Assembly (NCBI GenBank): GCA_013178295.1
Contig: JABLWW010000001.1
Coordinates: forward strand, 248,001 to 312,000
Source of the DNA: Anaerolineae bacterium
GTDB taxonomy: Bacteria > Chloroflexota > Anaerolineae > Anaerolineales > Anaerolineaceae
Reading direction: 5' to 3'
DNA: 64,000 nt
The notes below the pieces were generated by a model. It saw only the letters and a program-made list of their open reading frames with translations, did not search any database and was not told the origin of the DNA. The position numbers and the translations under genes were made by a program. This document shows, one piece after another, positions 1 to 64,000 of this stretch. How positions within the stretch are numbered: position 1 is the first letter of the stretch; every line of letters starts with the position of its first letter.

Positions 1-75
1 TTTTTACAGCACAGGTGCGGGGAGCAGAGTTTAAAAAAGTTTTTGCTTTATTGCACTTTTGAAAGGATGGAAGCA

Positions 76-2589
76 ATGGCGAGCACTCAGAGTGATAAGT
101 TTTATCTTGGAAGACTTTTTGATCTCAAACAGGGCAATGTGCTGCCGCAGCAGGTCTTTTATGACCCGGCTGACTTGACCACTCATGCTGTGATCACGGG
201 TATGACCGGTTCGGGAAAAACAGGGTTGGGTGTCATTTTGCTGGAAGAAGCGGCGCTAAAGGGGATACCAGCGATCATCATTGACCCGAAAGGGGATTTA
301 ACCAATCTGGCTTTACATTTTCCAAAGCTCTCGCCTGAGGATTTTGAACCCTGGATGGACCTGGAGGCACCTGGCAACAGAGGGAAAGCGGCATCCGTTT
401 TAGCGCAGGAGGCAGCCTCTCGCTGGCAGAGTGGCTTGGCGGATTGGGGATTGGGTGCTGAGGATATTTTGCGTCTTCAGAAGGCAGTGGAGCGCACAAT
501 TTACACACCGGGCTCGGCTTCAGGCGTGCCGGTCAATATTCTCACGTCTTTTGATGCCCCTCGCGGATCATGGGAGGAAAATAGCGAGGCGCTGCGCGAG
601 AAGATCGCCAGTACAATAACCGCCCTGCTTGGTCTGGTTGGTATGACGGATATTGACCCCCTGCGTTCGCGTGAGCATATCCTGTTATCTGCAATTTTGG
701 AACATGCCTGGAGTCAGGGGCAATCATTGACGCTGGTTGACCTGATCTTGCAGGTGCAAAAGCCGCCGTTTGACCGTCTGGGCGCCTTCGCGGTGGATAG
801 CTTCTTCCCTGAGAAAAATCGTATGGACCTGGCGATGTTGTTGAATAACTTTCTCGCCTCGCCGTCTTTTCAAGTCTGGCAGCAGGGGGCGGCACTTGAT
901 GTGGGCAGTTTTCTTTATACAGAAGCTGGGATGCCAAGACACAGCATCTTCTATCTTGCCCATCTCAGCGAAAATGAACGTATGTTTTTTGTAACGCTTT
1001 TGTTTGCCTCGATTGAAGCCTGGACGCGTGCCCAGCGTGGTACCAGTGGTTTGCGCGCTCTGGTGTACATGGATGAGATTCTGGGGTATCTGCCGCCGAT
1101 TGCCAACCCGCCCTCACGCGCGGTGATGCTGCGTATGCTCAAGCAAGCCCGCGCGTTTGGTGTGGGGCTTGTTCTAGCTACGCAAAATCCTGTGGACGTG
1201 GATTACAAAGCGCTTTCCAATGCTGGCACATGGCTGGTTGGGCGTTTACAGACAGAACAGGATAGAGATCGTTTGTTGGACGGGCTTCTCAGCGCGAGCG
1301 GACAAAGCGACCGCTCTGAGCTTGCGCGGATGATTTCAGCCCTGCAAAAAAGAGTGTTTCTGCTACACAATGTGCACACCAAAGGCGCACAGATATTTCA
1401 TACACGTTGGACAATGAATTTTCTTGCAGGACCTATGACGCGGGCACAAATCCCCGCTCTAAATCAACTGGTCGGTGTTGAAACGCGTAAAGCTGCGCCT
1501 TTGCCTCAAGCTGAGGCAACCAGTCAGCAGGTAGCAGCCAGTGTGTCGCCAGCTGCAGCTGTTTTGCCATCTCCCACATCTGCGCAGAGCCATACGGCAC
1601 AGATCAGTAGTGCCCGTCCTGTTTTTCCTTCGGAGATTGAAGAATATTTTCTTCCCAATGATCGCGGCGTTAGCGAGGCGGCGGCTGAGCTAAACTTGAG
1701 TGCTGCCTTGCAGGCGGAGGGCGTTTGCTATCGGGCGGTGCTGTTTGCTCAGGCAGAAGTGCGGTATGTAGCCCGCCAGTATGGGCTGGATTATGCCAGA
1801 CGTATTGCTGTGGCGATAAGTGAGGCGGAGAGCAGTATGGTGCGTTGGGAGGAACATGAATTTCGTCCCTATGCGCTCAAGGAACTGCAACGCACTCCGC
1901 TTCCGCAGGCGCAGTTTTACCCGGCGCCTGCATGGCTGATGGATGTGAAGAGAGTCAAGGCTCTGCAGAGGGATTTTGAGGATTGGGTTTACCGCGAGGG
2001 TGTGATCCGCTTGCGTGCCAATTCAAAGTTGAAGGTGTTTGCGGGGCCTCAGGTTTCATCCGCCGAGTTTCGTGAGCTTTGCAGCGAGGCTGCGCGCAAG
2101 GCTGCTGATCTGGAAATTCAAAAGGTAGAATCCGTGTATAGCAAAAAGCTGGAAGCGCTGCAACAGAGAATCTCACGCCAGACTCTGGAAGTCAAAGAAC
2201 AGCAGGAACAACTGTCGCATCGCAAACTGGAACAATACGGCAAGATGGGGGAGACAGTTTTGGGTCTGCTAGGAGGGAGAAAGCGCAGCCTTAGCTCGGC
2301 GATTGGCAAAGTGCGTATGACACAGCAGAGCAAAGTGCAATTGGAACAGGAAGAGCAGGAACTCGAGGCTCTGAGACAGCAGTATCGCTCCCAGGAAAGG
2401 GCTTATCAGGAGGCTGTCAACGAGATCAGGGAACGCTGGGCTCAGATGGTCAACGATATCAGTGAAATTCCTCTGACACCGGCAAAGAAAGATATCTTTG
2501 TGGAAGCATTTGGGGTTGCCTGGCTACCGTATTACCAATTCAAAGTGGGCAGCGAGCTAAAGGAAGCACCCGCTTTCAAAACGTCGTAG
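76..2589 (+). CDS. HerA/DUF87-type ATP-binding protein with C-terminal coiled coil
   Basis: Large P-loop ATPase of the HerA/FtsK-like group, proteins that pump or remodel DNA or nucleoprotein. Walker A GMTGSGKT is at about residues 42-49. A Walker B-like stretch (LVYMDE) is near residue 330, and an LATQNP motif typical of HerA-like motors follows. After a low-complexity Ala/Pro/Gln linker (about 480-530), the last 300 residues hold a charged coiled coil (about 680-790). The ATG at 76 was chosen because AAGGATGG precedes it; ATG 67 and 43 are in-frame alternatives. No nurA-like nuclease is adjacent. It converges on recR with a 9-base gap, so it is not in that operon. The DNA substrate and exact role cannot be told from the sequence. 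Confidence 0.85.
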   Translation: MASTQSDKFYLGRLFDLKQGNVLPQQVFYDPADLTTHAVITGMTGSGKTGLGVILLEEAALKGIPAIIIDPKGDLTNLALHFPKLSPEDFEPWMDLEAPGNRGKAASVLAQEAASRWQSGLADWGLGAEDILRLQKAVERTIYTPGSASGVPVNILTSFDAPRGSWEENSEALREKIASTITALLGLVGMTDIDPLRSREHILLSAILEHAWSQGQSLTLVDLILQVQKPPFDRLGAFAVDSFFPEKNRMDLAMLLNNFLASPSFQVWQQGAALDVGSFLYTEAGMPRHSIFYLAHLSENERMFFVTLLFASIEAWTRAQRGTSGLRALVYMDEILGYLPPIANPPSRAVMLRMLKQARAFGVGLVLATQNPVDVDYKALSNAGTWLVGRLQTEQDRDRLLDGLLSASGQSDRSELARMISALQKRVFLLHNVHTKGAQIFHTRWTMNFLAGPMTRAQIPALNQLVGVETRKAAPLPQAEATSQQVAASVSPAAAVLPSPTSAQSHTAQISSARPVFPSEIEEYFLPNDRGVSEAAAELNLSAALQAEGVCYRAVLFAQAEVRYVARQYGLDYARRIAVAISEAESSMVRWEEHEFRPYALKELQRTPLPQAQFYPAPAWLMDVKRVKALQRDFEDWVYREGVIRLRANSKLKVFAGPQVSSAEFRELCSEAARKAADLEIQKVESVYSKKLEALQQRISRQTLEVKEQQEQLSHRKLEQYGKMGETVLGLLGGRKRSLSSAIGKVRMTQQSKVQLEQEEQELEALRQQYRSQERAYQEAVNEIRERWAQMVNDISEIPLTPAKKDIFVEAFGVAWLPYYQFKVGSELKEAPAFKTS

Positions 2590-2598
2590 ATTATGGCT

Positions 2599-3204
2599 TT
2601 AGAGCTCTTGCCGCCCTGCTAGTGCTCTTAGCAGGGTATTTTGGTCGGCATATTCCATATCCCCGCCTACGGGAAGACCACGTGCCAGGCGTGTGATGCG
2701 AATGCCAAACTTCAGCAGTTGTTTTTGCAGGTACTGAGCGGTTACGTCGCCTTCCATGCTGGGGTTGGTGGCAATGATGATTTCGCTGATACCGCCTTTC
2801 TCGACGCGATCTATGAGCGCTTTGATTTTCAGATCCTCGGGCCCAATGCCTTCAATGGGAGAAATCACGCCGTGCAGGACGTGATACTGTCCGTTAAAGC
2901 CTCCTGTTCGTTCCACGGCGAGCACATCCAGCGGTTCTTCCACAACGCAAATAACGCTTTTGTCGCGCTGCGTGCTGGCGCAGATATCGCATACATCCTG
3001 GCTGCTGAGGGTGATATTGTAGCAGATTGCGCAGTAACTGGTCGCAGATTTGAGTTCGAGCAATGCCTGCGCCAGCGTGTTGGCGAGGTCATCTTGCCCG
3101 CGCAGAAGGAAAAAAGCCAATCGCGACGCGCTTTTTGGTCCAATACCGGGAAGACGTTCAAAGGCGTTGATTAAATTCAGGATTGGCTGGGGTAAGATTG
3201 CCAT
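2599..3204 (-). CDS. recR: Recombination mediator RecR
   Basis: RecR works with RecO (and RecF) to load RecA onto SSB-coated single-stranded DNA. The 201-residue length is typical. Visible in order: an N-terminal helix-hairpin-helix (LPGIGPKSA, about 18-26), a four-cysteine zinc site (C58, C61, C72, C75), a Toprim domain starting near residue 84 (CVVEEPLD), and a C-terminal segment with LARGLPVGGD, which is highly characteristic of RecR. Its start overlaps the stop of the upstream ybaB-type gene by one base (TAATG), suggesting translational coupling. dnaX-ybaB-recR is a classic conserved bacterial operon. Confidence 0.97.
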   Translation of the reverse strand: MAILPQPILNLINAFERLPGIGPKSASRLAFFLLRGQDDLANTLAQALLELKSATSYCAICYNITLSSQDVCDICASTQRDKSVICVVEEPLDVLAVERTGGFNGQYHVLHGVISPIEGIGPEDLKIKALIDRVEKGGISEIIIATNPSMEGDVTAQYLQKQLLKFGIRITRLARGLPVGGDMEYADQNTLLRALAGRQEL

Positions 3205-3542
3205 TAAAACCCGAAGCCGCTTAAACCGCCTGCGAGAGGTCCCAGACGCTGCGATGCCATCTCGCGTGATTGCTCAAGGGCAGTGTTTACTGCGCTGAGA
3301 ATAAGGTCCTGCAGCATTTCTACATCAGCATCCTGCAATAGTTGCGGGTCAATGTAGATTGCCTTGCATTGCTGATCGCCGGTCATGGTTACTTTAACCG
3401 CACCACCGCCGGCACTGGAGGTAACCGTCTCCACTGCCAGCTGAGCCTGGATGGCTTCCATTTGCTCCTGCATTTTTTTGATCTGTTGCATCATTCCCCC
3501 TCCCATGCCTCCGCCGGATGGTCGGTTGAAGCCTTTTGCCAT
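3204..3542 (-). CDS. YbaB/EbfC family nucleoid-associated protein
   Basis: Small (112 residues) DNA-binding protein of the YbaB/EbfC family, dimers that bind DNA and influence nucleoid organisation and possibly recombination. The N-terminus is rich in Gly and Met (about 7-20). The central KKMQEQMEAIQAQLA helix (about 23-37), the glycine-rich SAGGGAVKVTMTGD strand and the ISAVN-type C-terminal helix match the family. It sits between dnaX (4-base gap) and recR (1-base overlap), the standard context for this family. Confidence 0.95.
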   Translation of the reverse strand: MAKGFNRPSGGGMGGGMMQQIKKMQEQMEAIQAQLAVETVTSSAGGGAVKVTMTGDQQCKAIYIDPQLLQDADVEMLQDLILSAVNTALEQSREMASQRLGPLAGGLSGFGF

Positions 3543-3546
3543 AGGA

Positions 3547-5196
3547 CTATGCTCCTTTCACATCATTTTGTTTGGGTGTGATCACTCCGCCAAGATTTTG
3601 GGCTTCGATGAGAATCACATTCTCCTCTATTTTGGGGTTTGCCGCAGCGCCTTTTGTCTTTTCGCCAATCACAATGCAGTTTACCGGAACATGAAACCCA
3701 AAATATTGACTGATCACGCGGCTGGTAAGATCAAGATTGCTTCCGCTTTCCATTTTAGATTTGACAATGTCGCTAGGGAATCCAAGCAAGAGAGAACCCT
3801 CTTTGACTGTCAGAGACTGAATGGAGTTCAGCAGTGCCTCGGTGTTCTGGTTTTGCTTCTTAACCAGCGCTTTGATGCGCAACCAGTGTTCTTTAATCGT
3901 CTGGGTGGTCAGATTGCTCTGCGCAGGTGTTATAGGTGAGACGCCTGCTGGTCCGGGTGGGGTAGTTTGCTCTTGTGGGTATGGCGCTTCGGTTGGCACG
4001 ACGGGTGGCGCTGGTGCTTGCTGTTTTTCAGGTTGCTGTGGTGATGGGGAAGACACAGGTGTGGGGGGCAGAGGAGAGGCGGTTGTTATCTCAGCCGCGG
4101 GCGCAATCATTCTTGTGGGATTCTCGATACATTCTACGAAGGCGAGTTCAAGAGCAAGCCCCGGCTGCCAGGTGTTGCGGTTGTCAGTAGCAGCGTTGTT
4201 AAACAGACGCAACATATTGAGCAGCTGGGGCGTTTTGACCATCCCGGCGTGCTGTTTCATCAGCGCATGAACTTCTGCCGTTGTTTCAATTTCGCTCTCG
4301 TTGCCTGATTGGATAAGCAGCAATCCCCGCAAATAGTCCACTGTCTGGCGGGCAAGCTGCCGAGCATCTGTGCCGGCATCCAGCGCGTTATGAATGCAGG
4401 TAAGACCTTCTGCCACCTGCTTGGTGAGCAGGTGTTCCACCAGACTGATCACCGTCTGATTTGTGGCGGTTCCAAGCACGGATTGCGCCATTGCGAGAGT
4501 GATTTTTTCTCCAGTGGAAGAAAGCTGATCTAGAAGAGAGATGGCATCTCGCAGGCTTCCAGTGGATTGACGCGCGATGAGTTTGAGCGCATCCGGCTCG
4601 ATATCAATATGTTCGGTGTTGATGAGGTCTGTAAGGTGGTCAATGATGTCTTTGACAGGTATCCTGCGAAATTCGTGTCTCTGACAGCGGGAAAGGACAG
4701 TGGCGGGAATCTTATGCACTTCTGTTGTGGCAAGAATAAAAAGCGCATGTTCTGGGGGTTCTTCGAGGGTTTTGAGCAGTGCATTGAAAGCGGATGTGGA
4801 CAGCATGTGCACTTCGTCAATGATGTAAATTTTCTTTCGCCCTTGGCTGGGAGAAAAGTTGATTTTGTCGCGCAGGTCGCGCACATCGTCCACACTGGTG
4901 TTGGAGGCGGCGTCAATTTCAATCAAGTCCAGGAAGTTGTTGTTGTTGACTGCCTGGCAGTGTGCGCATTGATCGCATGGGCGTTGAGAAAGGTCTTCGC
5001 ACAGGCAGTTTACCGCTTTTGCCAGCAGCCGGGCGGTGGTGGTTTTTCCTGTGCCCCGCGGTCCGGCAAAGAGGTAGGCATGTGCCACCCGGTTGCCCTG
5101 AATGGCGTTTCGCAATGTGCGGACAATGTGATCCTGTCCGATAACTTGATTCCAAAGTCGGGGACGCCATTTTCGGTATAACGCTTGCTGGGACAT
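3547..5196 (-). CDS. dnaX: DNA polymerase III subunit gamma/tau
   Basis: Clamp-loader ATPase that loads the beta sliding clamp and organises the replicative polymerase. Walker A (GPRGTGKTT) is near residues 45-53, a four-cysteine zinc module (CLC...CDQC...C) follows at about 64-79, then the Walker B-like YIIDEVHML and the SRC sensor (LSRCQRHEF). A Pro/Gln/Thr-rich linker (about 370-430) leads to a tau-type C-terminal domain, so this is the long form at 549 residues. I saw no A-rich slippery run of the E. coli gamma-producing type. The start shares one base with the preceding stop (TAATG). Confidence 0.97.
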   Translation of the reverse strand: MSQQALYRKWRPRLWNQVIGQDHIVRTLRNAIQGNRVAHAYLFAGPRGTGKTTTARLLAKAVNCLCEDLSQRPCDQCAHCQAVNNNNFLDLIEIDAASNTSVDDVRDLRDKINFSPSQGRKKIYIIDEVHMLSTSAFNALLKTLEEPPEHALFILATTEVHKIPATVLSRCQRHEFRRIPVKDIIDHLTDLINTEHIDIEPDALKLIARQSTGSLRDAISLLDQLSSTGEKITLAMAQSVLGTATNQTVISLVEHLLTKQVAEGLTCIHNALDAGTDARQLARQTVDYLRGLLLIQSGNESEIETTAEVHALMKQHAGMVKTPQLLNMLRLFNNAATDNRNTWQPGLALELAFVECIENPTRMIAPAAEITTASPLPPTPVSSPSPQQPEKQQAPAPPVVPTEAPYPQEQTTPPGPAGVSPITPAQSNLTTQTIKEHWLRIKALVKKQNQNTEALLNSIQSLTVKEGSLLLGFPSDIVKSKMESGSNLDLTSRVISQYFGFHVPVNCIVIGEKTKGAAANPKIEENVILIEAQNLGGVITPKQNDVKGA

Positions 5197-5645
5197 TATT
5201 GCTCCGTGGATTTGGCGGATAAGAACTGTTCCATGTTCTGTAAAGCTGTTTTGGTTTCGGCGGCCACGTCGAGGAGAAGCCGCTGAAAAGCTGGGGCGGG
5301 AACGGTCAAATTGTAATCCAGAATCCTGCGATTGAGCTGACGGATTTCACTTGAAAACATTTCGGTTGCTTTGGCTCTTTGTTTGTCCTCTGTGGCTATT
5401 GCCAGACTGGAAATGAAACGCTTGTGAATTTGTTCCCTTTCGGCTTCAATGTTGTTTCTTTCCTCCATCCATGGGTGCAGAAAGCCATTGGCACGCAGCA
5501 CAGTATTGGTGAGCCGCCAGTCTTCTGGCTCAAAGGGGTTTTCTTCCAATACAAGAGGTTTGCCTTTGCCTTTGAGGTGGTCAAAAGACCCGCTTTGCAT
5601 GGCGTCTTGAATGATCTTTTCGGCGATCATTTCAAAGAAATTCAT
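5196..5645 (-). CDS. DUF1992 (DnaJ-homologue subfamily C28-like) domain protein
   Basis: A 149-residue protein of the DUF1992 family, small helical proteins related to the conserved domain of DNAJC28 and of unclear bacterial function. Family hallmarks are visible: an N-terminal IAEKIIQDAMQSGSFD helix, the GKGKPL motif and NPFEPEDWRLTNTVLRANG-like central sequence, then a charged helical region. There is no J-domain HPD motif. It is the gene directly upstream of dnaX and overlaps it by one base, so it is probably co-expressed with the clamp-loader gene. The function is unknown. Confidence 0.85.
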   Translation of the reverse strand: MNFFEMIAEKIIQDAMQSGSFDHLKGKGKPLVLEENPFEPEDWRLTNTVLRANGFLHPWMEERNNIEAEREQIHKRFISSLAIATEDKQRAKATEMFSSEIRQLNRRILDYNLTVPAPAFQRLLLDVAAETKTALQNMEQFLSAKSTEQ

Positions 5646-5655
5646 GTCATCACTC

Positions 5656-6150
5656 TCATGGGATCACATAGCTGGCGCGCTCATTACCAGCAGCATCCAG
5701 AATTTTAACTTTTTCTCCAGTGCTCCAAACCGCATAGGGTAACTCCCAATACAAGTCTTTGGGTGTGTTGATACCGGGTCTTGTGTGAATATTGATCTCG
5801 CCCTTGGTGAAAGAGAGACGGGGGAAAGTATATCGGTTTCCGTTTTCGTCTACCATTTGCCATCCGTTGAGATCGAGCGTATCGCTGGCATTGCGTTCGA
5901 TGACAACTACTTCGGTATCAATATTGCCAACGCCGTAAACGTTCTTGATCTGGATAAGAGCTTCACTGTTTGAAGGTAATGCTGATTGGCTAACATCGCA
6001 CGGCGGGCAATCGTCGCGCTGACGATAGAAAGAGGGTGCTACATGGGATTGCTGCACGCGGTTCCAAATCCATAACACTGCTAACATGGTGAGCGCCGAT
6101 ATGGTGATGTTAAGAAAGATATAGAAGATGAGATGTCTATTCGCTTTCAT
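5656..6150 (-). CDS. Membrane-anchored lamin-tail-domain (LTD) protein
   Basis: A 164-residue protein with one N-terminal membrane segment (about residues 8-30), a short extracytoplasmic linker (QQSHVAPSFYRQRDD, CPPCD) and a C-terminal immunoglobulin-like lamin-tail domain (about 75-160). The domain is recognised from NASDTLDLNGWQMVDENGN, TFPRLSFTKGEI and the late WSTGEKVKILDAAGN strand. Bacterial LTDs occur on secreted and surface proteins and are thought to mediate binding. I chose ATG 6150; the upstream TTG at 6180 lies in the divergent promoter region. It is the first gene of the operon leading to dnaX. The specific role is unknown. Confidence 0.75.
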   Translation of the reverse strand: MKANRHLIFYIFLNITISALTMLAVLWIWNRVQQSHVAPSFYRQRDDCPPCDVSQSALPSNSEALIQIKNVYGVGNIDTEVVVIERNASDTLDLNGWQMVDENGNRYTFPRLSFTKGEINIHTRPGINTPKDLYWELPYAVWSTGEKVKILDAAGNERASYVIP

Positions 6151-6164
6151 ACGATGAGGCTTTT

Positions 6165-6193
6165 TTGAATGATAGCACAAAATTTAGTAAAAT
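6165..6193 (+). promoter_or_regulatory. Sigma-70-type promoter for the NYN-domain gene
   Basis: TTGAAT (6165-6170), a 17-base spacer, and TAAAAT (6188-6193). The predicted transcription start, about 7 bases after the -10 box, falls on or next to the ATG at 6200, so the message may be leaderless. Confidence 0.6.
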
Positions 6194-6199
6194 GAGGGC

Positions 6200-6676
6200 A
6201 TGGGTTTTTTGATTGATGGTCATAACGTGATTGCAATGATCCCAGGGCTAAGCCTGAAAATGATGGATGACGAACAGGAATTGATCGCTCTGCTGCAAGT
6301 TTTCTGCCGCGTGCGCCGCAAAACCGCTGAGGTGTATTTTGATGGTGCCCCGCCAGGATATGCAGGCAAACGCAAGTTTGGCGCAGTCTCCGCGTTCTTT
6401 GTACCGCAAGGGGTCACAGCGGATGCGGCGTTGCTCTCCAGAATGCGGGAACTGCGCGGTAGGGGGGAAAGCTGGACGGTTGTTTCTTCAGATCGCAGCA
6501 TACAGGCTGAAGCGCGTGTTCTGAGGCATACAGTGATGGATTCCGGGCAGTTTGTAAAGGCCCTGCAGCAAGCTGCTTATGAGGTTACGACGCCAGAGAG
6601 GAAAGGAAAGCAAGCGTTAAGCGGGGAGGAAGTTGAAGAATGGCTACGTCTATTTGGCGTGAGAGAGGAAGAATAA
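6200..6676 (+). CDS. NYN domain (PIN-like) RNA-binding/nuclease protein
   Basis: A 158-residue PIN-fold protein of the NYN/YacP type. The acidic start (FLIDGHNVIAMIPG, residues 3-16) contains the first catalytic Asp. Further conserved positions are YFDGAPPG (about 46-53), TADAALLSRMREL (about 74-86) and VVSSDRSIQAEAR (about 94-106), which supplies the typical SSD acidic motif. Related proteins (YacP/Rae1) cut mRNA on ribosomes or process RNA. The gene is divergent from the dnaX operon and has its own promoter. Start and stop are clear. Confidence 0.88.
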   Translation: MGFLIDGHNVIAMIPGLSLKMMDDEQELIALLQVFCRVRRKTAEVYFDGAPPGYAGKRKFGAVSAFFVPQGVTADAALLSRMRELRGRGESWTVVSSDRSIQAEARVLRHTVMDSGQFVKALQQAAYEVTTPERKGKQALSGEEVEEWLRLFGVREEE

Positions 6677-6769
6677 ACATACCTAATAAAACCCAATAAC
6701 TCTTAATTATTTTTAATACATTTCTGATAAAAAAGGTGTATATTGTCAATAGGACACCAGAATATTATT

Positions 6770-6890
6770 GGTACAAACGGGTGTCGCTCACCGAAAATCT
6801 TTTTCGGGTTTCCCCTCCCACCCGAAGAGAGATTAGGTGAAATTCCTCCTTGACGATCGCCAGGCACTAACACCTGGCGATCGGCTTTTT
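6770..6890 (+). ncRNA. Candidate structured small RNA with C-rich loop and exposed anti-SD sequence
   Basis: The gap between the NYN gene and ftsZ holds a three-tier hairpin: TCACC (6788-6792) with GGTGA (6836-6840), AATCT (6796-6800) with AGATT (6830-6834), and TTCGGGT (6803-6809) with ACCCGAA (6820-6826). Its 10-base apical loop reads TTCCCCTCCC. The linker before the terminator contains TCCTCCTT (6844-6851), a perfect complement of a strong ribosome-binding site. A long-stem intrinsic terminator ends the unit. An imperfect promoter (TTGTCA 6743-6748, 14-base spacer, TATTAT 6763-6768) lies upstream. It could instead be the structured 3' UTR of the NYN message. No known RNA family was recognised. 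Confidence 0.45.
6854..6889 (+). terminator. Strong intrinsic terminator
   Basis: Perfect 11-base-pair stem (6854-6864 with 6873-6883), 8-base loop, followed by GCTTTTT on the plus strand. On the minus strand no T-run follows, so it terminates plus-strand transcripts (NYN gene or the RNA candidate), not ftsZ. Confidence 0.9.
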
Positions 6891-7035
6891 ATGGCGGATT
6901 GAGTAGAGGAAAAATATCAAGAAATAGAGAGTTTAAATGCAAACCATACCCCCTATAAGCTCCCTGCATGGAGAACGGGTGCGGCTTGCAACAGCATGAC
7001 GTTGTGCACTCGCCAGTGAAGCGAGTGGCAGAATG

Positions 7036-8271
7036 TTACTGTGTTCTTTGGCTATGACTGCGCAAGAGGTCTTGAATGTTGAGATCCTCTGTTCTTGCGG
7101 TTGGGTTGATTTCGGCGTGCATCTGACTCTGGCGGCGGTGGCGCAAGAAAGCGGGGATATCCAGGTCTTCCGTATTGACGCGGCGTTGGAAATCGGTTGA
7201 TGTGGTTTGCGAGCGTGGGGCAGGGGGCTGTTCTCGCTCGACCTGGCGCGTGCGTTGGACATTGGCGGCTGGCTCCACCCGTGTTGACCTTTCACCCATC
7301 ATGGAGCGCATTCCGGTATGATCAAAGCCGGTGGCAATGACAGTTACACGGATTTCGTCGCCCATGTTGGGATCAATGACGGCGCCGAAAATTAAGTTCA
7401 CATCCGGATGAGCGGTCTCTTTGATAATGGCAGCTGCCTGGTTGACCTCAAACAACGTTAGACTTGAGCCGCCTGTCACGTTGAAGAGAATACCCCTTGC
7501 ACCGTCAATGGTGATATCCAGGAGTTGGCTGGAAATTGCCATTTCGGCTGCAACGCGTGCCCGGTCTTCGCCCGAAGCTTTTCCAACTGCCATCAGGGCG
7601 GCACCACCCTCGGACATAATCGTGCGGACATCTGCAAAGTCGAGGTTGATCAAGCCGGGGATCGTAATTAATTCCGAGATGCCTTGTATACCTTGCCGCA
7701 GGACATCGTCTGCCACTTTAAAGGCTTCTACCAGACTGGCGCGTTTGTCAACAATTTGCAGCAGGCGGTCGTTGGGGATGACAATCAGGGTATGGGCATG
7801 TTCCTTGAGTTTTGCAATGCCGCCCTCTGCCGCTTGCATACGACGGGCACCTTCAAAGGTAAACGGGCGCGTTACCACACCGATTGTCAATGCACCAACG
7901 TCTTTGGCAATCTGGGCGACAATAGGGGCGGCACCTGTGCCGGTTCCCCCACCCAGCCCTGCCGTAACAAAGACCATGTCTGACCCTTTGAGGACTTCGT
8001 AGAGTTCGTCAGCCGATTCTTCGGCCGCTTTTTGACCCATTTCTGGGTTACCGCCTGCGCCTAGCCCGCGCGTGCTCTTATCGCCAATGCGGACTCGCGT
8101 GGAGGCTTTGGACATCAAGAGCGCCTGGGCATCTGTGTTCACAGTCACAAATTCGATGCCCTGTAGCCCTTCCTCGATCATGCGGTTGACGGCATTGCAT
8201 CCGCCTCCGCCGACGCCCACAACTTTTATGCGGGCAAACGATTCTGCTTGGGGTTGTGTAATATTTTCCAT
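7036..8271 (-). CDS. ftsZ: Cell division protein FtsZ
   Basis: Tubulin-like GTPase that forms the division ring. The nucleotide-binding start ([15 protein letters not shown], about 17-31), the tubulin signature GGGTGTGAA (107-115) and the T7/synergy region ([11 protein letters not shown]) are intact. After a short linker, the canonical C-terminal peptide [11 protein letters not shown] (367-377) appears and is followed 27 residues later by a second related copy, [11 protein letters not shown] (394-404), before the end at 411. A GAGGAG ribosome-binding site precedes the ATG. It is the last gene of the dcw operon, 55 bases after ftsA. No clear intrinsic terminator follows on this strand; a 7-bp hairpin at 7007-7027 lacks a T-run. 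Confidence 0.98.
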
Positions 8272-8326
8272 AGTGTTCTCCTCTACTCAAATGTTGTTTA
8301 TACGATGTTGTGGTTGTATTAAACGC

Positions 8327-9565
8327 TCACGGCAGCAATCCGCGTAAAAAGCTTTTTACTTTGTCCCAATCTTTTCTACCTCCTCTAAAACCAAACGATG
8401 TGCTGCGCGGGCTTAGCGAGGCTTCGCTCATTAACAAAGCCCAATTGAGCAGCCCTACACTGGTTGAATATTCGGGGTGCTGTATTTGATCCACCAGACC
8501 AATCAGATTCTCGGGTTTTGCGGTACGTACGGGCAGCCCAAGTACCTTGCTGGCGAGGTTGCGAATACCAGAAAGATTGCTGGTTCCGCCTGTCAACACC
8601 ATACCGGCAGGAAGTAATCCATCATACCCTGAGCGCTTGATTTCCTGCAGAACCAGGTCAAAGATTTCCTCAACGCGGGCTTCAATGATGGAGACCAGTT
8701 CCATGCGATTAATTTGAACTGGCTGGTCAGCCCCAAACGAACGCACAGTGAAAAGCTCTCCTGGGTTAACAAGGTCTTCAACAGCCGCTCCATACTGCTT
8801 TTTGATTTCCTCCGCCTTTTCAATTGGCAAACGCAGACCGTGTGCAATATCCATGGTGATGTGGTTGCCGCCAACGGCAAGCACCATTGTGTGCCAGACG
8901 TCTCCATCAATGTAAATTGCCAGATCGGTTGTTCCACCTCCAATGTCACAAACCACAGCCCCCATCTGGCGTTCGGTCTCGGTGAGAACGACTTCTGCAG
9001 AAGCAAGCGGATTCAAGACAAACTGTAACACGTTCACTCCGGCGGCTTGCACACACTGCCGCAGATTGGCAAGGTTAGCTGCTGCGGCGGTGATGATGTG
9101 TGCCTCAACTTCAAGACGGTAGCCATGCATACCAAGCGGCAGGCGTATTCCGTCCTGCCCATCAACGACGAAACTGCGCTGGAGGACATGAATAATTTCA
9201 CGGTTGTGTGGAATGGCAATTGCCTGTGCCGCTTCGAGGGCGCGTATCATATCGTCCTGCTCAATGACCCTACCTGATATGCCTACCACGCCGCGGCTAT
9301 TGACCGAGGAGACATGTGACCCAGCGAGGCTGACTAACGCTGAAGTGATTTCCAGACCGGAGGAGCGTTGGGCTTTTTCCACAGAGCGCCCAATTGCTTG
9401 CGAGGCAGCCGCAAGATCGACAATGCTGCCTTTGCGTATTCCTTGCGAAGGCTCTATTCCCACGCCGAGGATACGCAGTCCGCGATCTGCTTCAACTCTG
9501 GCAACCAGTGTGCAGACTTTTGTTGTTCCAATGTCGATACCTACTACAATCGGCTCATCCATCAT
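8327..9565 (-). CDS. ftsA: Cell division protein FtsA
   Basis: Actin-like ATPase that tethers FtsZ to the membrane and recruits the divisome. The phosphate-1 loop VGIDIGTTKVCTLV is at about residues 8-21, phosphate-2 VVCDIGGGTTDLAIY at about 203-217, and the adenosine motif MVLTGGTSNLSG near residue 335. The C-terminus ends with a basic amphipathic segment (DKVKSFLRGLLP), the usual membrane-targeting helix. The length of 412 is normal. It starts 5 bases after ftsQ; an ATG one codon further (9562) is also possible. Confidence 0.97.
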   Translation of the reverse strand: MMDEPIVVGIDIGTTKVCTLVARVEADRGLRILGVGIEPSQGIRKGSIVDLAAASQAIGRSVEKAQRSSGLEITSALVSLAGSHVSSVNSRGVVGISGRVIEQDDMIRALEAAQAIAIPHNREIIHVLQRSFVVDGQDGIRLPLGMHGYRLEVEAHIITAAAANLANLRQCVQAAGVNVLQFVLNPLASAEVVLTETERQMGAVVCDIGGGTTDLAIYIDGDVWHTMVLAVGGNHITMDIAHGLRLPIEKAEEIKKQYGAAVEDLVNPGELFTVRSFGADQPVQINRMELVSIIEARVEEIFDLVLQEIKRSGYDGLLPAGMVLTGGTSNLSGIRNLASKVLGLPVRTAKPENLIGLVDQIQHPEYSTSVGLLNWALLMSEASLSPRSTSFGFRGGRKDWDKVKSFLRGLLP

Positions 9566-9570
9566 GCTTT

Positions 9571-10620
9571 CTACTCCAGACGGTAAAAGGGTGCGTGGAC
9601 ATGCTCCACACTGATCATGCTGGGGTGTATACCTTGACTGGATAGATGTTTCGCAATTCCCTGGTACACGACCATTTTCTGATCAAGGTTATTTAAATCT
9701 GAACCAATAAAAACATTCCAGCCCTGCGGGTCGTTCCATCCCAGCCCGCTATGCTGGTGATATGCCAGAGGGGTGCCGCTGGGCATCTGACTGCTCAAGG
9801 TCAAAGCAGTTTTGACCAGCAATGGGTCAACCAGTTTTTTCGATTTTGCCTCTTCAACTTGTGGCATCTCTTTAAGTTGTGACCTCTTGAACTCGTCTAC
9901 TGGTGGGGGAGGCGCATTGAACAAAAGCGGCGGGGCTGAGTCGGCGTAAATGGTTAATAGTCCGCTGGCTTCGCCGCGCGGTGGAAAAATGACACCGTCG
10001 TTGTCAATCCAAACGGTCAGGTCATCGTAGCGCCATTCCAATACCGGCTGGCGCTCCATGACAGAAATCAAGATTTTGGAAGGCATTGCAACTTTGACTG
10101 ACACATTGGCAAGCTCCGGGAAAGCGTCCTCGAGGTCGGATTTCATTTCCCTGGGATCAACCACAAAAATCTTGAGGTTAGTGAGGTTTAAGGCGGCTTC
10201 AAGGTCGTTGACTGTAAGCCTTTGCAGACCTTGCACCTCTACCTGATTAACGTTGAATTCGGCGGTCATGGTTGCTATCAAGATCAGTGCAGCGAGCGTT
10301 GCCGTCAAAATCCCAGAAAGAAGCCGCCAGCCCGGTTTGATTACTGGTACGGCAGGAAACAGCACCTCTGCTCCCAGATTATTGAGCGAAAGAGCAAACT
10401 TTCGCCTGTGGCGGCTCTGTGTGCGGTGGATAAGTGGTGTGCCGTAACTGGCACTGCGTATCAAAACAGGTGGAATGGCTGCTTGGGCGTATTGGGGTTT
10501 GAGTGGCTTCTTGGGTTGGCTGCTTTTTGCCCTGCGCGCCCGTATTTCTTCAGCCCTCGATCTGGCTGAGGTTTTTTTCGGTTGCAGGTTGTTGAAGAAA
10601 GGCACTTTCACGTTATCCAT
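9571..10620 (-). CDS. ftsQ: FtsQ/DivIB-type divisome protein with POTRA domain
   Basis: Bitopic division protein that links the cytoplasmic and periplasmic parts of the divisome. The N-terminus is long and basic (residues 1-95), a single membrane segment follows (about 97-119, LSGILTATLAALILIATMT), then a POTRA-like domain (FNVNQVEVQGLQRLTVNDLEAAL, about 121-143) and a beta-rich FtsQ domain (SVMERQPVLEWRYDD). The 349-residue length is longer than in Proteobacteria because of the N-terminal tail and a Pro-rich insert near residue 245. Its place between murB and ftsA agrees with the assignment. Confidence 0.9.
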   Translation of the reverse strand: MDNVKVPFFNNLQPKKTSARSRAEEIRARRAKSSQPKKPLKPQYAQAAIPPVLIRSASYGTPLIHRTQSRHRRKFALSLNNLGAEVLFPAVPVIKPGWRLLSGILTATLAALILIATMTAEFNVNQVEVQGLQRLTVNDLEAALNLTNLKIFVVDPREMKSDLEDAFPELANVSVKVAMPSKILISVMERQPVLEWRYDDLTVWIDNDGVIFPPRGEASGLLTIYADSAPPLLFNAPPPPVDEFKRSQLKEMPQVEEAKSKKLVDPLLVKTALTLSSQMPSGTPLAYHQHSGLGWNDPQGWNVFIGSDLNNLDQKMVVYQGIAKHLSSQGIHPSMISVEHVHAPFYRLE

Positions 10621-10628
10621 TCCAATGG

Positions 10629-11582
10629 TTAATCACCAGAAGCATCCCAGTTGGTGTTTTCCCAATCACCAACGGGCTCGATTTCTAACTCAAGCCGAAT
10701 TTTAAATTTGTTCCACACGGCTTTCTGCGCCATCTGGATTAGCTGTTGATAATCGCTGGCTGTTCCTCCGCCGCGATTGATGAAGAAATTTGCATGTGAG
10801 GTACTGATTTCTACACCTCCGACACGCGTCCCCTTCAAGCCGGCAGCCTCAATGAGCTTCCCGGCGTGTTCACCAGGGGGGTTTTTGAACATTGATCCCA
10901 TGCTGGCTCCAACCGGTTGAGAGTTGCGGCGCTTGGCAATCAGACTTTCCATTAAAGCCTGTACCTCTTGAGGAGTTGAGTAAGTTAATTTCATTTTCGC
11001 TGCCAGAATTACGGCTCCTGTGGCATTGCGTTTTAAGATACTGCTGCGATGGCTGTACTCCATCTGCTCACAGGAATAGACTTCTTTGATACCGGAAGGT
11101 TGCAAGATTTCTGCCATAATCAGGTTGCAGCGCATGTCAGAGCCGTGCGCACCGGCATTGCCGTACACGGCTCCGCCGACTGTTCCCGGTATCACGGAAG
11201 CCCATTCCAGACCGCTCAAGCCGCGCAGTGCAACCTGCTGACCAAGTTGGCTGAGGGTGGCGCCGCTTTCGACCCAGACAGTTGGGGTATCTCCATGTGC
11301 GGTGATCTTGATATTGTGGGCGCGATTGTGGAGGACAATTCCTCGGATACCCCGATCGCTGACCAGGATATTGGAGCCATTGCCAAGCAAGATGAATGGC
11401 ACCTCAAGTTCCCATAGTAACCGGGCGGCTTTTTCCAATTCCTGGCAGGAATATACACTCAGCAGCCCGTCTGCCTTTCCCCCAACGCGTGCCGTGGTGT
11501 AATTTGCCATCACCACATTTTCTTGCAGGCTGTCGTGAAACATTGCCCGAATTTTTTCCATGACGGCTGACATATCAGGCAT
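10629..11582 (-). CDS. murB: UDP-N-acetylenolpyruvoylglucosamine reductase MurB
   Basis: FAD-dependent reductase that makes UDP-MurNAc for peptidoglycan. The N-terminal FAD domain has [11 protein letters not shown] and [14 protein letters not shown]; the substrate domain has [30 protein letters not shown] and the [23 protein letters not shown] stretch with the catalytic Ser. The C-terminal [15 protein letters not shown] identifies a type II (short) MurB. ATG 11582 was chosen because an AAGGAGGT site lies 5 bases upstream; this start overlaps the end of murC by 8 bases. The protein is 317 residues. Confidence 0.97.
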
Positions 11583-12975
11583 TTTTGACCTCCTTGGCGC
11601 GAAGGGTTTGGTAGATATCAAAGCAAATCTGGTTTGCGTCCCCTGCGGAGAGGGTAATCACCACATCGCCCGCTTGCAACTCTTGTAACAACAAGTTGGT
11701 GGCAGTTTTGAAATCTGGCGCAAAGTGTACATGAGGATGAGAGATCTGGCTTGCCAGTGAAGAAGAGGAAAGGGAATTCTCTTTTTCCCGCGCGGCGTAG
11801 ATTTCTGTTACGATGACCCGGTCTGCATCTTCGAAGGCGTCTTTGAACTCATCCAGTAATGCTCGTATTCTTGAGAAGGTGTGCGGCTGCCAAATTGCCC
11901 AGATGCGCGCGGCGGGGTAACGGTTTCTAGCTGCCTGAAGCGTTGCGCGTATCTCGGCGGGGTGGTGAGCATAGTCATCAATGAGAGTTATTCCATTGAC
12001 TTCACCCACGATCTCAAATCGCCGTGCGGTACCTGCAAATGTGTGGATGGCATTGCGTGCGCTTTCAACCGGATAACGCATCTGGTGAAGAAGTGCCAGA
12101 GTAGCCAGCGCATTCAACACATTGTGTTTTCCAGGTATGCTGAGGCTGATGGAAGTCAGACGGAAGGCAGTTTCTCCGCCTCTGTGACACCATACATCAA
12201 AGTCAAAACATCCACTGGTGTTTGGCTTTAAGTTGCCAGCCCAATAATTTGCTGAAGGTATGAATCCGTAAGAAAGGGTATTGCAGTTTTGTGGTGCGGA
12301 TGTGGAAACGATGCTGGAGAGGATCGGATCATCGCTGCAGAAGAGCAAGTGCCCCTGGGGTTTAACGCGCTGAATGAATTTGCCAAAAGCGAGCTGATAA
12401 TCTGTTCTGCTGGGGTAACAGTCTGGGTGGTCGTAGTCGATGTTTGTCAATATTGCCCAATCGGGGCGCAACCCCAGAAACATGAAATCGTATTCATCGG
12501 CTTCTATGACAAAGGTTTCTCCTTTTCCAGCATGGGCATTGACAGCCAGATTCTTTGAAATGCCCCCGATGATAAAAGAGGGATCTTGATGCAGGCTGGT
12601 GAGCGCCCAGGCGATCATGGCGGTTGTGGTTGTCTTTCCGTGTGAACCTGCCACTGCGATGCATGTATCTGATCCGATCATTTGCTCGAGGAAATCAGCC
12701 CGTTTGAGCACTGGGATACCGATAGCGTGTGCTGCGACGACTTCTGGGTTATCATCCTGGATGGCAGATGAACGGATAATGACGTCGGCGCCATGAATGT
12801 TTTCGGGGGCATGACCGATTGTTATGGCGATTCCCAGTTCACCCAATTCCCTGGTAATGTTGGAGGATGTGCGGTCTGACCCGCTGACTGTGTGCCCCCT
12901 TTCCAAAAGGAGACGCGCAATAGCGGAAAGCCCGCTTCCTCCAATGCCGATAAAGTGAAAGTGTTTCTTCATCAT
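11575..12975 (-). CDS. murC: UDP-N-acetylmuramate--L-alanine ligase MurC
   Basis: ATP-dependent Mur ligase adding the first amino acid of the stem peptide. The N-terminal Rossmann domain starts FIGIGGSGLSAIARLL (about 8-23). The ATP loop GSHGKTTTTAMI is near residue 110, and the central domain carries EADEYD and TNIDYDHPD. The C-terminal domain has DDYAHHPAEI (about 328), diagnostic for Mur ligases. The 466-residue length fits. The start overlaps the preceding cvpA-like gene by 4 bases (ATGA). Confidence 0.98.
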   Translation of the reverse strand: MMKKHFHFIGIGGSGLSAIARLLLERGHTVSGSDRTSSNITRELGELGIAITIGHAPENIHGADVIIRSSAIQDDNPEVVAAHAIGIPVLKRADFLEQMIGSDTCIAVAGSHGKTTTTAMIAWALTSLHQDPSFIIGGISKNLAVNAHAGKGETFVIEADEYDFMFLGLRPDWAILTNIDYDHPDCYPSRTDYQLAFGKFIQRVKPQGHLLFCSDDPILSSIVSTSAPQNCNTLSYGFIPSANYWAGNLKPNTSGCFDFDVWCHRGGETAFRLTSISLSIPGKHNVLNALATLALLHQMRYPVESARNAIHTFAGTARRFEIVGEVNGITLIDDYAHHPAEIRATLQAARNRYPAARIWAIWQPHTFSRIRALLDEFKDAFEDADRVIVTEIYAAREKENSLSSSSLASQISHPHVHFAPDFKTATNLLLQELQAGDVVITLSAGDANQICFDIYQTLRAKEVKNA

Positions 12976-13511
12976 ACGAATACGATCAGAATAAATGCCA
13001 GTGCAACCGCAACAACAAAATAAATGACGGGGGTGGTAAGCCAGTGTGGCGCCAGTATTTTTATCAAAGCGGTGGCGGCTTTTCCCGCTTCGGAAGTGAC
13101 CTCCGGTCTTGTAATCATGCTAAATGGGTAACCAGCCCTGTCCATGTAGTACCAAACCGTCCCAAAGAGCAAAAAACCGTTGATGGCGCCCATAATCAGC
13201 CCAAGGATGGCATCTTGCTGGCTTTCGACTTTGAAGCGGTTATTTGCCGCGACGCGCGGGATGTTGGGCACCTGGTATCCGAAGAAGACCAGGAAGCCCA
13301 CAATAAAAATTCGCATCCAAAAGATGGTTCCGCCGACGCTTTTCGCAGCTGTATCGCGAATAAGGGGGACATAACTTTCCAGGATAGTGATGACGTAAAG
13401 GGCAAGGATGACAGCGGAAGTAACCAGCAATTCCCTTTTTAGACCGCGGGCATAGCCAATGATGGCAAAAATTACAATAAATACCCAGAGAAGCACATTC
13501 AAACCGATCAT
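12972..13511 (-). CDS. CvpA-family membrane protein
   Basis: A 179-residue integral membrane protein with four predicted hydrophobic segments (about 2-20, 30-48, 65-82, 105-122) and a fifth at the C-terminus (about 158-178). The pattern IIGYARGLKRELL after the first segment and a central AILGLIMGAINGFLLF match the CvpA (colicin V production) family. Family members affect envelope physiology and biofilm, but their biochemical role is unknown. It is inserted between murG and murC with 4-base overlaps on both sides, an unusual place that suggests translation in step with wall synthesis genes. Confidence 0.8.
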   Translation of the reverse strand: MIGLNVLLWVFIVIFAIIGYARGLKRELLVTSAVILALYVITILESYVPLIRDTAAKSVGGTIFWMRIFIVGFLVFFGYQVPNIPRVAANNRFKVESQQDAILGLIMGAINGFLLFGTVWYYMDRAGYPFSMITRPEVTSEAGKAATALIKILAPHWLTTPVIYFVVAVALAFILIVFV

Positions 13512-14620
13512 GCTGGCTCTCCATTTTTTTGAGAGGGTTGGTTACTCAGGACGCATAACAGTTCGGATAGATGCTTTGCGGCTTCTGGTTGTGCAAGCGA
13601 ACGCATTGCCTGCCGCATCGCTTCAAGCTGGCTTGGTTTTGTCAGCAGTGCATGGATGGTGTTTAATAACTGTTCATGCATATCTTTATCTTCAATAAGA
13701 ATAGCAGCGCCTTTTTGTTGTAAATACTCTGCATTGGTTTTCTGATATCGCCAGGCGTGGGGGTACGGTATGAGGATGGCGGGCAAACCGAAGGTGGGGT
13801 ATTCTCCAAGCGTTGACGCACCAGCGCGCGAGATTGCCAGGTCAGCGCTGGAAAGGGCTGCTCCCATCTCTTCGTGGAGATATGGAAAGACATGGTAATT
13901 GGACACCAGATTCCCGGCGAGCGATGCCTGTACTTCTTGCACTCTTTGCCAATCCAGTTCCCCGGTGATGTGGATGACCTGTGCCAGATGGAGGAGTTTA
14001 GGAAGGATATTGAACAGGGCAGTATTGATAGAGCGCGCCCCCCTACTTCCACCCATTACCAGCAGCGTTGGAAAGTCGGGTTTGAGCATCAACTTGCTGC
14101 GCGCTTCCTCGCGTGAATATTGGGTCAGGTCTGAACGCACGGGATAGCCCGTAACGACCAGGTTTTTCTTTTTGGGGAAGAATTGCCTGGACGTCTCTGT
14201 CGTCAAGGCGATGCAGGTGGAAAACCGACCAATAAGTTTGTGCGATAAGGCGGGCTCTATGTCAGGCACATAGAGCAGGCTTGGGATTGCTCTGCCTGCC
14301 ATTGCCATTGGGATGCCGATATAGCCGCCAGTGAAAAACAGGACGTGCGGTTTGAAGTGACGCAAAATGCGCTTTGCGCTGAAGAAGCCCAGGGTAAGCT
14401 GCCAGATATTCTGTGGCAGCCGATAAGGAGCAACCCCGTGTATCCCGGCGGCGGGTATGCCAGTGAACGGAATTCCGGCACGCTTGACCAGGCTGGACTC
14501 CATTCCAGACCAGTTCCCGACCCAGAGCAGCTGATGGGATTTTTTATCGAGGGCGTTCAGAGCGGCCATTGCGGGGTAAACGCCTCCGCCTGTCCCGCCA
14601 GCGCAGATTAATAACCGCAC
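13508..14620 (-). CDS. murG: Lipid II synthase MurG (N-acetylglucosaminyltransferase)
   Basis: GT28 glycosyltransferase that adds GlcNAc to lipid I at the inner membrane face. The N-terminal glycine loop (ICAGGTGGGVYPAMAAL, about 4-20), GGYIGIPMAMAG (about 91-102), VMGGSRGARSIN (about 190) and the C-terminal ISRAGASTLGEYPTFGLPAILIPYP motif are all present. GTG 14620 fits an AGGAG site 8 bases upstream better than GTG 14629. Either start lies inside the end of ftsW, giving a coding overlap of about 77 bases. Confidence 0.96.
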   Translation of the reverse strand: MRLLICAGGTGGGVYPAMAALNALDKKSHQLLWVGNWSGMESSLVKRAGIPFTGIPAAGIHGVAPYRLPQNIWQLTLGFFSAKRILRHFKPHVLFFTGGYIGIPMAMAGRAIPSLLYVPDIEPALSHKLIGRFSTCIALTTETSRQFFPKKKNLVVTGYPVRSDLTQYSREEARSKLMLKPDFPTLLVMGGSRGARSINTALFNILPKLLHLAQVIHITGELDWQRVQEVQASLAGNLVSNYHVFPYLHEEMGAALSSADLAISRAGASTLGEYPTFGLPAILIPYPHAWRYQKTNAEYLQQKGAAILIEDKDMHEQLLNTIHALLTKPSQLEAMRQAMRSLAQPEAAKHLSELLCVLSNQPSQKNGEPA

Positions 14621-15815
14621 CGGGAGCACTCCTTTCTGTGTTATTGTTGACTGGAGCAGGCACGGTTGACCGTGCCACGCTCATGAGAATACCAATACCC
14701 ACCATGGTGGTAACCATGCTTGAGCCGCCAGCGCTGATCATGGGCAGGGCGTTGCCTGCAAAGGGGAAGACGTTAACCAGGACGCCCATATTAATCATTG
14801 CTTCCAGGGTGATCCAGCTGGTGATACCTGTTGCCAGAAGACTGCCTAGTAAATCTGGTGCACGCTGGGCAATATGAATCCCGCGCCAAAGGAAAACAAG
14901 ATAGAGGATCACTACGGTAGAGGCACCCACAATGCCGGTTTCTTCGGCGATGACGGCAAAAATACTATCAGTCCATGGCACCGGCAGTCCGGTATATTTT
15001 GTTGAACTGTTGCCCAACCCCACGCCGAATAACTGACCGCGCACTACTGCCTCAATAGACCTGCGTACATGGTAGGAGGCATGGATGGGGCTTTGCAAAC
15101 CTGAAATATATTGGGTGAGGCGTGCTTTGCCAGTATCGCTGAGGGTGATGAGCAGAGAAGCCATTAAGACCACCACAAGGGCAACCAACACAATCTGGCG
15201 CAGTTCGCCGCCAGCAGCGAAGAATAACAGCCCGCCCAGAACAAAGATGGTGAATGCGGCGCTCAGATCGGGCTCAAGGAAAATGAGACCGCTGATGACC
15301 CCAAGAATGACTGCCATTGGGAATAAACCGCGGAAGAAATCGCTGATTTGCTCGCGCTTTGAAAACAGCCAGAAGGATAGATATACGATAGTAGCGAGTT
15401 TTGCCAGCTCTGAAGGCTGCACAGACCCTTTAAACAGGGTGCGCGTGGCGTTGAAATGGGTTTCGCCAACGCCCAGAACCGCAATGAGCAAAGCGATCGT
15501 TACTGCCATCATCCACACAACATAGCGACCGTACGTGTGGTAATCGATACGGCTGAGGATGATTGCGAGGACGACCCCTAACAGCACCCATCTTGCCTGC
15601 CGCAGCAGGATGGTGTAAGTGTTGGGGGTATTTGGATAGTTCCAGCTAGCCGAATATACCATAATCAGCCCGATGACAAGCAGGGTGCAGATAACCAGAA
15701 GCAGGGGCACATCTACCTGCAGGAACAGCGGGTGCGGCTTCCTGGTCTTGCCAGCTTTTGCCATAGGCTGTACGACTGGCGTATGGTTAGGAGCTATGAA
15801 AGTTGATTGACCCAT
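14544..15815 (-). CDS. ftsW: SEDS peptidoglycan polymerase FtsW
   Basis: Polytopic SEDS-family glycosyltransferase that polymerises lipid II during division with its partner penicillin-binding protein. About ten membrane segments are visible. Family motifs include FLEPDLSAAFTIFVLGGLLFFAAGG (split here across two helices), GQLFGVGLGNSSTKYTGLPVPWTDSIFAVIAEE and NMGVLVNVFPFAGNALPMISAGGSSM. The Arg-rich C-terminal tail (RWRDRRRRLPRNGRSERPR) is encoded by DNA that also encodes the start of murG. The ATG at 15815 overlaps murD by 22 bases; ATG 15764 is an alternative start. Confidence 0.96.
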   Translation of the reverse strand: MGQSTFIAPNHTPVVQPMAKAGKTRKPHPLFLQVDVPLLLVICTLLVIGLIMVYSASWNYPNTPNTYTILLRQARWVLLGVVLAIILSRIDYHTYGRYVVWMMAVTIALLIAVLGVGETHFNATRTLFKGSVQPSELAKLATIVYLSFWLFSKREQISDFFRGLFPMAVILGVISGLIFLEPDLSAAFTIFVLGGLLFFAAGGELRQIVLVALVVVLMASLLITLSDTGKARLTQYISGLQSPIHASYHVRRSIEAVVRGQLFGVGLGNSSTKYTGLPVPWTDSIFAVIAEETGIVGASTVVILYLVFLWRGIHIAQRAPDLLGSLLATGITSWITLEAMINMGVLVNVFPFAGNALPMISAGGSSMVTTMVGIGILMSVARSTVPAPVNNNTERSAPGAVINLRWRDRRRRLPRNGRSERPR

Positions 15816-17179
15816 TCTCGAAAACGCTCCCCGCGCTCTTCAAAATCTTTGAACTCGTCAAAACTTGTCCCACCGGGTGAAAAGAGAACCACATCCCCAG
15901 GTTCTGCGATTTCCGCTGCTTTCATAATCGCCGCATATACGCCTGAACAGCGGTCTATAGTCGTGGCGCAGGTCTCTTTTGTTTCTGCATGGATGGCGGC
16001 TATGATTTTGTCGGCAGATTCGCCGAATACAATGACATGGTCAACTTTGCGGTGGATTAACCTGGCAAGGTCTTCCCAAGGAAGGTTTTTATCCCGTCCG
16101 CCCAACAGAAGCACGATGGGCTCCTCGAAGGATAGGATAGCAGCGATCGTTCTTTCTGGAGCTGTGGCAATTGAGTCATTGTACCAGGCAGCCCCTTTCC
16201 AGTTTCTCACCAACTCCAGCCGGTGGGCGACGCCGCGGAAATCTTTGATACCTTTCAGCATAGCATTGATAGATATGTTGGCGGCAGATGCAATGCTGCA
16301 GGCTGCCAGCACATTGCGGATGTTGTGGTCGCCGCGCAGCTGAATTTCTCGCCGCGGCATAAGAAGTTGCTCTTCAGCCCCATGGCGCAGGTATAGACAA
16401 TCGTCTTTTAGGTAGGCCCCTGATTGCTCGGCAGGCAGAGGGTTCAGGCTAAAGGTCAAAAGTCTGCCCTTTATTCTGTCAGCAAGCCCCCACGCGCCGG
16501 GATCATCGTACCCTAGAACGGCGATATCCTCGCTGCGCTGAAAGTCCAGCAGGCGGGCTTTAGCGGCGGTGTAGGCTTCCAGGGTTCCGTGACGGTCAAG
16601 GTGATTGGGAGTGATGTTGAGAATGGTGCCAATGTGAGGCGAAATGGTCATCAGTTCCAGCTGAAAGCTGGATAACTCCAGGATGACAAGATCATGAGGA
16701 TGTATCTGGTCAATGCAGTCAATGAGGGGGCGACCGATATTCCCGCCGACCCATGCTTGACGGGGAGCAGGTATGCCGGCTTCTGCCATACGCCCGACCA
16801 GTGTGGTGGTGGTGGTTTTCCCGGCTGAGCCGGTGATTCCAACAACAGGGCAGGGAACTCGCTCCATGAAGATCTGCGAGTCGTTGGAAAGGGGAATGCC
16901 GCGCTGTCTTGCCTCTTGGACAATGGGCAGGTCTGGGCTTACTCCCCCTGATAAACAGACCAGGTCGCAATGGTCAAGCAGGGCGGGGTCATGATCGCCT
17001 AAAGCCCACTTAACAGGATAGTCCTGCATTGCCTGGCGTGCGCTTTCCATCTGATCTGCTGGTCGTTTGTCATTCAAGGTAACCTGTGCATTCTGTCTGG
17101 CAAGAAAGCGCGCCAGCGCAAGCCCCTGCCGGGCAGCGCCTATAATGAGGACGTGTTTTCCCTGCCAGTTGTGTATCAT
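15794..17179 (-). CDS. murD: UDP-N-acetylmuramoyl-L-alanine--D-glutamate ligase MurD
   Basis: Mur ligase adding D-Glu to UDP-MurNAc-L-Ala. It shows an N-terminal HVLIIGAARQGLALARFL loop, the ATP loop GITGSAGKTTTT (about 112), SSFQLE (about 168), NITPNHLDRHG (about 186) and the late YNDSIATAPE motif characteristic of MurD. ATG 17179 was chosen, one base after the mraY stop; the in-frame TTG at 17188 would overlap mraY. The C-terminus overlaps the start of ftsW. Confidence 0.97.
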   Translation of the reverse strand: MIHNWQGKHVLIIGAARQGLALARFLARQNAQVTLNDKRPADQMESARQAMQDYPVKWALGDHDPALLDHCDLVCLSGGVSPDLPIVQEARQRGIPLSNDSQIFMERVPCPVVGITGSAGKTTTTTLVGRMAEAGIPAPRQAWVGGNIGRPLIDCIDQIHPHDLVILELSSFQLELMTISPHIGTILNITPNHLDRHGTLEAYTAAKARLLDFQRSEDIAVLGYDDPGAWGLADRIKGRLLTFSLNPLPAEQSGAYLKDDCLYLRHGAEEQLLMPRREIQLRGDHNIRNVLAACSIASAANISINAMLKGIKDFRGVAHRLELVRNWKGAAWYNDSIATAPERTIAAILSFEEPIVLLLGGRDKNLPWEDLARLIHRKVDHVIVFGESADKIIAAIHAETKETCATTIDRCSGVYAAIMKAAEIAEPGDVVLFSPGGTSFDEFKDFEERGERFREWVNQLS

Positions 17180-17180
17180 A

Positions 17181-18173
17181 TTACGCAAAAATCAATCCAA
17201 TACCTAACATTGCAAAGAGTAAAGTAACCAGCCAGAAGCGCTGAACAACCTGGGTTTCACTCCAGCCAAGCAGTTCAAAATGATGGTGCAGCGGTGCCAT
17301 TTTGAAAAGCCGTTTTCCGTTTGTCATTTTGAAATAGGCTACTTGTAGAATTACACTCAAGGTCTCACTGAGCGGGATAATGGCAATGATGGGCAGATAT
17401 AACCACTGACCGGTCATCAGGGCGACTGTTCCCAGGGTGGCACCAAGCGCAAGTGAACCCGTATCACCCATGAACAACTCTGCGGGGTGAACGTTGAACC
17501 ATAAGAAACCAAAGATAGCACCCACCAGCGTAAAACAAAACCTGCCGACGTAGGGCTGGTCTTGGAGAAGGGCAATAATGCCAAAGGCAACGTATGCTGT
17601 GGCGGCAATTAGCCCTGCCAAGCCGTCCAGACCGTCGGTGATGTTGATGGCATTGCATGAAGCCACAATAATAAACGCCGCAATGGGGATGTACCATATC
17701 CCTAGCTTGACAAGCCCACCTACACCTGGCCAAAACATTTGCGGAACGATCAACACATCGCGCAGGACAAAGGCGATTGCAATTGCCAGAATAACCTGCA
17801 GGGCGAACTTGGTTCGTGCGCGCATTCCCAGTCCGCGGCGGGAACCGCGTATCCCTTCCCAGTCATCTATGGCGCCCAACATACCGTAGGCGATCAGGAC
17901 CACCAGCGGCAGCAGAATGGAGGGCCCGAGATATTCTATGCCAAATAATTTAGCGGCGTTGAGCAGAATGGTCAACATGGCTACTGGAAGGATGATCATC
18001 CACCCGCCCATGGTGGGGGTGCCCATCTTGACAATATGACTTTCGGGCCCTTCTACTCGGATCATTTTGCCTATTCTTAAGTGGCGCAGCAGGCGCACCA
18101 GCGGTCCGCCCCAGATCATTGCCATCATGAAGCTCAGGGTTGTTAAGGCGAGTGCCAGGGGGGTTTCTTGCAT
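17181..18173 (-). CDS. mraY: Phospho-N-acetylmuramoyl-pentapeptide-transferase MraY
   Basis: Integral membrane enzyme that transfers phospho-MurNAc-pentapeptide to undecaprenyl phosphate, making lipid I. About ten membrane helices are visible. The active-site motifs are GTPTMGGWMII (about 52-62), the aspartate-rich GAIDDWEGIRGSRRG (about 100-114), NAINITDGLDGLAG (about 174-187) and MGDTGSLALGA (about 235). MAPLHHHFELLGWSETQVV near the C-terminus is the canonical HHHFE motif. The start is 3 bases after the murF stop. Confidence 0.98.
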   Translation of the reverse strand: MQETPLALALTTLSFMMAMIWGGPLVRLLRHLRIGKMIRVEGPESHIVKMGTPTMGGWMIILPVAMLTILLNAAKLFGIEYLGPSILLPLVVLIAYGMLGAIDDWEGIRGSRRGLGMRARTKFALQVILAIAIAFVLRDVLIVPQMFWPGVGGLVKLGIWYIPIAAFIIVASCNAINITDGLDGLAGLIAATAYVAFGIIALLQDQPYVGRFCFTLVGAIFGFLWFNVHPAELFMGDTGSLALGATLGTVALMTGQWLYLPIIAIIPLSETLSVILQVAYFKMTNGKRLFKMAPLHHHFELLGWSETQVVQRFWLVTLLFAMLGIGLIFA

Positions 18174-18176
18174 GGC

Positions 18177-19589
18177 TTAAGCTTCCTCCAATGCTGCGAC
18201 GATGGGTGACATCTTCATTCCAAGTGAACCTTTCACCAACACTGTATCCCCTTTTTGCAGGCGGGGTTTCAGGAACTCAATGGCTTGTGCTACATTTTCC
18301 ATCCAGGTGACTGCTGTGGAGGATAACCCTGCTTGCTGCGCTGCATGAGCGGTTATCTTGCTGCGCTCACCAATGGCAATGAGTGCATCACAGACCTCAG
18401 CAGCGCGCAAACCAACTTTCTCGTGCCCCTCTTTTTCATAGGGGCCAAGCTCAAGCATGTCTCCGAGCACGGCAATTTTGCGCCCTTTCATGTCTGCCAA
18501 TAGATTCAGAGCAGCGATGGTTGAATCGGGGGAAGCGTTGTATGAATCATCTATGATCAGGGCGCCTCTTGCGGTTTGAATGGCAACCATGCGCAATTGA
18601 TTGCGCCCTTGTTGTATGCCCTTTGCGATTTCCTGCAAGCTCAAACCTTCGATCAGACCAACCGCGACGGCTCTTAGAATGGTGTGGACAGAGTGATGCC
18701 CGATGAGGGGAGCCCGCAGAATAAAATCTTCGCCTTTGTGGTGAAGCTTAAGGGTGATGCCTTTCAGTCCTTTGCTCTCAATTTCATCTGCCCAAAGGTC
18801 TGAGGACGGGTCAAGACCATAGAAAAAAACTCTTGCTTGCGTTTTTTCTGCCATCGCTTTTACAAGGGGATCATCGTAATTTAGGATGGCGACGCCGTCC
18901 TTGGGAAGAGCCTGAACCAATTCTGCCTTTCCTTGGGCAATGGCTTCGATAGAACCGGCCCGCTCAGCATGAACCGGGCTGATATTGGTAATTACTCCGA
19001 TTTTAGGAAGGGCGATGTCGCAGAGGAAAGCGATCTCACCTGGTACGTAGAAACCCATTTCAAGCACGGCACGTTGATGCCCTCTGCCAATACTCAGCAC
19101 ACTCAGCGGTAACCCAATTTCGTTGTTGCGGTTGCCAGGGCTTTTGATTGTGCGGTATCTCTGGCTGATGACCTCAGCGATTAATTCTTTGCTAGTGGAT
19201 TTGCCCACGCTCCCTGTGATGCCAATAACTTCCGTATTTAGTTGCCTTCTCCAGAAGCGGGCAATGGTTTGTAGCGCCTGCAGTGTATCATGTACCATGA
19301 TACAGAAGGGGATGTCGGGTAATTTGTATTCCTGCGGGGGGGTACGCTGGCGGAGGTCGAGGATGGGGAAGTTGCCTTCGGGATGGCGCTGCACCAGCGC
19401 CAGACTGGCACCGCGTCCGAATGCCTCAGCTACATGATCATGACCGTCCGTTCTCTCACCACACAGGGCGACAAACATGGCACCAGGGATGATCTGACGC
19501 GAGTCGATTTCTGCTTCGCAAATAGGCAGCGAGGCTGTTGGGGGGCGTTGTCCTGTGAGAGCCTGGAGTATGTCAGCAAGTGTGATCAT
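18177..19589 (-). CDS. murF: UDP-N-acetylmuramoyl-tripeptide--D-alanyl-D-alanine ligase MurF
   Basis: Mur ligase that adds D-Ala-D-Ala to the tripeptide precursor. The N-terminal domain has the family CEAEIDSRQIIPGAMFVAL stretch, then the ATP loop GITGSVGKST (about 121), the MurF-specific NRNNEIGLPLSVL (about 149) and the C-terminal IIDDSYNASPDST motif (about 336). ATG 19589 was preferred because AGGTG lies 6 bases before it; GTG 19598 abuts the upstream stop. The ATP loop is typical of MurF, not MurE, and no second Mur ligase of MurE type lies next to it. Confidence 0.96.
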   Translation of the reverse strand: MITLADILQALTGQRPPTASLPICEAEIDSRQIIPGAMFVALCGERTDGHDHVAEAFGRGASLALVQRHPEGNFPILDLRQRTPPQEYKLPDIPFCIMVHDTLQALQTIARFWRRQLNTEVIGITGSVGKSTSKELIAEVISQRYRTIKSPGNRNNEIGLPLSVLSIGRGHQRAVLEMGFYVPGEIAFLCDIALPKIGVITNISPVHAERAGSIEAIAQGKAELVQALPKDGVAILNYDDPLVKAMAEKTQARVFFYGLDPSSDLWADEIESKGLKGITLKLHHKGEDFILRAPLIGHHSVHTILRAVAVGLIEGLSLQEIAKGIQQGRNQLRMVAIQTARGALIIDDSYNASPDSTIAALNLLADMKGRKIAVLGDMLELGPYEKEGHEKVGLRAAEVCDALIAIGERSKITAHAAQQAGLSSTAVTWMENVAQAIEFLKPRLQKGDTVLVKGSLGMKMSPIVAALEEA

Positions 19590-19598
19590 CTCGGACAC

Positions 19599-21401
19599 CT
19601 ATTGGGTGAGCGCCAGTTGCTTTCTCTGTGCGTCGGGTGGAATATCCATTAAAACGACCAGTTTTTCGGCGATTTGCCTGAAAATGGGTGAAGCGACCAC
19701 TGAACCCCATGGGGCAGTTCTGGGCTTTTCGATCCAGATATAAATCAAAAAACGGGGGTTGTCTGTTGGACCCCAGCCGACAAAAGAGGCATTGGTTAGG
19801 TTTGTAGTGTACCCACCCTGTTGGGGAATTTCGGCGGTGCCTGTCTTGCCAGCGATGCGGTATCCTTCTACCTGTGCTTCCTGGTAGCTCTCGCCTTCCA
19901 CGGAGATGGCGAGCATTTCGGTGAGAGTACGTGCCGTTTCTGCGGATATGGGAGTTCCGATCTGTCGTGGAGAAATGTTGACTACCTGCCCATTCTGGAT
20001 ATAACGGCTCACAATGTGTGGCGCCATCATTTTACCATCATTTGCGATGGCAGAGACTGCCATGGACATAAAGATGGGCGATACCGAAAGACCCTGCCCG
20101 AATGAATTGGTTACCAGATTGACATCCGACCAGTATTCGTCGCCGGGGACAGAAAGCGGCCAGACGGCTTCGCCTGCCAGGTCAATGTTTGTCCTATGTC
20201 CAACGCCAAAAGCTTTTAGATAGCTGTAAAAACGTTGTGCGCCCAATCTTTCTGCGGCTATCCAGCTCAAGCATACGTTGAGAGAGTATTGCATACAGCC
20301 GATCATTGTCTGGGGTCCCCACGCGCCGCGATCCCAGTTGTAAATGTCGTATCCACCATAGGGGAATACGCCTGTGTCAATGAAGATTGTATCTGGGGCA
20401 ACGACACCGCTATCCAGTGCAGCAGCCATGGTGATGACTTTGAATACCGAACCTGGTTCGTATGGACTGTCAATTGCCCGATTGTAGGATTCCTTGCCCA
20501 GCACCTCATAAGCTTTCCAGTATTCGTTGGGGTCAATACGAGGTGTTACAGCCATTGCCAGAACTTCGCCAGTTTTGGGGTCCATGACAATGGCGGTGCC
20601 CGAATCGGCGAGATTTTTTTCGACCGCGTGATCCAGTATTTGCTCAACGGCTTCCTGTATCTTTCGATCGATGGTCAGGATGATATCTGTGCCGGGGGGA
20701 ATATCTGGCAAGTCTTTTGCCTTGCGAGGCTCGACAGGCATTCGTACCTCCACAGGAATACCGGTAAGCAGCTCGTCATATTGCTCTTCGACCCCAAAGT
20801 GAGCCTTGTCTTTAGGATTCTGGTAAGGGTAGAAGCCAAGCACGTTAGCTGCCAGTTTCCCTTCAGGATACTCGCGTTTCAGACTGGCTTTCCAGGTTAA
20901 ACCATCCAGACTGGGGAGCTTCTCGGTATTTTTCCTGCCTCTTTGTCTGCTGCTTGCTTCAGCCATCTGCTCGTATTTTGATTTGAGTTCATTGAGCTGA
21001 ACAATGGCATCCGCTTCAACATAATTCTTGAGCACAATGTATTCTGAACTGCCCTTGTTATACTCTGTGCTGGCAAGACCTAATACCTGTTCGTAGGGTA
21101 GCCCAAGCACATTGGAAACATCCCTGGCAATGGTTTCTTCGTTTCCATGTTTCAAATCCAGGCTGATACCAACTTCGTATATCTCTTTATTTCCGGCAAG
21201 GATATTGCCGTAGCGGTCATAAATTTTTCCGCGTTCGGGTTTGATAATTTCTGTTTTGAACATGTAGTTCTGGTCAGCCTCTGACCTTAATGCGTGTGCG
21301 TCTGCGCTGACCTGGATTCTGGCAAGGTTGTAAATGATCACAAAGCCCGCCAGACCAAAGACAAGCAAAATCAGGTAGAGACGATACTGCTGGCTTGTCA
21401 T
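19599..21401 (-). CDS. ftsI: Class B penicillin-binding protein (FtsI/PBP2-like transpeptidase)
   Basis: Division-type D,D-transpeptidase that crosslinks peptidoglycan and partners with FtsW. One N-terminal membrane anchor (about 7-27) is followed by the pedestal domain with ERGKIYDRYGNILA (about 56). The catalytic motifs are SVFK (about 317), SLN (about 372) and KTGT (about 517). ATG 21401 overlaps the ftsL stop (ATGA), which sets the start; the 600-residue length is normal. Its position between ftsL and the mur genes supports the FtsI role. Confidence 0.94.
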   Translation of the reverse strand: MTSQQYRLYLILLVFGLAGFVIIYNLARIQVSADAHALRSEADQNYMFKTEIIKPERGKIYDRYGNILAGNKEIYEVGISLDLKHGNEETIARDVSNVLGLPYEQVLGLASTEYNKGSSEYIVLKNYVEADAIVQLNELKSKYEQMAEASSRQRGRKNTEKLPSLDGLTWKASLKREYPEGKLAANVLGFYPYQNPKDKAHFGVEEQYDELLTGIPVEVRMPVEPRKAKDLPDIPPGTDIILTIDRKIQEAVEQILDHAVEKNLADSGTAIVMDPKTGEVLAMAVTPRIDPNEYWKAYEVLGKESYNRAIDSPYEPGSVFKVITMAAALDSGVVAPDTIFIDTGVFPYGGYDIYNWDRGAWGPQTMIGCMQYSLNVCLSWIAAERLGAQRFYSYLKAFGVGHRTNIDLAGEAVWPLSVPGDEYWSDVNLVTNSFGQGLSVSPIFMSMAVSAIANDGKMMAPHIVSRYIQNGQVVNISPRQIGTPISAETARTLTEMLAISVEGESYQEAQVEGYRIAGKTGTAEIPQQGGYTTNLTNASFVGWGPTDNPRFLIYIWIEKPRTAPWGSVVASPIFRQIAEKLVVLMDIPPDAQRKQLALTQ

Positions 21402-21865
21402 TGAAATACCCCCGAATTTTGCCCAAGAATCAGAATACCTTGAAACAGGTATTCCCATAATGACTGACGATAATCGGGCTTGATCAGATATTGTTTGACA
21501 TCGCTCTTTGGTGGTTTGGGCGGTATTTCAAGCTGCCGTCCCTGATAGCCTTCGATGACAATGTAGACAAATTCTTGTGGGGAAGGCGAGATAAACCCCA
21601 TCTCTTGGGCGCGCTTTTTCATTTCTGCGGAAGACAGCAGTCTTGCCTTTTGCGTGCTTAAATCTGCATTTTGACGCAGCAATTCTTCTTTGAACCAGTC
21701 AAGCTCTTTTACCTCAACACCAACCGCATAAGTGCTGGCAGAGATGCTCAAATAAAGCCCAGCGATTAATGCAAATGAGACCAGCCCTGTCAGAACAAGA
21801 CCGATCCTTTGCATCTGGACTCTCCAGGGCGCTTGTTTAAAGGCTTGGATAAAGTTTGAAGCCAT
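21398..21865 (-). CDS. ftsL: FtsL-like bitopic division protein
   Basis: A 155-residue protein with a short basic cytoplasmic tail, one membrane segment (about 20-44) and a heptad-patterned extracytoplasmic helix (ELDWFKEELLRQNADLSTQKARLLSSAE, here broken into parts), ending in a KKRAQEMGF segment like the FtsL/DivIC family. Sequence identity in this family is very low, so the call rests on topology and position: after rsmH and directly before the transpeptidase gene, overlapping it by 4 bases. The roughly 60-residue C-terminal extension beyond the coiled coil is longer than usual. Confidence 0.75.
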   Translation of the reverse strand: MASNFIQAFKQAPWRVQMQRIGLVLTGLVSFALIAGLYLSISASTYAVGVEVKELDWFKEELLRQNADLSTQKARLLSSAEMKKRAQEMGFISPSPQEFVYIVIEGYQGRQLEIPPKPPKSDVKQYLIKPDYRQSLWEYLFQGILILGQNSGVFQ

Positions 21866-21910
21866 ACGACGTCCTCGAAAGTCTTGAATTGGTTAAGAGC
21901 CGTGCAACAT

Positions 21911-22861
21911 TCATGCCATTTCCAGTTTTTCAACAATTCGTAAACGTGCGCTACGGGCACGTGGGTTGACTTGGATTTCCGTTGCTGTGGGTGTGATTGC
22001 CTGATTGGTTAGCAGTAAAATGGAAGCTTTGTGCTGGCAGGTGCATAGGGGTTGGCGGGGGGGGCAGATACAATTGCGGCTTTCCTGTTTGAAGAATTGT
22101 TTAACGATACGGTCTTCCAGCGAGTGGAAAGAAATTACCGCCAGTCTGGCTCTTGGGGCAAGCGCTTTGATTGCCTGTGGCAAAAACTGCTCAAGCGTTT
22201 CCAGTTCGTTATTCACCGCAATGCGCAATGCCTGAAATGTGCGGGTTGCCGGATGTATGTGACCGCGTTTTCCTCCTGCCGCTTTGGCAATTACCTCTGC
22301 AAGTTGTTTTGTTGTTGCAAGGGGTCTTGCTTGCACAATAGCATGGGCAATTTTGCGTGACATTTTCTCCTCTCCATATTTCCAAATCAGGTTTGCCAGT
22401 TGTTCTTCAGGAAGTGAATTGACCAATTCTGCGACTGGCTGTTTCTGATGCGGGTCAAAGCGCATGTCGAGCGGCCCATCAGCGTATATTGAGAACCCGC
22501 GTTCAGGGGTGTCGAGCTGCATAGATGAGACGCCCAGGTCAGCCACAATTCCTTCCACAGCGTTCCAGCCTAAACGCTGGAGTTGTTCGCTCAGGCAAGT
22601 ATAGGAAGCTTGAACAAGAATAACCCGCTTGTCAAAATTGGAGAGGCGCTGTTGTGCGATCTGCAAAGCGGCAGGGTCAAGGTCGAAACCTAAGAGACGA
22701 CCGTCTGGGCTACTGGCTTTCAGTATTCCCCAGGCGTGCCCTCCGGCGCCAACCGTGGCATCCACATAGCGCCCCATACTTCTGGGCTGCAACGCATATA
22801 AAACTTCATGGTAAAGTACTGGCTGATGAAGTTGCCGCTGCTGGTTATTTGGCAGCGACAT
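21911..22861 (-). CDS. rsmH: 16S rRNA (cytosine(1402)-N(4))-methyltransferase RsmH
   Basis: SAM-dependent methyltransferase (formerly MraW) that modifies C1402 in the ribosomal P site. It begins HQPVLYHEVLYAL (about 12-24), has the SAM loop DATVGAGGHAWGIL (about 34-47), the internal ADLGVSSMQLDTPERGFS motif (about 108-125), and the RKIAHAIV and ISFHSLEDRIVKQFF motifs diagnostic for RsmH. A GAGG ribosome-binding site precedes the ATG. It directly follows mraZ by 2 bases, as in most dcw clusters. Confidence 0.98.
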   Translation of the reverse strand: MSLPNNQQRQLHQPVLYHEVLYALQPRSMGRYVDATVGAGGHAWGILKASSPDGRLLGFDLDPAALQIAQQRLSNFDKRVILVQASYTCLSEQLQRLGWNAVEGIVADLGVSSMQLDTPERGFSIYADGPLDMRFDPHQKQPVAELVNSLPEEQLANLIWKYGEEKMSRKIAHAIVQARPLATTKQLAEVIAKAAGGKRGHIHPATRTFQALRIAVNNELETLEQFLPQAIKALAPRARLAVISFHSLEDRIVKQFFKQESRNCICPPRQPLCTCQHKASILLLTNQAITPTATEIQVNPRARSARLRIVEKLEMA

Positions 22862-22863
22862 CT

Positions 22864-23301
22864 TTACCTCAAGGAGAGGTCAATTGCAGCAAAATGCTGG
22901 CTATTGGCTTCGCTGTTATCGGATTTCTCTGTGTATTCAAGCCAGAGGGCTTTTGACCAGATTTCGAAGTGTCTTCCCATCCCGACAATTACCGCAGTAT
23001 CTTCAAGTTGCACCGCCTGCCGCAGGTGGATGGGGATGAGAATGCGCCCGCTTTTGTCAAAGTCCAGACGGTCAGCATTGGAGAATAGCAGGCGGCGCAA
23101 CTGCCGGGCAACCGGGTCTGTCATGCTGTATTGGTTGATACTCTGGTATATCTGGTCAAAATCGGAGGAGGTCAACACCATAAGGTTTTTGTCAAAGCCC
23201 TGTGTGATGTAGGCACCTCCCTGAAGCAGGGAACGATACCGTACTGGGATAATCAGACGTCCTTTGTCATCAAGTGTGTGTTCGTATCGTCCCAAGAACA
23301 T
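22864..23301 (-). CDS. mraZ: Transcriptional regulator MraZ
   Basis: AbrB-fold (double SpoVT-like) DNA-binding protein that represses its own dcw operon. Two repeats are visible: FLGRYEHTLDDKGRLIIPVRYR (about 2-23, written here in part as the first DDKGR motif) and SNADRLDFDKSGRILIPIHLR with the second DKSGR motif (about 73-93). ATG 23301 gives a family-typical 145 residues; the longer TTG frame would extend into the leader hairpin. It is the first gene of the operon, and putative binding sites for its product lie just upstream. Confidence 0.96.
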   Translation of the reverse strand: MFLGRYEHTLDDKGRLIIPVRYRSLLQGGAYITQGFDKNLMVLTSSDFDQIYQSINQYSMTDPVARQLRRLLFSNADRLDFDKSGRILIPIHLRQAVQLEDTAVIVGMGRHFEIWSKALWLEYTEKSDNSEANSQHFAAIDLSLR

Positions 23302-23325
23302 AAGTTCTACCTGCCATATAACTGC

Positions 23326-23349
23326 GGAACGCCGGCATCCCGGCGCTCC
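23326..23349 (-). other. GC-rich hairpin in the mraZ leader
   Basis: Ten-base-pair stem (23326-23335 with 23340-23349, one G-U pair in RNA) closed by a 4-base loop, 24 bases before the mraZ ATG. No T-run follows on the minus strand, so it is not an intrinsic terminator; it may protect or regulate the leader. Confidence 0.6.
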
Positions 23350-23380
23350 AATCAAAATAAGACCTGCTATTTGTTAATCA

Positions 23381-23414
23381 ACCACTTTTTCCCACTTTAT
23401 ACCATTTTCTACCA
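23381..23414 (-). promoter_or_regulatory. Putative MraZ operator: four TGGK boxes at 10-base spacing
   Basis: Read on the minus strand, TGGT, TGGT, TGGG and TGGT begin at 23414, 23404, 23394 and 23384, an exact 10-base period. In E. coli, MraZ is known to bind three TGGG-type direct repeats separated so as to repeat every 10 bases upstream of mraZ. Here the boxes start right after the -10 element and cover the predicted transcription start, a good position for repression. Confidence 0.8.
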
Positions 23415-23415
23415 C

Positions 23416-23444
23416 ATTATAGCCATTATTTGCACAAAATGCAA
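23416..23444 (-). promoter_or_regulatory. dcw operon promoter (Pmra)
   Basis: Minus-strand TTGCAT (23439-23444), 17-base spacer, consensus TATAAT (23416-23421). Transcription would start near 23409, giving a leader of about 108 bases before mraZ. From 23445 to the EamA gene at 23675 I see only AT-rich DNA and no further clear element. Confidence 0.8.
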
Positions 23445-23674
23445 GTGTTAATCTACTAAAATGGGAGAAGCCATATATAGGGATTTTTGCCCCTGTTGTG
23501 TTTTCTGACATCTATATATTGGGGTGGTCTTTTGCTGTTTACTTCTGATGTGACTCTGATGGACTGAACAGGAAAAAAGATGATGAAACTTACTCCGCTC
23601 TCTGTAAGGTTTTTCCTTTGAATTGTGTGGCAAATGTGGTAAAAGAGGGCAAAATTCAATTTTCAGGATAAGAA

Positions 23675-24100
23675 ATGAAACCACAATTGTTTGCTTTGAT
23701 GACTGCGATTGCTTGGGGGGTGGGGGGCTATTTTGAAAAGAAGGGTTTGCATCTGGGGCATCTTTCCCCTACAATGGGAATTACCATCCGCACAGCTGTC
23801 GCGCTGCTTATTCTTGGTGCAGCCAGTTTTCCCCAATGGCAGACGGTTTCTGCTGCTGGAACAAAGGCGCTGTTGTATATGGTGATTGGCGGGGGAATTG
23901 TTGCAGGCGCGGTGGGGATGTTGTGTTTCTACACAGCGATTAAGGGCGCGCCGCTTGGGCGGGTGATGCCCATCGCTTTTACCTCACCGTTGTTTGGGGC
24001 TTTGATGGGAATTTTGTTTGGCGGGGAGCCGCTTACGGTAAAGACGGTTCTGGGAATGTTGATGACGGTGGGGGGGATTATTCTTCTGACGGTTGGTTAG
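23675..24100 (+). CDS. EamA/DMT-family small membrane transporter
   Basis: A 141-residue hydrophobic protein with four or five membrane segments and a single EamA domain. It begins LFALMTAIAWGVGGYFEKKGLHLG, a typical EamA first helix in which W-G and the EKKGL turn are conserved, and ends with SPLFGALMGILFGGEPLTVKT, the family's last two helices. Single-domain EamA proteins act as dimers and export or import small metabolites; the substrate cannot be read from the sequence. A GGAT site precedes the ATG. It stands alone and converges on the histidine kinase gene. Confidence 0.85.
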   Translation: MKPQLFALMTAIAWGVGGYFEKKGLHLGHLSPTMGITIRTAVALLILGAASFPQWQTVSAAGTKALLYMVIGGGIVAGAVGMLCFYTAIKGAPLGRVMPIAFTSPLFGALMGILFGGEPLTVKTVLGMLMTVGGIILLTVG

Positions 24101-24162
24101 AGAGGGAATAGAGGGTTAGATATCCTGGCAGGATACGAGTATCAACGCGCAGCCTATCAGCT

Positions 24163-25332
24163 TCAGTCTGGTTTGAGCGTTACTGTGAAAGTGCTGCCAT
24201 GTCCCACGACGCTTTGTACGCTGATTGTCCCGTGGTGTTGTTCAATAACCTGCTGTGCGATGGATAGCCCCAGTCCTGCGCCGCGGAATACCTGGTCGCC
24301 AATTTTATCTACATGAAAGAAGCGGTCGAATATCTTGGGTAGAATTTCTGGTGCGATGCCTGTGCCGCGGTCGATGATTTTAATCAACAGACGGTCATTT
24401 TCAAAACTGACCTGCACATCAACCTCGCTGCCGCAGGGGCTGAACTTGACGGCGTTGTTGAGGATTGCACAAAAGGCGCGTTCGAGACTTTGCGCATCAG
24501 CCTGACACATGGGCAGATTGGGTGCGATGTTAAGCCGTATACCGACCTGGTTACGTTCGGCGTAAGCGTGTTCACTTTCTACCGCAGCAAGAACGACTGC
24601 GCCGATATCCGTCGGCTGGAATTCAGGCAGTATCAGGTCCATCTCCTGTAGAAAAAGGATATTGTTCGTGGTAGAAACAATATCCTGCAGGTTGCGGCTG
24701 ATGATTTCCAAAGCCATGTTGAGACTTTCTCCGCTGAGCTTGCCAGATTGAATCATTTTCAGGAAGCCAGTGGCAGCCTGTAATGGGGTACGTAATTCGT
24801 GGGCGATGGTGGCGAGAAATTCGCTGCGCGCCTTTTCGATTTCCTGGAGCTGATCGTAAGCGTTTTTGAGTTGCTCGGCTTTTTTGCGCAAATCGGCAAT
24901 TGCCATCTCATTATTTTCTGCAAGCCGTTGACTTACTTCGCGCACCATCGCCAGCGACATACCGCTGCTACGTTGCAGCATTTCGGTGAAAACCTCTTTG
25001 CTGATTTCCAGAACTGTTGTTGGCTGGTTGGTGGTGATGGTGGCGGAACGGGGGGCTTCGTGGATAATGGACATTTCGCCAAAAAAGTCGCCCGGTTTCA
25101 GGTTTTTGAGAAAACGCACCTCGTTTTCATTGATCAGCTTTGTAACACCCACCTCCCCTTCGAGGATCACGTAAAAAGAACTTTCGATGGCACCTTCTTT
25201 GCAGATGACAGTATCGGCTGGGATTTGCCGTATAGATCCTCTGATTGCCATTTCCCGCGCTTCGTCGGGGCGCATCCCCGGAAATGCTTTTTGTAAGATG
25301 TTTACCGTAGCCTCGCGTGTGATGGTTGCCAT
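24163..25332 (-). CDS. Cyclic-nucleotide-binding-domain sensor histidine kinase
   Basis: A 389-residue soluble kinase. Residues about 10-130 form a cNMP-binding (Crp-like) domain with SFYVILEGEVGVTKL and LKPGDFFGEMSIIHEAPRSAT, including the phosphate-cassette GEMS and the Arg. A short coiled linker follows, then HisKA with EFLATIAHELRTP (phospho-acceptor His near 177) and HATPase with NNAVKFSP (N box), DRGTGIAPE (G1) and GAGLGLSIAQQ (G2). No membrane segment is seen and no response regulator gene is adjacent, so the partner is unknown. The domain pairing suggests sensing of a small ligand or a degenerate allosteric site. Confidence 0.9.
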   Translation of the reverse strand: MATITREATVNILQKAFPGMRPDEAREMAIRGSIRQIPADTVICKEGAIESSFYVILEGEVGVTKLINENEVRFLKNLKPGDFFGEMSIIHEAPRSATITTNQPTTVLEISKEVFTEMLQRSSGMSLAMVREVSQRLAENNEMAIADLRKKAEQLKNAYDQLQEIEKARSEFLATIAHELRTPLQAATGFLKMIQSGKLSGESLNMALEIISRNLQDIVSTTNNILFLQEMDLILPEFQPTDIGAVVLAAVESEHAYAERNQVGIRLNIAPNLPMCQADAQSLERAFCAILNNAVKFSPCGSEVDVQVSFENDRLLIKIIDRGTGIAPEILPKIFDRFFHVDKIGDQVFRGAGLGLSIAQQVIEQHHGTISVQSVVGHGSTFTVTLKPD

Positions 25333-25344
25333 ACCAGGCTGATC

Positions 25345-25836
25345 TCATCTTATCCCGATGATGCTTTCTGCCGCTATTAAGCATTTTGTATCTTTGCAGT
25401 GCGCGACCTGTCCGGTGACCATGATATGATACCAGTTGAACTGCTTGGTTACTGTGAGAGGTAACAATTGGCCATAGGTATCATATAGTTTACCGTCAGA
25501 TGTGACGGAATTGCGGGAAGTTCCAATGGGAACAAGCAACTCATGTAAACCTAAACCTGGCTCATAGGGGTCATTGTCGAGCCACAGTTTGCAGGTTGCC
25601 CACGCCAACCCGCCACATGCTCTTGAAGTGATAGGGATGATGACATACCCTTCCAGGGTGATATATTGACCGACATAATTGGGTACTTTTTCGTATGCTA
25701 CCTGACCCATATATGCCCCCCCGCTGGGTCTTATAAGGTTCACCTGGTTGCCGAATATCAAGAAAAGAGCAACAAGCAATATGAGCAACCCAAGAATGAG
25801 AACACTTGTGGCGAGAAATGATTTTCTGGAGAACAT
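25345..25836 (-). CDS. Membrane-anchored hypothetical protein
   Basis: A 163-residue protein with one N-terminal hydrophobic segment (about 8-29) acting as a signal anchor, followed by an extracytoplasmic beta-rich region. Features include NYVGQYITLEGYVIIPI, the Cys pair in SRACGGLAWATCKL, and a late GQVAHCKDTKCLIAAESI strand with two more Cys. The strand pattern resembles a small OB-like fold, but I do not recognise a family. A strong AAGGAG site precedes the ATG. It is 12 bases upstream of the histidine kinase and could share its transcript and supply a sensed signal, which is only an inference. Confidence 0.7.
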   Translation of the reverse strand: MFSRKSFLATSVLILGLLILLVALFLIFGNQVNLIRPSGGAYMGQVAYEKVPNYVGQYITLEGYVIIPITSRACGGLAWATCKLWLDNDPYEPGLGLHELLVPIGTSRNSVTSDGKLYDTYGQLLPLTVTKQFNWYHIMVTGQVAHCKDTKCLIAAESIIGIR

Positions 25837-25997
25837 ATTATCTCCTTATCTATATTATCGGCAACAGATGCAATAGCCTTACTATCAGTCAGTATATTAC
25901 TTATCTTGTGGCGAAGCAAATTGCATGCAGGTATTGTGGTTTCATGGTGAAGGCTCTTGGGTATTTGAGGCCTGCTTTCATGATTGCTAAGGCTTTT

Positions 25998-27569
25998 TTA
26001 TAACCCCATATCCCTGCGCGGGCGGTATTGCAGGGCTTCGGCAAGGTGGGTGGGGGTGATGTTTTCACTACCTGCCAGGTCAGCGATGGTGCGCGCCAGT
26101 TTGAGAATGCGATGATAGGCGCGGGCGGTTAACTGAAGCCGACTCATGGCAGATTTCATCAGGCTGTTTCCCTGATCGTCCAACCGGCAAAATTTACGCA
26201 CTTCCGCTGGGCGCATGTCGGCATTGCAGGTGGGGGACGTATTGTGAATATTCTGCGGGGAAGGGGCGCTATCGCTGGCAGGTGTTATGGGGAGAAAACG
26301 ATGCTGTTGTATCTGACGGGCGCTTTCGACACGCTGACGAACGCTTTCAGAGGATTCGCCAATCCGCTGATCGCTCAGTTTTTCATATTCGACACGCGGC
26401 ACTTCAATATGGATATCAATGCGGTCGAGCAGCGGACCTGAAATGCGCTTCTGGTATTTCATCACCATTGCCTGAGAGCAGGTACAGGCTTTGACCTGAT
26501 CGCCGTAATATCCGCATGGGCAGGGGTTCATGGCTGCAACGAGTTGAAAGTTGGCAGGAAAAGTGAGCGAGCCCTGTGCACGGCTGATGGTAACAATCTT
26601 ATCTTCCATAGGTTGACGCAGCACTTCCAGGACTCTTGGGCTGAATTCAGGCAGTTCGTCAAGGAATAACACACCGCGATGGGCGAGCGAAATTTCACCC
26701 GGTCGTGGCTGGTTGCCTCCGCCTACCAGACCGGCGTGTGAAATGGTGTGGTGCGGGGCGCGAAAGGGGCGGTTGCGGATCAGCGGAACATCCTGCGGAA
26801 GCTGATCTGCAACGGAATAGATGCGGGTAACATCCAGCGCTTCGTCAATGGTCATGCGCGGCAGGATAGCTGACATGGCACGAGCGAGTAGGGTTTTTCC
26901 TGCGCCTGGCGGGCCAATCATCAGAACGTTATGTCCGCCTGCGGCGGCTACTTCGAGAGCGCGCTTGACGTGTTCCTGTCCTTTGATTTCCTGGAAGTCG
27001 GTTTGCGCTTGCGGCGGGATATCTTCGGCAGCAATCGGCGGAACTGGCGGGATGGGTGCGTAACCAGATAGATGGGCAAAGAGATCGTTAAGGGAGTTTA
27101 CCGGGATGATTTCTAAGTTGGGTATCAGGGATGCCTCTGCGGCATCTGTCTTGGGGACAAAGACCTTGTGAAAGCCTTGCTGCCGCGCGGTGGCAGCCAT
27201 AGGCAGTACACCGCGCACGTGACGAACGTTGCCATCCAGCGATAATTCGCCAATTACCAGGGCATCTTCGACGCTGGTTTGTGGGAGCACCCCCATCAGA
27301 ATAAGAACCCCTAACGCAATGGGCAGATCGTAAGCCGGACCTTCTTTGCGCACTGATGCTGGCGCCAGGTTGACCACGATTCGCTTGCGTGGGTATTCCA
27401 GGCCGGCGTTTTTGACCGCAGCCTGAACCCGGTTGCGGCTTTCCTGTACGGCTTTATCGGGAAGCCCCACAATATCCATTCCCGGTAAACCCGGGCATGT
27501 GTCTACTTCTACCTCAACGATGACCCCGTCAAGCCCCAAAACGGCGCATGAGAAGACGCGCGAAAGCAT
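25998..27569 (-). CDS. comM: YifB/ComM-family Mg-chelatase-like AAA+ ATPase
   Basis: Hexameric AAA+ helicase-like protein; in transformable bacteria ComM extends branch migration during DNA uptake. The N-terminal ChlI-like domain (MLSRVFSCAVLGLDGVIVEV start, GLPDKAVQESRNRV, NLAPASVRKEG) precedes the AAA core with Walker A GPPGAGKTLLAR (about 220), GVLFLDELPEFSP as Walker B (about 303) and a Cys cluster (PCPCGYYGD...CTC, about 350-366). The C-terminal YHRILKLARTIADL helix is the sensor-2 region. The length of 523 is typical. Its own promoter puts the expected start of transcription at the ATG. Confidence 0.93.
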   Translation of the reverse strand: MLSRVFSCAVLGLDGVIVEVEVDTCPGLPGMDIVGLPDKAVQESRNRVQAAVKNAGLEYPRKRIVVNLAPASVRKEGPAYDLPIALGVLILMGVLPQTSVEDALVIGELSLDGNVRHVRGVLPMAATARQQGFHKVFVPKTDAAEASLIPNLEIIPVNSLNDLFAHLSGYAPIPPVPPIAAEDIPPQAQTDFQEIKGQEHVKRALEVAAAGGHNVLMIGPPGAGKTLLARAMSAILPRMTIDEALDVTRIYSVADQLPQDVPLIRNRPFRAPHHTISHAGLVGGGNQPRPGEISLAHRGVLFLDELPEFSPRVLEVLRQPMEDKIVTISRAQGSLTFPANFQLVAAMNPCPCGYYGDQVKACTCSQAMVMKYQKRISGPLLDRIDIHIEVPRVEYEKLSDQRIGESSESVRQRVESARQIQQHRFLPITPASDSAPSPQNIHNTSPTCNADMRPAEVRKFCRLDDQGNSLMKSAMSRLQLTARAYHRILKLARTIADLAGSENITPTHLAEALQYRPRRDMGL

Positions 27570-27575
27570 GTGTTA

Positions 27576-27604
27576 AGTTTAGATGCCCGCCCCTTAATTG
27601 TCAA
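27576..27604 (-). promoter_or_regulatory. Promoter of the comM gene
   Basis: Minus-strand TTGACA (27599-27604), 17-base spacer, TAAACT (27576-27581). The expected transcription start coincides with the A of the ATG at 27569, so the message is probably leaderless. Confidence 0.65.
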
Positions 27605-27674
27605 ATTGTTGGTGGCATCTTATCATACTACGTGTGTCGGATGGAGGGTATTTGAGGGCAACCGGATGGCAAGA

Positions 27675-29267
27675 TTAAAGTTCCTGTTTGTTGTTGGCGG
27701 GGGGTTTTCTCCCAGCTTGTTTCTTACGATAGAAAATCAGCAGACCGCAGAGCAGGAGAAATGCGCCAAAGATCATCCCGATCAGCTGCGTCCTGCCAAT
27801 CACCAGTTTGTGCCCCCATACCAGGTCAGTGATGACCGGAAACAGGAGAAGCCCCAAGCCTAGCACGGTCAGCGCCCAGGCTGCATTTTTGGGGTTAGAG
27901 ATGATGCGATGTAGAGGGACGGCAAAGCATTGGAGGACATAGTCCAGCACTGCCAGAATGACGAGCCAACCTCCCAGCCGGTACTGAATTCCCATGATCA
28001 CAGCGTGGCGGCTTAGCTCGTTTGTGTCGCCGTGATAAATGATAAAAGCGTGTGGATAAGAGAGTAAAATCAAAAAGACAGGAACAATCCAGTTGCTCTG
28101 TTTTTCATAGAGCATGACGGGGATTGTCAGCCCCACCAGCAAAGTGGTGTAGATAATCAACAGCCAGGGATAATCCTTCTGATAAACCACCTGTGCCAAC
28201 CAGCCATCCAGGATGGGGGAAAAGCCTTTGGGCCAGTAGATTTGGGTGTAAGAAGCCACCATGTAGGGCGATCCCTCAACGGCTTCTTCTATCCTCCGTC
28301 CAAAGTCGTCCAGAAGAAAACGCATATAGGCGGATTTTGCGTTGGCGTAGTACCAATCGCGAAACTCCTGTAGTTCGGGGGCATAGAAAAAGACATCGTT
28401 GTTGTTGACTCCATGCTGGCGCGCCAGGCTGAGCACCTCCGGGGTTATTGGCATCCCGTTTTTCTCGAAGAATTTGAGTTTATTGTAATCGGTCAGAATT
28501 CGCTCGGCAAAGGTGTTGAAGAACGGCGCTGCCCAGCGTTTTCCAATGGAAGTGGTCAAATTGCTAAGATAGAAGATGGCGAGGAAGATGAACCCCAGAG
28601 CAAGGTAGCGCCGATTATGTTTGAAAATCACCCCTGTGCCAATGCATATAAGGGCAATCATCATCACCAGCCAGGCATTGGATTCTCGGGTGAAGGCAAA
28701 GAAGAAGAGGACCACACCTAGAAGTACAGCGCGGGTTAAGTGCCACTCGGCAGTTAGCCATATCAGGCAAGCAGTGAGCAACGCAAACAGCGAAATGGAC
28801 AGTGAATCGCTGAGGATGTATCTTTCCCACAGGATGATATCTGTGCTGAGACTGAAAAGTAGCACGATGCCAAAACTTACAGGCTTGAGCCATACTGTGC
28901 GGGTGATGCGGGCGAAGCAGAGTGCCAGAAGTCCCCAGCAGATGAGCGAGATTGCAAGCTGTACAACAGTAGCTGTGTTTAGGTTGGTGAAAATTTTGTA
29001 GAACAAGGGGATCGTGAATGGCCGTATGCCAGCCCAAAACTTGAGACTGAAAAGTGGCTCAGCGGCATTCATCAGATAACCGGCTGTGTCGTTCAGCTGC
29101 GCATACGTTGGCATCTGGTAAAAGTTTCTGATGCGCAAAATAGCAGTGATTAGAAACAGAACTGCATAGATTAACGGGCGGATGGCTAATTTGATTTTTT
29201 CAAGGGAGGTCAATTTGCTGCTCCTTGCCGCAAGGGTTGTGAGCATCTGCTTTAGGTTGGAGGCCAA
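27675..29267 (-). CDS. Polytopic membrane protein, GT-C glycosyltransferase-like
   Basis: A 530-residue protein with about eleven to twelve hydrophobic segments. After the first helix a loop contains QLNDTAGYL; an acidic residue in this loop is the catalytic or metal-binding position in GT-C glycosyltransferases. A large extracytoplasmic loop lies around residues 255-360, followed by more helices and a basic C-terminal tail (FYRKKQAGRKPPANNKQEL). This topology suggests a polyprenyl-phosphate-sugar transferase, but no specific subfamily is recognised. The TTG at 29267 or the ATG at 29246 may be the true start; neither has a good ribosome-binding site. Confidence 0.6.
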   Translation of the reverse strand: MASNLKQMLTTLAARSSKLTSLEKIKLAIRPLIYAVLFLITAILRIRNFYQMPTYAQLNDTAGYLMNAAEPLFSLKFWAGIRPFTIPLFYKIFTNLNTATVVQLAISLICWGLLALCFARITRTVWLKPVSFGIVLLFSLSTDIILWERYILSDSLSISLFALLTACLIWLTAEWHLTRAVLLGVVLFFFAFTRESNAWLVMMIALICIGTGVIFKHNRRYLALGFIFLAIFYLSNLTTSIGKRWAAPFFNTFAERILTDYNKLKFFEKNGMPITPEVLSLARQHGVNNNDVFFYAPELQEFRDWYYANAKSAYMRFLLDDFGRRIEEAVEGSPYMVASYTQIYWPKGFSPILDGWLAQVVYQKDYPWLLIIYTTLLVGLTIPVMLYEKQSNWIVPVFLILLSYPHAFIIYHGDTNELSRHAVIMGIQYRLGGWLVILAVLDYVLQCFAVPLHRIISNPKNAAWALTVLGLGLLLFPVITDLVWGHKLVIGRTQLIGMIFGAFLLLCGLLIFYRKKQAGRKPPANNKQEL

Positions 29268-29319
29268 AAACAGCGTATTATGAAGCGCATTTGCATAGAC
29301 AGAACGGATTTAGGATGCA

Positions 29320-32064
29320 TCAGATAGGCGTCGCTTTTCTAAGCAGCAGCTTGACGCTATCTATCACCAACAAGACAACGAGGCTTGCTGCGAGGCTGAT
29401 TCCCAATTCAAGCAATGAGAGGGCTGAGGTTCTGAACACGTCTTGTAAAAATGGGACATAAATCAGAGCCATTTGCAGCCCAAAAGTCAATAGCACTGCA
29501 CCCAGCAGGGATTTGTTGCTAAACAACCCGGCTTCCAGAAAGGTAAGACGTTCAGAACGGGTAGCCAGGGCATTTCCCATCTGTGCCAGCGTCAGCGTGG
29601 TGAAAATCATTGTTTGCCAGGTAGACAAATGATTGTTATAAAAAGCCCACAACCCAACCAGCAGAGAAACAACTCCCATTAGGGCACCTATCCACAACAC
29701 GTCTTTGCCCAATCTGCGCCCGAAGATATGTTCTTTGGGGTCGCGTGGCGGGCGACGCATGGCATCTGGTTCAACGGGTTCCTGCGTAAGAGCCAGCCCT
29801 GGAAGTCCGTCGGTTACCAGGTTAACCCACAAGATTTGCAATGGCAGCAACGGCAGCCCCAACCCGACAAATGGTCCTGTGAGCATGACAACGATCTCGC
29901 CAAAATTGGAAGTCATTGTGTATTTGATGAACTTGCGGATGTTTTCGTAAACGCGTCGCCCCTCCTGGACGGCAGCAACGATGGTGGCAAAGTTATCATC
30001 CAGAAGCACCATATCGGCAGCCTCTTTGGAAACATCTGTACCGGTGATGCCCATTGCGACCCCGATATCGGCTTTTTTAAGCGCTGGAGCGTCGTTGACG
30101 CCGTCGCCCGTCATGGCAACAATCTGATTCTGTGCCTGTAAAGCCTGTACAATCTTCAATTTGTGTTCGGGGGAGACGCGAGCAAACACGGAGACGCTCT
30201 TGACGCGCTCTTCTAAGGTATTGACGTCCATGCTCGCCAGTTCTACTCCAGTGATGACGTTGTTGTTGTCTGTAATCCCCAGTTCTTTTGCGATGAAGAG
30301 GGCTGTCAAAGGATGATCGCCAGTAATCATGATCGGGCGCACGCCAGCCGTTTTGGCTACGGTCACAGCATCTTTGACTTCTGGACGAGCCGGGTCAATC
30401 ATTGCAAACATGCCGACGAAGATCAAATCCTGCTCTAATGGCGCGCAGGCGGGCTTGTCTTTTGGATCAGCGCAGGAGCGAAAGGCAACACCGAGCACAC
30501 GCATGCCTTTTAAAGCCAGTTCGTTGTTGGCATTTAGAATGCGCTGCTTCCAGCCTTCGTCCATCTTGATGATTTGCTGATCTGTCCAGACGCGGGTAGA
30601 AATATCCAGCAGGCCGTCCACTGCGCCTTTGGTGACGGCAAGATACTTATCTGAACCAAAGGCAGAAGAGGAGATCAGCGCTTGTAAAGGGGTGGGTAAG
30701 TGCTGAAGCGCTTCAATCTTATGAACGGTGGTCATCCGCTTGCGGTCAGAGTCAAATGGTTCTTCGGCAATACGGGGCAATGCCTTTTCCAGTTTTTCCT
30801 TCCATAAACCTGCTCGCACTGCTGCCACAACCAGGGCGCCTTCGGTCGGGTCGCCGACTGCGGAAAATCCCTGTGCAGTCTGTTCGAGAATCGCATCACT
30901 GCATAAAGCGCCGCCTGCCAGCATAATGGCTACTGCGCTATTCTGGTCAATGATTGGATGTGTCCATTCCTCTTCACTCAGGGTGGGGCTATACTCGCGT
31001 AGCTGCTCTATCAAGTCAATACGATTGCCTGCTACATCTACCAGAGCCACGGTCATGCGGTTTTCCGTCAGGGTGCCGGTTTTATCGGAGCAGATTGTCG
31101 TTACCGAGCCAAGCGTTTCGACCGCTGGTAGTTTGCGAATCAATGCGTTACGCTTGAGCATTCGCTGTGCACCCAATGCCAGGGCAATGGTTACGACAGC
31201 TGGCAACCCTTCGGGGACAGCTGCCACAGCCATGCTGATGGCAGTCAGAAACATGATCCGAATGCTCTCACCGCGCAGCAGCCCTAATACAAAAACGACA
31301 AGGACGATGACAAGAGCGGCAATCGCCAGCGTTTTTCCAAGTTGCGCCAGCCGCTTTTGGAGGGGGGTGGGCTCATGCCCAACCGATTGGATCATCTCGG
31401 CGATTTTGCCCAACTCTGTGTTCATCCCCGTTTCGGTAACTACCATTGTGCCACGTCCATAAACTACTGTTGTCCCCATAAAGAGACGATTATGCTGATC
31501 GCCAAGAGGCGGATTTTTCTTCTCTATTACCCCTGCCGTTTTTTCCACAGCCTCTGATTCCCCCGTCAATACGGCTTCCTGTACGCGAAGGTTGGCGCTT
31601 TCTACCAAGCTTCCGTCGGCGGGTACAGCGTTGCCTGCCTCAAGATAAACAATATCTCCCGGTACCAGCTCCTGGGCACGGATTTCGATGACTTTGCCAT
31701 CCCGACGCACGCGCACTTTGGGCACTGCCATTTTTTTGAGGGCAGCCATGGCTTGCTCGGCGCGGTATTCCTGTATAAAACCCAGAATGCTGTTCAATGC
31801 CACAATGATCATAATGACGATGGAGTCTTTATATTCGTGCAGGGCGAAAGTGATCACCGCTGCAATAATCAGGATAACCACCATCGTTTCGGTAAACTGC
31901 TCCCACAGAATTTTCCATGGGCTTTTCATGCCGCGGTCAATTAATTCATTTGCCCCATATTTTTCCTGACGTCTGGCTGCCTCTGAACCAGAAAGTCCAT
32001 GCTCTAAATCTGTTTCAAATGTATGGAGGATTTCTTGTGCGTTTTTTGTGTACCAGTTGCTCAT
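29320..32064 (-). CDS. Cation-transporting P-type ATPase, probable calcium exporter (P2A)
   Basis: A 914-residue P-type ATPase with the complete domain order: N-terminal cation ATPase domain (GLSGSEAARRQEKYGANEL), actuator motif LTGESEAVEK (about 168), membrane helix 4 with PEGLPAVVTIALALG (about 284), phosphorylation motif DKTGTLT (about 328), nucleotide-binding domain, and hinge TGDGVNDAPALKKADIG (about 625). Ten membrane helices are expected. PEGLPAVVT in helix 4 and the NxxxD-type helix 6 (ILWVNLVTDGLP) fit SERCA/PMCA-like calcium pumps. It is monocistronic and points away from the cold-shock gene. Confidence 0.93.
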   Translation of the reverse strand: MSNWYTKNAQEILHTFETDLEHGLSGSEAARRQEKYGANELIDRGMKSPWKILWEQFTETMVVILIIAAVITFALHEYKDSIVIMIIVALNSILGFIQEYRAEQAMAALKKMAVPKVRVRRDGKVIEIRAQELVPGDIVYLEAGNAVPADGSLVESANLRVQEAVLTGESEAVEKTAGVIEKKNPPLGDQHNRLFMGTTVVYGRGTMVVTETGMNTELGKIAEMIQSVGHEPTPLQKRLAQLGKTLAIAALVIVLVVFVLGLLRGESIRIMFLTAISMAVAAVPEGLPAVVTIALALGAQRMLKRNALIRKLPAVETLGSVTTICSDKTGTLTENRMTVALVDVAGNRIDLIEQLREYSPTLSEEEWTHPIIDQNSAVAIMLAGGALCSDAILEQTAQGFSAVGDPTEGALVVAAVRAGLWKEKLEKALPRIAEEPFDSDRKRMTTVHKIEALQHLPTPLQALISSSAFGSDKYLAVTKGAVDGLLDISTRVWTDQQIIKMDEGWKQRILNANNELALKGMRVLGVAFRSCADPKDKPACAPLEQDLIFVGMFAMIDPARPEVKDAVTVAKTAGVRPIMITGDHPLTALFIAKELGITDNNNVITGVELASMDVNTLEERVKSVSVFARVSPEHKLKIVQALQAQNQIVAMTGDGVNDAPALKKADIGVAMGITGTDVSKEAADMVLLDDNFATIVAAVQEGRRVYENIRKFIKYTMTSNFGEIVVMLTGPFVGLGLPLLPLQILWVNLVTDGLPGLALTQEPVEPDAMRRPPRDPKEHIFGRRLGKDVLWIGALMGVVSLLVGLWAFYNNHLSTWQTMIFTTLTLAQMGNALATRSERLTFLEAGLFSNKSLLGAVLLTFGLQMALIYVPFLQDVFRTSALSLLELGISLAASLVVLLVIDSVKLLLRKATPI

Positions 32065-32159
32065 GGTTTTGTGTTTCCTTCAATCCTACCGGTATTGGGC
32101 TTGACTTGCAAAAAAAGGATTTCTCAAGCACATATTTTATCAGAGGAGGGGTTAAATCG

Positions 32160-32243
32160 ATGGCTCTTGCAGATATTTTGCGGAGCAATATTATGATAAG
32201 ACACTTGCTATCCGGTATTGTTGCGCTGGGATTTTCATTATAG
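32160..32243 (+). CDS. Possible 27-residue small protein
   Basis: Short ORF whose ATG is preceded by a very strong GAGGAGGGG ribosome-binding site about 9 bases upstream. The product starts MALADILRSN and ends with a hydrophobic stretch (LLSGIVALGFSL), a possible small membrane peptide. The -35 box of the cold-shock promoter follows 16 bases after its stop. No homology can be claimed, and the ORF may be chance. The rest of 32065-32405 holds the cold-shock promoter and leader. Confidence 0.25.
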   Translation: MALADILRSNIMIRHLLSGIVALGFSL

Positions 32244-32258
32244 CCCAGGTTATTGCCC

Positions 32259-32287
32259 TTGACATTTCAATTGTTAGGTGATAAATT
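32259..32287 (+). promoter_or_regulatory. Promoter of the cold-shock gene
   Basis: Consensus TTGACA (32259-32264), 17-base spacer, TAAATT (32282-32287). The predicted leader is about 110 bases, a length common for cold-shock genes whose leaders fold as temperature-responsive structures. Confidence 0.7.
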
Positions 32288-32405
32288 ATCGACAATGGGA
32301 GGCGTGGGAAATCGCTTTTTCGTCCAATGTATAGTTAACAATCTGACAAAAGAGCAAGCCGCACGCAAACAAATCTTTTTATTTAAGAGCATGGAGAAAT
32401 AAAAG

Positions 32406-32618
32406 ATGTCTGAACGTCAAACAGGAACTGTTAAGTGGTTCAATGCCGCAAAGGGTTACGGCTTTATTGGCCGCCCGGATGGTGAGGATGTTTTTGTCCA
32501 CTTCAGCGCCATCAAGATGGATGGCTACCGCCGCCTCGAGGAAGGGCAAAAGGTTGAGTTCTCAATCGAGCAGGGCCCTAAAGGCTTGCAGGCGGCGAAT
32601 GTGGAGTTGGTTGCCTAA
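32406..32618 (+). CDS. Cold-shock domain protein (CspA family)
   Basis: A 70-residue OB-fold RNA chaperone that binds single-stranded RNA and keeps messages unfolded. RNP1 (KGYGFI, 16-21) and RNP2 (VFVHF, 29-33) are intact, and the start [15 protein letters not shown] is canonical. A GGAG site lies 9 bases before the ATG. It is transcribed alone, with its own promoter, a long leader and a terminator. Confidence 0.97.
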
Positions 32619-32646
32619 AGAGACATCCAATTTTTGTTGTCCCTTC

Positions 32647-32682
32647 CAACAGAGCTGCCGTTTCGGTAGCTCTGTTGTATTT
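32647..32682 (+). terminator. Intrinsic terminator after the cold-shock gene
   Basis: Fourteen-base-pair stem (32647-32660 with 32664-32677, one G-U pair in RNA), 3-base loop, then TATTTTG. It lies between two convergent genes, but a T-run is present only for the plus strand. Confidence 0.8.
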
Positions 32683-32685
32683 TGT

Positions 32686-33339
32686 TCACCGTAGCCGACT
32701 CTCTGTAAAATATGCAAACAAGCGAGCATATTCTCCCAGGGTGGTTTCCCAGCCTTGACGGCTTGTCCACCAGGTGCTTGAGCGGTACCAGTGTCCCTGA
32801 ACGGGGCGGATGTAAACTGTAATATCGCTTCCCCGAAACCTGTCGCGGAAAATGATGCGCGTGCGCAGGCTGTGAAATGGGTCGGTGATTACCAATAGTG
32901 AATGAAAGTTGCGAGACTGAGCGACTTTTTTAACCACGCGGGCTTCATCGCGGGTATCGTCCACATGCTGTTCGGTAATGATGATTTGATCGGGGGGGAT
33001 GCCAAGCCGAATCAGTTCAAATTTGTCAATATCGCTGAATAAGCCGAAATCAGGAGAGGTTTTACCCGTTTCGGTCAAGATGATCCAGTCCACATATTTC
33101 TGCTCATAGAGTCTGGCAGCTTCTTCGAGACGCCCCAATCCCCCGCCGGAGAGTACTACTGCGGCGTCTGCTTGGCGCAGCGGATCGGCGATAATCAGAA
33201 TCCCACCAAGGATGGTGAGCATGATTTCGATACCGAACAAAAGCAGAAAAACGGTTAGGATGCTTCCAGCTGTCCCGCTTAGCACCAGGCAGCCGGGGCG
33301 TAACAGACATCCACGCTGCTTTGGGTCATTCTCTTTCAT
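32686..33339 (-). CDS. DUF218/YdcF-SanA-ElyC family protein
   Basis: A 217-residue protein with an N-terminal membrane segment (about 17-45) and a DUF218 domain. Domain hallmarks are ADAAVVLSGGGLGRLEEAARLYEQ (the first strand and helix), WIILTETGK, DDTRDEARVV (about 128), which matches the conserved xxTxxEA helix, and LLVITDPFHSLRTRIIFRDRF. ElyC and SanA relatives act in envelope or lipid-carrier metabolism, but the catalytic activity is not settled. The start overlaps the upstream aminotransferase-like gene by 4 bases. Confidence 0.85.
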   Translation of the reverse strand: MKENDPKQRGCLLRPGCLVLSGTAGSILTVFLLLFGIEIMLTILGGILIIADPLRQADAAVVLSGGGLGRLEEAARLYEQKYVDWIILTETGKTSPDFGLFSDIDKFELIRLGIPPDQIIITEQHVDDTRDEARVVKKVAQSRNFHSLLVITDPFHSLRTRIIFRDRFRGSDITVYIRPVQGHWYRSSTWWTSRQGWETTLGEYARLFAYFTESRLR

Positions 33340-34499
33340 CTTATCTCACGCAGCGCGTTTTTCATCCTTTCAAGTGCTTCTTGAAGTATGACTCTCGGAC
33401 AACCAAAATTGAGGCGAACAAAGCCAGATCCTCCTGGACCAAACTTTTCGCCATCGTTTAGCGCCACGTGGGCTTTCTGCAAAAAAAACTTATGGGGGTT
33501 TTGCTTTAATCCTGCATGACGGCAATCCAGCCAGGCAAGATAAGTGCCTTGGGGCTTGACCATTTTGATTTCAGGTAGCTCGTTCTGGATATACTCGTAG
33601 AGGTAATCTCTATTATCCTCCAGATAGTGTAACAGGGCTTCGAGCCAGGGTTTTCCCTCGCGGTAGGCTGCCAGCATGGCAGTGAGACCCATCAAATTCA
33701 CCCACCCTAAAAGCCCTTTTCCCGATTGGCGAAACCGTTGTCTTAAGTCTGGGTTCTGAATAACCGCGATGGATGCCTCAAGACCAGCGATGTTAAAGGT
33801 TTTGCTGGGTGCAAAAAGGGTAATGGTATTTTGTGCGATTTCCTTATCAAGGGATGCAATGGGAATGTGGTGGTGCCCGGAGTAGATCAGGTCGCCATGA
33901 ATTTCATCCGAGCAGATTATCAGGTTATTGCGCAGACAAATTTCCGCCATTTTTTCAAGCTCATTTTTCTCAAACACTCTGCCCGTGGGGTTCTGCGGAT
34001 TACAGAGGAGAAACATGCGGGAATTGGATGAAATGCTCTCGGTGAATTTTGTTTCATCCACATAATAAGAGCCATCCTCGGCGCGGGATAATTCGACAAC
34101 CTGCTCTTTGATATTTGCATTCTCTGCCACACAGAGGAAGGGGGGATAAGCTGGAGTCTGGTAGAGTATTGCTCCATCAGGGGCGGCAACAGCATGGGCT
34201 GCGAGGTTGAAACCGGTGATGACGCCGGGTATCAGGATAATGTCGTCAGGTGTAATATGCCATTGGTAGCGCTCAGCGCACCAATCTACGATTGCCTGAT
34301 GGATTTCGGGTAATTCACAGGGATAGCCAAAGACGCCGTGCGCCACGCGCGCCATTAACGCTTGTATCACAGCTGGCGGCGCAGCAAAATCCATATCGGC
34401 TATCCATAGGGGTAACACATCTGGACCGTAAAATTGCCATTTTTCGCTTTCTGTTGTGCGGCGGTCAATCACTTGATCAAAATTAAAGGATGGTTTCAT
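33336..34499 (-). CDS. PatB/MalY-type PLP-dependent C-S lyase (cystathionine beta-lyase-like)
   Basis: A 387-residue fold-type I PLP enzyme. It opens with the family's NFDQVIDRRTTESEKW and LPLWIADMDFAAPPAV. LCNPQNPTGRVF (about 163) contains the Asn contact, ICSDEIHGDLIY the PLP-binding Asp, and FAPSKTFNIAGLEAS (about 230) the Schiff-base Lys. The C-terminal GPGGSGFVRLNFGCPR carries the carboxylate-binding Arg. PatB/MalY enzymes split cystathionine or cysteine conjugates to thiol, pyruvate and ammonia; a role as an aminotransferase cannot be excluded. Confidence 0.9.
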   Translation of the reverse strand: MKPSFNFDQVIDRRTTESEKWQFYGPDVLPLWIADMDFAAPPAVIQALMARVAHGVFGYPCELPEIHQAIVDWCAERYQWHITPDDIILIPGVITGFNLAAHAVAAPDGAILYQTPAYPPFLCVAENANIKEQVVELSRAEDGSYYVDETKFTESISSNSRMFLLCNPQNPTGRVFEKNELEKMAEICLRNNLIICSDEIHGDLIYSGHHHIPIASLDKEIAQNTITLFAPSKTFNIAGLEASIAVIQNPDLRQRFRQSGKGLLGWVNLMGLTAMLAAYREGKPWLEALLHYLEDNRDYLYEYIQNELPEIKMVKPQGTYLAWLDCRHAGLKQNPHKFFLQKAHVALNDGEKFGPGGSGFVRLNFGCPRVILQEALERMKNALREIR

Positions 34500-34566
34500 A
34501 GGGTATGTTTTATAATGGGGTGAAGTTGGTATACGGTATCATTGTCGTTGTTTATCTTATCACAAA

Positions 34567-35475
34567 ATGAATGTACAAGATGCTGACCATTATCCACAGT
34601 TGACCCTGCTGACAGTCAAAGGGTGGCAGGATTATGAACTGCTGGATAGCGGGAATGGGAAAAAACTGGAGCGGTTTGGGGTGTATCGTCTAGTGCGACC
34701 TGAGGCGGAGGCTATCTGGCAGCCTTCTCTTCCTGAACGAGAATGGAAGCTGGCGCATGCGGTTTTTCATCCTTCTCAGGAGGAGATGGGAGGTCATTGG
34801 GAGGTTATGAGGGATCTTCCTAGTCGCTGGGTGATGGAGTACGAAGGGTTGCGGTTTTATGTGCAGACCACGGCATCGCGGCATGTGGGCGTCTTTCCAG
34901 AACAAGCCAGTCAATGGGATTGGCTGATGGGACAGATACGGTCTTGTGGGCGTCCGCTTCGGGTGCTGAATCTTTTTGGCTATACCGGACTGGCTACCCT
35001 TGCAGCTGCGCGGGCGGGGGCGCAGGTAACTCATGTGGATGCCTCGCCAAAAGTGGTCGGCTGGGCGCGAGACAATCAGGGATTGTCTGGTCTTGGCGGA
35101 GCAAAGATACGCTGGATTGTGGATGATGCCTTAAAGTTTGTGCGCCGTGAATATCGCCGCGGCGTCTTCTATGATGGCTTGATTCTGGACCCGCCAAAGT
35201 TTGGGCGCGGACCGAAGGGGGAGGTGTGGGAGTTTTACAAACTGATCCCTGAACTTTTGGAAGCTTGTGCTCAAATCTTGTCTCCAGAGCCGCAATTCGT
35301 ATGGATGACGGCGTACTCAGTCAAAGCCTCCTCATTAACACTTTACAACGCTGTTTTGGAGAAAATGAAACGCTGGCGTGGTACAATTGCCGCTGGTGAG
35401 GTTGTCCTTGCCGAGAAAAGCGCTGGAAGACTGTTAGCGATGTCAATTTTCGCTTCATGGTCGGCAGCGAGATAA
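34567..35475 (+). CDS. Class I SAM-dependent rRNA methyltransferase (RlmI-like)
   Basis: A 302-residue methyltransferase related to the catalytic part of RlmI/RlmK (23S rRNA cytosine-5 enzymes). SAM motif I is LNLFGYTGLATLAAARAGA (about 138-156), followed by THVDASPKVVGWARDN, and motif IV LILDPPKFGRG (about 205-215). The N-terminal PUA domain of RlmI is missing and is replaced by about 115 residues of a different beta-rich region, including the ASRHVGVFPEQASQWDW stretch found in this subgroup. The substrate is inferred, not proven. Confidence 0.85.
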   Translation: MNVQDADHYPQLTLLTVKGWQDYELLDSGNGKKLERFGVYRLVRPEAEAIWQPSLPEREWKLAHAVFHPSQEEMGGHWEVMRDLPSRWVMEYEGLRFYVQTTASRHVGVFPEQASQWDWLMGQIRSCGRPLRVLNLFGYTGLATLAAARAGAQVTHVDASPKVVGWARDNQGLSGLGGAKIRWIVDDALKFVRREYRRGVFYDGLILDPPKFGRGPKGEVWEFYKLIPELLEACAQILSPEPQFVWMTAYSVKASSLTLYNAVLEKMKRWRGTIAAGEVVLAEKSAGRLLAMSIFASWSAAR

Positions 35476-35513
35476 CTTTACTCTATATACTATTGTTTTG
35501 AAGGTAATGAAGA

Positions 35514-36368
35514 ATGAGCAACAATCAGGTGATATCAATTATTGGTGCAGGGGTCATGGGGGAGGCGATGATTGGCGGGCTGCTGAGAAGCCGCATTGCT
35601 GCCGCCGAAAACATTCTGGTTTCTGACCCGCGTCTGGAGCGCGGTGATGAGCTGCTTGAGCGGTATGGGGTTCATCTGGTGGCAGACAATCTATCCATTG
35701 CGCAAAAAGCGACTGGCGCGGTGGTGCTGGCGGTGAAACCGCAACAGTTGCGCAAGGTGATGGCAGGGTTGAAAGGGAAAATCCCCGAAAACGTACCTGT
35801 GCTTTCCATTGTTGCGGGCGCATCTACCGACTTGATTTGTCGTGGACTGGAACATACCAGTGTGGTGCGTGCCATGCCCAACACACCAGCCCGAATTGGC
35901 GAGGGGGTTACGGTCTGGTATGCCTCCCCGGATGTTTCAAGCGAGCAGGTTGGTCTGGTGACGCAGATACTAAGAGCGCTTGGCAGCGAAGTTCAGGTAG
36001 ATGAGGAACGCTATCTGGATATGGCGACGGCTTTATCCGGGACGGGTCCTGCCTATGTATTCCTGTTTATGGAAGCAATGATTGATGCAGGGGTTCATCT
36101 GGGGTTTCCACGCCATATTGCAAAGAAGCTGGTACTTGAAACACTGCGCGGCTCGGTGAATTTTTATGACTTCAGGAAAGAACATCCTGCTGAACTGCGC
36201 AATGAGGTTACCTCGCCGGGAGGAACCTCGGCTGAGGCGTTGTACTATCTGGAGAAAGCAGGTTTCCGCACGGCAATTTCGCGTGCGATCTGGGCGGCTT
36301 TTGAGCGCTCACAGGAGCTTGGGCAGGGGCTTAATGGTCACCCGCCCGAGAGAAAAGGAATGGATTGA
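35514..36368 (+). CDS. proC: Pyrroline-5-carboxylate reductase
   Basis: NADPH-dependent enzyme for the last step of proline synthesis. The dinucleotide-binding loop IIGAGVMGEAMIGGLL is at about residues 9-24, VLAVKPQQL at about 71, and VRAMPNTPARIGEGVT at about 119. The C-terminal dimerisation helices hold LSGTGPAYVFLFMEAM (about 174) and EVTSPGGTSAEAL (about 230). A GAAGG-like site precedes the ATG. The length of 284 is slightly above the usual 270, owing to a short tail. Confidence 0.97.
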   Translation: MSNNQVISIIGAGVMGEAMIGGLLRSRIAAAENILVSDPRLERGDELLERYGVHLVADNLSIAQKATGAVVLAVKPQQLRKVMAGLKGKIPENVPVLSIVAGASTDLICRGLEHTSVVRAMPNTPARIGEGVTVWYASPDVSSEQVGLVTQILRALGSEVQVDEERYLDMATALSGTGPAYVFLFMEAMIDAGVHLGFPRHIAKKLVLETLRGSVNFYDFRKEHPAELRNEVTSPGGTSAEALYYLEKAGFRTAISRAIWAAFERSQELGQGLNGHPPERKGMD

Positions 36369-36380
36369 TTTGTAAGGGGC

Positions 36381-37802
36381 ATGGACGGACAAAGCCTTTT
36401 TTTGTTTGTTCGTAGTTTGCTTCCGCTCCTCATTGTTATCCTTTTATCGCTCTCGCCCGTGTGTGAGGTGATTGCTGCGCCATTGCGCTCTGCTAATCTT
36501 GCTCGTCTGAGCCATCGCCCGGTTGTGGTTGTTCAAGCGTTGGAGAGAGCTTATCAGTTTGAACCCTGGCGCGGCGAACTGTTGGAGGAAATAGGGGTCA
36601 ATGCTTTTCGGGCGGGTGATACGGTCAAAGCGCTTCAAGCTTTTGAGCAGGCGGCTGTTGGTCATCAAATGTCTTTGTTCTCTCAATATATCATGGGGGA
36701 AGCATACCTGGCTGATGGTGAGGCCGTAAAGGCGCTTGCTATTTGGGAAACGTTGGTGGATTTCCCCTTGGCACCTCTTGAGGTGTTTGATGCGCTTTAC
36801 CAGGCACAGTATCGTTTTGAGAATTATGAGGGTGCGCTTCTTACTTTGTCTAAATGGGTGGAACGCCAGCCGGATCGCGCCGACCTCAACTATCAACTGG
36901 GGCTTTTTTTATCTGTGCAATCTCCTGAGAAGGCGGTAGGATATCTCGAAAAGGCTTCTCGGGTGGATAAAGCATACCGCTCTAAAGCCGATAAGCTGAT
37001 TGCTGTGCTGAATCAGGTACAATCTGTAAGTGCAATAAGTCGCCGCAGGAGAATGATAGGGCAAGCGTTGGGCGATTTGGGGGAATGGAAGATGGCAAAG
37101 TGGGCTTTTGCTCAGGCAGTACAGCAATCTCCTGCGGATGCCGATAACTTGGCATATCTGGCAGAGGCGAAAGCGCAATTGAAACAGGATAATTCTGAAG
37201 AACTGGCGGAAGCGGTGAAGCGGGATGCCCAGTCTGTGGTCGTTCGAGGTGTAGTGGCCCTGCAGTGGCGCAGGGAGGGAAAGCCAGAACTGGCGCTGGT
37301 CAACTACTATGCTCTGGCGGCACAGGAACCCGAAAACAGCATCTGGCAGATTGAAATTGGCAACACGCTTAGCGAAATGGGGGATATCCAGGCGGCTTTA
37401 CGGCATTTTGAACGGGCAACGGAAATGGAGCCGCAGAATCCTTTAACGTGGCTGGCTTTGAGTGAATTTTGTGTAACACACGGGCTTGCTGTGCGCACAG
37501 TTGGATTGCCAGCTGCGCGGCAAGCGCTGTTGCTCTCCCCCGACAATCCTTTGGGGCTGGATGTGTTGGGGAAAACCTTGCATGCTCTGGGGGACTTTCC
37601 TGGAAGTGAGCGGGCTTTCCTCTCTGCATTACGGACTGATCCCGGCTTTGCTGTTGCGCATTTTGATCTGGGAAAGCTGTACTTGCAATATGGAAAGCGC
37701 GATGCGGCATGGCATCACCTTACACAAGCGTATCAGCTCTCTGCTGACGGCTCTCCGGTGCGGGTAATGGCTGAGAGAGCATTAGAGAGGTACTATCCGT
37801 GA
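36381..37802 (+). CDS. TPR-repeat protein, membrane-anchored or exported
   Basis: A 473-residue protein with an N-terminal hydrophobic segment (about 6-30, LFLFVRSLLPLLIVILLSLSP) and then arrays of tetratricopeptide repeats. Several units with the typical W-LG-Y-A-F-A-P spacing are visible, for example IGNTLSEMGDIQAALRHFE and FDLGKLYLQYGKRDAAWHH. TPR arrays mediate protein contacts; the partner is unknown. It starts 12 bases after proC, and its stop codon TGA overlaps the GTG start of mtaB, so translation is probably coupled. Confidence 0.8.
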   Translation: MDGQSLFLFVRSLLPLLIVILLSLSPVCEVIAAPLRSANLARLSHRPVVVVQALERAYQFEPWRGELLEEIGVNAFRAGDTVKALQAFEQAAVGHQMSLFSQYIMGEAYLADGEAVKALAIWETLVDFPLAPLEVFDALYQAQYRFENYEGALLTLSKWVERQPDRADLNYQLGLFLSVQSPEKAVGYLEKASRVDKAYRSKADKLIAVLNQVQSVSAISRRRRMIGQALGDLGEWKMAKWAFAQAVQQSPADADNLAYLAEAKAQLKQDNSEELAEAVKRDAQSVVVRGVVALQWRREGKPELALVNYYALAAQEPENSIWQIEIGNTLSEMGDIQAALRHFERATEMEPQNPLTWLALSEFCVTHGLAVRTVGLPAARQALLLSPDNPLGLDVLGKTLHALGDFPGSERAFLSALRTDPGFAVAHFDLGKLYLQYGKRDAAWHHLTQAYQLSADGSPVRVMAERALERYYP

Positions 37803-39085
37803 AAGTGTTTTTGAGCACTGTTGGCTGCCGCTTGAATCAGAGCGAGATAGAACAGATCGCTGCTCAGCTTCGCTCTCTTGGTCATGTGCTTGTGGACAGT
37901 CCTCAAACAGCCGATTGGGTGATTGTAAATACCTGCACGGTTACGGCGCGGGCTGCATCAGATTCGCGGCAGGTCATTCGCCAGGCAGGCAGACAGGGCA
38001 ATTCTAGAATCGTTGTGACCGGCTGTTGGGCAACGCTTGAACCGCAAGCAGCGGCATCTCTGCCTGGGGTAACAAAAGTGGTTTCCAATTGGGAGAAGGA
38101 TGATCTGGTTCGTTCTCTGTTTGGCATAGCGGAGAACGGGGTGCTGGCTGTCTCCAAAATGGCGCGCGTGCCTATCCCCGGACCGCGCCGCCGTACACGA
38201 GCGTTTATCAAGGCACAGGATGGCTGCGATAATCATTGTACATTTTGTGTTACCCGCATTGCACGAGGTGTCAGCCGCAGCCGCCCCGCTGAAAAGGTCA
38301 TCAGGGATATTCAAGCGGCGGCGGAGGGAGGTAGTAAAGAAGCGGTATTAACTGGGGTGCAACTGGGGTCATGGGGAAGGGATTTTGACCCGCCCCAGCG
38401 CTTGCATGACCTGATTGAACGAGTGCTTGAGGAAACCGAGATCCCCCGTTTGCGTTTGTCCTCGCTGGAAGCGTGGGATTTGGACGAGAGCTTCTTTGCG
38501 CTCTGGGAAAATGCGCGGCTTTGTCGGCATTTGCATTTGCCGTTGCAATCAGGCTCGGATGATGTTTTGCGCCGTATGGGGCGTAAGACGACAACGGAGC
38601 AGTTTGCACGGCTGGTGCAGACTGCCCGCTCCGTCATACCTTCTGTTTCAATTACAACGGATGTAATTGTAGGTTTTCCAGGAGAGACCGACAAAGATTT
38701 TGAACAAAGCCTTGCGTTTGTTCGTCAGCTAGGGTTTTCGGGAGGACATGTATTCAGTTATTCTCTCAGACCGCAAACTCCAGCAGCCCAGTTGACTGAT
38801 CAGGTGCCCTTTTCAATTCGCAAAGTGCGCAGCGCACAGATGCGGGCAGCCTTTTCGGAATTGTCCATCCAGTATCGTCGCGGTTTGTTGGGTTCTACTT
38901 GTGTTGTTCTATGGGAGTCCGGGCACAGGATGGAAAATTCTCGTTGGCGGATGCGGGGGCTGACAGACCATTATGTGCCGGTTTTTGCGGATATGGGTGA
39001 AAATCTATTGAACAAGATGACGGCTGTGCAGCTGATTGCATTGTGTTCACAAGGTGTTCTGGGGGAAGTTATTCCGGCAGAGTAA
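37799..39085 (+). CDS. mtaB: tRNA (N6-threonylcarbamoyladenosine(37)-C2)-methylthiotransferase MtaB
   Basis: Radical-SAM methylthiotransferase that makes ms2t6A at position 37 of tRNAs reading ANN codons. The N-terminal domain binds an auxiliary cluster through Cys in TVGCRLNQSE, VNTCTVT and VTGCWAT. The radical-SAM triad is CDNHCTFC (about 142), followed by RIARGVSRSRP. A C-terminal TRAM-like segment spans about 365-425. The GTG start overlaps the upstream TPR gene by 4 bases. The MtaB start (MKVFLSTVGCRLNQ) separates it from MiaB and RimO. It converges on the GT4 gene and the two share 17 bases at their ends. Confidence 0.94.
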   Translation: MKVFLSTVGCRLNQSEIEQIAAQLRSLGHVLVDSPQTADWVIVNTCTVTARAASDSRQVIRQAGRQGNSRIVVTGCWATLEPQAAASLPGVTKVVSNWEKDDLVRSLFGIAENGVLAVSKMARVPIPGPRRRTRAFIKAQDGCDNHCTFCVTRIARGVSRSRPAEKVIRDIQAAAEGGSKEAVLTGVQLGSWGRDFDPPQRLHDLIERVLEETEIPRLRLSSLEAWDLDESFFALWENARLCRHLHLPLQSGSDDVLRRMGRKTTTEQFARLVQTARSVIPSVSITTDVIVGFPGETDKDFEQSLAFVRQLGFSGGHVFSYSLRPQTPAAQLTDQVPFSIRKVRSAQMRAAFSELSIQYRRGLLGSTCVVLWESGHRMENSRWRMRGLTDHYVPVFADMGENLLNKMTAVQLIALCSQGVLGEVIPAE

Positions 39086-40244
39086 GAAATCCACGCTTGT
39101 TTTTGGGGATTTTGTTAAGCCGCATACTGTGCTGGCGCACCAGCAGGCTGTAGTTGTGTAACAGCCGATCGAAAATGCTGCTCCAGGACTGCGTTTCCGC
39201 AAAGGCTCTGCCATTGGTACCCATTTGACGGGCTCTTGATCGGTCCTGAACCAGCTCGCGCACCCTGTTTATCAACGCGCTTTTCTGCTCGGCGGGGAAC
39301 AACAATCCGTTGATGCCATCGCAGATCAGATCGGTAACCCCGCCCGTATCTGGGGCAATGACAGGCAGGTTGGAAGCCATTGCCTCAAGGATGACATTGC
39401 CAAAGGTTTCATTAGCAGCCGGGAAGACAAATATGTCCGCTGAGGCATACGCCTTTGCCAGTTCGTTTCCTGAAAGATAGCCAGTAAAGACTGTGTTTGT
39501 TCCGGCGAACATACTTTCCAGTGCCATCCGCATTGGACCATCCCCCACAATTGCTAGCCGTGCTTCAGGGATGCTGCGGATGACTGGCAATAGCCAGTCC
39601 ACACGCTTTTCCATTGATAATCTTCCCACGTATAGCAAAAGCGGAGCGGTTTCGTTGCCTCTGGTCAGGCGCGAGCGATGCTCCTGGCTGCGGTGGGATG
39701 GGTGATATTGGTTTGTGTTGACGCCGCGTTTCCACAACTTGACGTTTTTGATGCCGTGTTCCTGCAGCTCTGTTCTTGTGGCTTGTGAAGGGCAAAGGTT
39801 CAGGTCAGCCTGGTTGTGTATCCAGGTGAAGTAGTCCCATAAGGGCTTGGCAATAAAACTGAACCCCCAACGGCGGGCAAAACCGGGGATATCTGTATGA
39901 TAGGAAGCCACAATGGGGATGCGGCGCTTTTTGGCAGCTTTTAATCCGGCTAACCCAAAGACAGCTGGGTTGACCAGATGGACAACATCCGGTTTGAAAT
40001 CGGCAAAGACTTTTTCGATCCCTGTGTTGATGGGGGGAACAAGGTTCAATTCGGGATATAGTGGAAACCGCCAGGCTGGTCGCCCGATGATAGGGGTATT
40101 GGCATATTGCTGTGGGCCTCCGTGAGGGGCGAAAAGAATACTCTGATGTCCCTTCAATGCCAGATAGTCTAGCAGGTGGCAGAGGGTGTTGACAATACCG
40201 TCAATTTTGGGCAGGAAGGTTTCTGTAACAAAAGCGATACGCAT
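39069..40244 (-). CDS. GT4 glycosyltransferase (MgtA/SqdX-like)
   Basis: A 391-residue GT-B fold glycosyltransferase. N-terminal RIAFVTETFLPKIDGIVNTL is the hallmark of the MgtA/SQD2 subgroup (alpha-mannosyl or sulfoquinovosyl transferases acting on lipids). DVVHLVNPAVFG and ASYHTDIPGFARRWG follow. The C-terminal donor domain has YVGRLSMEKRVDWLLP (about 205) and the E-x7-E motif in FPAANETFGNVILEAMASNLPVI. With a PAP2-like protein and a GT2 transferase directly upstream in the same operon, a glycolipid role is likely; donor and acceptor are unknown. Confidence 0.87.
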   Translation of the reverse strand: MRIAFVTETFLPKIDGIVNTLCHLLDYLALKGHQSILFAPHGGPQQYANTPIIGRPAWRFPLYPELNLVPPINTGIEKVFADFKPDVVHLVNPAVFGLAGLKAAKKRRIPIVASYHTDIPGFARRWGFSFIAKPLWDYFTWIHNQADLNLCPSQATRTELQEHGIKNVKLWKRGVNTNQYHPSHRSQEHRSRLTRGNETAPLLLYVGRLSMEKRVDWLLPVIRSIPEARLAIVGDGPMRMALESMFAGTNTVFTGYLSGNELAKAYASADIFVFPAANETFGNVILEAMASNLPVIAPDTGGVTDLICDGINGLLFPAEQKSALINRVRELVQDRSRARQMGTNGRAFAETQSWSSIFDRLLHNYSLLVRQHSMRLNKIPKNKRGFLTLPE

Positions 40245-40247
40245 AAG

Positions 40248-40883
40248 TTAAGAGAAAGTGAATAGAGTTAGGCTAAAGACGCATATCCCTAACAGTGAAC
40301 CGGCAATGGTTTGTAGCAATGTGTGTCTTCTCAGGCGCAACCGCGACCATGCCATGATTGGGATGACGACGAGCATGGGCAGTGCTGAAACCCCGCCCAT
40401 GTAGATTAAGAGAGAGGCAAAACTGGCGGCGCCTGCTGAATGGGCGCTGATTTTCCAGTAGCGGTTGATGATGAACAGGCAGGTCAGTTCAATCAGCACA
40501 GCGGCGGTGATTGTGCGAAACAGATAGGGGGCTTGCCAGATCACCGTGATAAGCCACGCAGCGGAGACACAGAAAATGGTGAACAGATAGGGTTTTATTC
40601 TCTGTTCGCGGTAGTAGATGTCAAAATCGGTGACTTTCCTCTGGCGTAGCAGCCAGAGGATATAGAATGCAGGCAAGGCTATTGTCAAAAAAATTTGAAA
40701 GAAAGCCCATTGCCATGCGGAGGGTGTACTAACGCTGGAAGCAACCAGGACGCTTGCTGCTATTGCAAGAATAAGCGGGTTGCCCGTGTTTGAAATGATT
40801 CTGGCAATTTTGCCCCCAAAGCCGGAAGGCAACACTGGCAGAAGAGGTTGGAACGTGTTTTCTACTGAGCGGTGAATTTCCAT
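40248..40883 (-). CDS. PAP2-superfamily-like membrane protein, divergent active site
   Basis: A 211-residue protein with about six hydrophobic helices. The sequence keeps a KISAHSAGAAS motif in the place of PSGH and an SRLRLRRHTLLQTIAGSLLG motif in the place of SR-x5-H-x3-D. The second His is kept while the final Asp is Gln, and the first K-x6-RP motif is not obvious (REQRIKPY). It may still hydrolyse a lipid phosphate or may have lost activity. It overlaps the upstream GT2 gene by 22 bases and precedes the GT4 gene by 3 bases. Confidence 0.75.
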   Translation of the reverse strand: MEIHRSVENTFQPLLPVLPSGFGGKIARIISNTGNPLILAIAASVLVASSVSTPSAWQWAFFQIFLTIALPAFYILWLLRQRKVTDFDIYYREQRIKPYLFTIFCVSAAWLITVIWQAPYLFRTITAAVLIELTCLFIINRYWKISAHSAGAASFASLLIYMGGVSALPMLVVIPIMAWSRLRLRRHTLLQTIAGSLLGICVFSLTLFTFS

Positions 40884-41599
40884 ACGCTTTTGTTGCTTTC
40901 GTCAGATTTTGACCAATACCCCCAATCACCTTTTCGTAAGGTGGAGGGGAACAACCCCAGGTACAAAAGAGAGCAGCGAAGCAAAGAATGTAGCGTCTTC
41001 CTCAGCCTGCCTCTTTGCAAACGACGGTGATCATGTTCAAAAACGACCAGATTCTCTGCAAAACAGACTTCATAGCCACTCTTTTGAACCCTAAAACCGA
41101 TTTCAGAGTCTTCGTTTACAGATAGCAGCAGGTCAAAACCGCCAATTGCCTCAAGGACATTGCGTCTGATGATAAAGTTTGATCCGCTTACAGTGGGAAT
41201 ATCTAAAAGGGAAAAGAACTTCTGTCCCTTTTTGAAATTGAGGTAGTATCTGTCAAACTGTCCTTGCGAAGCTTTTGTTCCGTAGATCAGGTCGCAGGTT
41301 TCGTAATGGTTGAGATTGCCAAAATAATCTGACGCGAAATGAACATCTGCATCTGTAAAAAGCAACCAGGCGGTTCTTGCCGCTTCAGCCCCAGCCTGGC
41401 GGGCTGCGGGTATGTTGCCGGGGTGGATAATAATTCGGGTGTTGTCCGGTCGCTGCGCGTGAATGATTTCGCGCGTCTCATCGGCGCTGTTGTCCACAAC
41501 AATCAATGGGCATTCAGGCGGAAGAGAGCCAAGGAGCAAGGGGATATTCCTGGCTTCGTTTTTGGTTGGAACGATGATGGTGATTTCGTTGAGTTTCAT
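40862..41599 (-). CDS. GT2-family glycosyltransferase
   Basis: A 245-residue GT-A fold enzyme. It starts ITIIVPTKNEARNIPLLLGSL (nucleotide-binding strand and helix, about 6-26). VVDNSADET (about 34) and the LLFTDADVHFASDYF motif (about 79) contain the DxD-type metal site. SGSNFIIRRNVLEAIGGFD and SVNEDSEIGFRVQKSGYEV give the acceptor-side and catalytic ED-E region. No membrane helices are visible beyond one amphipathic stretch near residue 210. It is the first gene of the GT2-PAP2-GT4 operon. Confidence 0.88.
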   Translation of the reverse strand: MKLNEITIIVPTKNEARNIPLLLGSLPPECPLIVVDNSADETREIIHAQRPDNTRIIIHPGNIPAARQAGAEAARTAWLLFTDADVHFASDYFGNLNHYETCDLIYGTKASQGQFDRYYLNFKKGQKFFSLLDIPTVSGSNFIIRRNVLEAIGGFDLLLSVNEDSEIGFRVQKSGYEVCFAENLVVFEHDHRRLQRGRLRKTLHSLLRCSLLYLGLFPSTLRKGDWGYWSKSDESNKSVWKFTAQ

Positions 41600-41740
41600 G
41601 GCAGCCTGTCCAGTAAGAGGGTATCACAGCCAAGTTAATATTCGGTTTTGGTGGTGTTAATGCGTTGCTAATATTCGATTAAATGCTGGTGAATTTTTTG
41701 CAGGAAAGAGGTGGTATTCATTCGCACAAGGCAAAAATGT

Positions 41741-41769
41741 TTGACGGCGGACATAAAAGGGGATATAAT
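41741..41769 (+). promoter_or_regulatory. Promoter of the KimA-like permease/RCK locus
   Basis: TTGACG (41741-41746), 17-base spacer, consensus TATAAT (41764-41769). Transcription would start near 41776, which rules out upstream in-frame starts and supports ATG 41827. The leader of about 50 bases is too short for a large riboswitch. Confidence 0.8.
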
Positions 41770-41826
41770 TGTTTCCTTTGTGGAGACAGTCCATGTTCGA
41801 CAGGACAATGTTTTTATGAGATCAAG

Positions 41827-43545
41827 ATGGACATTGAAGTAAATAACGGTACGTCCGTTCAAAAGAAAACGCCGCGTTACATTCCCCCATCAAACTTTCG
41901 AAGCTGGTTAATTGGGAAACCTCTTCCCACCGCAGATGCCCCGCACCAGACGATAGGGAAGTTTATTGGGCTGGCTGTTTTTGCTTCGGATGCTCTTTCT
42001 TCTACGGCTTATGCCACGCAGGAAATGTTTGTTATCCTGGCGCTTGGAGGCGCTAGCGCTTTTAGATACTCGATTCCAATTTCGATTGCAATTATCGCGC
42101 TGCTGGCGATTCTCACTTTTTCTTACCGCCAGACCATTTATGCATATCCAAGCGGGGGCGGGGCGTATATCGTTGCGCGTGATAATCTAGGAGTCTTACC
42201 AGCGCTGATTGCTTCTGCTGCCTTGCTCACAGATTACGTGCTTACGGTATCTGTATCCATTTCTTCTGGGGTAGCGCAGATTGTATCGGCATTTCCGGCA
42301 CTGTATACCTACCGCATAGAAATTGCTATCCTTCTGGTGCTGTTTATCACCATTCTGAATTTGCGCGGGGTGAGGGAATCAGGCACATTTGTGTCGATCC
42401 CCTCGTACTTTTTCGTCATTATGATGTACGTGATGGTTGGGGTCGGGTTCTTCCGATATTTTACAGGCTCTCTGAGTATTGTGGCTGAACCACCAGAGTT
42501 GGAACTGCTGGCGCCAATGCAGCCTATCACCTTGTTTTTGATTTTACGAGCGTTTTCAAATGGGACCTCTGCGGTTACGGGCACAGAGGCAATATCAAAT
42601 GGCATTACCGCCTTCAAAGAGCCGAGAAGCCGTAATGCAGCAGCCACACTGGTCTGGATGTCGTTTATCCTGGGGTCTTTGCTTTTTGGCATCACCTTTT
42701 TGTCGTTTCACATTCAGGCAGTGCCATCGCAATTTGAAACGGTGATCTCGCAACTTGCCCGCACAGTCTTTGCGGGACGCGGTATCTTTTACCTGGCAAT
42801 CATTGTTGCCACGACGGTAATTCTGGTAATGGCTGCCAATACAGCTTATGCGGGGTTTCCGCGTCTCAGCGCAATTGCCGCTGCAGATGGTTATCTGCCT
42901 CGCCAAATGACGTATCGCGGCGACCGGCTGGTATATTCGCGGGGGATTTTATCTCTCGCAGTAATTGCCTCAGTATTGATTATTCTGTTTCGCGCCAGTG
43001 TTACAAATCTTATCCCGTTGTATGCGATTGGGGTTTTCCTTTCTTTCACCCTTTCCCAGGCTGGTATGGCGCGCCGTTGGTGGAAAATTGGACAGTTGAA
43101 GTTGGGCGAGCAAAGGACTGAGAGAGGGTCTACATTAGAGCACGACCCGCGCTGGCAATACAAAATGGTCATTAACGGATTTGGAGCTGTTTTTACTGCA
43201 GTGGTGATGGTAGTTTTTGCAGTTACAAAGTTCAAAGAAGGCGCCTGGGTAGTCATTGTATTAGTGCCGTTGTTGGTGATTGGATTTATGTTTATTCATC
43301 ACCACTACCGGATGGTTGCATCGCGTCTCTCATTGGAGAATTACGGTTCGCCTCCGCGGATGTCACGTCATCGGGTAATACTGACGGTAGGGGGGTGCAT
43401 CGCGGCACCCTGGAAGCTTTGCGCTATGCCCGCACATTATCCGATGACATTACTGCTGTCCATGTATCCATTGACCCTGAAGAGTCGAGCAAAATACAGG
43501 CGAAGTGGGAACTTTGGGGAGAAGGGGTGCGCATGGTTATTCTAG
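41827..43545 (+). CDS. APC-superfamily permease, KimA-like potassium importer (frame 0 product)
   Basis: Residues about 40-500 form a twelve-helix APC transporter. KFIGLAVFASDALSSTAYATQEM (split) is the first-helix motif shared with KimA-type proton/potassium symporters, and YAYPSGGGAYIVARDNLG is the helix 3 region. The next two genes encode RCK-type potassium regulators, supporting potassium transport. ATG 41827 is the first start after the promoter. Near nucleotide 43390 the frame runs into a G6 tract and continues with 50 unrelated residues to a stop at 43545, while the expected C-terminal domain continues in the -1 frame. The gene is either broken by a one-base deletion (real or assembly error) or frameshifted in expression. 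Confidence 0.8.
   Translation: MDIEVNNGTSVQKKTPRYIPPSNFRSWLIGKPLPTADAPHQTIGKFIGLAVFASDALSSTAYATQEMFVILALGGASAFRYSIPISIAIIALLAILTFSYRQTIYAYPSGGGAYIVARDNLGVLPALIASAALLTDYVLTVSVSISSGVAQIVSAFPALYTYRIEIAILLVLFITILNLRGVRESGTFVSIPSYFFVIMMYVMVGVGFFRYFTGSLSIVAEPPELELLAPMQPITLFLILRAFSNGTSAVTGTEAISNGITAFKEPRSRNAAATLVWMSFILGSLLFGITFLSFHIQAVPSQFETVISQLARTVFAGRGIFYLAIIVATTVILVMAANTAYAGFPRLSAIAAADGYLPRQMTYRGDRLVYSRGILSLAVIASVLIILFRASVTNLIPLYAIGVFLSFTLSQAGMARRWWKIGQLKLGEQRTERGSTLEHDPRWQYKMVINGFGAVFTAVVMVVFAVTKFKEGAWVVIVLVPLLVIGFMFIHHHYRMVASRLSLENYGSPPRMSRHRVILTVGGCIAAPWKLCAMPAHYPMTLLLSMYPLTLKSRAKYRRSGNFGEKGCAWLF
43390..43410 (+). other. G6 slip site with overlapping hairpin
   Basis: Six G residues (43390-43395) in frame as GGG GGG. 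The last three are part of a perfect 6-bp hairpin: GGGTGC (43393-43398), loop ATCGCG, GCACCC (43405-43410). A single -1 slip joins the permease to its C-terminal domain. Confidence 0.6.
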
Positions 43546-43766
43546 AGTCGCCCTATCGGCTGTTTTTGGAGCCGTTGCTGGAATATATTGACCAAATCTA
43601 CAGTAAATTGGAGCCTAACGAGACATTGACGATTGTTGTTCCGCAGTTTGTTTCGCAAAGTAGATGGGCAGGGTTTCTACATGCGCGCACTGCTGATACG
43701 CTGCGCAGGGTCTTGTTGATGCACCAGTCGGTTGTTATTACAGAGGTGCCCTACCAGGTGAAGTAG
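43395..43766 (+). CDS. C-terminal cytosolic domain of the KimA-like permease in the -1 frame
   Basis: A 123-residue open frame that continues the permease after the G6 tract: ILTVGG in frame 0 joins VHRGTLEALRYARTLSDD, then ITAVHVSIDPEES and TIVVPQFVSQSRW. This is the soluble USP-like domain that follows the membrane part in KimA-type proteins. It could be translated alone from GTG 43395, with the G-run as a poor ribosome-binding site, but its content shows it was one protein with the upstream frame. It ends 29 bases before the first RCK gene. Confidence 0.75.
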   Translation: MHRGTLEALRYARTLSDDITAVHVSIDPEESSKIQAKWELWGEGVRMVILESPYRLFLEPLLEYIDQIYSKLEPNETLTIVVPQFVSQSRWAGFLHARTADTLRRVLLMHQSVVITEVPYQVK

Positions 43767-43795
43767 GGTAGAAACTTGATGAGGAAGACAGAAAG

Positions 43796-44458
43796 ATGAA
43801 AGTTATTATTGTGGGTTGCGGCAGAGTGGGTGCTGAACTGGCATACAATCTGTATAAAAAAGGTCATGAAGTTGCTGTACTTGATAGTGTGGGGGCGGCT
43901 TTTAGCAACTTGCCCCCTGACTTCTCCGGGCGTTCTCTGGAAGGGGATGTTCTCAATCACGACATGCTACATCGCGCTGGTATTGAGAGCGCCGATGCTT
44001 TGGCGGCAGTAACAAGTTCTGATGCACTCAACGCTGTGGTAGGGCATGTGGCGCGAGAGGTCTATCATATCCCGCATGTGGTAGTCAGAAATTTTAATCC
44101 CCATACCCGTCGGTTATATGAAGTGTTTGGGCTACAAGTGGTCAGTTCAACAAGTTGGGGGGCGCAGCGCATTGAGGAAATGATTTGTCATGAGGAGGTA
44201 CGCACTGTTTTCTCGGCAGGTAATGGGGAGGTGGAGATCTATGAGATTGTCATTCCCTCCGAGTGTAGTGGGAGGCGGTTGAGTGAGTTGCTGCAGAATA
44301 AGGAGTGTATTGCTGTGGCTTTGACGCGGGGTGGTAGGTCTCAGCTTCCAAGGGAAGATGCACTTTTGGAAGATGGAGATGTCTTGCATATCAGTGCCAC
44401 GTTTGACGGGATTGAGGATGTACGCCGTAGGCTCTGTGAGATGGGAAAGGTAGCATAG
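43796..44458 (+). CDS. TrkA/RCK-type potassium transport regulator, first copy
   Basis: A 220-residue cytosolic regulator with an RCK_N Rossmann domain and RCK_C domain. KVIIVGCGRVGAELAYNLYKKGHEVAVLD (split) holds the GxGxxG nucleotide loop and the terminal Asp. GDVLNHDMLHRAGIESADALAAVTSSDALN and VVRNFNPHTRRLYEVFG are typical for TrkA. RCK_C (about 140-215) has YEIVIPSECSGRRLSEL. Such proteins gate potassium transporters in response to NAD(H), ATP/ADP or c-di-AMP. An AGAAAG site precedes the ATG. It likely regulates the adjacent permease with its paralogue. Confidence 0.93.
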   Translation: MKVIIVGCGRVGAELAYNLYKKGHEVAVLDSVGAAFSNLPPDFSGRSLEGDVLNHDMLHRAGIESADALAAVTSSDALNAVVGHVAREVYHIPHVVVRNFNPHTRRLYEVFGLQVVSSTSWGAQRIEEMICHEEVRTVFSAGNGEVEIYEIVIPSECSGRRLSELLQNKECIAVALTRGGRSQLPREDALLEDGDVLHISATFDGIEDVRRRLCEMGKVA

Positions 44459-44459
44459 T

Positions 44460-45161
44460 ATGTTTGTTGTCATTGTAGGCGGTGGAAGGACAGGGGCGCA
44501 ACTTGCCAGTTTTTTGCTTAAGCAGGATTATGATGTGCATTTGGTTGAATGCCGCAAGGATGTTCTGGCACGTGTGCACCGCGATTTGCCGACTGAAGTG
44601 ATATATGAGGGCAATGTGGTGGATACGTATGTTCTCCAGCGAGCGGGAATTGACAAGGCAGATGTGGTGGCGGCAGTTACCTCGGTGGATGAGCAAAACC
44701 TGGTCATCTGTTATTTGGCGCGTGAGGCGTATAAAGTGCCACGCACAATAGCCCGCGTCAATAACCCGCGCAATGCCTGGCTGTTTACGCAGACTTTTCG
44801 TGTAGATGTTGCCGTGAATCAGGCAGAAATTCTAGCACATTTGATCCAAGAAGAAATGTCTATGGGCGATATGATGACACTGGCAAAACTTAGACGCGGG
44901 AATTACTCGCTGGTGGCTGAAAAGGTTCCCGAAGGTGCTCCGGTGCGTGATATTCCAATAAAAGATATGGGGTTGTCAAAGAGTTGTGTGATAGCTGGAA
45001 TCATTCGCGGCGGAGAAATTATTGTGCCGAGGGGGGTGACCACATTTGAGGTGGGTGATGAGGTGCTTGCTGTGGCTGATCAGGATGGTGCCAGACAACT
45101 GGCAGATTTGCTTACGCCGCCGGGTAAGAATCATCTGAACCATAATAGCCTTAGAATTTAG
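44460..45161 (+). CDS. TrkA/RCK-type potassium transport regulator, second copy
   Basis: A 233-residue paralogue of the preceding gene, starting one base after its stop. The nucleotide loop is VIVGGGRTGAQLASFLLKQDYDVHLVE (split), followed by EGNVVDTYVLQRAGIDKADVVAAVTSVDEQNLV and a RCK_C domain (about 140-222, VRDIPIKDMGLSKSCVIAGIIRGGEIIVPRG). The loop is GGGRTG where the first copy has GCGRVG. The pair resembles the CeoB-CeoC arrangement next to an APC-like transporter in actinobacteria. A heteromeric ring of the two proteins is likely but inferred. Confidence 0.92.
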   Translation: MFVVIVGGGRTGAQLASFLLKQDYDVHLVECRKDVLARVHRDLPTEVIYEGNVVDTYVLQRAGIDKADVVAAVTSVDEQNLVICYLAREAYKVPRTIARVNNPRNAWLFTQTFRVDVAVNQAEILAHLIQEEMSMGDMMTLAKLRRGNYSLVAEKVPEGAPVRDIPIKDMGLSKSCVIAGIIRGGEIIVPRGVTTFEVGDEVLAVADQDGARQLADLLTPPGKNHLNHNSLRI

Positions 45162-45163
45162 GG

Positions 45164-45169
45164 TATAAT
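45164..45169 (+). promoter_or_regulatory. Possible -10 box for rpmH
   Basis: Consensus TATAAT 38 bases before the rpmH start and directly after the second RCK gene. I see no good -35 hexamer at the right distance, so this is only a partial promoter match. Confidence 0.4.
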
Positions 45170-45206
45170 TAGTGCCTTGTACTTTATTTTGCAATGAGGA
45201 AAAATC

Positions 45207-45377
45207 ATGCCAAAACGGACATATCAACCTAAAATAAGACGACGTGTGCGCGTTCATGGTTTCAGAGCGCGCATGGCAACTGCTGACGGCAGAACAGTAC
45301 TAAAACGCCGCCGGATGAGAGGACGCCATAAACTGACGGTCAGCTCGAATAATCATGTGAAGCGGCTGTCATGGTAA
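45207..45377 (+). CDS. rpmH: 50S ribosomal protein L34
   Basis: Very small basic ribosomal protein of 56 residues. It begins [20 protein letters not shown] and continues with [23 protein letters not shown], the conserved L34 core. The usual protein ends just after this core at 44-46 residues; here eleven extra residues ([11 protein letters not shown]) follow. A GAGGA site lies 7 bases before the ATG. The position directly upstream of rnpA is the standard bacterial arrangement. Confidence 0.96.
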
Positions 45378-45467
45378 TTGTGACAGATTTTGCGGGCGAT
45401 ACTTTGCTTCATAAGGCACAATGCCCGCAACTTTGGATGTTGCCCCGTAACACAAAGCAGGGCTGCA

Positions 45468-45827
45468 GTGAAGCGTATCTACCGGCTGACGCGGTCGGTT
45501 GATTTTAAGCGGGTGCGGGCAGTGGGCAGTTCCTATGCCCATCCGCAGATGGTTGTACTGGTTGCTCAAAATGATCAAACACATTCGCGCTATGGTGTTG
45601 TGGCAGGGCAGGGAGTAGGTCATGCTGTTCAGAGGAACCGTGCAAAGCGACGGATACGAGCGGCGATACATGCTCTGTATCCGCAAATTGAAATAGGCTG
45701 GGATGTCATCGTGGTGGCGCGTAGTGGTATTCGCGAGGTGTGTTTCTGGGAAATTCGAGATGTGCTGGAAAGCCTTCTCAGACGCGCAGGATTGTTGAAA
45801 GATGCAACAGATAACCGGAGCGAATGA
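45468..45827 (+). CDS. rnpA: Ribonuclease P protein component
   Basis: Protein subunit of RNase P, which trims tRNA 5' ends with the catalytic RNA. The GTG at 45468 gives 119 residues, the normal size, and the expected start ([20 protein letters not shown]). The RNR motif [16 protein letters not shown] (about 58-73) and the C-terminal DVIVVARSG strand are intact. The 90-base gap after rpmH contains no other clear feature. The end overlaps yidD by 26 bases. Confidence 0.96.
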
Positions 45828-46095
45828 TTTTTATCCCAATGAGCAGCGTCTCCGCGATTTGCATGTTAACATTGGGACGCTACCGCGTTGGGTTTTGTTG
45901 GCGCTGATTCGTGGATACCAGATGTTTCTGTCGCCTGTCGTTGCACCTAACACCTGTCGTTTCTATCCTTCCTGTTCGCATTATGGCTATCAGGCGATCT
46001 ACAAATATGGTGTTCTTAAGGGCGGGCTGATGGCTATCTGGCGTATTTTACGTTGTAATCCTTTTAATCCTGGTGGATATGATCCAGTGCCATGA
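45802..46095 (+). CDS. yidD: Membrane protein insertion efficiency factor YidD
   Basis: A 97-residue protein; the YidD core (about 27-97) follows an N-terminal extension of about 26 residues ([18 protein letters not shown] start). Core motifs are [32 protein letters not shown] and the C-terminal [17 protein letters not shown], with the three conserved Cys present. YidD sits at the membrane and helps YidC-dependent insertion. ATG 45802 lies inside the 3' end of rnpA, suggesting coupled translation; a later start near residue 20 is possible. Confidence 0.94.
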
Positions 46096-46134
46096 ACAGA
46101 AAGAGACCGACTATGGAGAATGGAATTTGATTTC

Positions 46135-47193
46135 ATGAAGCGTCATTTTTCTATCGTTTTGTTTAGTTTTGTGATGGGGAGCATCTTGCTGGCTGCTTGT
46201 AGTGGCGGTTTTGCGGCCACAAGCTGGCCGGGGGTTACATTGCAGGGGGATGTGGTATATGTGGCGTATGGGGGCAGTGTTTTTGCGGTAGGGTTGAAGG
46301 ATGGCAGTCTGATTTGGCAATTCCCGGAAAAACCCGACGCACAAAAAGGGTTTTACGCCGCACCGGCTGTCCTGGATGGACAGGTTATTGTGGGGGACTA
46401 TGTAAATGTGTTGCACAGCCTGGATGCCAATACGGGTGCTGAGCAGTGGACTTTCACTCAGGCGAAGGGTCGCTGGGTTGGCAGCGCGTTGGTGGTCGGC
46501 GAACGTATATTTGCGCCGTCATCTGATCATAATTTATATGTGCTTAATCAACAGGGTAAGCTGATCTGGGCTTTCAAAGCCAGACAGGCGTTGTGGGCGC
46601 AGCCAGTGGTTAAGGACAATGTGGTGTATTTGCCTTCCATGGATCACTCGTTGTATGCTTTGAGTGTAGAAGATGGCAGACAGCTTTGGGCTACGGATGT
46701 GGGCGGGGCAATTGTTTATAGCCCGGCGCTGGATGGGGACAACAAGGTATATGTGGGAACGCTGGCAAATGAGTTGGTAGCGCTGGATGCTCAAAGCGGG
46801 AAAATTTTGTGGCGGTTTGCTGCGAAAAACAGCATTTGGGGGTCGCCGACGGTGGATGACGGTTCAGTATATATTGGGGATTTGAGCGGTACAATTTTTT
46901 CAATTAGCGCATCAGATGGTTCCAGTCAGTGGCAGGTGGACGCTGGCGGCCCGGTGACGGCCGCTGGCGCTGTGACGCCGCAGGGGCTGGTTTTTGGCAC
47001 CGAGAATGGCAATATTCTTATGTTGAGCAGAAACGGTCAGAAGGTTTGGACGCAAACAGTTGAGGGCAAGATATATTCCAGCCCAGCTGTGGCGGATGAC
47101 CGTATGGTATTTGGCGTGATGGCTGGTGAAAAGTTACTGGTGGCTTTCGATTTCAGCGGTAATCCGCTTTGGTCTTTTGCTGTCCCGAAGTAG
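46135..47193 (+). CDS. PQQ-like beta-propeller lipoprotein (BamB-like fold)
   Basis: A secreted lipoprotein: signal peptide MKRHFSIVLFSFVMGSILL with lipobox LLAAC (lipidated Cys near residue 22). The rest forms about seven or eight PQQ/propeller repeats, each with a VY-G-V--LD/LN--G---W pattern, for example NNKVYVGTLANELVALDAQ-type and GSVYIGDLSGTIFSISASDG. BamB uses this fold as a scaffold in outer-membrane protein assembly; the bound partner here is unknown. Its position between yidD and yidC is unusual and suggests a link with membrane protein insertion. ATG 46120 is an alternative start. Confidence 0.82.
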   Translation: MKRHFSIVLFSFVMGSILLAACSGGFAATSWPGVTLQGDVVYVAYGGSVFAVGLKDGSLIWQFPEKPDAQKGFYAAPAVLDGQVIVGDYVNVLHSLDANTGAEQWTFTQAKGRWVGSALVVGERIFAPSSDHNLYVLNQQGKLIWAFKARQALWAQPVVKDNVVYLPSMDHSLYALSVEDGRQLWATDVGGAIVYSPALDGDNKVYVGTLANELVALDAQSGKILWRFAAKNSIWGSPTVDDGSVYIGDLSGTIFSISASDGSSQWQVDAGGPVTAAGAVTPQGLVFGTENGNILMLSRNGQKVWTQTVEGKIYSSPAVADDRMVFGVMAGEKLLVAFDFSGNPLWSFAVPK

Positions 47194-47208
47194 AAAAGGT
47201 AGGATTTT

Positions 47209-47994
47209 ATGTGGGATACTTTGATCATTACCCCTTTCATCAATGTGTTGTTGTTTATTTATACGATGGTGGGTAACAATTTTGGAATAGCCATCATTTT
47301 GTTTACATTGTTAATCCGGCTTGTTACTCACCCGCTGACCGTTCAGCAGATTAAAGGCGCGGCGGCAATGCAAGACTTGCAGAAAGACAAACGCTGGCTT
47401 GATCTTCAGGCGAAGTATAAGAATGAAAAGGATAAGCTTGCCCAAGAGCAAATGAAATTATACAAAGAGTTGGGGATTAATCCTTTTGCTTCCTGTCTTC
47501 CAACACTGATACAGTTTCCGATTATCATTGGGCTGTATCAAAGTGTGATCAAAACCCTGGCAAATTCTCCAATTGAATTGCTCAACTTGATGCGACATAT
47601 CAATGTTTCATTTTTGAAGGTTTCGGAGTTAATTCCTTTAAACAGCCAGTTTTTGTGGATGGATTTGGGGCAACCCGAACGTCTAAATTTGCCCTTTATT
47701 CCTTTTGGCATTCCCGTGCTGGCAATTGTTGTGGTGGTAACCACATATTTGCAGTCCAAACTGATGGCGACCCCGACGGGGAATCCCAATGATCAGACTG
47801 CAATGATGACCAATATGATGAATATTTATATGCCATTTCTGATGGGGTATCTGGCATATACTCTTGCCTCTGGCTTGTCGCTGTACTTTGTTGCCTCGAA
47901 TGTGATTGGTATTGGTCAGTACGCATTGCTGGGAAAGCTGAACTGGAAAAACCTGTTGCCTGGGCAGAAGCCGAAGCCAGTGAAAAGCAAGTGA
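47209..47994 (+). CDS. yidC: Membrane protein insertase YidC
   Basis: YidC/Oxa1 family insertase of 261 residues, the short form without a large periplasmic domain. Five membrane helices are visible. TLLIRLVTHPLTVQQIKGAAAMQ (split) holds the conserved Arg that forms the hydrophilic groove; a charged coiled cytoplasmic loop follows (about 60-90), then LYKELGINPFASCLPTLIQFPIIIGLY and NMMNIYMPFLMGYLAYTLASGLSLYFVASNV. The C-terminal tail is basic. An AGGTAGGA site precedes the ATG. Confidence 0.95.
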   Translation: MWDTLIITPFINVLLFIYTMVGNNFGIAIILFTLLIRLVTHPLTVQQIKGAAAMQDLQKDKRWLDLQAKYKNEKDKLAQEQMKLYKELGINPFASCLPTLIQFPIIIGLYQSVIKTLANSPIELLNLMRHINVSFLKVSELIPLNSQFLWMDLGQPERLNLPFIPFGIPVLAIVVVVTTYLQSKLMATPTGNPNDQTAMMTNMMNIYMPFLMGYLAYTLASGLSLYFVASNVIGIGQYALLGKLNWKNLLPGQKPKPVKSK

Positions 47995-48024
47995 TTCTCC
48001 ATCACGACTCAAGACGAGGTGGAT

Positions 48025-48795
48025 ATGACAGAAAAAACAACGTTGGAAGTGATTGCGCCTACTGTAGAAGAAGCTATTGCAAAGGGGGTGGAGCAGCTAG
48101 GTGTTTCGAGAGAGATGGTGGAAGTGGAAGTTTTGGATTCGGGTGCGGCGGGTTTTTTGGGGATAGGCAGCCGTCAGGCGCGCGTGCGTTTAATGCTTAA
48201 TCTGGTCTCATACGATCAGCCACTCGCGCCGACACCTTCTGCAAATGGAGCGCTTGGCGATATGTCTGTATCGCCGGCCGCACAGCCCGAAAAGGTATCT
48301 GCTGTTGCACAACCGGAAAAAGGCGAATCCGTGCTGGAGGTCGCTCAGACTGTTGTGCGCGAGCTTTTGGACAAGATGGGGGTTAAAGCCACGGTAACCA
48401 CCCATCTAGAAAAATCCCTTGCCCCTGGTGAGCAAGACCTTATCCTGGTGGAGATTCAGGGAAATGATTTGAGCATTCTCATTGGACGCCGTTCAGAGAC
48501 GCTCAATGCGCTCCAGTATATTTCCAGCCTGATTGTTACTAAACAGGTTGGACATTGGGTTAATTTGATGATTGATGTGCAGGGATATCGTTCGCGGCGC
48601 GAACGCCAGTTGCGCCGCCTGGCGGTCAAACTGGCGGAGCAGGCAATTAGCACCGGGCGACGCCAGGTGCTTGAACCGATGCCTGCCAATGAGCGGCGTA
48701 TTATTCATCTTGAACTCAGCAATCATCCGCAGGTTACCACAGAGAGCATTGGCGAGGAACCAAACCGTAAAATCACCATTTTCGTAAAGAAATAA
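48025..48795 (+). CDS. khpB: Jag/KhpB RNA-binding protein (KH and R3H domains)
   Basis: A 256-residue RNA-binding protein. Jag_N (about 4-52, EVIAPTVEEAIAKGVEQLGVS and GFLGIGSRQARVR), a linker rich in Ala/Pro/Gln (about 58-105), KH domain (about 110-185, DLSILIGRRSETLNALQYISSLIV) and R3H (about 190-256, EPMPANERRIIHLEL). KhpB pairs with KhpA to bind mRNAs and influences elongation and division in Gram-positives. ATG 48025 was chosen for a GAGGTGG site just upstream. Its location after yidC is standard. Confidence 0.95.
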   Translation: MTEKTTLEVIAPTVEEAIAKGVEQLGVSREMVEVEVLDSGAAGFLGIGSRQARVRLMLNLVSYDQPLAPTPSANGALGDMSVSPAAQPEKVSAVAQPEKGESVLEVAQTVVRELLDKMGVKATVTTHLEKSLAPGEQDLILVEIQGNDLSILIGRRSETLNALQYISSLIVTKQVGHWVNLMIDVQGYRSRRERQLRRLAVKLAEQAISTGRRQVLEPMPANERRIIHLELSNHPQVTTESIGEEPNRKITIFVKK

Positions 48796-48799
48796 AGCG

Positions 48800-50104
48800 A
48801 TGAAAGCAGTTGATATTATTATCAAGAAACGTGATGGCGGAGAGTTGACGCGCGAAGAAATCGAGTTCTTTGTGCGCGGTTTCACCCAGGGCAAAATACC
48901 GGATTATCAAGTGGCTTCGTGGGCGATGGCGGTGTTATTGAGGGGGATGACAGACCGGGAGACAACAGATTTGACGCTGGCGATGGCGCACTCTGGCGAT
49001 GTCCTTGACCTTTCCAGCGTGGGGGCGGTGATTGTGGATAAACACTCAACCGGCGGCGTGGGGGATAAGACCACCTTTGTGGTAGAGCCATTGGTGGCGG
49101 CTTGTGGTTTGCCGGTAGGGAAGATGTCCGGGCGTGGTTTGGGGTTTAGCGGCGGGACGCTGGACAAAATCGAGTCGATCCCTGGTTATCGAGTTGATCT
49201 GAGCCGTGATGAATTTATTGACCAGTTGAAGCGGGTTGGACTTGTTCTTAGCGGACAGAGCGGTGACCTTGCGCCTGCCGACGGCAAGCTGTATGCCCTG
49301 CGGGATGTTACTGGTACGGTTGACTCGATGCCCTTGATTGCATCTTCAGTGATGAGCAAAAAAATAGCAGCCGGTGCCAATGCCATTGTGCTGGACGTCA
49401 AAGTTGGATTGGGGGCTTTTATGAAGACACTTGAACAGGCGCGTGAACTCTCGCGCATCATGGTCTCCATTGGAAAGCTCAGCCAACGGCGCGTGGTGGC
49501 GGTGCTGACCGACATGAACCAGCCGCTTGGGTCGGCAGTTGGCAATGCGTTGGAGTTGAGGGAAGCCATTGACACGTTGCATGGTCATGGCCCGGACGAT
49601 TTTCGCAAGCATTGTGTGGTGCTTGCCTCTCACATGCTGGTTGTGGGTGGCGCGGCAGATACAGTGGAAGAGGGGAGGAAGAAAATTGAAGAGGTCTTAC
49701 ATAATGGTAAGGCTTGGGAGAAATTCCGCACACTGGTAATTGCACAGGGTGGGGACGTGCGCTATGTGGACAACCCCGATCTTTTGCCCGCGGGGCGGTT
49801 GAAAGAAACTGTTGTGGCACCGTGTTCTGGTTATCTGGCGCAGGTGCATGCGCGGGAAATCGGTGAGGCGGCGGTTGATTTGGGGGCAGGGCGTGCAAGA
49901 AAAGAAGACCCGATTGACCGTTCGGTGGGGATATTGGTGCATTGCAAAGTGGGTGATCGCATTGAAAAGGGGCAGGCGCTGTTTACCCTGCATGCAAATG
50001 ATGAGAGTAAGCTAGCTGCTGCCAAACAACGGGTTCTGGCAGCACATCATATTCAGGATGTTCCCTGCAATCCTCTGCCGCATTTTTACGGCGTGATAGA
50101 TTGA
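48800..50104 (+). CDS. pdp: Pyrimidine-nucleoside (thymidine) phosphorylase
   Basis: A 434-residue nucleoside phosphorylase that splits uridine or thymidine with phosphate to base and pentose-1-phosphate. KHSTGGVGDKTTFVVEPLVAACG (split, about 82) binds phosphate, and KMSGRGLGFSGGTLDKIESIPGY is the signature. DVKVGLGAFMKTLEQARELS and the C-terminal swivel domain (about 330-434) complete it. It starts 4 bases after khpB. Whether it should be called deoA or pdp depends on substrate range, which the sequence does not settle. Confidence 0.96.
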   Translation: MKAVDIIIKKRDGGELTREEIEFFVRGFTQGKIPDYQVASWAMAVLLRGMTDRETTDLTLAMAHSGDVLDLSSVGAVIVDKHSTGGVGDKTTFVVEPLVAACGLPVGKMSGRGLGFSGGTLDKIESIPGYRVDLSRDEFIDQLKRVGLVLSGQSGDLAPADGKLYALRDVTGTVDSMPLIASSVMSKKIAAGANAIVLDVKVGLGAFMKTLEQARELSRIMVSIGKLSQRRVVAVLTDMNQPLGSAVGNALELREAIDTLHGHGPDDFRKHCVVLASHMLVVGGAADTVEEGRKKIEEVLHNGKAWEKFRTLVIAQGGDVRYVDNPDLLPAGRLKETVVAPCSGYLAQVHAREIGEAAVDLGAGRARKEDPIDRSVGILVHCKVGDRIEKGQALFTLHANDESKLAAAKQRVLAAHHIQDVPCNPLPHFYGVID

Positions 50105-50129
50105 TTTTTTTGTTTATCTGTGGCATAAT
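50101..50129 (+). promoter_or_regulatory. Promoter of the T-box/ileS transcript
   Basis: TTGATT (50101-50106), 17-base spacer, CATAAT (50124-50129). The -35 box overlaps the pdp stop codon; transcription should start near 50136, just before the T-box Stem I. Confidence 0.65.
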
Positions 50130-50135
50130 CAGCCA

Positions 50136-50422
50136 AGATGACAAATGCAGTGATGGAAACGAGTAGGTTTTGGCGTGCTGTCAGCAAGCCCGGGTGTTGA
50201 TGTGAGCCGGGTCAGTAATCGAAACCGAAAATCCTTCCGGAGCAGCGACCTGAACCCATGTTTGTGGCAGTAAGTGAGCCGGGAAAAGCCGCCCGTTACC
50301 CTGGCAGCGATTCGCAAGGATAATTGCCGATCGTAAAGAGTGCTTGCCATTTTGGCAGGAATGTGGGTGGTACCACGGGAGACTTTGCTCTCGTCCCTGA
50401 GAATGGACGGGAGCTTTTGTTT
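50136..50422 (+). promoter_or_regulatory. Isoleucine T-box leader
   Basis: T-box leaders bind uncharged tRNA and control downstream aminoacylation genes. The conserved T-box sequence AATGTGGGTGGTACCACGGG is at 50360-50379. At the 5' end the specifier region can be built by hand: GGAA (50155-50158) with TTCC (50235-50238) below; AGTA (50162-50165) opposite GAA (50227-50229) as the loop-E element; GGTTT (50166-50170) with AAACC (50222-50226) above. The codon that falls in the specifier position is ATC (50231-50233), isoleucine, matching ileS downstream. The terminator at its end indicates transcriptional control. Confidence 0.92.
50387..50422 (+). terminator. T-box regulated terminator
   Basis: Ten-base-pair stem (50387-50396 with 50405-50414, one G-U pair in RNA), 8-base loop, then TTTTGTTT. 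It competes with the antiterminator formed by the T-box sequence just upstream. Confidence 0.85.
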
Positions 50423-50439
50423 GGAGGAAATGGTTCTCA

Positions 50440-51072
50440 ATGCGGTCCTATCGTCACTGGACGCCTGGCTATTTGATCAATCGCTTTGTGGAGAAGCGCT
50501 ATCGACGTATGCACCCCCAAGAGCCGTGGCTGACACCAGCAGCCAATCAGTTTTTGTCTGGGTACTTGCGGAAAGGCGATGTTGGCTTGGAATTTGGCTC
50601 TGGGGCGAGCACGTTGTGGTTTGCGCGGCGGGTGGCGCATCTGACGAGCGTGGAACATGATCCTAACTGGTATGAGCGGGTTAAGGCGGGGCTTGAGGCG
50701 CAAGGTATTGGCAATGTCACCTATTTGTATTTTGAGGTGCCGAATTGTGTACCCGAGGGTGTGCTGCCTGACTATCCACAGGTTGTTGACCAGTTTGATC
50801 CTGACAGCTTGGACTTCGTCGTGGTAGATGGCAAACTACGCGATATGTGTGCAACGAAGTCTTTGCCTAAGATACGCCCGGGCGGAATTCTTATCCTGGA
50901 CAATGCGGATGTGTATCTCCCCAGTGATTTGAAGACCCCTAACGCACGCCGCAAAGAGCAGGGAACTGCCAGCCCACTCTGGAATGATTTTATGACAGCT
51001 GTTGCAGATTGGCGTAATTATTGGACCTGTAATGGTGTCAGCGCAACAGCAATTTTCTTTAAACCGCTGTGA
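50440..51072 (+). CDS. Class I SAM-dependent methyltransferase of unknown substrate
   Basis: A 210-residue protein with a Rossmann-type methyltransferase core: DVGLEFGSGASTLWFARRV is motif I (about 47-65), LTSVEHDPNWYERVK contains the acidic residue that would bind the SAM ribose, and DSLDFVVVDGKLRDM (about 124) and RPGGILILDNAD (about 147) follow. The substrate cannot be inferred. It lies between the T-box terminator and ileS, 28 bases before ileS, so it should share the tRNA-Ile response. A GGAGG site is 12 bases upstream of the ATG, a little far. Confidence 0.8.
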   Translation: MRSYRHWTPGYLINRFVEKRYRRMHPQEPWLTPAANQFLSGYLRKGDVGLEFGSGASTLWFARRVAHLTSVEHDPNWYERVKAGLEAQGIGNVTYLYFEVPNCVPEGVLPDYPQVVDQFDPDSLDFVVVDGKLRDMCATKSLPKIRPGGILILDNADVYLPSDLKTPNARRKEQGTASPLWNDFMTAVADWRNYWTCNGVSATAIFFKPL

Positions 51073-51100
51073 GTTTTTATTTCTTTTATTGAGGTGCCGT

Positions 51101-54100
51101 ATGTTTCATCCTGTTTCAGCAAAAGCAAACTTTGTCCAGTTGGAAGAAGAAATCCTTGAGTTCTGGCGAACAGAAGAGGTTTTTCGCCGAACAGGACAAG
51201 AGCGTGAAGGGAGACCGGAGTATGTGTTCTATGAAGGCCCCCCGACAGCAAATGGTAAGCCTGGAGTGCATCATGTATTAGCCCGGGCTTTCAAGGATAT
51301 TTTTCCCCGCTATAAGGTGATGCAGGGATATCATGTCATTCGCCGCGGCGGATGGGATACGCATGGGCTGCCGGTAGAAATTGAGGTGGAGAAAAAACTT
51401 GGATTCACCAGCAAGCAGCAGATTGAGTCTTATGGTATCGCGCCGTTTAATGACCTTTGCCGTGAATCGGCTTTTTCATATATCCGCGAGTGGGAGAAAT
51501 TGACCGAGCGGATTGCCTTCTGGGTTGATCTTAAGACAGCATATATTACATACACCAATGACTACATCGAATCGGTATGGTGGATACTTAAACAATTTTG
51601 GGAGAAGGGCATTTTATATCAGGGGTTCAAGGTGGTGCCATATTGCCCGCGCTGCGGCACACCGCTTTCGGATCATGAGGTGGCATTGGGCTATGATGAA
51701 GCAGTTGACCCCTCAATTTTCGTACGCATGCCGCTGGTGGATACCCCTGATACTTCCCTGCTGGTTTGGACGACCACTCCCTGGACGCTGCCCGGCAATG
51801 TGGCGGTGGCAGTTCACCCAGACGTTGAGTATGTTACGGTGGAGCGGCAGCTATCAGAGAACGAGAAAGAAAAATTGATTCTTGCAAAGCCGCTGGTTGA
51901 AAAGGTTTTTGGTGAAGAGAAAGTGCGGATTGTTGACCAGTATAAAGGCAAACATCTGCGCGGCAAAAGGTATCATCCTCTATTTACTTTTCTACCGCTT
52001 GAAAAGCCAGCACATTATGTGATTCTGGGCGATTTTGTTACCACCGAAGATGGCAGCGGTCTGGTGCATATTGCGCCTGCTTTTGGCGCCGATGACATGC
52101 AGGTTTGTCTGGAGCATGATCTGCCTGTATTAATGACGGTATCTCCAGACGGCACATTTATCCCGGAGGTGCGCCCGTGGAGCGGACAGTTTGTTAAGGA
52201 TGCGGATCCTTATATCACCCGTGATTTGGAAAACCGCGGTTTGCTCTTCCGCTCTGGTACGTATACGCATACATACCCGTTTTGCTGGCGCTGTTCAACG
52301 CCGCTGTTGTATTATGCCCGTCCAACCTGGTATATTCGCACCAGCCAGTTCAAAGAGCGGTTGGTGGAGTTGAACAATCAGATCAACTGGTATCCCGGTC
52401 ATATTAAGAGCGGGCGTTTTGGCAATTGGCTGGAAAATAATGTAGATTGGGCTTTGGGGCGCGAGCGTTATTGGGGGACACCGCTGCCAGTATGGGAGTG
52501 CGACCGCTGTCATCATCAGGTGTGTATTGGTTCGCTAGAGGAGCTTTCTGCAAAAACTGGAAAGAGCCTGGCAAAGCTGGACTTGCATAGACCATACGTG
52601 GACGAGGTGCGCTTTAAGTGCGATGAGTGTGGTGGCAACATGATGCGTGTGCCGGAGCTAATTGATGTGTGGTTTGACTCAGGGTCTATGCCGGTGGCGC
52701 AGTGGCACTATCCCTTTGAGAATCGCGAAATTTTTGCTAAGCAATTCCCTGCGGATTATATTTGTGAAGCGGTTGACCAGACGCGCGGCTGGTTTTATTC
52801 ACTGCATGCGATCAGCACACTGTTGTTTGACACCATCTGTTTTAAGAATGTCATCTGTCTTGGGCTTATTCTGGATGCCGAAGGTCAGAAGATGTCCAAA
52901 TCGCGGGGAAATGTGGTAGATCCCTGGGACGTGATTAATCAGCACGGAGCAGATGCCATGCGCTGGTATTTGTACACGGCCAGCCCTCCAGGGCAAGAGC
53001 GCCGTTTTTCCAGCGATCTGGTGGCTGATGTTGTCCGTAACTTCTCGCTGATTTTGTGGAATACCTATTCCTTCTTCGTAACATACGCCAATCTGGATAA
53101 CTGGAAACCCCAACAGGGTGTGAAGCCGAAGTATAGTTTGCTTGACCGCTGGCTGCTTTCCAGTTTGCATGCGCTGGTACGGGATGTAACCCGCGCATAC
53201 GAGAATTATGATGTGTTGGCTGCTACCCGCCCCATCGAATCTTTTGTGAACCTTCTTTCCACTTGGTATTTGCGCCGTTCGCGGCGTCGTTTCTGGAAAA
53301 CCGAATCGGATGATGATAAACAGGCGGCGTATGCCACGTTGTATGAAGCGCTTGTTACAGTGTCCAAGCTGCTGGCACCGGCAATGCCATTTCTCTCGGA
53401 GGCTTTATACCAAAATCTGGTTAGAACAGTAAAGGCGAACGCCCCGGTTTCAGTTCACCTCTCCAACTGGCCACAGTATGATCCCGACTGGATCGATGAG
53501 AAGTTAAACCGGGATATGGCGCTGGTCTTGAAGCTGGTTTCGCTGGGGCATGCGGCACGCAATAAAGCCAATCGTAAGGTGCGCCAGCCGCTTGCCGAGG
53601 CAGCGTTTGCAGTGGGCAGTGCGGAGGAGCTTGGCGTGCTGGAATTGTATGCCGACTTGCTGATGGATGAGCTGAACGTGAAGAAAGTGCGTGCACTGAG
53701 TACTGCTGGCGAGGCGGTAGATTTTAGCCTCAATCCTTTGCCCAAACAACTTGGTCAAAAGTATGCCAGCCGTTTCCCGGAGGTGCGCAAAGCGATTCTA
53801 GCATTGGATGCAGAAAAGGCAGCCCAAAGATTGCTGGCAGGCGAAAGCTTGACAATTTCTGTGAGTGGAGAGGAAATTGAAATCTTACCGGAAGAAGTAG
53901 AGGTGCGTGTCCAGGCGCACAGCGGTTTTGCTGTGGCTTCGGAAGGAGGGTATCTTGCCGCTCTGGTAACCGACCTGACGCCTGAACTGGTGAACGAGGG
54001 GCTGGCGCGCGAGTTTGTGCGCCGCGTTCAAGACCTGCGTAAACAAACCGGGTTGGATATTGCTGACCGTATCACACTCTACTACAATGCTTCTGAAGGG

Positions 54101-54250
54101 CTTGGGCAGGCAATACAGGCGTTTCGTGAGTACATTATGGGCGAGACTCTGGCTGTGGAGCTCGTCAGCGGTGAAATTCCTGTGGGGGTCTTTTCCTTCA
54201 GCGATACTTTTGACGGCGAGCAGGTAACCATCGCCGTACAGAAGAAATAG
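51101..54250 (+). CDS. ileS: Isoleucyl-tRNA synthetase
   Basis: Class Ia synthetase of 1049 residues charging tRNA-Ile. The HIGH-equivalent region is YEGPPTANGKPGVHHVLARA (about 42-61), and KMSKS is near residue 597. The CP1 editing domain has TTTPWTLPGN (about 224) and later GADDMQ. The zinc-type Cys pairs (CPRCGTPLSDH, CWRCSTPLLYY, CDRCHHQVC, CDECGG) are visible. The overall length and motifs fit the eukaryote-like IleS2 type, often less sensitive to mupirocin. The ATG at 51101 has a GAGGTG site; the longer upstream frame overlaps the methyltransferase and is not used. Confidence 0.97.
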   Translation: MFHPVSAKANFVQLEEEILEFWRTEEVFRRTGQEREGRPEYVFYEGPPTANGKPGVHHVLARAFKDIFPRYKVMQGYHVIRRGGWDTHGLPVEIEVEKKLGFTSKQQIESYGIAPFNDLCRESAFSYIREWEKLTERIAFWVDLKTAYITYTNDYIESVWWILKQFWEKGILYQGFKVVPYCPRCGTPLSDHEVALGYDEAVDPSIFVRMPLVDTPDTSLLVWTTTPWTLPGNVAVAVHPDVEYVTVERQLSENEKEKLILAKPLVEKVFGEEKVRIVDQYKGKHLRGKRYHPLFTFLPLEKPAHYVILGDFVTTEDGSGLVHIAPAFGADDMQVCLEHDLPVLMTVSPDGTFIPEVRPWSGQFVKDADPYITRDLENRGLLFRSGTYTHTYPFCWRCSTPLLYYARPTWYIRTSQFKERLVELNNQINWYPGHIKSGRFGNWLENNVDWALGRERYWGTPLPVWECDRCHHQVCIGSLEELSAKTGKSLAKLDLHRPYVDEVRFKCDECGGNMMRVPELIDVWFDSGSMPVAQWHYPFENREIFAKQFPADYICEAVDQTRGWFYSLHAISTLLFDTICFKNVICLGLILDAEGQKMSKSRGNVVDPWDVINQHGADAMRWYLYTASPPGQERRFSSDLVADVVRNFSLILWNTYSFFVTYANLDNWKPQQGVKPKYSLLDRWLLSSLHALVRDVTRAYENYDVLAATRPIESFVNLLSTWYLRRSRRRFWKTESDDDKQAAYATLYEALVTVSKLLAPAMPFLSEALYQNLVRTVKANAPVSVHLSNWPQYDPDWIDEKLNRDMALVLKLVSLGHAARNKANRKVRQPLAEAAFAVGSAEELGVLELYADLLMDELNVKKVRALSTAGEAVDFSLNPLPKQLGQKYASRFPEVRKAILALDAEKAAQRLLAGESLTISVSGEEIEILPEEVEVRVQAHSGFAVASEGGYLAALVTDLTPELVNEGLAREFVRRVQDLRKQTGLDIADRITLYYNASEGLGQAIQAFREYIMGETLAVELVSGEIPVGVFSFSDTFDGEQVTIAVQKK

Positions 54251-54267
54251 AGACGTTGAAGGTTTTT

Positions 54268-54312
54268 CTTCACCCCGCAAGAAATAGTTTCTTTGCGGGG
54301 TGAAGGTGTTTT
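54268..54312 (+). terminator. Intrinsic terminator after ileS
   Basis: Long hairpin, CTTCACCCCGCAA (54268-54280) with TTGCGGGGTGAAG (54293-54305), extended by GAAA/TTTC, then GTGTTTT. It serves the plus strand; the last bases touch the stop of the convergent flavoprotein gene. Confidence 0.85.
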
Positions 54313-55525
54313 ATGGCAGGTTTGTGCGCCCGGTACGGCACTTCCATAGGAAATATTTCTCAAAGGCGATCTTGCCCGCGTGGATGGCATAACTTGGCAG
54401 CAGAATTTCGCGCTTACGTTTGTCTGGGTACAACTTATCAACGCTCATTAGGATGCCTCCTTTAGCCGCATCTAACATGCAAAGAGCGGGAAGTTCGGTG
54501 GGCGGTAGAAGGACGGGCTTTTCATTCTTAATGTCTGCGGCAATATTGTGGGCGGCTGTGCGTCCCATCACTTCGCTCATGTAGCCTGTTTTGGGAACGC
54601 CGGTTGGTATTGGTGTTTGTTGGGGGGGCGCAACGGCGACAGCTACACCGGCTGCATAAATATTGGGATATGTTTTGTGCCGGTAAGTTCCTTCTACTTC
54701 TACCCACCCCATGGTGTTTCCGACACCCGGCGAATTGCGTACGACCTCTGTGCCTTTAAAAGGGGGGATGATCATTGCATATTTGAAGGGTAATTTGCTC
54801 CCGTCGTTGAAGTGGATCGTATCTTCTGTGATTGATTCGATAGCGATGTTCTCCTTGTACTCGATCCCTCTCTGGGCAAAAAACTTGGGCAGTAATTGTT
54901 TTGATTTGCCTACACCGCCCAAGCCAAAGTGCCCGGCGAATGGTTCCGAAGTAAAAAAGGAGACGCTTGCCTGTTGGCGCAATCCTTCGCGGCGCAGTGC
55001 CTGCTCAATATTGAGGACGAATTCATAGGCAGCCCCAAAGCAGCTGGCGCCTTGCGCTGCGCCGACAACAACCGGTCCGGGGTTTTTAAGGTATTCGATC
55101 CATGCCTGGCGTGAACTTTGGGCGTGCTCCAGGTTGCAGATAGATTGTGTGTGGCCATGATGTGGTCCAAGCCCTGTAATGGCTTCAAAATTCCAGTAGG
55201 GACCAGTGGCAATAATCAAATAGTCGAAGGGAACGTTGCTTTTTGTTGTATGTACAATACCCTGTTCTGGAGAAATCGCAATAGCTTCTGCAACAACTGT
55301 TTTTATCCCGCGTTTCTGGTAGGCGGGCTCTAGCGCAAAGGTGATGTCTTGCTGTTGGCGCCATCCCTGCGTGTACCAAATCAGGGATGGAATGAAAGTA
55401 AATAGCGGAGACTTTGTAATGACAGTAACTTCGGTGCGATCGCCGATAAGGCGCTTTACGTCAAATGCCGCCGTCAGACCTGCGAAGCTGGAGCCAATGA
55501 TAACAATGTCTTTTTTGCCACTCAT
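54311..55525 (-). CDS. Sulfide:quinone oxidoreductase-like FAD flavoprotein
   Basis: A 404-residue two-dinucleotide-binding flavoprotein related to SQR and type II NADH dehydrogenases. IVIIGSSFAGLTAAFDVKRL (about 7-26) binds FAD, LIIATGPYWNFEAI (about 103) is the second FAD contact, and NIYAAGVAVAVAPP (about 294) the third. Cys residues occur in ICNLEHAQ, GASCFGAAYE (a sequence typical of SQRs) and LPALCMLDAAKGG, matching the spacing expected for redox-active Cys. ATG 55525 follows an AAAGGAG site. It is monocistronic with its own promoter. Sulfide oxidation or detoxification is likely, not certain. Confidence 0.85.
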   Translation of the reverse strand: MSGKKDIVIIGSSFAGLTAAFDVKRLIGDRTEVTVITKSPLFTFIPSLIWYTQGWRQQQDITFALEPAYQKRGIKTVVAEAIAISPEQGIVHTTKSNVPFDYLIIATGPYWNFEAITGLGPHHGHTQSICNLEHAQSSRQAWIEYLKNPGPVVVGAAQGASCFGAAYEFVLNIEQALRREGLRQQASVSFFTSEPFAGHFGLGGVGKSKQLLPKFFAQRGIEYKENIAIESITEDTIHFNDGSKLPFKYAMIIPPFKGTEVVRNSPGVGNTMGWVEVEGTYRHKTYPNIYAAGVAVAVAPPQQTPIPTGVPKTGYMSEVMGRTAAHNIAADIKNEKPVLLPPTELPALCMLDAAKGGILMSVDKLYPDKRKREILLPSYAIHAGKIAFEKYFLWKCRTGRTNLP

Positions 55526-55594
55526 GCTATATACTCCTTTCTGAATATCGTCTAAAAAGATGGGTAAAGTAATTTTTGTATTTTCTCCTTGCAA

Positions 55595-55624
55595 ATATTA
55601 TGTATTGTTTGCTGGTGATGTCAA
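55595..55624 (-). promoter_or_regulatory. Promoter of the SQR-like gene
   Basis: Minus-strand consensus TTGACA (55619-55624), 18-base spacer, TAATAT (55595-55600), giving a leader of about 60 bases to ATG 55525. Confidence 0.7.
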
Positions 55625-55801
55625 TGACGTGCTTATGCCCGTTTTCTGGAACATGCTGCCCGCTTTGCAAAAGTGAAAAGTGTTTCGTTTGCCCTGCAAG
55701 GTATAATGAAACTGGCTTCTCTAAATGCTGATGGCGTTTACATTATAGGAAGATTAGAGTTTGGTGAAAGAAATTGTGGTTTGTGTATAATCAATTGGCT
55801 T

Positions 55802-56485
55802 ATGTGTATTCTTGAAGTGCAGGACGTTGAAAAATCGTATAAAACTGCTGCCGGGTTTACTCCTGCGCTGGCAGGGGTGAGTTTTGGGGTGAAGCAGGGC
55901 GAGTTTGTTGCGATTTATGGCAAGTCTGGGGCGGGAAAATCTACCCTGATCAATTTGATTTCGGGGATTGATTGTCCGGATAGCGGGCAGATTATTTTCA
56001 ATGGTGTTTCCATTAATCGGTTAAGTGAGGATGAACGTTCGCGCTGGCGTGGCAAGAATCTGGGTGTGGTGTTTCAGTTTTTTCAGCTATTGCCAACGCT
56101 CAATCTTATTGAGAACATTACCATTGCTATGGATTTGAGTGATGCTCTTCCTTTATCGGAGCATCGGGGAAGGGCGTACCAGCTTCTAGAGCAGGTCGGC
56201 ATTGCCGATCATGCGCTCAAGCCGCCTTCCAAAATATCGGGTGGGCAGCAGCAGCGCGTTGCCATTGCCCGTGCTCTAGCGAATGACCCTCCGATGATTG
56301 CGGCGGATGAACCAACAGGTAACCTTGATTCTAAAACGCGGGATGGGATCATGGAGATTTTTTCCTCGCTGGCAAAATCGGGCAAGACAATCCTGGTAGT
56401 AACACACGATAAGGAAATCGCCTCCTGGGCTGACCGTGTCGTTTATCTTAAAGATGGCAGGATAACAGAGTTTCAAGAAGAATGA
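55802..56485 (+). CDS. ABC transporter ATP-binding protein (LolD/MacB type)
   Basis: A 227-residue ATPase partner of the following FtsX-like permease. Walker [10 protein letters not shown] (about 41), Q loop in [13 protein letters not shown], signature [14 protein letters not shown] (about 147), Walker [14 protein letters not shown] and the switch His in [11 protein letters not shown] are intact. The LolD/MacB/FtsE group powers mechanotransmission or lipoprotein and substrate handling rather than classical import. ATG 55802 gives the standard N-terminus ([13 protein letters not shown]); a -10-like TATAAT at 55786-55791 lies only 10 bases before it. It overlaps the permease by 4 bases. Confidence 0.95.
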
Positions 56486-58896
56486 CCGAATTGCGAACGC
56501 GTTGGATCAAAATTCTCAAGGATATCTGGCAGAACAAATCTCGCTCTGCGCTGGTCATCCTTTCGATTGCTGTGGGTATTGCTGCGGTGGGGATGATTAA
56601 CGCTGCCAAGCTGATTGTGGAGCGGGATTTGTATCGGGCATATCAGGCTGGCAGCCCCGCCAGCCTTGAAATTTATGTATCCCCTTTTGACAAAGAACTG
56701 GCGGGTGCGGTAGAGAGCATGCGTGAGGTGGAAAAGGCTGAACCGCGCCGTGCGGTTGACGCGTTGATTTATCGCCGCAGTAAGGAGAAATGGGAGGATA
56801 TCACACTGGTTGCTGTGCCCAATCTCAATGCAGTTGAGGTGAGCAAGTTTGTTCTGGTTAAAGGATCAACCAATGCCACCACACGCAGCATTCTTCTTGA
56901 ACGGCAATCGGCGGAGGCAATGGGGGTGGGGGTTGGTGATAAGGTTGTGATCAGAATGCCGGATGACCGCCAGTACACATTGCAGGTGGCGGGGATTGTA
57001 CATGACGTATATATTCAGCCTTTCAATTTGATGAATGAAGCTACGGGATATGTGCGCATGGAGACATTGCAGTGGATGGGTGAAGTGCCTTACTATAACA
57101 AGCTCAATCTGGTTGTGGCACAGAAACCCTATGATCGTGCGCATGTTTTAGAGGTGGGGCATACTGTCCGCGATCGGGTAATTGAACCTGCAGGTTTTCA
57201 GGTGTTTCGTGTGCAGATACCCGGTGTGGGTTCTGATCCTGGTCAGCACTGGGCGCACAATCAGATACAGGGATTTTTGTTGATCCTTCAGATTATGGGA
57301 GTGATGGCGATTCTGCTGAGCGCTGGATTGATTGTCAATACGATTTCGGCTGTGTTGATGCAGCAGATTCGTCAGATTGGCATCCTCCGGGCGGTTGGCG
57401 GTGTGCGTGTTCAGTTAATTTTGATGTATCTGGTATATGTGCTGATCCTGAGCGTAGTGGCATTGTTGCTGGCTTTGCCTTTGGGCTGGCTGGGCGCGTG
57501 GGGTATTTCCAGCCTGGCGGCGAGGTTTTTAAACTTTGATATTACAGAGATGTTGCTGCCATCCAGGGTGATATTGTGGCAGGTGGCGCTGGGTTTATTT
57601 ATGCCTGCCCTTGTCGCGCTGTATCCCATTCTCGAAGGGACGCGTATCTCGGTTTACAACGCAGTGTATCAGAGCGGCATAGGAACGGAGCATAAAGAGG
57701 ACGGGGTTCGCCGTTTGCTGATGAAGCTCAAGGGGGTAAGCCCGCCTGTTTTGCTATCGCTGAGAAACACCTTTCGTAGAAAGTCTCGTCTGGTCTTCAC
57801 GCTGGTTACGCTCACCCTGGCTGGTGCTATGTTTATTTCCGTTTTCAGTACGCGAGCCTCTCTAACACAGCAGATACAGGATATTGGTCGTTATTTTACC
57901 TTTGATGTGGCGCTCAGCGTTCCGGGGGGGACTGGTAAACTGACGGCGGTACGCGAGGCGCTGCGTGTTCCAGGTGTTGAAGTTGCTGAAGGCTGGGCGA
58001 ATGCAAACGGCGTCATTCTGCATGATGACGGCGGGGAAAGCAAAGCAATAGAAGTGGTGGGGATACCTTATGATGCAATCACAATAGACCCTGTTCTGTT
58101 AGCCGGGCGCTGGCTGCAAAAGGGTGATGCGCAGTATATTGTGGTCAATGATGACTTGCTGGAGAGCGAGAGTGGTCTTTCTGTGGGCAGTCATGTACGG
58201 CTCAAAGTTGGGGATGTGGAGCGTTGGTATACGGTGGTGGGAATTGCCTCCAAACATCTTTCTGGGCCGCGTGTCTACATGTCCATTCAAGAATTCTGGC
58301 GTCTGACTGGCAGGCACAACCAGGTGGATGTTATTCGCGTACGTGCTTCGGCGGCGAGGAATAGCGACGTCATTACGCAAAATGCCATTGCGGCGGCATT
58401 GGAGGAACGCTACAAAAATGCCGGGTTAAGCAGTTTGAAAAGCACCACGCGCAACGCAATTTTTGCAGATTTCACGCAGGTGTTTGACATTATCCTGATT
58501 GTTTTGGTGATTATGGCAGTGGTGCTTTCGATTGTCGGCGGGTTGGGGTTGAGCGGTGTCATGGGGTTGAATGTGCTCGAGCGCACCCGTGAGATTGGGG
58601 TGCTGCGTGCCATTGGGGCTTCCAATGCTTCCATATTCAAGCTGGTGATTGTAGAAGGCGTAACGGTGGCGCTGATGAGTTGGGCATCGGGGGCGGTGCT
58701 CTCTGTTCCTTCTGGTTTGGCATTGGCTGCGGCGGTGATTCACGCGGTGCTGCGTGCGGACTTAAATTTCCGTTACTCTTATGTGGGCTTGGCAATCTGG
58801 CTGGCGATTGTGGTGCTCATTGGCATTTTTTCCAGTCTGGCACCGGCGCGCAGCGCAGCGCGCCTGACGGTGCGCGAGGTTCTGGAATACGAATAG
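56482..58896 (+). CDS. ABC transporter permease with two FtsX-type halves
   Basis: An 804-residue permease. It starts with a cytoplasmic helix and first membrane segment (about 17-42, ALVILSIAVGIAAVGMI), a large extracytoplasmic MacB-type domain, then a three-helix FtsX module (about 265-385). A second anchor helix near 430-450, another extracytoplasmic domain (about 455-650) and a second FtsX module (about 665-790, GLSGVMGLNVLERTREIGVLRAIGA split) follow. The internal duplication means one protein can supply both halves of the transporter. The substrate is unknown; the C-terminus RLTVREVLEYE is typical. Confidence 0.92.
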   Translation: MTELRTRWIKILKDIWQNKSRSALVILSIAVGIAAVGMINAAKLIVERDLYRAYQAGSPASLEIYVSPFDKELAGAVESMREVEKAEPRRAVDALIYRRSKEKWEDITLVAVPNLNAVEVSKFVLVKGSTNATTRSILLERQSAEAMGVGVGDKVVIRMPDDRQYTLQVAGIVHDVYIQPFNLMNEATGYVRMETLQWMGEVPYYNKLNLVVAQKPYDRAHVLEVGHTVRDRVIEPAGFQVFRVQIPGVGSDPGQHWAHNQIQGFLLILQIMGVMAILLSAGLIVNTISAVLMQQIRQIGILRAVGGVRVQLILMYLVYVLILSVVALLLALPLGWLGAWGISSLAARFLNFDITEMLLPSRVILWQVALGLFMPALVALYPILEGTRISVYNAVYQSGIGTEHKEDGVRRLLMKLKGVSPPVLLSLRNTFRRKSRLVFTLVTLTLAGAMFISVFSTRASLTQQIQDIGRYFTFDVALSVPGGTGKLTAVREALRVPGVEVAEGWANANGVILHDDGGESKAIEVVGIPYDAITIDPVLLAGRWLQKGDAQYIVVNDDLLESESGLSVGSHVRLKVGDVERWYTVVGIASKHLSGPRVYMSIQEFWRLTGRHNQVDVIRVRASAARNSDVITQNAIAAALEERYKNAGLSSLKSTTRNAIFADFTQVFDIILIVLVIMAVVLSIVGGLGLSGVMGLNVLERTREIGVLRAIGASNASIFKLVIVEGVTVALMSWASGAVLSVPSGLALAAAVIHAVLRADLNFRYSYVGLAIWLAIVVLIGIFSSLAPARSAARLTVREVLEYE

Positions 58897-58915
58897 CGCA
58901 AAAGCTTGTGGATTT

Positions 58916-59398
58916 ATGCTTCCTTCTGAGGGAGGAACGTACGCTTTTCTTTTTGCGTTGGGGGATGCGGTAACAGTTCGAGTCGGACGATTGGGGGTGT
59001 GTGTTTTTGCTGCCGGATGCTATGTGTATGTAGGCAGCGCATTGGGCGGCGGCGGGTTGCGCGCAAGGCTCTGCCGTCATCTAAAGCTCAAACAGTCTGC
59101 CAAATCTCACTGGCATATTGACGTCTTACGTCCTTACTACTGTCCGCTGGGTGGTTATTACGCTGTAAGCCGGGAGCGGTTGGAATGTCTCTGGGTACGG
59201 CGGTTGCTTGCCTTACAAGGTGTTTCGGTTCCACTTCGCGGTTTTGGCGCAAGCGATTGCCGCACGGGTTGCCCAGCGCATCTTCTGCTGCTGAATCCAG
59301 CGAAGGATGTGTGGGATATTCATGAGGCGTTGGAGTGTCAGGCGAAGTTGATCAGATTTGAGGCACACTGGGCGGAAAACGGGCTTAATTTGGGGTAA
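58916..59398 (+). CDS. DUF123 protein (GIY-YIG-like)
   Basis: A 160-residue DUF123 domain, distantly related to the GIY-YIG nuclease fold and sometimes fused to endonuclease III. Family motifs are GTYAFLFAL, VRVGRLGVCVFAAGCYVYVGSALGGGGLRAR (split here; the YVYVGSA core is typical), KSHWHIDVL and the C-terminal FGASDCRTGCPAHLLLL with its conserved Asp-Cys and Cys-Ala-His. The activity is not established. It is 19 bases after the permease and 32 bases before lspA. No nth gene is next to it. Confidence 0.88.
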   Translation: MLPSEGGTYAFLFALGDAVTVRVGRLGVCVFAAGCYVYVGSALGGGGLRARLCRHLKLKQSAKSHWHIDVLRPYYCPLGGYYAVSRERLECLWVRRLLALQGVSVPLRGFGASDCRTGCPAHLLLLNPAKDVWDIHEALECQAKLIRFEAHWAENGLNLG

Positions 59399-59430
59399 AA
59401 TCATTGCAGTATGGTGTCTGGAGGATTGAT

Positions 59431-59973
59431 TTGAAGCATTATATTCGAGCCTATGCATATCTTGTGTTATTGGCAGGGGCGATTGTCTTTTTGGATCAAC
59501 TGACCAAAAGCTGGGTGCGTAATACGCTGGCACATGGAGAGGTGTGGATGCCCTGGGCATGGCTGGCGCCATACGCCCGCGTTGTTCACTGGTCGAATAC
59601 GGGGGTGGCATTTGGGATGTTTCAAGGTGCAGGGCAGGTCTTTACGGTGCTGGCGATGATTGTTTCTGCGTTTATTATCTTTTACTACCCGCGTGTTCCC
59701 GCTGGTGATTGGTCGCTGCGGCTTGCGCTGGGGATGCAGCTGGGCGGTGCAGTGGGCAATCTGATAGACCGGCTGCAAATTGGGCATGTAACCGACTTTA
59801 TTTCTGTAGGTAATTTTCCTGTTTTTAATGTGGCAGATTCTTCTATCACATTGGGTGTGGCAATTTTATTGCTGGGTGTGTGGTTGCAGGAGCGTAAACT
59901 GAAAAAACGGTCTTGCGCCGAAGACAGATCGGCTTCAAATCCTGATGCGGTTGAGGATAGCACGACGCTTTGA
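59431..59973 (+). CDS. lspA: Lipoprotein signal peptidase (signal peptidase II)
   Basis: Membrane aspartyl protease that removes signal peptides from diacylated prolipoproteins. Four membrane helices are visible. FLDQLTKSWVRNTL (about 19-32), VVHWSNTGVAFGMF (about 51-64) and the two catalytic Asp in GNLIDRLQIGHVTDF and FNVADSSI are present. TTG 59431 was chosen because a GGAGG site lies 6 bases upstream; an earlier TTG at 59404 is possible. The protein has a 25-residue charged tail. Its substrates include lipoproteins such as the propeller protein at 46.1-47.2 kb. Confidence 0.95.
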   Translation: MKHYIRAYAYLVLLAGAIVFLDQLTKSWVRNTLAHGEVWMPWAWLAPYARVVHWSNTGVAFGMFQGAGQVFTVLAMIVSAFIIFYYPRVPAGDWSLRLALGMQLGGAVGNLIDRLQIGHVTDFISVGNFPVFNVADSSITLGVAILLLGVWLQERKLKKRSCAEDRSASNPDAVEDSTTL

Positions 59974-60887
59974 ATGATCGTTCGATTGTATTGCGGTATG
60001 AGGGTGGAGAAAGCCAGCGGTTGGACAAATACCTTGTGTCCGCGTTGCCCGATTTTTCGCGCACGCGTTTGCAGACGCTGATCCGTGAAGGACAAGTCTC
60101 TGTTGATGGTAAGGTTGTTTTGAAGTGTGGAACCATGCTGGAGCAGGGGCAGGAAGTGCGAGTGTTGCTTCTGCCCTCTCAACCAGCTGGTTTGGTGCCT
60201 GAGTCCATACCGCTGGATATTGTGTTTGAAAATGATGATTTGATTGTGGTGAACAAACCAGCGGGAATGGTGGTGCATCCATCTGCCGGTCATGCTGCCG
60301 GAACGCTGGTTCAGGCGGTGCTGGCGCATGCGCCGGAGATTGCTGGGGTTGGTGGTGTGTTGAGACCTGGTGTTGTGCACAGGCTGGATAAAGACACTTC
60401 CGGATTGATCCTGGTGGCGAAGAATGATGTTGCACATCGCTGGCTGCAAGACCAATTCCGTCTGCGCAGGGTGGAAAAAGAATATCTGGCTCTGGTGGAT
60501 GGACATCCACCAACCCGCTCAGGGCGGGTGGAGGCGCCGGTGGGGAGAGATGCTCTTCATCGCCAGCGTATGGCGGTTACCAGCATTACGAAGGGCAGAC
60601 AGGCAGTTTCCGAATATCATACGCTGGAGAGTTTTGCGCAGCACACTTTGCTGCTTGTGCGCCCGCTTACTGGTCGAACGCACCAGATACGGGTACATAT
60701 GGCGTTTCTGGGTTGCCCAATTGTGGGTGATACACTTTACGGAAGACGCAAACCTTCCTTACCGATTACGCGGCATTTTTTGCATGCGACACGGCTCAAA
60801 ATTTTTCTGCGGGGAGAGAAGGCGTCGCGGATTTTTGAGACGCCGTTGCCAGCGGATCTTGCCAGCCTTCTTGACAATTTACGCTGA
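59970..60887 (+). CDS. rluD: RluD-family pseudouridine synthase
   Basis: A 305-residue rRNA pseudouridine synthase. An N-terminal S4 domain (about 14-70, RLDKYLVSALPDFSRTRLQTLI split) precedes the catalytic domain with NKPAGMVVHPSAGH (about 93) and VVHRLDKDTSGLILVAK (about 131), whose Asp is catalytic. The later GRTHQIRVHMAFLGCPIVGDTLYG motif is standard. The TTG start overlaps the lspA stop by 3 bases, a common lspA-rluD coupling. RluD targets helix 69 of 23S rRNA; the exact subfamily is by resemblance. Confidence 0.93.
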   Translation: MNDRSIVLRYEGGESQRLDKYLVSALPDFSRTRLQTLIREGQVSVDGKVVLKCGTMLEQGQEVRVLLLPSQPAGLVPESIPLDIVFENDDLIVVNKPAGMVVHPSAGHAAGTLVQAVLAHAPEIAGVGGVLRPGVVHRLDKDTSGLILVAKNDVAHRWLQDQFRLRRVEKEYLALVDGHPPTRSGRVEAPVGRDALHRQRMAVTSITKGRQAVSEYHTLESFAQHTLLLVRPLTGRTHQIRVHMAFLGCPIVGDTLYGRRKPSLPITRHFLHATRLKIFLRGEKASRIFETPLPADLASLLDNLR

Positions 60888-60910
60888 GATTTTTTGTGTG
60901 GAGGCACATC

Positions 60911-61951
60911 GTGAAAAAATATATTGATCTCAGGTCTGATACAGTAACGCTCCCAACACCGGCAATGCGTGCGGCAATGGCACAGGCGGAGTTGGGGGAT
61001 GATGTGTATGGTGAAGACCCAACGGTTAATCGTCTGGAACAAATGGCAGCTGAGCGTATGGGTAAGGAGGCTGGTTTGTTTGTGGCGTCGGGCACGATGG
61101 GCAACCTGGTGGCGGTTTTGACGCATTGCGGGCGCGGTGATGAAGTTATCATGGGTAAATTGGGGCATACGTTTCTTTTTGAGGCGGGCGGGGTTGCAGC
61201 ATTGGGAGGGGTGCACCCCCATACGCTGCCGAATCAGCCGGATGGCAGCATCCTTTTGGAAGATATTCGTGCCGCAGTTCGGGCGGATAACCCACATTTT
61301 CCAGTTTCAAGACTGGTTATACTGGAAAACACCCACAATCGCTGTGGCGGCGCTCCGCTGACGGCGGAATACACCCGCCAGGTGGCATCTCTGGCAGGCG
61401 AATACGGAATGAAACTGCATCTTGACGGGGCGAGGATTTTTAATGCTGCGGTCGCTCTGGGTGTTTCTGCTGCCGACCTGGCGGCACCGGCGGACTCGGT
61501 AACTTTTTGCTTGAGCAAAGGGCTGTGCGCACCAGTAGGCTCGGTGCTTTGCGGGGAAGGCGGTTTTATCGCCAAAGCCCGTCGTTTGAGGAAAATGTTA
61601 GGGGGAGGGATGCGTCAGGCGGGTGTTCTCGCAGCAGCGGGAGTGGTTGCGCTGGAGGAGATGGTTGACCGCTTGGCGGAAGACCACCGGCGCGCCCGCC
61701 AGCTTGCCAGCAAGCTGGCTCAAATTCCTGGCGTTTCCCTGAAGCACGTAATGCCACCCTCAAATATGGTTTTTGTCAACCTGGATGAGCAAATCCCGAT
61801 GACGGCAGACCAATTGGCAAACCGTTTGAAAAATGATTTTCAAGTTTTAGTGGGGGTGGTCTCGCAAAAACAACTGCGTTTGGTAACGCATTACTGGATT
61901 GACGATGAGGCTGTGGAGCGCGCTGTTCTGGCGTTTGAGCGTGCGTTGTGA
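60911..61951 (+). CDS. ltaE: Low-specificity L-threonine aldolase
   Basis: PLP enzyme that splits threonine or allo-threonine to glycine and acetaldehyde. It begins YIDLRSDTVTLPTPAMRAAMA, has GDDVYGEDPTVNRLE, ASGTMGNLVAVL (phosphate contact), HLDGARIFNAAVALGV (Asp for the PLP nitrogen) and SFCLSKG-type TFCLSKGLCAPVGSVL with the Schiff-base Lys (about 199). GTG 60911 is preceded by GGAGG at 7 bases. The 346-residue length is typical. It is 23 bases after rluD. Confidence 0.95.
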   Translation: MKKYIDLRSDTVTLPTPAMRAAMAQAELGDDVYGEDPTVNRLEQMAAERMGKEAGLFVASGTMGNLVAVLTHCGRGDEVIMGKLGHTFLFEAGGVAALGGVHPHTLPNQPDGSILLEDIRAAVRADNPHFPVSRLVILENTHNRCGGAPLTAEYTRQVASLAGEYGMKLHLDGARIFNAAVALGVSAADLAAPADSVTFCLSKGLCAPVGSVLCGEGGFIAKARRLRKMLGGGMRQAGVLAAAGVVALEEMVDRLAEDHRRARQLASKLAQIPGVSLKHVMPPSNMVFVNLDEQIPMTADQLANRLKNDFQVLVGVVSQKQLRLVTHYWIDDEAVERAVLAFERAL

Positions 61952-61986
61952 TTGAATACATTCCCATTTATATGGGTGTGATTTGA

Positions 61987-61992
61987 TATAAT
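61987..61992 (+). promoter_or_regulatory. Possible -10 box upstream of punA
   Basis: TATAAT preceded by TTTGA, 129 bases before the chosen punA start. I find no good -35 at the normal distance, so the promoter is only partly supported. Confidence 0.4.
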
Positions 61993-62121
61993 ATTTAAGG
62001 GCAAGTTGTGTGAAAGCTCATGCTTGTTGCGTTATGGAAGTGATATAGGCTGGGTTATGATTGTGTGTCGAATGATTTGGGAGCGAGTATATCTGGTAGA
62101 AAAAAAGGCTTGAAAAGCATT

Positions 62122-62964
62122 ATGGAAAAATTTTTGTCTTTGGAACAAATTGACGAAGCGGCAAATTTTATTCGCAGCCGCATAACGGCTTCCCCGCAAA
62201 TTGGGATGATCTTGGGGTCTGGTTTGGGTTCGCTGGCGGACTTGATTGAGGCGCCACAGTTTATTGAATTTGCAGAAATTCCCTTCTGCCCAGTTTCAAC
62301 AGTGGAAGGGCATAAGGGGCGGCTTGTCATTGGAAAACTGGAAGGCAAGCAAGTAATGGTGTTGCAAGGCAGAATTCACTATTATGAGGGGTATAGCATG
62401 GATCAAGTAACCTTTCCGGTGCGTGTGATGCAGCGGTTGGGAGTGGAATATTTGATTGTGACCAATGCTGCCGGTGCAATTCATCCTTCCTACATGCCCG
62501 GCGATGTGATGCTGATTACAGACCACATTTCACTGATGACAATGACCGGTGCAAATCCGCTGCGGGGCCCAAACTTGCGTGAGGTGGGCGAAAGATTCCC
62601 AGATATGAGTCAGGCGTATGATCGCCCTTTGATGGCGTTGGCGCGCGAGGTAGCGGCACAAGAGGGGGTCTCTCTATGCGAGGGGGTGTATATTGGGCTT
62701 GCTGGTCCTTCCTATGAGACCCCGGCGGATTTGCGCTTTTTGCGTGTGATTGGAGCGGACGCTGTTGGGATGTCCACTGTGCCGGAGGTTATTGTCGCGC
62801 GGCATGGCGGTATGAGAGTGCTGGGCTTCTCTGGTATTAGCAATAAGGCAAATTTGGATGGCAATACTATCACAACACATGAAGAGGTGTTAAAAGCTGG
62901 GGAGATTATTGTCCCTAAACTACAGAAGATTATTCTGGGGGTTCTTCGCAAGTTATCTGTGTAG
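62122..62964 (+). CDS. punA: Purine-nucleoside phosphorylase (class I)
   Basis: Trimeric phosphorylase that releases guanine or hypoxanthine from (deoxy)nucleosides. The phosphate loop IGMILGSGLGSLADLIE is near residue 28, HKGRLVIGKLEGKQVMVLQGRIHYYEGY (split) near 64, and VTNAAGAIHPSYMPGDVMLITDHISL near 110. GPSYETPADLRFLR and GADAVGMSTVPEVIVARHGG complete the class I signature. ATG 62122 gives 280 residues with the right N-terminus; the longer frame from 62065 has no support. With pdp at 48.8 kb it indicates nucleoside salvage. Confidence 0.96.
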   Translation: MEKFLSLEQIDEAANFIRSRITASPQIGMILGSGLGSLADLIEAPQFIEFAEIPFCPVSTVEGHKGRLVIGKLEGKQVMVLQGRIHYYEGYSMDQVTFPVRVMQRLGVEYLIVTNAAGAIHPSYMPGDVMLITDHISLMTMTGANPLRGPNLREVGERFPDMSQAYDRPLMALAREVAAQEGVSLCEGVYIGLAGPSYETPADLRFLRVIGADAVGMSTVPEVIVARHGGMRVLGFSGISNKANLDGNTITTHEEVLKAGEIIVPKLQKIILGVLRKLSV

Positions 62965-62979
62965 GTCTGTTCGTGTTGT

Positions 62980-63663
62980 ATGATGCAGTCTATTTTCCAA
63001 TTTCTTGTTCAATATGAGATTTGGATTTATATTCTTCTGGGCATTTCGGCTTTTGTGTATCTGCGTAAGTTGATACTGGCGTTTATTGATTGGCGGAATT
63101 CGGTCTTTGGACTTGAAAGGGAAAGCGCCCAGAAGCGTTTCAGCCTGTCTTTAACTTTTTTGGGTTTGCTGGTTTTCATGGCGCTGGCTGTGTTTATTCT
63201 GGTTTCTTTTGTCGCCCCATCGTATCCCCAGTATGGGCTTTTACTGACTCCTACGCTGGATATATTAGCCACTCCCACAGTCACATTGGAACCCGGTGTG
63301 CTGTCTCAGCCTGCGCCTGCTCAGCCGACAATCGCGGTTGTATCTCAGGAGGGATGTCTGCCGGAGAAAATTGAGTGGACGTTCCCCAAAATGGGTGATG
63401 AGCTTAGCGGAAACGTGGAGCTAAAGGGCACAGTGAACCTTCCCAATCTGGGCTTTTATAAGTACGAGTTTGCTCCAATGGGCAGCGATAATTGGATTAC
63501 AATTGCCGCTGGAGATAAAATTGTGGTTGATCAGCCGCTGGGTGGCATCTGGAACACGGAACAGCTTACCCCTGGTGACTATGTTTTACGTCTTGTGGTC
63601 TCTGATAATCAGAATCAATTTCTGCCGCCCTGTTTGGTATCGGTGAGGATTATCCCTGAGTGA
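62980..63663 (+). CDS. Hypothetical membrane protein with extracytoplasmic domain
   Basis: A 227-residue protein with two hydrophobic segments (about 13-33 and 54-80) separated by a short cytoplasmic loop (RESAQKRFS). A Thr/Pro-rich linker follows, then an extracytoplasmic domain (about 120-227) with GCLPEKIEWTFPKMGDELSG and LPNLGFYKYEFAPMGSDNW, ending in DYVLRLVVSDNQNQFLPPCLVSVRI. The last domain looks like a small Ig-like beta sandwich with two Cys (about 125 and 219) that could pair. No family was recognised. It begins 15 bases after punA. Confidence 0.7.
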   Translation: MMQSIFQFLVQYEIWIYILLGISAFVYLRKLILAFIDWRNSVFGLERESAQKRFSLSLTFLGLLVFMALAVFILVSFVAPSYPQYGLLLTPTLDILATPTVTLEPGVLSQPAPAQPTIAVVSQEGCLPEKIEWTFPKMGDELSGNVELKGTVNLPNLGFYKYEFAPMGSDNWITIAAGDKIVVDQPLGGIWNTEQLTPGDYVLRLVVSDNQNQFLPPCLVSVRIIPE

Positions 63664-63687
63664 GAGAATTTTTTAGAGGAGTTTTTT

Positions 63688-64000
63688 GTGCCTGCCATTG
63701 AAATACGCCCAACGCTTCCTGCGGATATCTCTTCTCTATTGTCTATCCCGCATTCCTATCAAACCACGCATGTCTGGCAGATGGATCGCCTGGTCGGTGA
63801 AGGGCAGGTCAATGTTAACTTTCACGAGATTCGTTTGCCGCGCCCCGTGCATGTAGAGTACCCTCGTCCATTAAATCACCTGTCTCAGGAGGGGCTTCAG
63901 ACGTCGGTGTTGTTATCTGCTTTGCTGGCGGGAGAGCCAGTCGGCTACGTGAGGATTAAAGAGCGTATGATCCCAAGAACTATCTGGATTGCGGATATTG
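63688..64000 (+). CDS. GNAT-family N-acetyltransferase-like protein (partial, cut by window end)
   Basis: The 5' 104 codons of an open frame that runs off the window. GTG 63688 follows an AGAGGAG site at 6 bases. The start (MPAIEIRPTLPADISSLLSI) is the usual first strand and helix of a GNAT domain, followed by a variable loop and AGEPVGYVRIKERM, which resembles the fourth strand. Acetyl-CoA-binding motif A would lie beyond 64000, so the assignment is tentative. Confidence 0.6.
   Translation, partial: MPAIEIRPTLPADISSLLSIPHSYQTTHVWQMDRLVGEGQVNVNFHEIRLPRPVHVEYPRPLNHLSQEGLQTSVLLSALLAGEPVGYVRIKERMIPRTIWIADI

Follow-up and report, generated by a model that had tools for sequence, protein, structure and literature searches.

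A conserved C-rich small RNA family of the Anaerolineales, usually found behind a YacP-type NYN gene

The structure at 6752-6892 belongs to a conserved small-RNA family, which as far as seen is confined to the Anaerolineales, little-studied bacteria of the Chloroflexota, and their kin. Judged from the sequence, it is apparently a non-coding RNA of about 140 nt with its own transcription, ending at a terminator, and its conserved parts follow one another in the order promoter-like block, 5' hairpin GACACC...GGTGTC, second hairpin, linker and terminator. With a probability of about two in three we read it as an independently transcribed small RNA whose C-rich segments would pair with Shine-Dalgarno (SD) regions and block the start of translation. 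The structure, the exposure of the C-rich segments and the character of the RNA as a unit are supported, and pairing with SD regions is suggested by LhrC and alpha-r14/NfeR1, which have the same layout. The features discussed below are numbered by position in the window, i.e. the whole 64-kb stretch of DNA that was analysed:

6200..6676, + strand: gene for a YacP-type NYN domain protein, upstream neighbour (Pfam PF05991, 36.9 bits, cut-off 24.6)
6701..6717, + strand: direct repeat TCTTA (6701-6705) and TTTAAT (6712-6717), 11 bp apart (consensus of 34 members)
6739..6744, + strand: probable -10 element TATATT within GGTGTATATT (consensus of 34 members)
6752..6892, + strand: small RNA, limits of the covariance model; inferred start at about 6750-6753
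6753..6785, + strand: 5' hairpin, GACACC (6753-6758) pairing with GGTGTC (6780-6785)
6788..6840, + strand: second hairpin, three-tier, 53 bases, outer stem TCACC (6788-6792) with GGTGA (6836-6840)
6812..6819, + strand: C-rich loop CCCCUCCC, unpaired probability 1.00; CCCCCCC in most relatives
6843..6853, + strand: C-rich linker UUCCUCCUUGA; its CCUCCUU also occurs at the 16S rRNA 3' end
6854..6890, + strand: intrinsic terminator, 11-bp stem (6854-6883) followed by the T run GCTTTTTATG

Extent, fold and covariation of the RNA

A three-tier 53-base hairpin with a C-rich loop, a linker and an 11-bp terminator had been described in an earlier note on this DNA, and all of these were found in place. 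The range given there, 6770-6890, holds hairpin, linker and terminator but is too short: position 6770 is not the start, as it falls within the loop of an extra 5' hairpin belonging to the conserved RNA. The first third of the RNA was thereby missed (5' hairpin, 6753-6785), together with the conserved promoter-like block at 6701-6744, which lies upstream of that range. Folding of 6765-6895 gave -47.7 kcal/mol compared to -32.5 (sd 3.4) in 200 shuffles (z -4.46; 0/200 as good), and a large share of this strength comes from the terminator.

A blast of the window stretch against 60 relatives and its own genome (E up to 1) hit 44 of the 61 genomes, largely as noise; the informative hits were three behind NYN homologues (L003, L004, L012). 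Thirteen copies were then picked by eye: the window, these three loci and nine from a scan of 29 further NYN loci, of which twenty were left out because the motif pattern was absent or unclear. A plain MAFFT alignment of ten sequences (A1) was dropped, as the 5' stem was misaligned; alignment A2 comprised seven of the thirteen copies, with loops N-padded to hold the register. The first covariance model (R1) was seeded with seven relatives from the thirteen copies, the window being excluded, and gave one single match across the 64-kb window, 6752-6892 on the + strand (70.7 bits; E 2.1e-18, E-values of these models being rough). Model R2, built from 34 members with the window in the seed, gave 87.8 bits for the window. 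These 34 members are the window, 29 panel loci and four loci reached via NYN, and seven of them were seeds of the first model.

Among the 34 members, 31 of the 35 pairs change on both sides, compared to 16.4 in shuffles, and 94.9% of the cells are paired (79.9% in shuffles); none of 500 shuffles reached any of five measures and sliding the partners destroyed the signal, the test being not fully independent because the rows were aligned to a model with an author-drawn structure and are biased towards it. Both-sided changes were seen in four of the six pairs of the 5' hairpin (99.5% of cells paired), in all 14 pairs of helices 2 and 3, which make up the second hairpin, and in 13 of the 15 pairs of helix 4, the terminator. 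A second set consisted of 68 of the 84 members found by a sequence pattern (see below); L106 and fifteen members close to those already in the first set were excluded. Here both-sided changes were seen in 26 of 35 pairs (all 15 of the terminator and 11 of the second hairpin) and 94.8% of cells are paired, again with 0/500 shuffles; helix 1 is invariant in this set because the search pattern fixed it. In some relatives (L012, L035) the single-sequence minimum-energy fold lacks the consensus 5' part.

A competing 4-bp hairpin (6780-6783 with 6789-6792) had also been proposed. In it the 3' arm of the 5' hairpin would capture the 5' arm of the outer stem, and such a competition is possible, but this is not the conserved fold, because each arm has its own covarying partner. 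The complementarity of GGUG in the former arm to CACC in the latter (6780-6792) occurs in many relatives as well, so that the two hairpins might conceivably refold as a switch. A short form of about 95 nt was observed in one family of the order (L085, L087-L094), in which the C7 hairpin seems to double as the terminator and CCCUCCC is shifted to the 5' loop.

Distribution and exposed C-rich segments

In the panel of relatives, model R1 matched 37 of 61 genomes at E up to 0.01, the window's own included, namely 28 of the 37 genomes from the family of the window and 9 of the 24 from other families of the order. Model R2 was run against larger panels, whose counts are lower bounds because the stricter filters lose weak matches: at least 25 of 400 genomes sampled over the phylum matched, all 25 from the order of the window, and within this order at least 131 of 301 genomes, the window's own included, in 59 of 113 genera. 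A single match was obtained for 125 of the 131 genomes, and two or three for the other six, with weak extras (30-39 bits). When one genome per species of bacteria and archaea was scanned with the pattern TGTATATT-N4-10-GACACC-N14-32-GGTGTC, 107 stretches were found, and the model matched 84 of them (79/100 and 5/7). By record title all 84 are Chloroflexota, 52 with the class Anaerolineae and 32 with no class given; of the other 23 stretches none is assigned to Chloroflexota and two have no phylum. Named carriers include Bellilinea caldifistulae and Thermanaerothrix daxensis. The earlier note had called for such a covariance search among relatives and had named unconserved stems or C-rich motifs as grounds for giving up the idea; the search recovered a family within one order in which the stems covary and the C-rich segments are kept, and the finding survived.

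The loop of the second hairpin reads UUCCCCUCCC (6810-6819), of which CCCCTCCC (6812-6819) has an unpaired probability of 1.00, and a run of at least five C was detected in this region in 99 of 108 members. The linker, described earlier as carrying TCCTCCTT, the complement of a ribosome-binding site, does so, and TTCCTCCTT at 6843-6851 is unpaired with a probability of 0.96. In relatives, linkers with UUCCCUCCCUGA (25/108) or ACCUCCUU[A/G]G (5/108) were observed, the latter resembling the 16S rRNA 3' end. This end was taken from a relative (G030; GGATCACCTCCTTTCT, i.e. ...GATCACCTCCTTTCT) because no 16S rRNA was found in the window's own assembly (G000), which is rated 97.8% complete; a missing 16S rRNA is common for metagenome bins. 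The terminator loop of the window, CACTAACA, is not C-rich, in contrast to that of most close relatives, which often combine a UUCCCUCCCUGA linker with C7 in both the hairpin loop and the terminator loop. In other families CCCUCCC is located in the 5' loop beside UUUAYUGGUA. Altogether, two or more C-rich segments (C7, CCCUCCC or CCUCCUU) are present in 103 of 108 distinct members, in the 5' loop, hairpin loop, linker or terminator loop. Their mean unpaired probability is 0.79, compared to 0.46 when every C of these RNAs is counted and 0.58 for runs of C in shuffled sequences, with the linker CCCUCCC ranging from only 0.34 to 0.99 across the twenty members shown. By these computed pairing probabilities the family has the unpaired anti-SD segments that characterize SD-pairing small RNAs. 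The segments are relocated among positions of the scaffold yet kept, and a motif that is kept while its scaffold changes suggests that the motif is the working part.

A small reading frame ending in Pro-Pro-stop, hinted at by CCTCCCTGA, was considered as a shared product of these sequences and rejected. In 29 sequences the frame is anywhere between 4 and 57 codons long, and a GTG is absent from the window and from the linkers of other families; it stands five codons before the stop in 24 of the 29, but within the GGUGG arm of the outer stem. No reading frame common to the whole family was found, with the GTG in 24 of 29 sequences as a caveat.

The 5' loop carries a further conserved motif, UUAUUGGUA at 6765-6773. 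UUAYYGGUA was detected in this loop in 95 of 108 members and is about as conserved as the C-rich segments. The motif is nearly self-complementary with wobble pairs and may serve as a kissing dimer, a protein site or a second seed. Of the 118 copies present before removal of duplicates, 84 were found by the pattern requiring TGTATATT and the 5' stem, so that member counts for these two features are not independent. In a comparison of the 5' loop with a 4.5-kb stretch bearing 16S rRNA, the longest exact complements were 6 nt for UUUACUGGUAU and UUUAUUGGUAU and 9 nt for CCCUCCCUUUUACUGG, which is unremarkable.

CsrB titrates a protein through GGA loops, and near-identical loops on variable stems, as observed here, suit a decoy for an RNA-binding protein, titrated by repeated unpaired C-rich loops, as well as they suit a pairing seed. 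Such a decoy might also account for UUAYYGGUA, which has no known pairing partner. We nevertheless consider it unlikely, as the C-rich segments vary in their exact letters and in their setting (loop or linker), and a few copy the 16S anti-SD; both are better explained by base pairing.

The NYN gene and the promoter block

The protein encoded directly upstream matches the YacP-type family PF05991, which we take to be the family of Rae1, and gave no NCBIfam and no PDB sequence match. YacP of B. subtilis is Rae1, a ribosome-associated nuclease, and the NYN product is a probable RNA-cutting enzyme. As to context and INDEPENDENCE, 80 of 84 family loci have an NYN gene immediately before the RNA and in its orientation, mostly 58-116 nt away, and the linkage is kept across families; only 32 loci have the most frequent downstream gene cluster near the RNA. 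The four exceptions are two loci near the end of the available stretch (L147, L131) and two with no NYN gene at that place (L109 from T. daxensis, and L148).

Between NYN and the RNA, alignment of 34 members on the best TATATT-like hexamer revealed TCTTA at -38 to -34 (68-91% per base), TTTAAT at -27 to -22 (85-91%) and GGTG immediately before the hexamer (56-88%), the conservation of the hexamer, unlike that of its flanks, being given by construction. No sigma-70-type -35 hexamer was seen at normal spacing, and the site was not picked up by a generic promoter scan. With half-sites separated by one helical turn, the block is reminiscent of binding sites for OmpR-type activators, such as those of the CiaR-driven csRNAs; going by the shape of the motif, an activator may bind the repeats, which are 11 bp apart and would stand in for the usual -35 element, and so switch transcription. 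In five of six genomes the exact block pattern occurs only at the RNA locus, and in the sixth (G020) nowhere. A regulon search with the block in these six genomes gave four further one-mismatch sites compared to six in the control, i.e. chance level, so it is from the shape of the motif that the idea of a response regulator is drawn. Comparison across members shows a conserved promoter-like block before the RNA and a conserved terminator at its end, from which a start and an end of its own are predicted.

The earlier note had offered as an alternative that the element is the 3' UTR of the NYN message, i.e. a structured end with terminator that protects or regulates this mRNA, with no separate transcript. 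The close linkage fits this view, and no terminator-like site was found between NYN and the RNA, so that transcription of NYN probably still runs on into the RNA. As the whole story, a 3' UTR is improbable in our view, given the conserved -10 element and repeat block between the two and given that a terminator does not need C-rich loops. Moreover, the RNA occurs about 8 kb from NYN in one genome (G030) and with NYN on another contig in a second (G022), and it is present in two genomes in which no NYN gene was found at E up to 1e-6 (G005 and G028, assemblies 87 and 88% complete). The promoter block accompanies the RNA in G005, G030 and G022, and is weaker in G028. Conversely, ten NYN loci chosen for lacking the RNA had no RNA with filters off (best 4.7 bits) and no match to TTTAATG or GTATAWT. 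Since RNA and block occur away from NYN, and NYN occurs with neither of them, RNA and block seem to come and go as a unit and the RNA is more than a 3' UTR.

That the RNA is foremost a partner of the YacP-type nuclease, as its substrate, guide or regulator, would explain the linkage in 80 of 84 loci against 32 for the commonest downstream cluster and would suit a relative of a ribosome-associated nuclease, yet it is very doubtful, as RNA and NYN each occur without the other.

Predicted action and relation to known RNAs

Returning to an independently transcribed RNA that pairs with SD regions, the C-rich segments left unpaired would serve as redundant seeds: loop CCCCUCCC and linker CCUCCUU in the window, joined in relatives by the terminator or 5' loop. 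A restricted group of mRNAs would be bound by these seeds at their G-rich SD regions, and the start of translation would be blocked. Of the trans-acting translational regulator proposed earlier, the conserved RNA with exposed C-rich segments is supported, while pairing with SD regions is still deduced and no recurring target emerged. Target prediction against ribosome-binding sites, which the earlier note had called for, was done in a coarse form. For 55 ORFs of the window, complementarity to the two C-rich segments was no higher in the ribosome-binding regions than inside the coding sequence (one-sided P 0.72 and 0.47, with crude starts). In six genomes 39 TCAGGGAGG-ATG sites were counted compared to 10 in a reversed-pattern control; 30 of the 39 were read and 21 with a frame over 50 aa were compared (one site counted twice), and no gene recurs among the loci compared. 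AAAAGGGAGG-ATG sites were not above control in eight genomes (8 compared to 9), and the RNA locus itself accounts for two of the 8. Only 3 of the 55 window ORFs have GGAGG upstream, therefore a general anti-SD action looks unlikely, and the RNA more plausibly regulates selectively than globally. A bolder version, in which RNA and NYN/YacP form a unit under a dedicated promoter, the RNA marking mRNAs at the ribosome-binding site and the nuclease destroying them, is a long shot; if true, the marking RNA would normally be one per genome, with a promoter not found elsewhere in the genomes searched.

Rfam 15 gave nothing over the RNA of the window at gathering score, and at E up to 10 only the sub-threshold matches ar14 (21.8 bits), sroB (19.2), GlsR4 (12.6) and KCNQ1OT1_1 (3.7); in eight loci carrying other members, no family matched the RNA at E up to 1. 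In Firmicutes, RsaE and further RNAs of the UCCC-loop type have C-rich loops said to pair with SD sequences, and none of them matched in the Rfam scans of the window and the eight loci. Rfam contains an LhrC family, and no LhrC match was detected at E up to 10 for 6650-7050 of the window or at E up to 1 for the eight loci.

According to the available part of the source, LhrC of Listeria monocytogenes pairs at the SD region through three redundant C/U-rich sites, namely a hairpin loop, a single-stranded stretch and the terminator loop (PMC4132741). Many close relatives of the window have three C/U-rich sites in this arrangement, and the window has two of the three, its terminator loop being CACTAACA. 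LhrC differs by CUCCC with U runs instead of C7 and CCCUCCC, by five copies instead of one match in 125 of 131 genomes, and by its phylum, and it lacks the extra 5' hairpin. The NfeR1/alpha-r14 'cuckoo' RNAs (RF02344), as far as the accessible text of PMC10746234 describes them, repress by redundant-motif pairing with SD regions, with CCUCCUCCC repeated in unpaired regions of three hairpins. On the same partial account they resemble our RNA in that an ultraconserved anti-SD motif occupies unpaired parts of several hairpins whose stems vary. However, the window scored 21.8 bits against a gathering threshold of 58.8 for RF02344, the eight loci with other members gave no match at E up to 1, CCUCCUCCC is not exactly shared in the window, and hairpin set and promoter are different. 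In the window one loop carries CCCCUCCC and one linker CCUCCUU; relatives mostly have C7 and CCCUCCC. For the streptococcal csRNAs of the CiaR regulon, the accessible portion of PMC3091779 gives NTTAAG-N5-TTTAAG, 10 nt before the -10 element. The likeness to what is given there lies in the anti-SD segments and in TTAA-type direct repeats 11 bp apart before the promoter; here, in contrast, the repeat is TCTTA-N6-TTTAAT, 21 nt before the -10 element, and so not a CiaR site.

No base-pairing small RNA of Chloroflexota and no description of such an RNA was found in the open-access literature; together with the lack of a matching Rfam 15 family this agrees with the earlier suggestion that the RNA is undescribed in this lineage. 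The available part of PMC2864571 reports Chloroflexi-1 and pan RNAs, both with Rfam numbers and neither matching here, and the available part of PMC11109978 does not name the phylum. The RNA was therefore filed as a new family of the C-rich anti-SD kind and not as a member of LhrC, alpha-r14 or the csRNAs. It appears to be one more example of the C-rich anti-SD design of Firmicutes and Alphaproteobacteria, with no common descent detected. Being widespread in its order, usually single-copy and structurally unmistakable, it would give the phylum a tractable riboregulator, and its linkage to NYN and distinctive promoter make the silenced targets and the switch testable questions.

Elsewhere in the window, a T-box leader was detected at 50141-50401 on the + strand (97.1 bits; gathering score 93).
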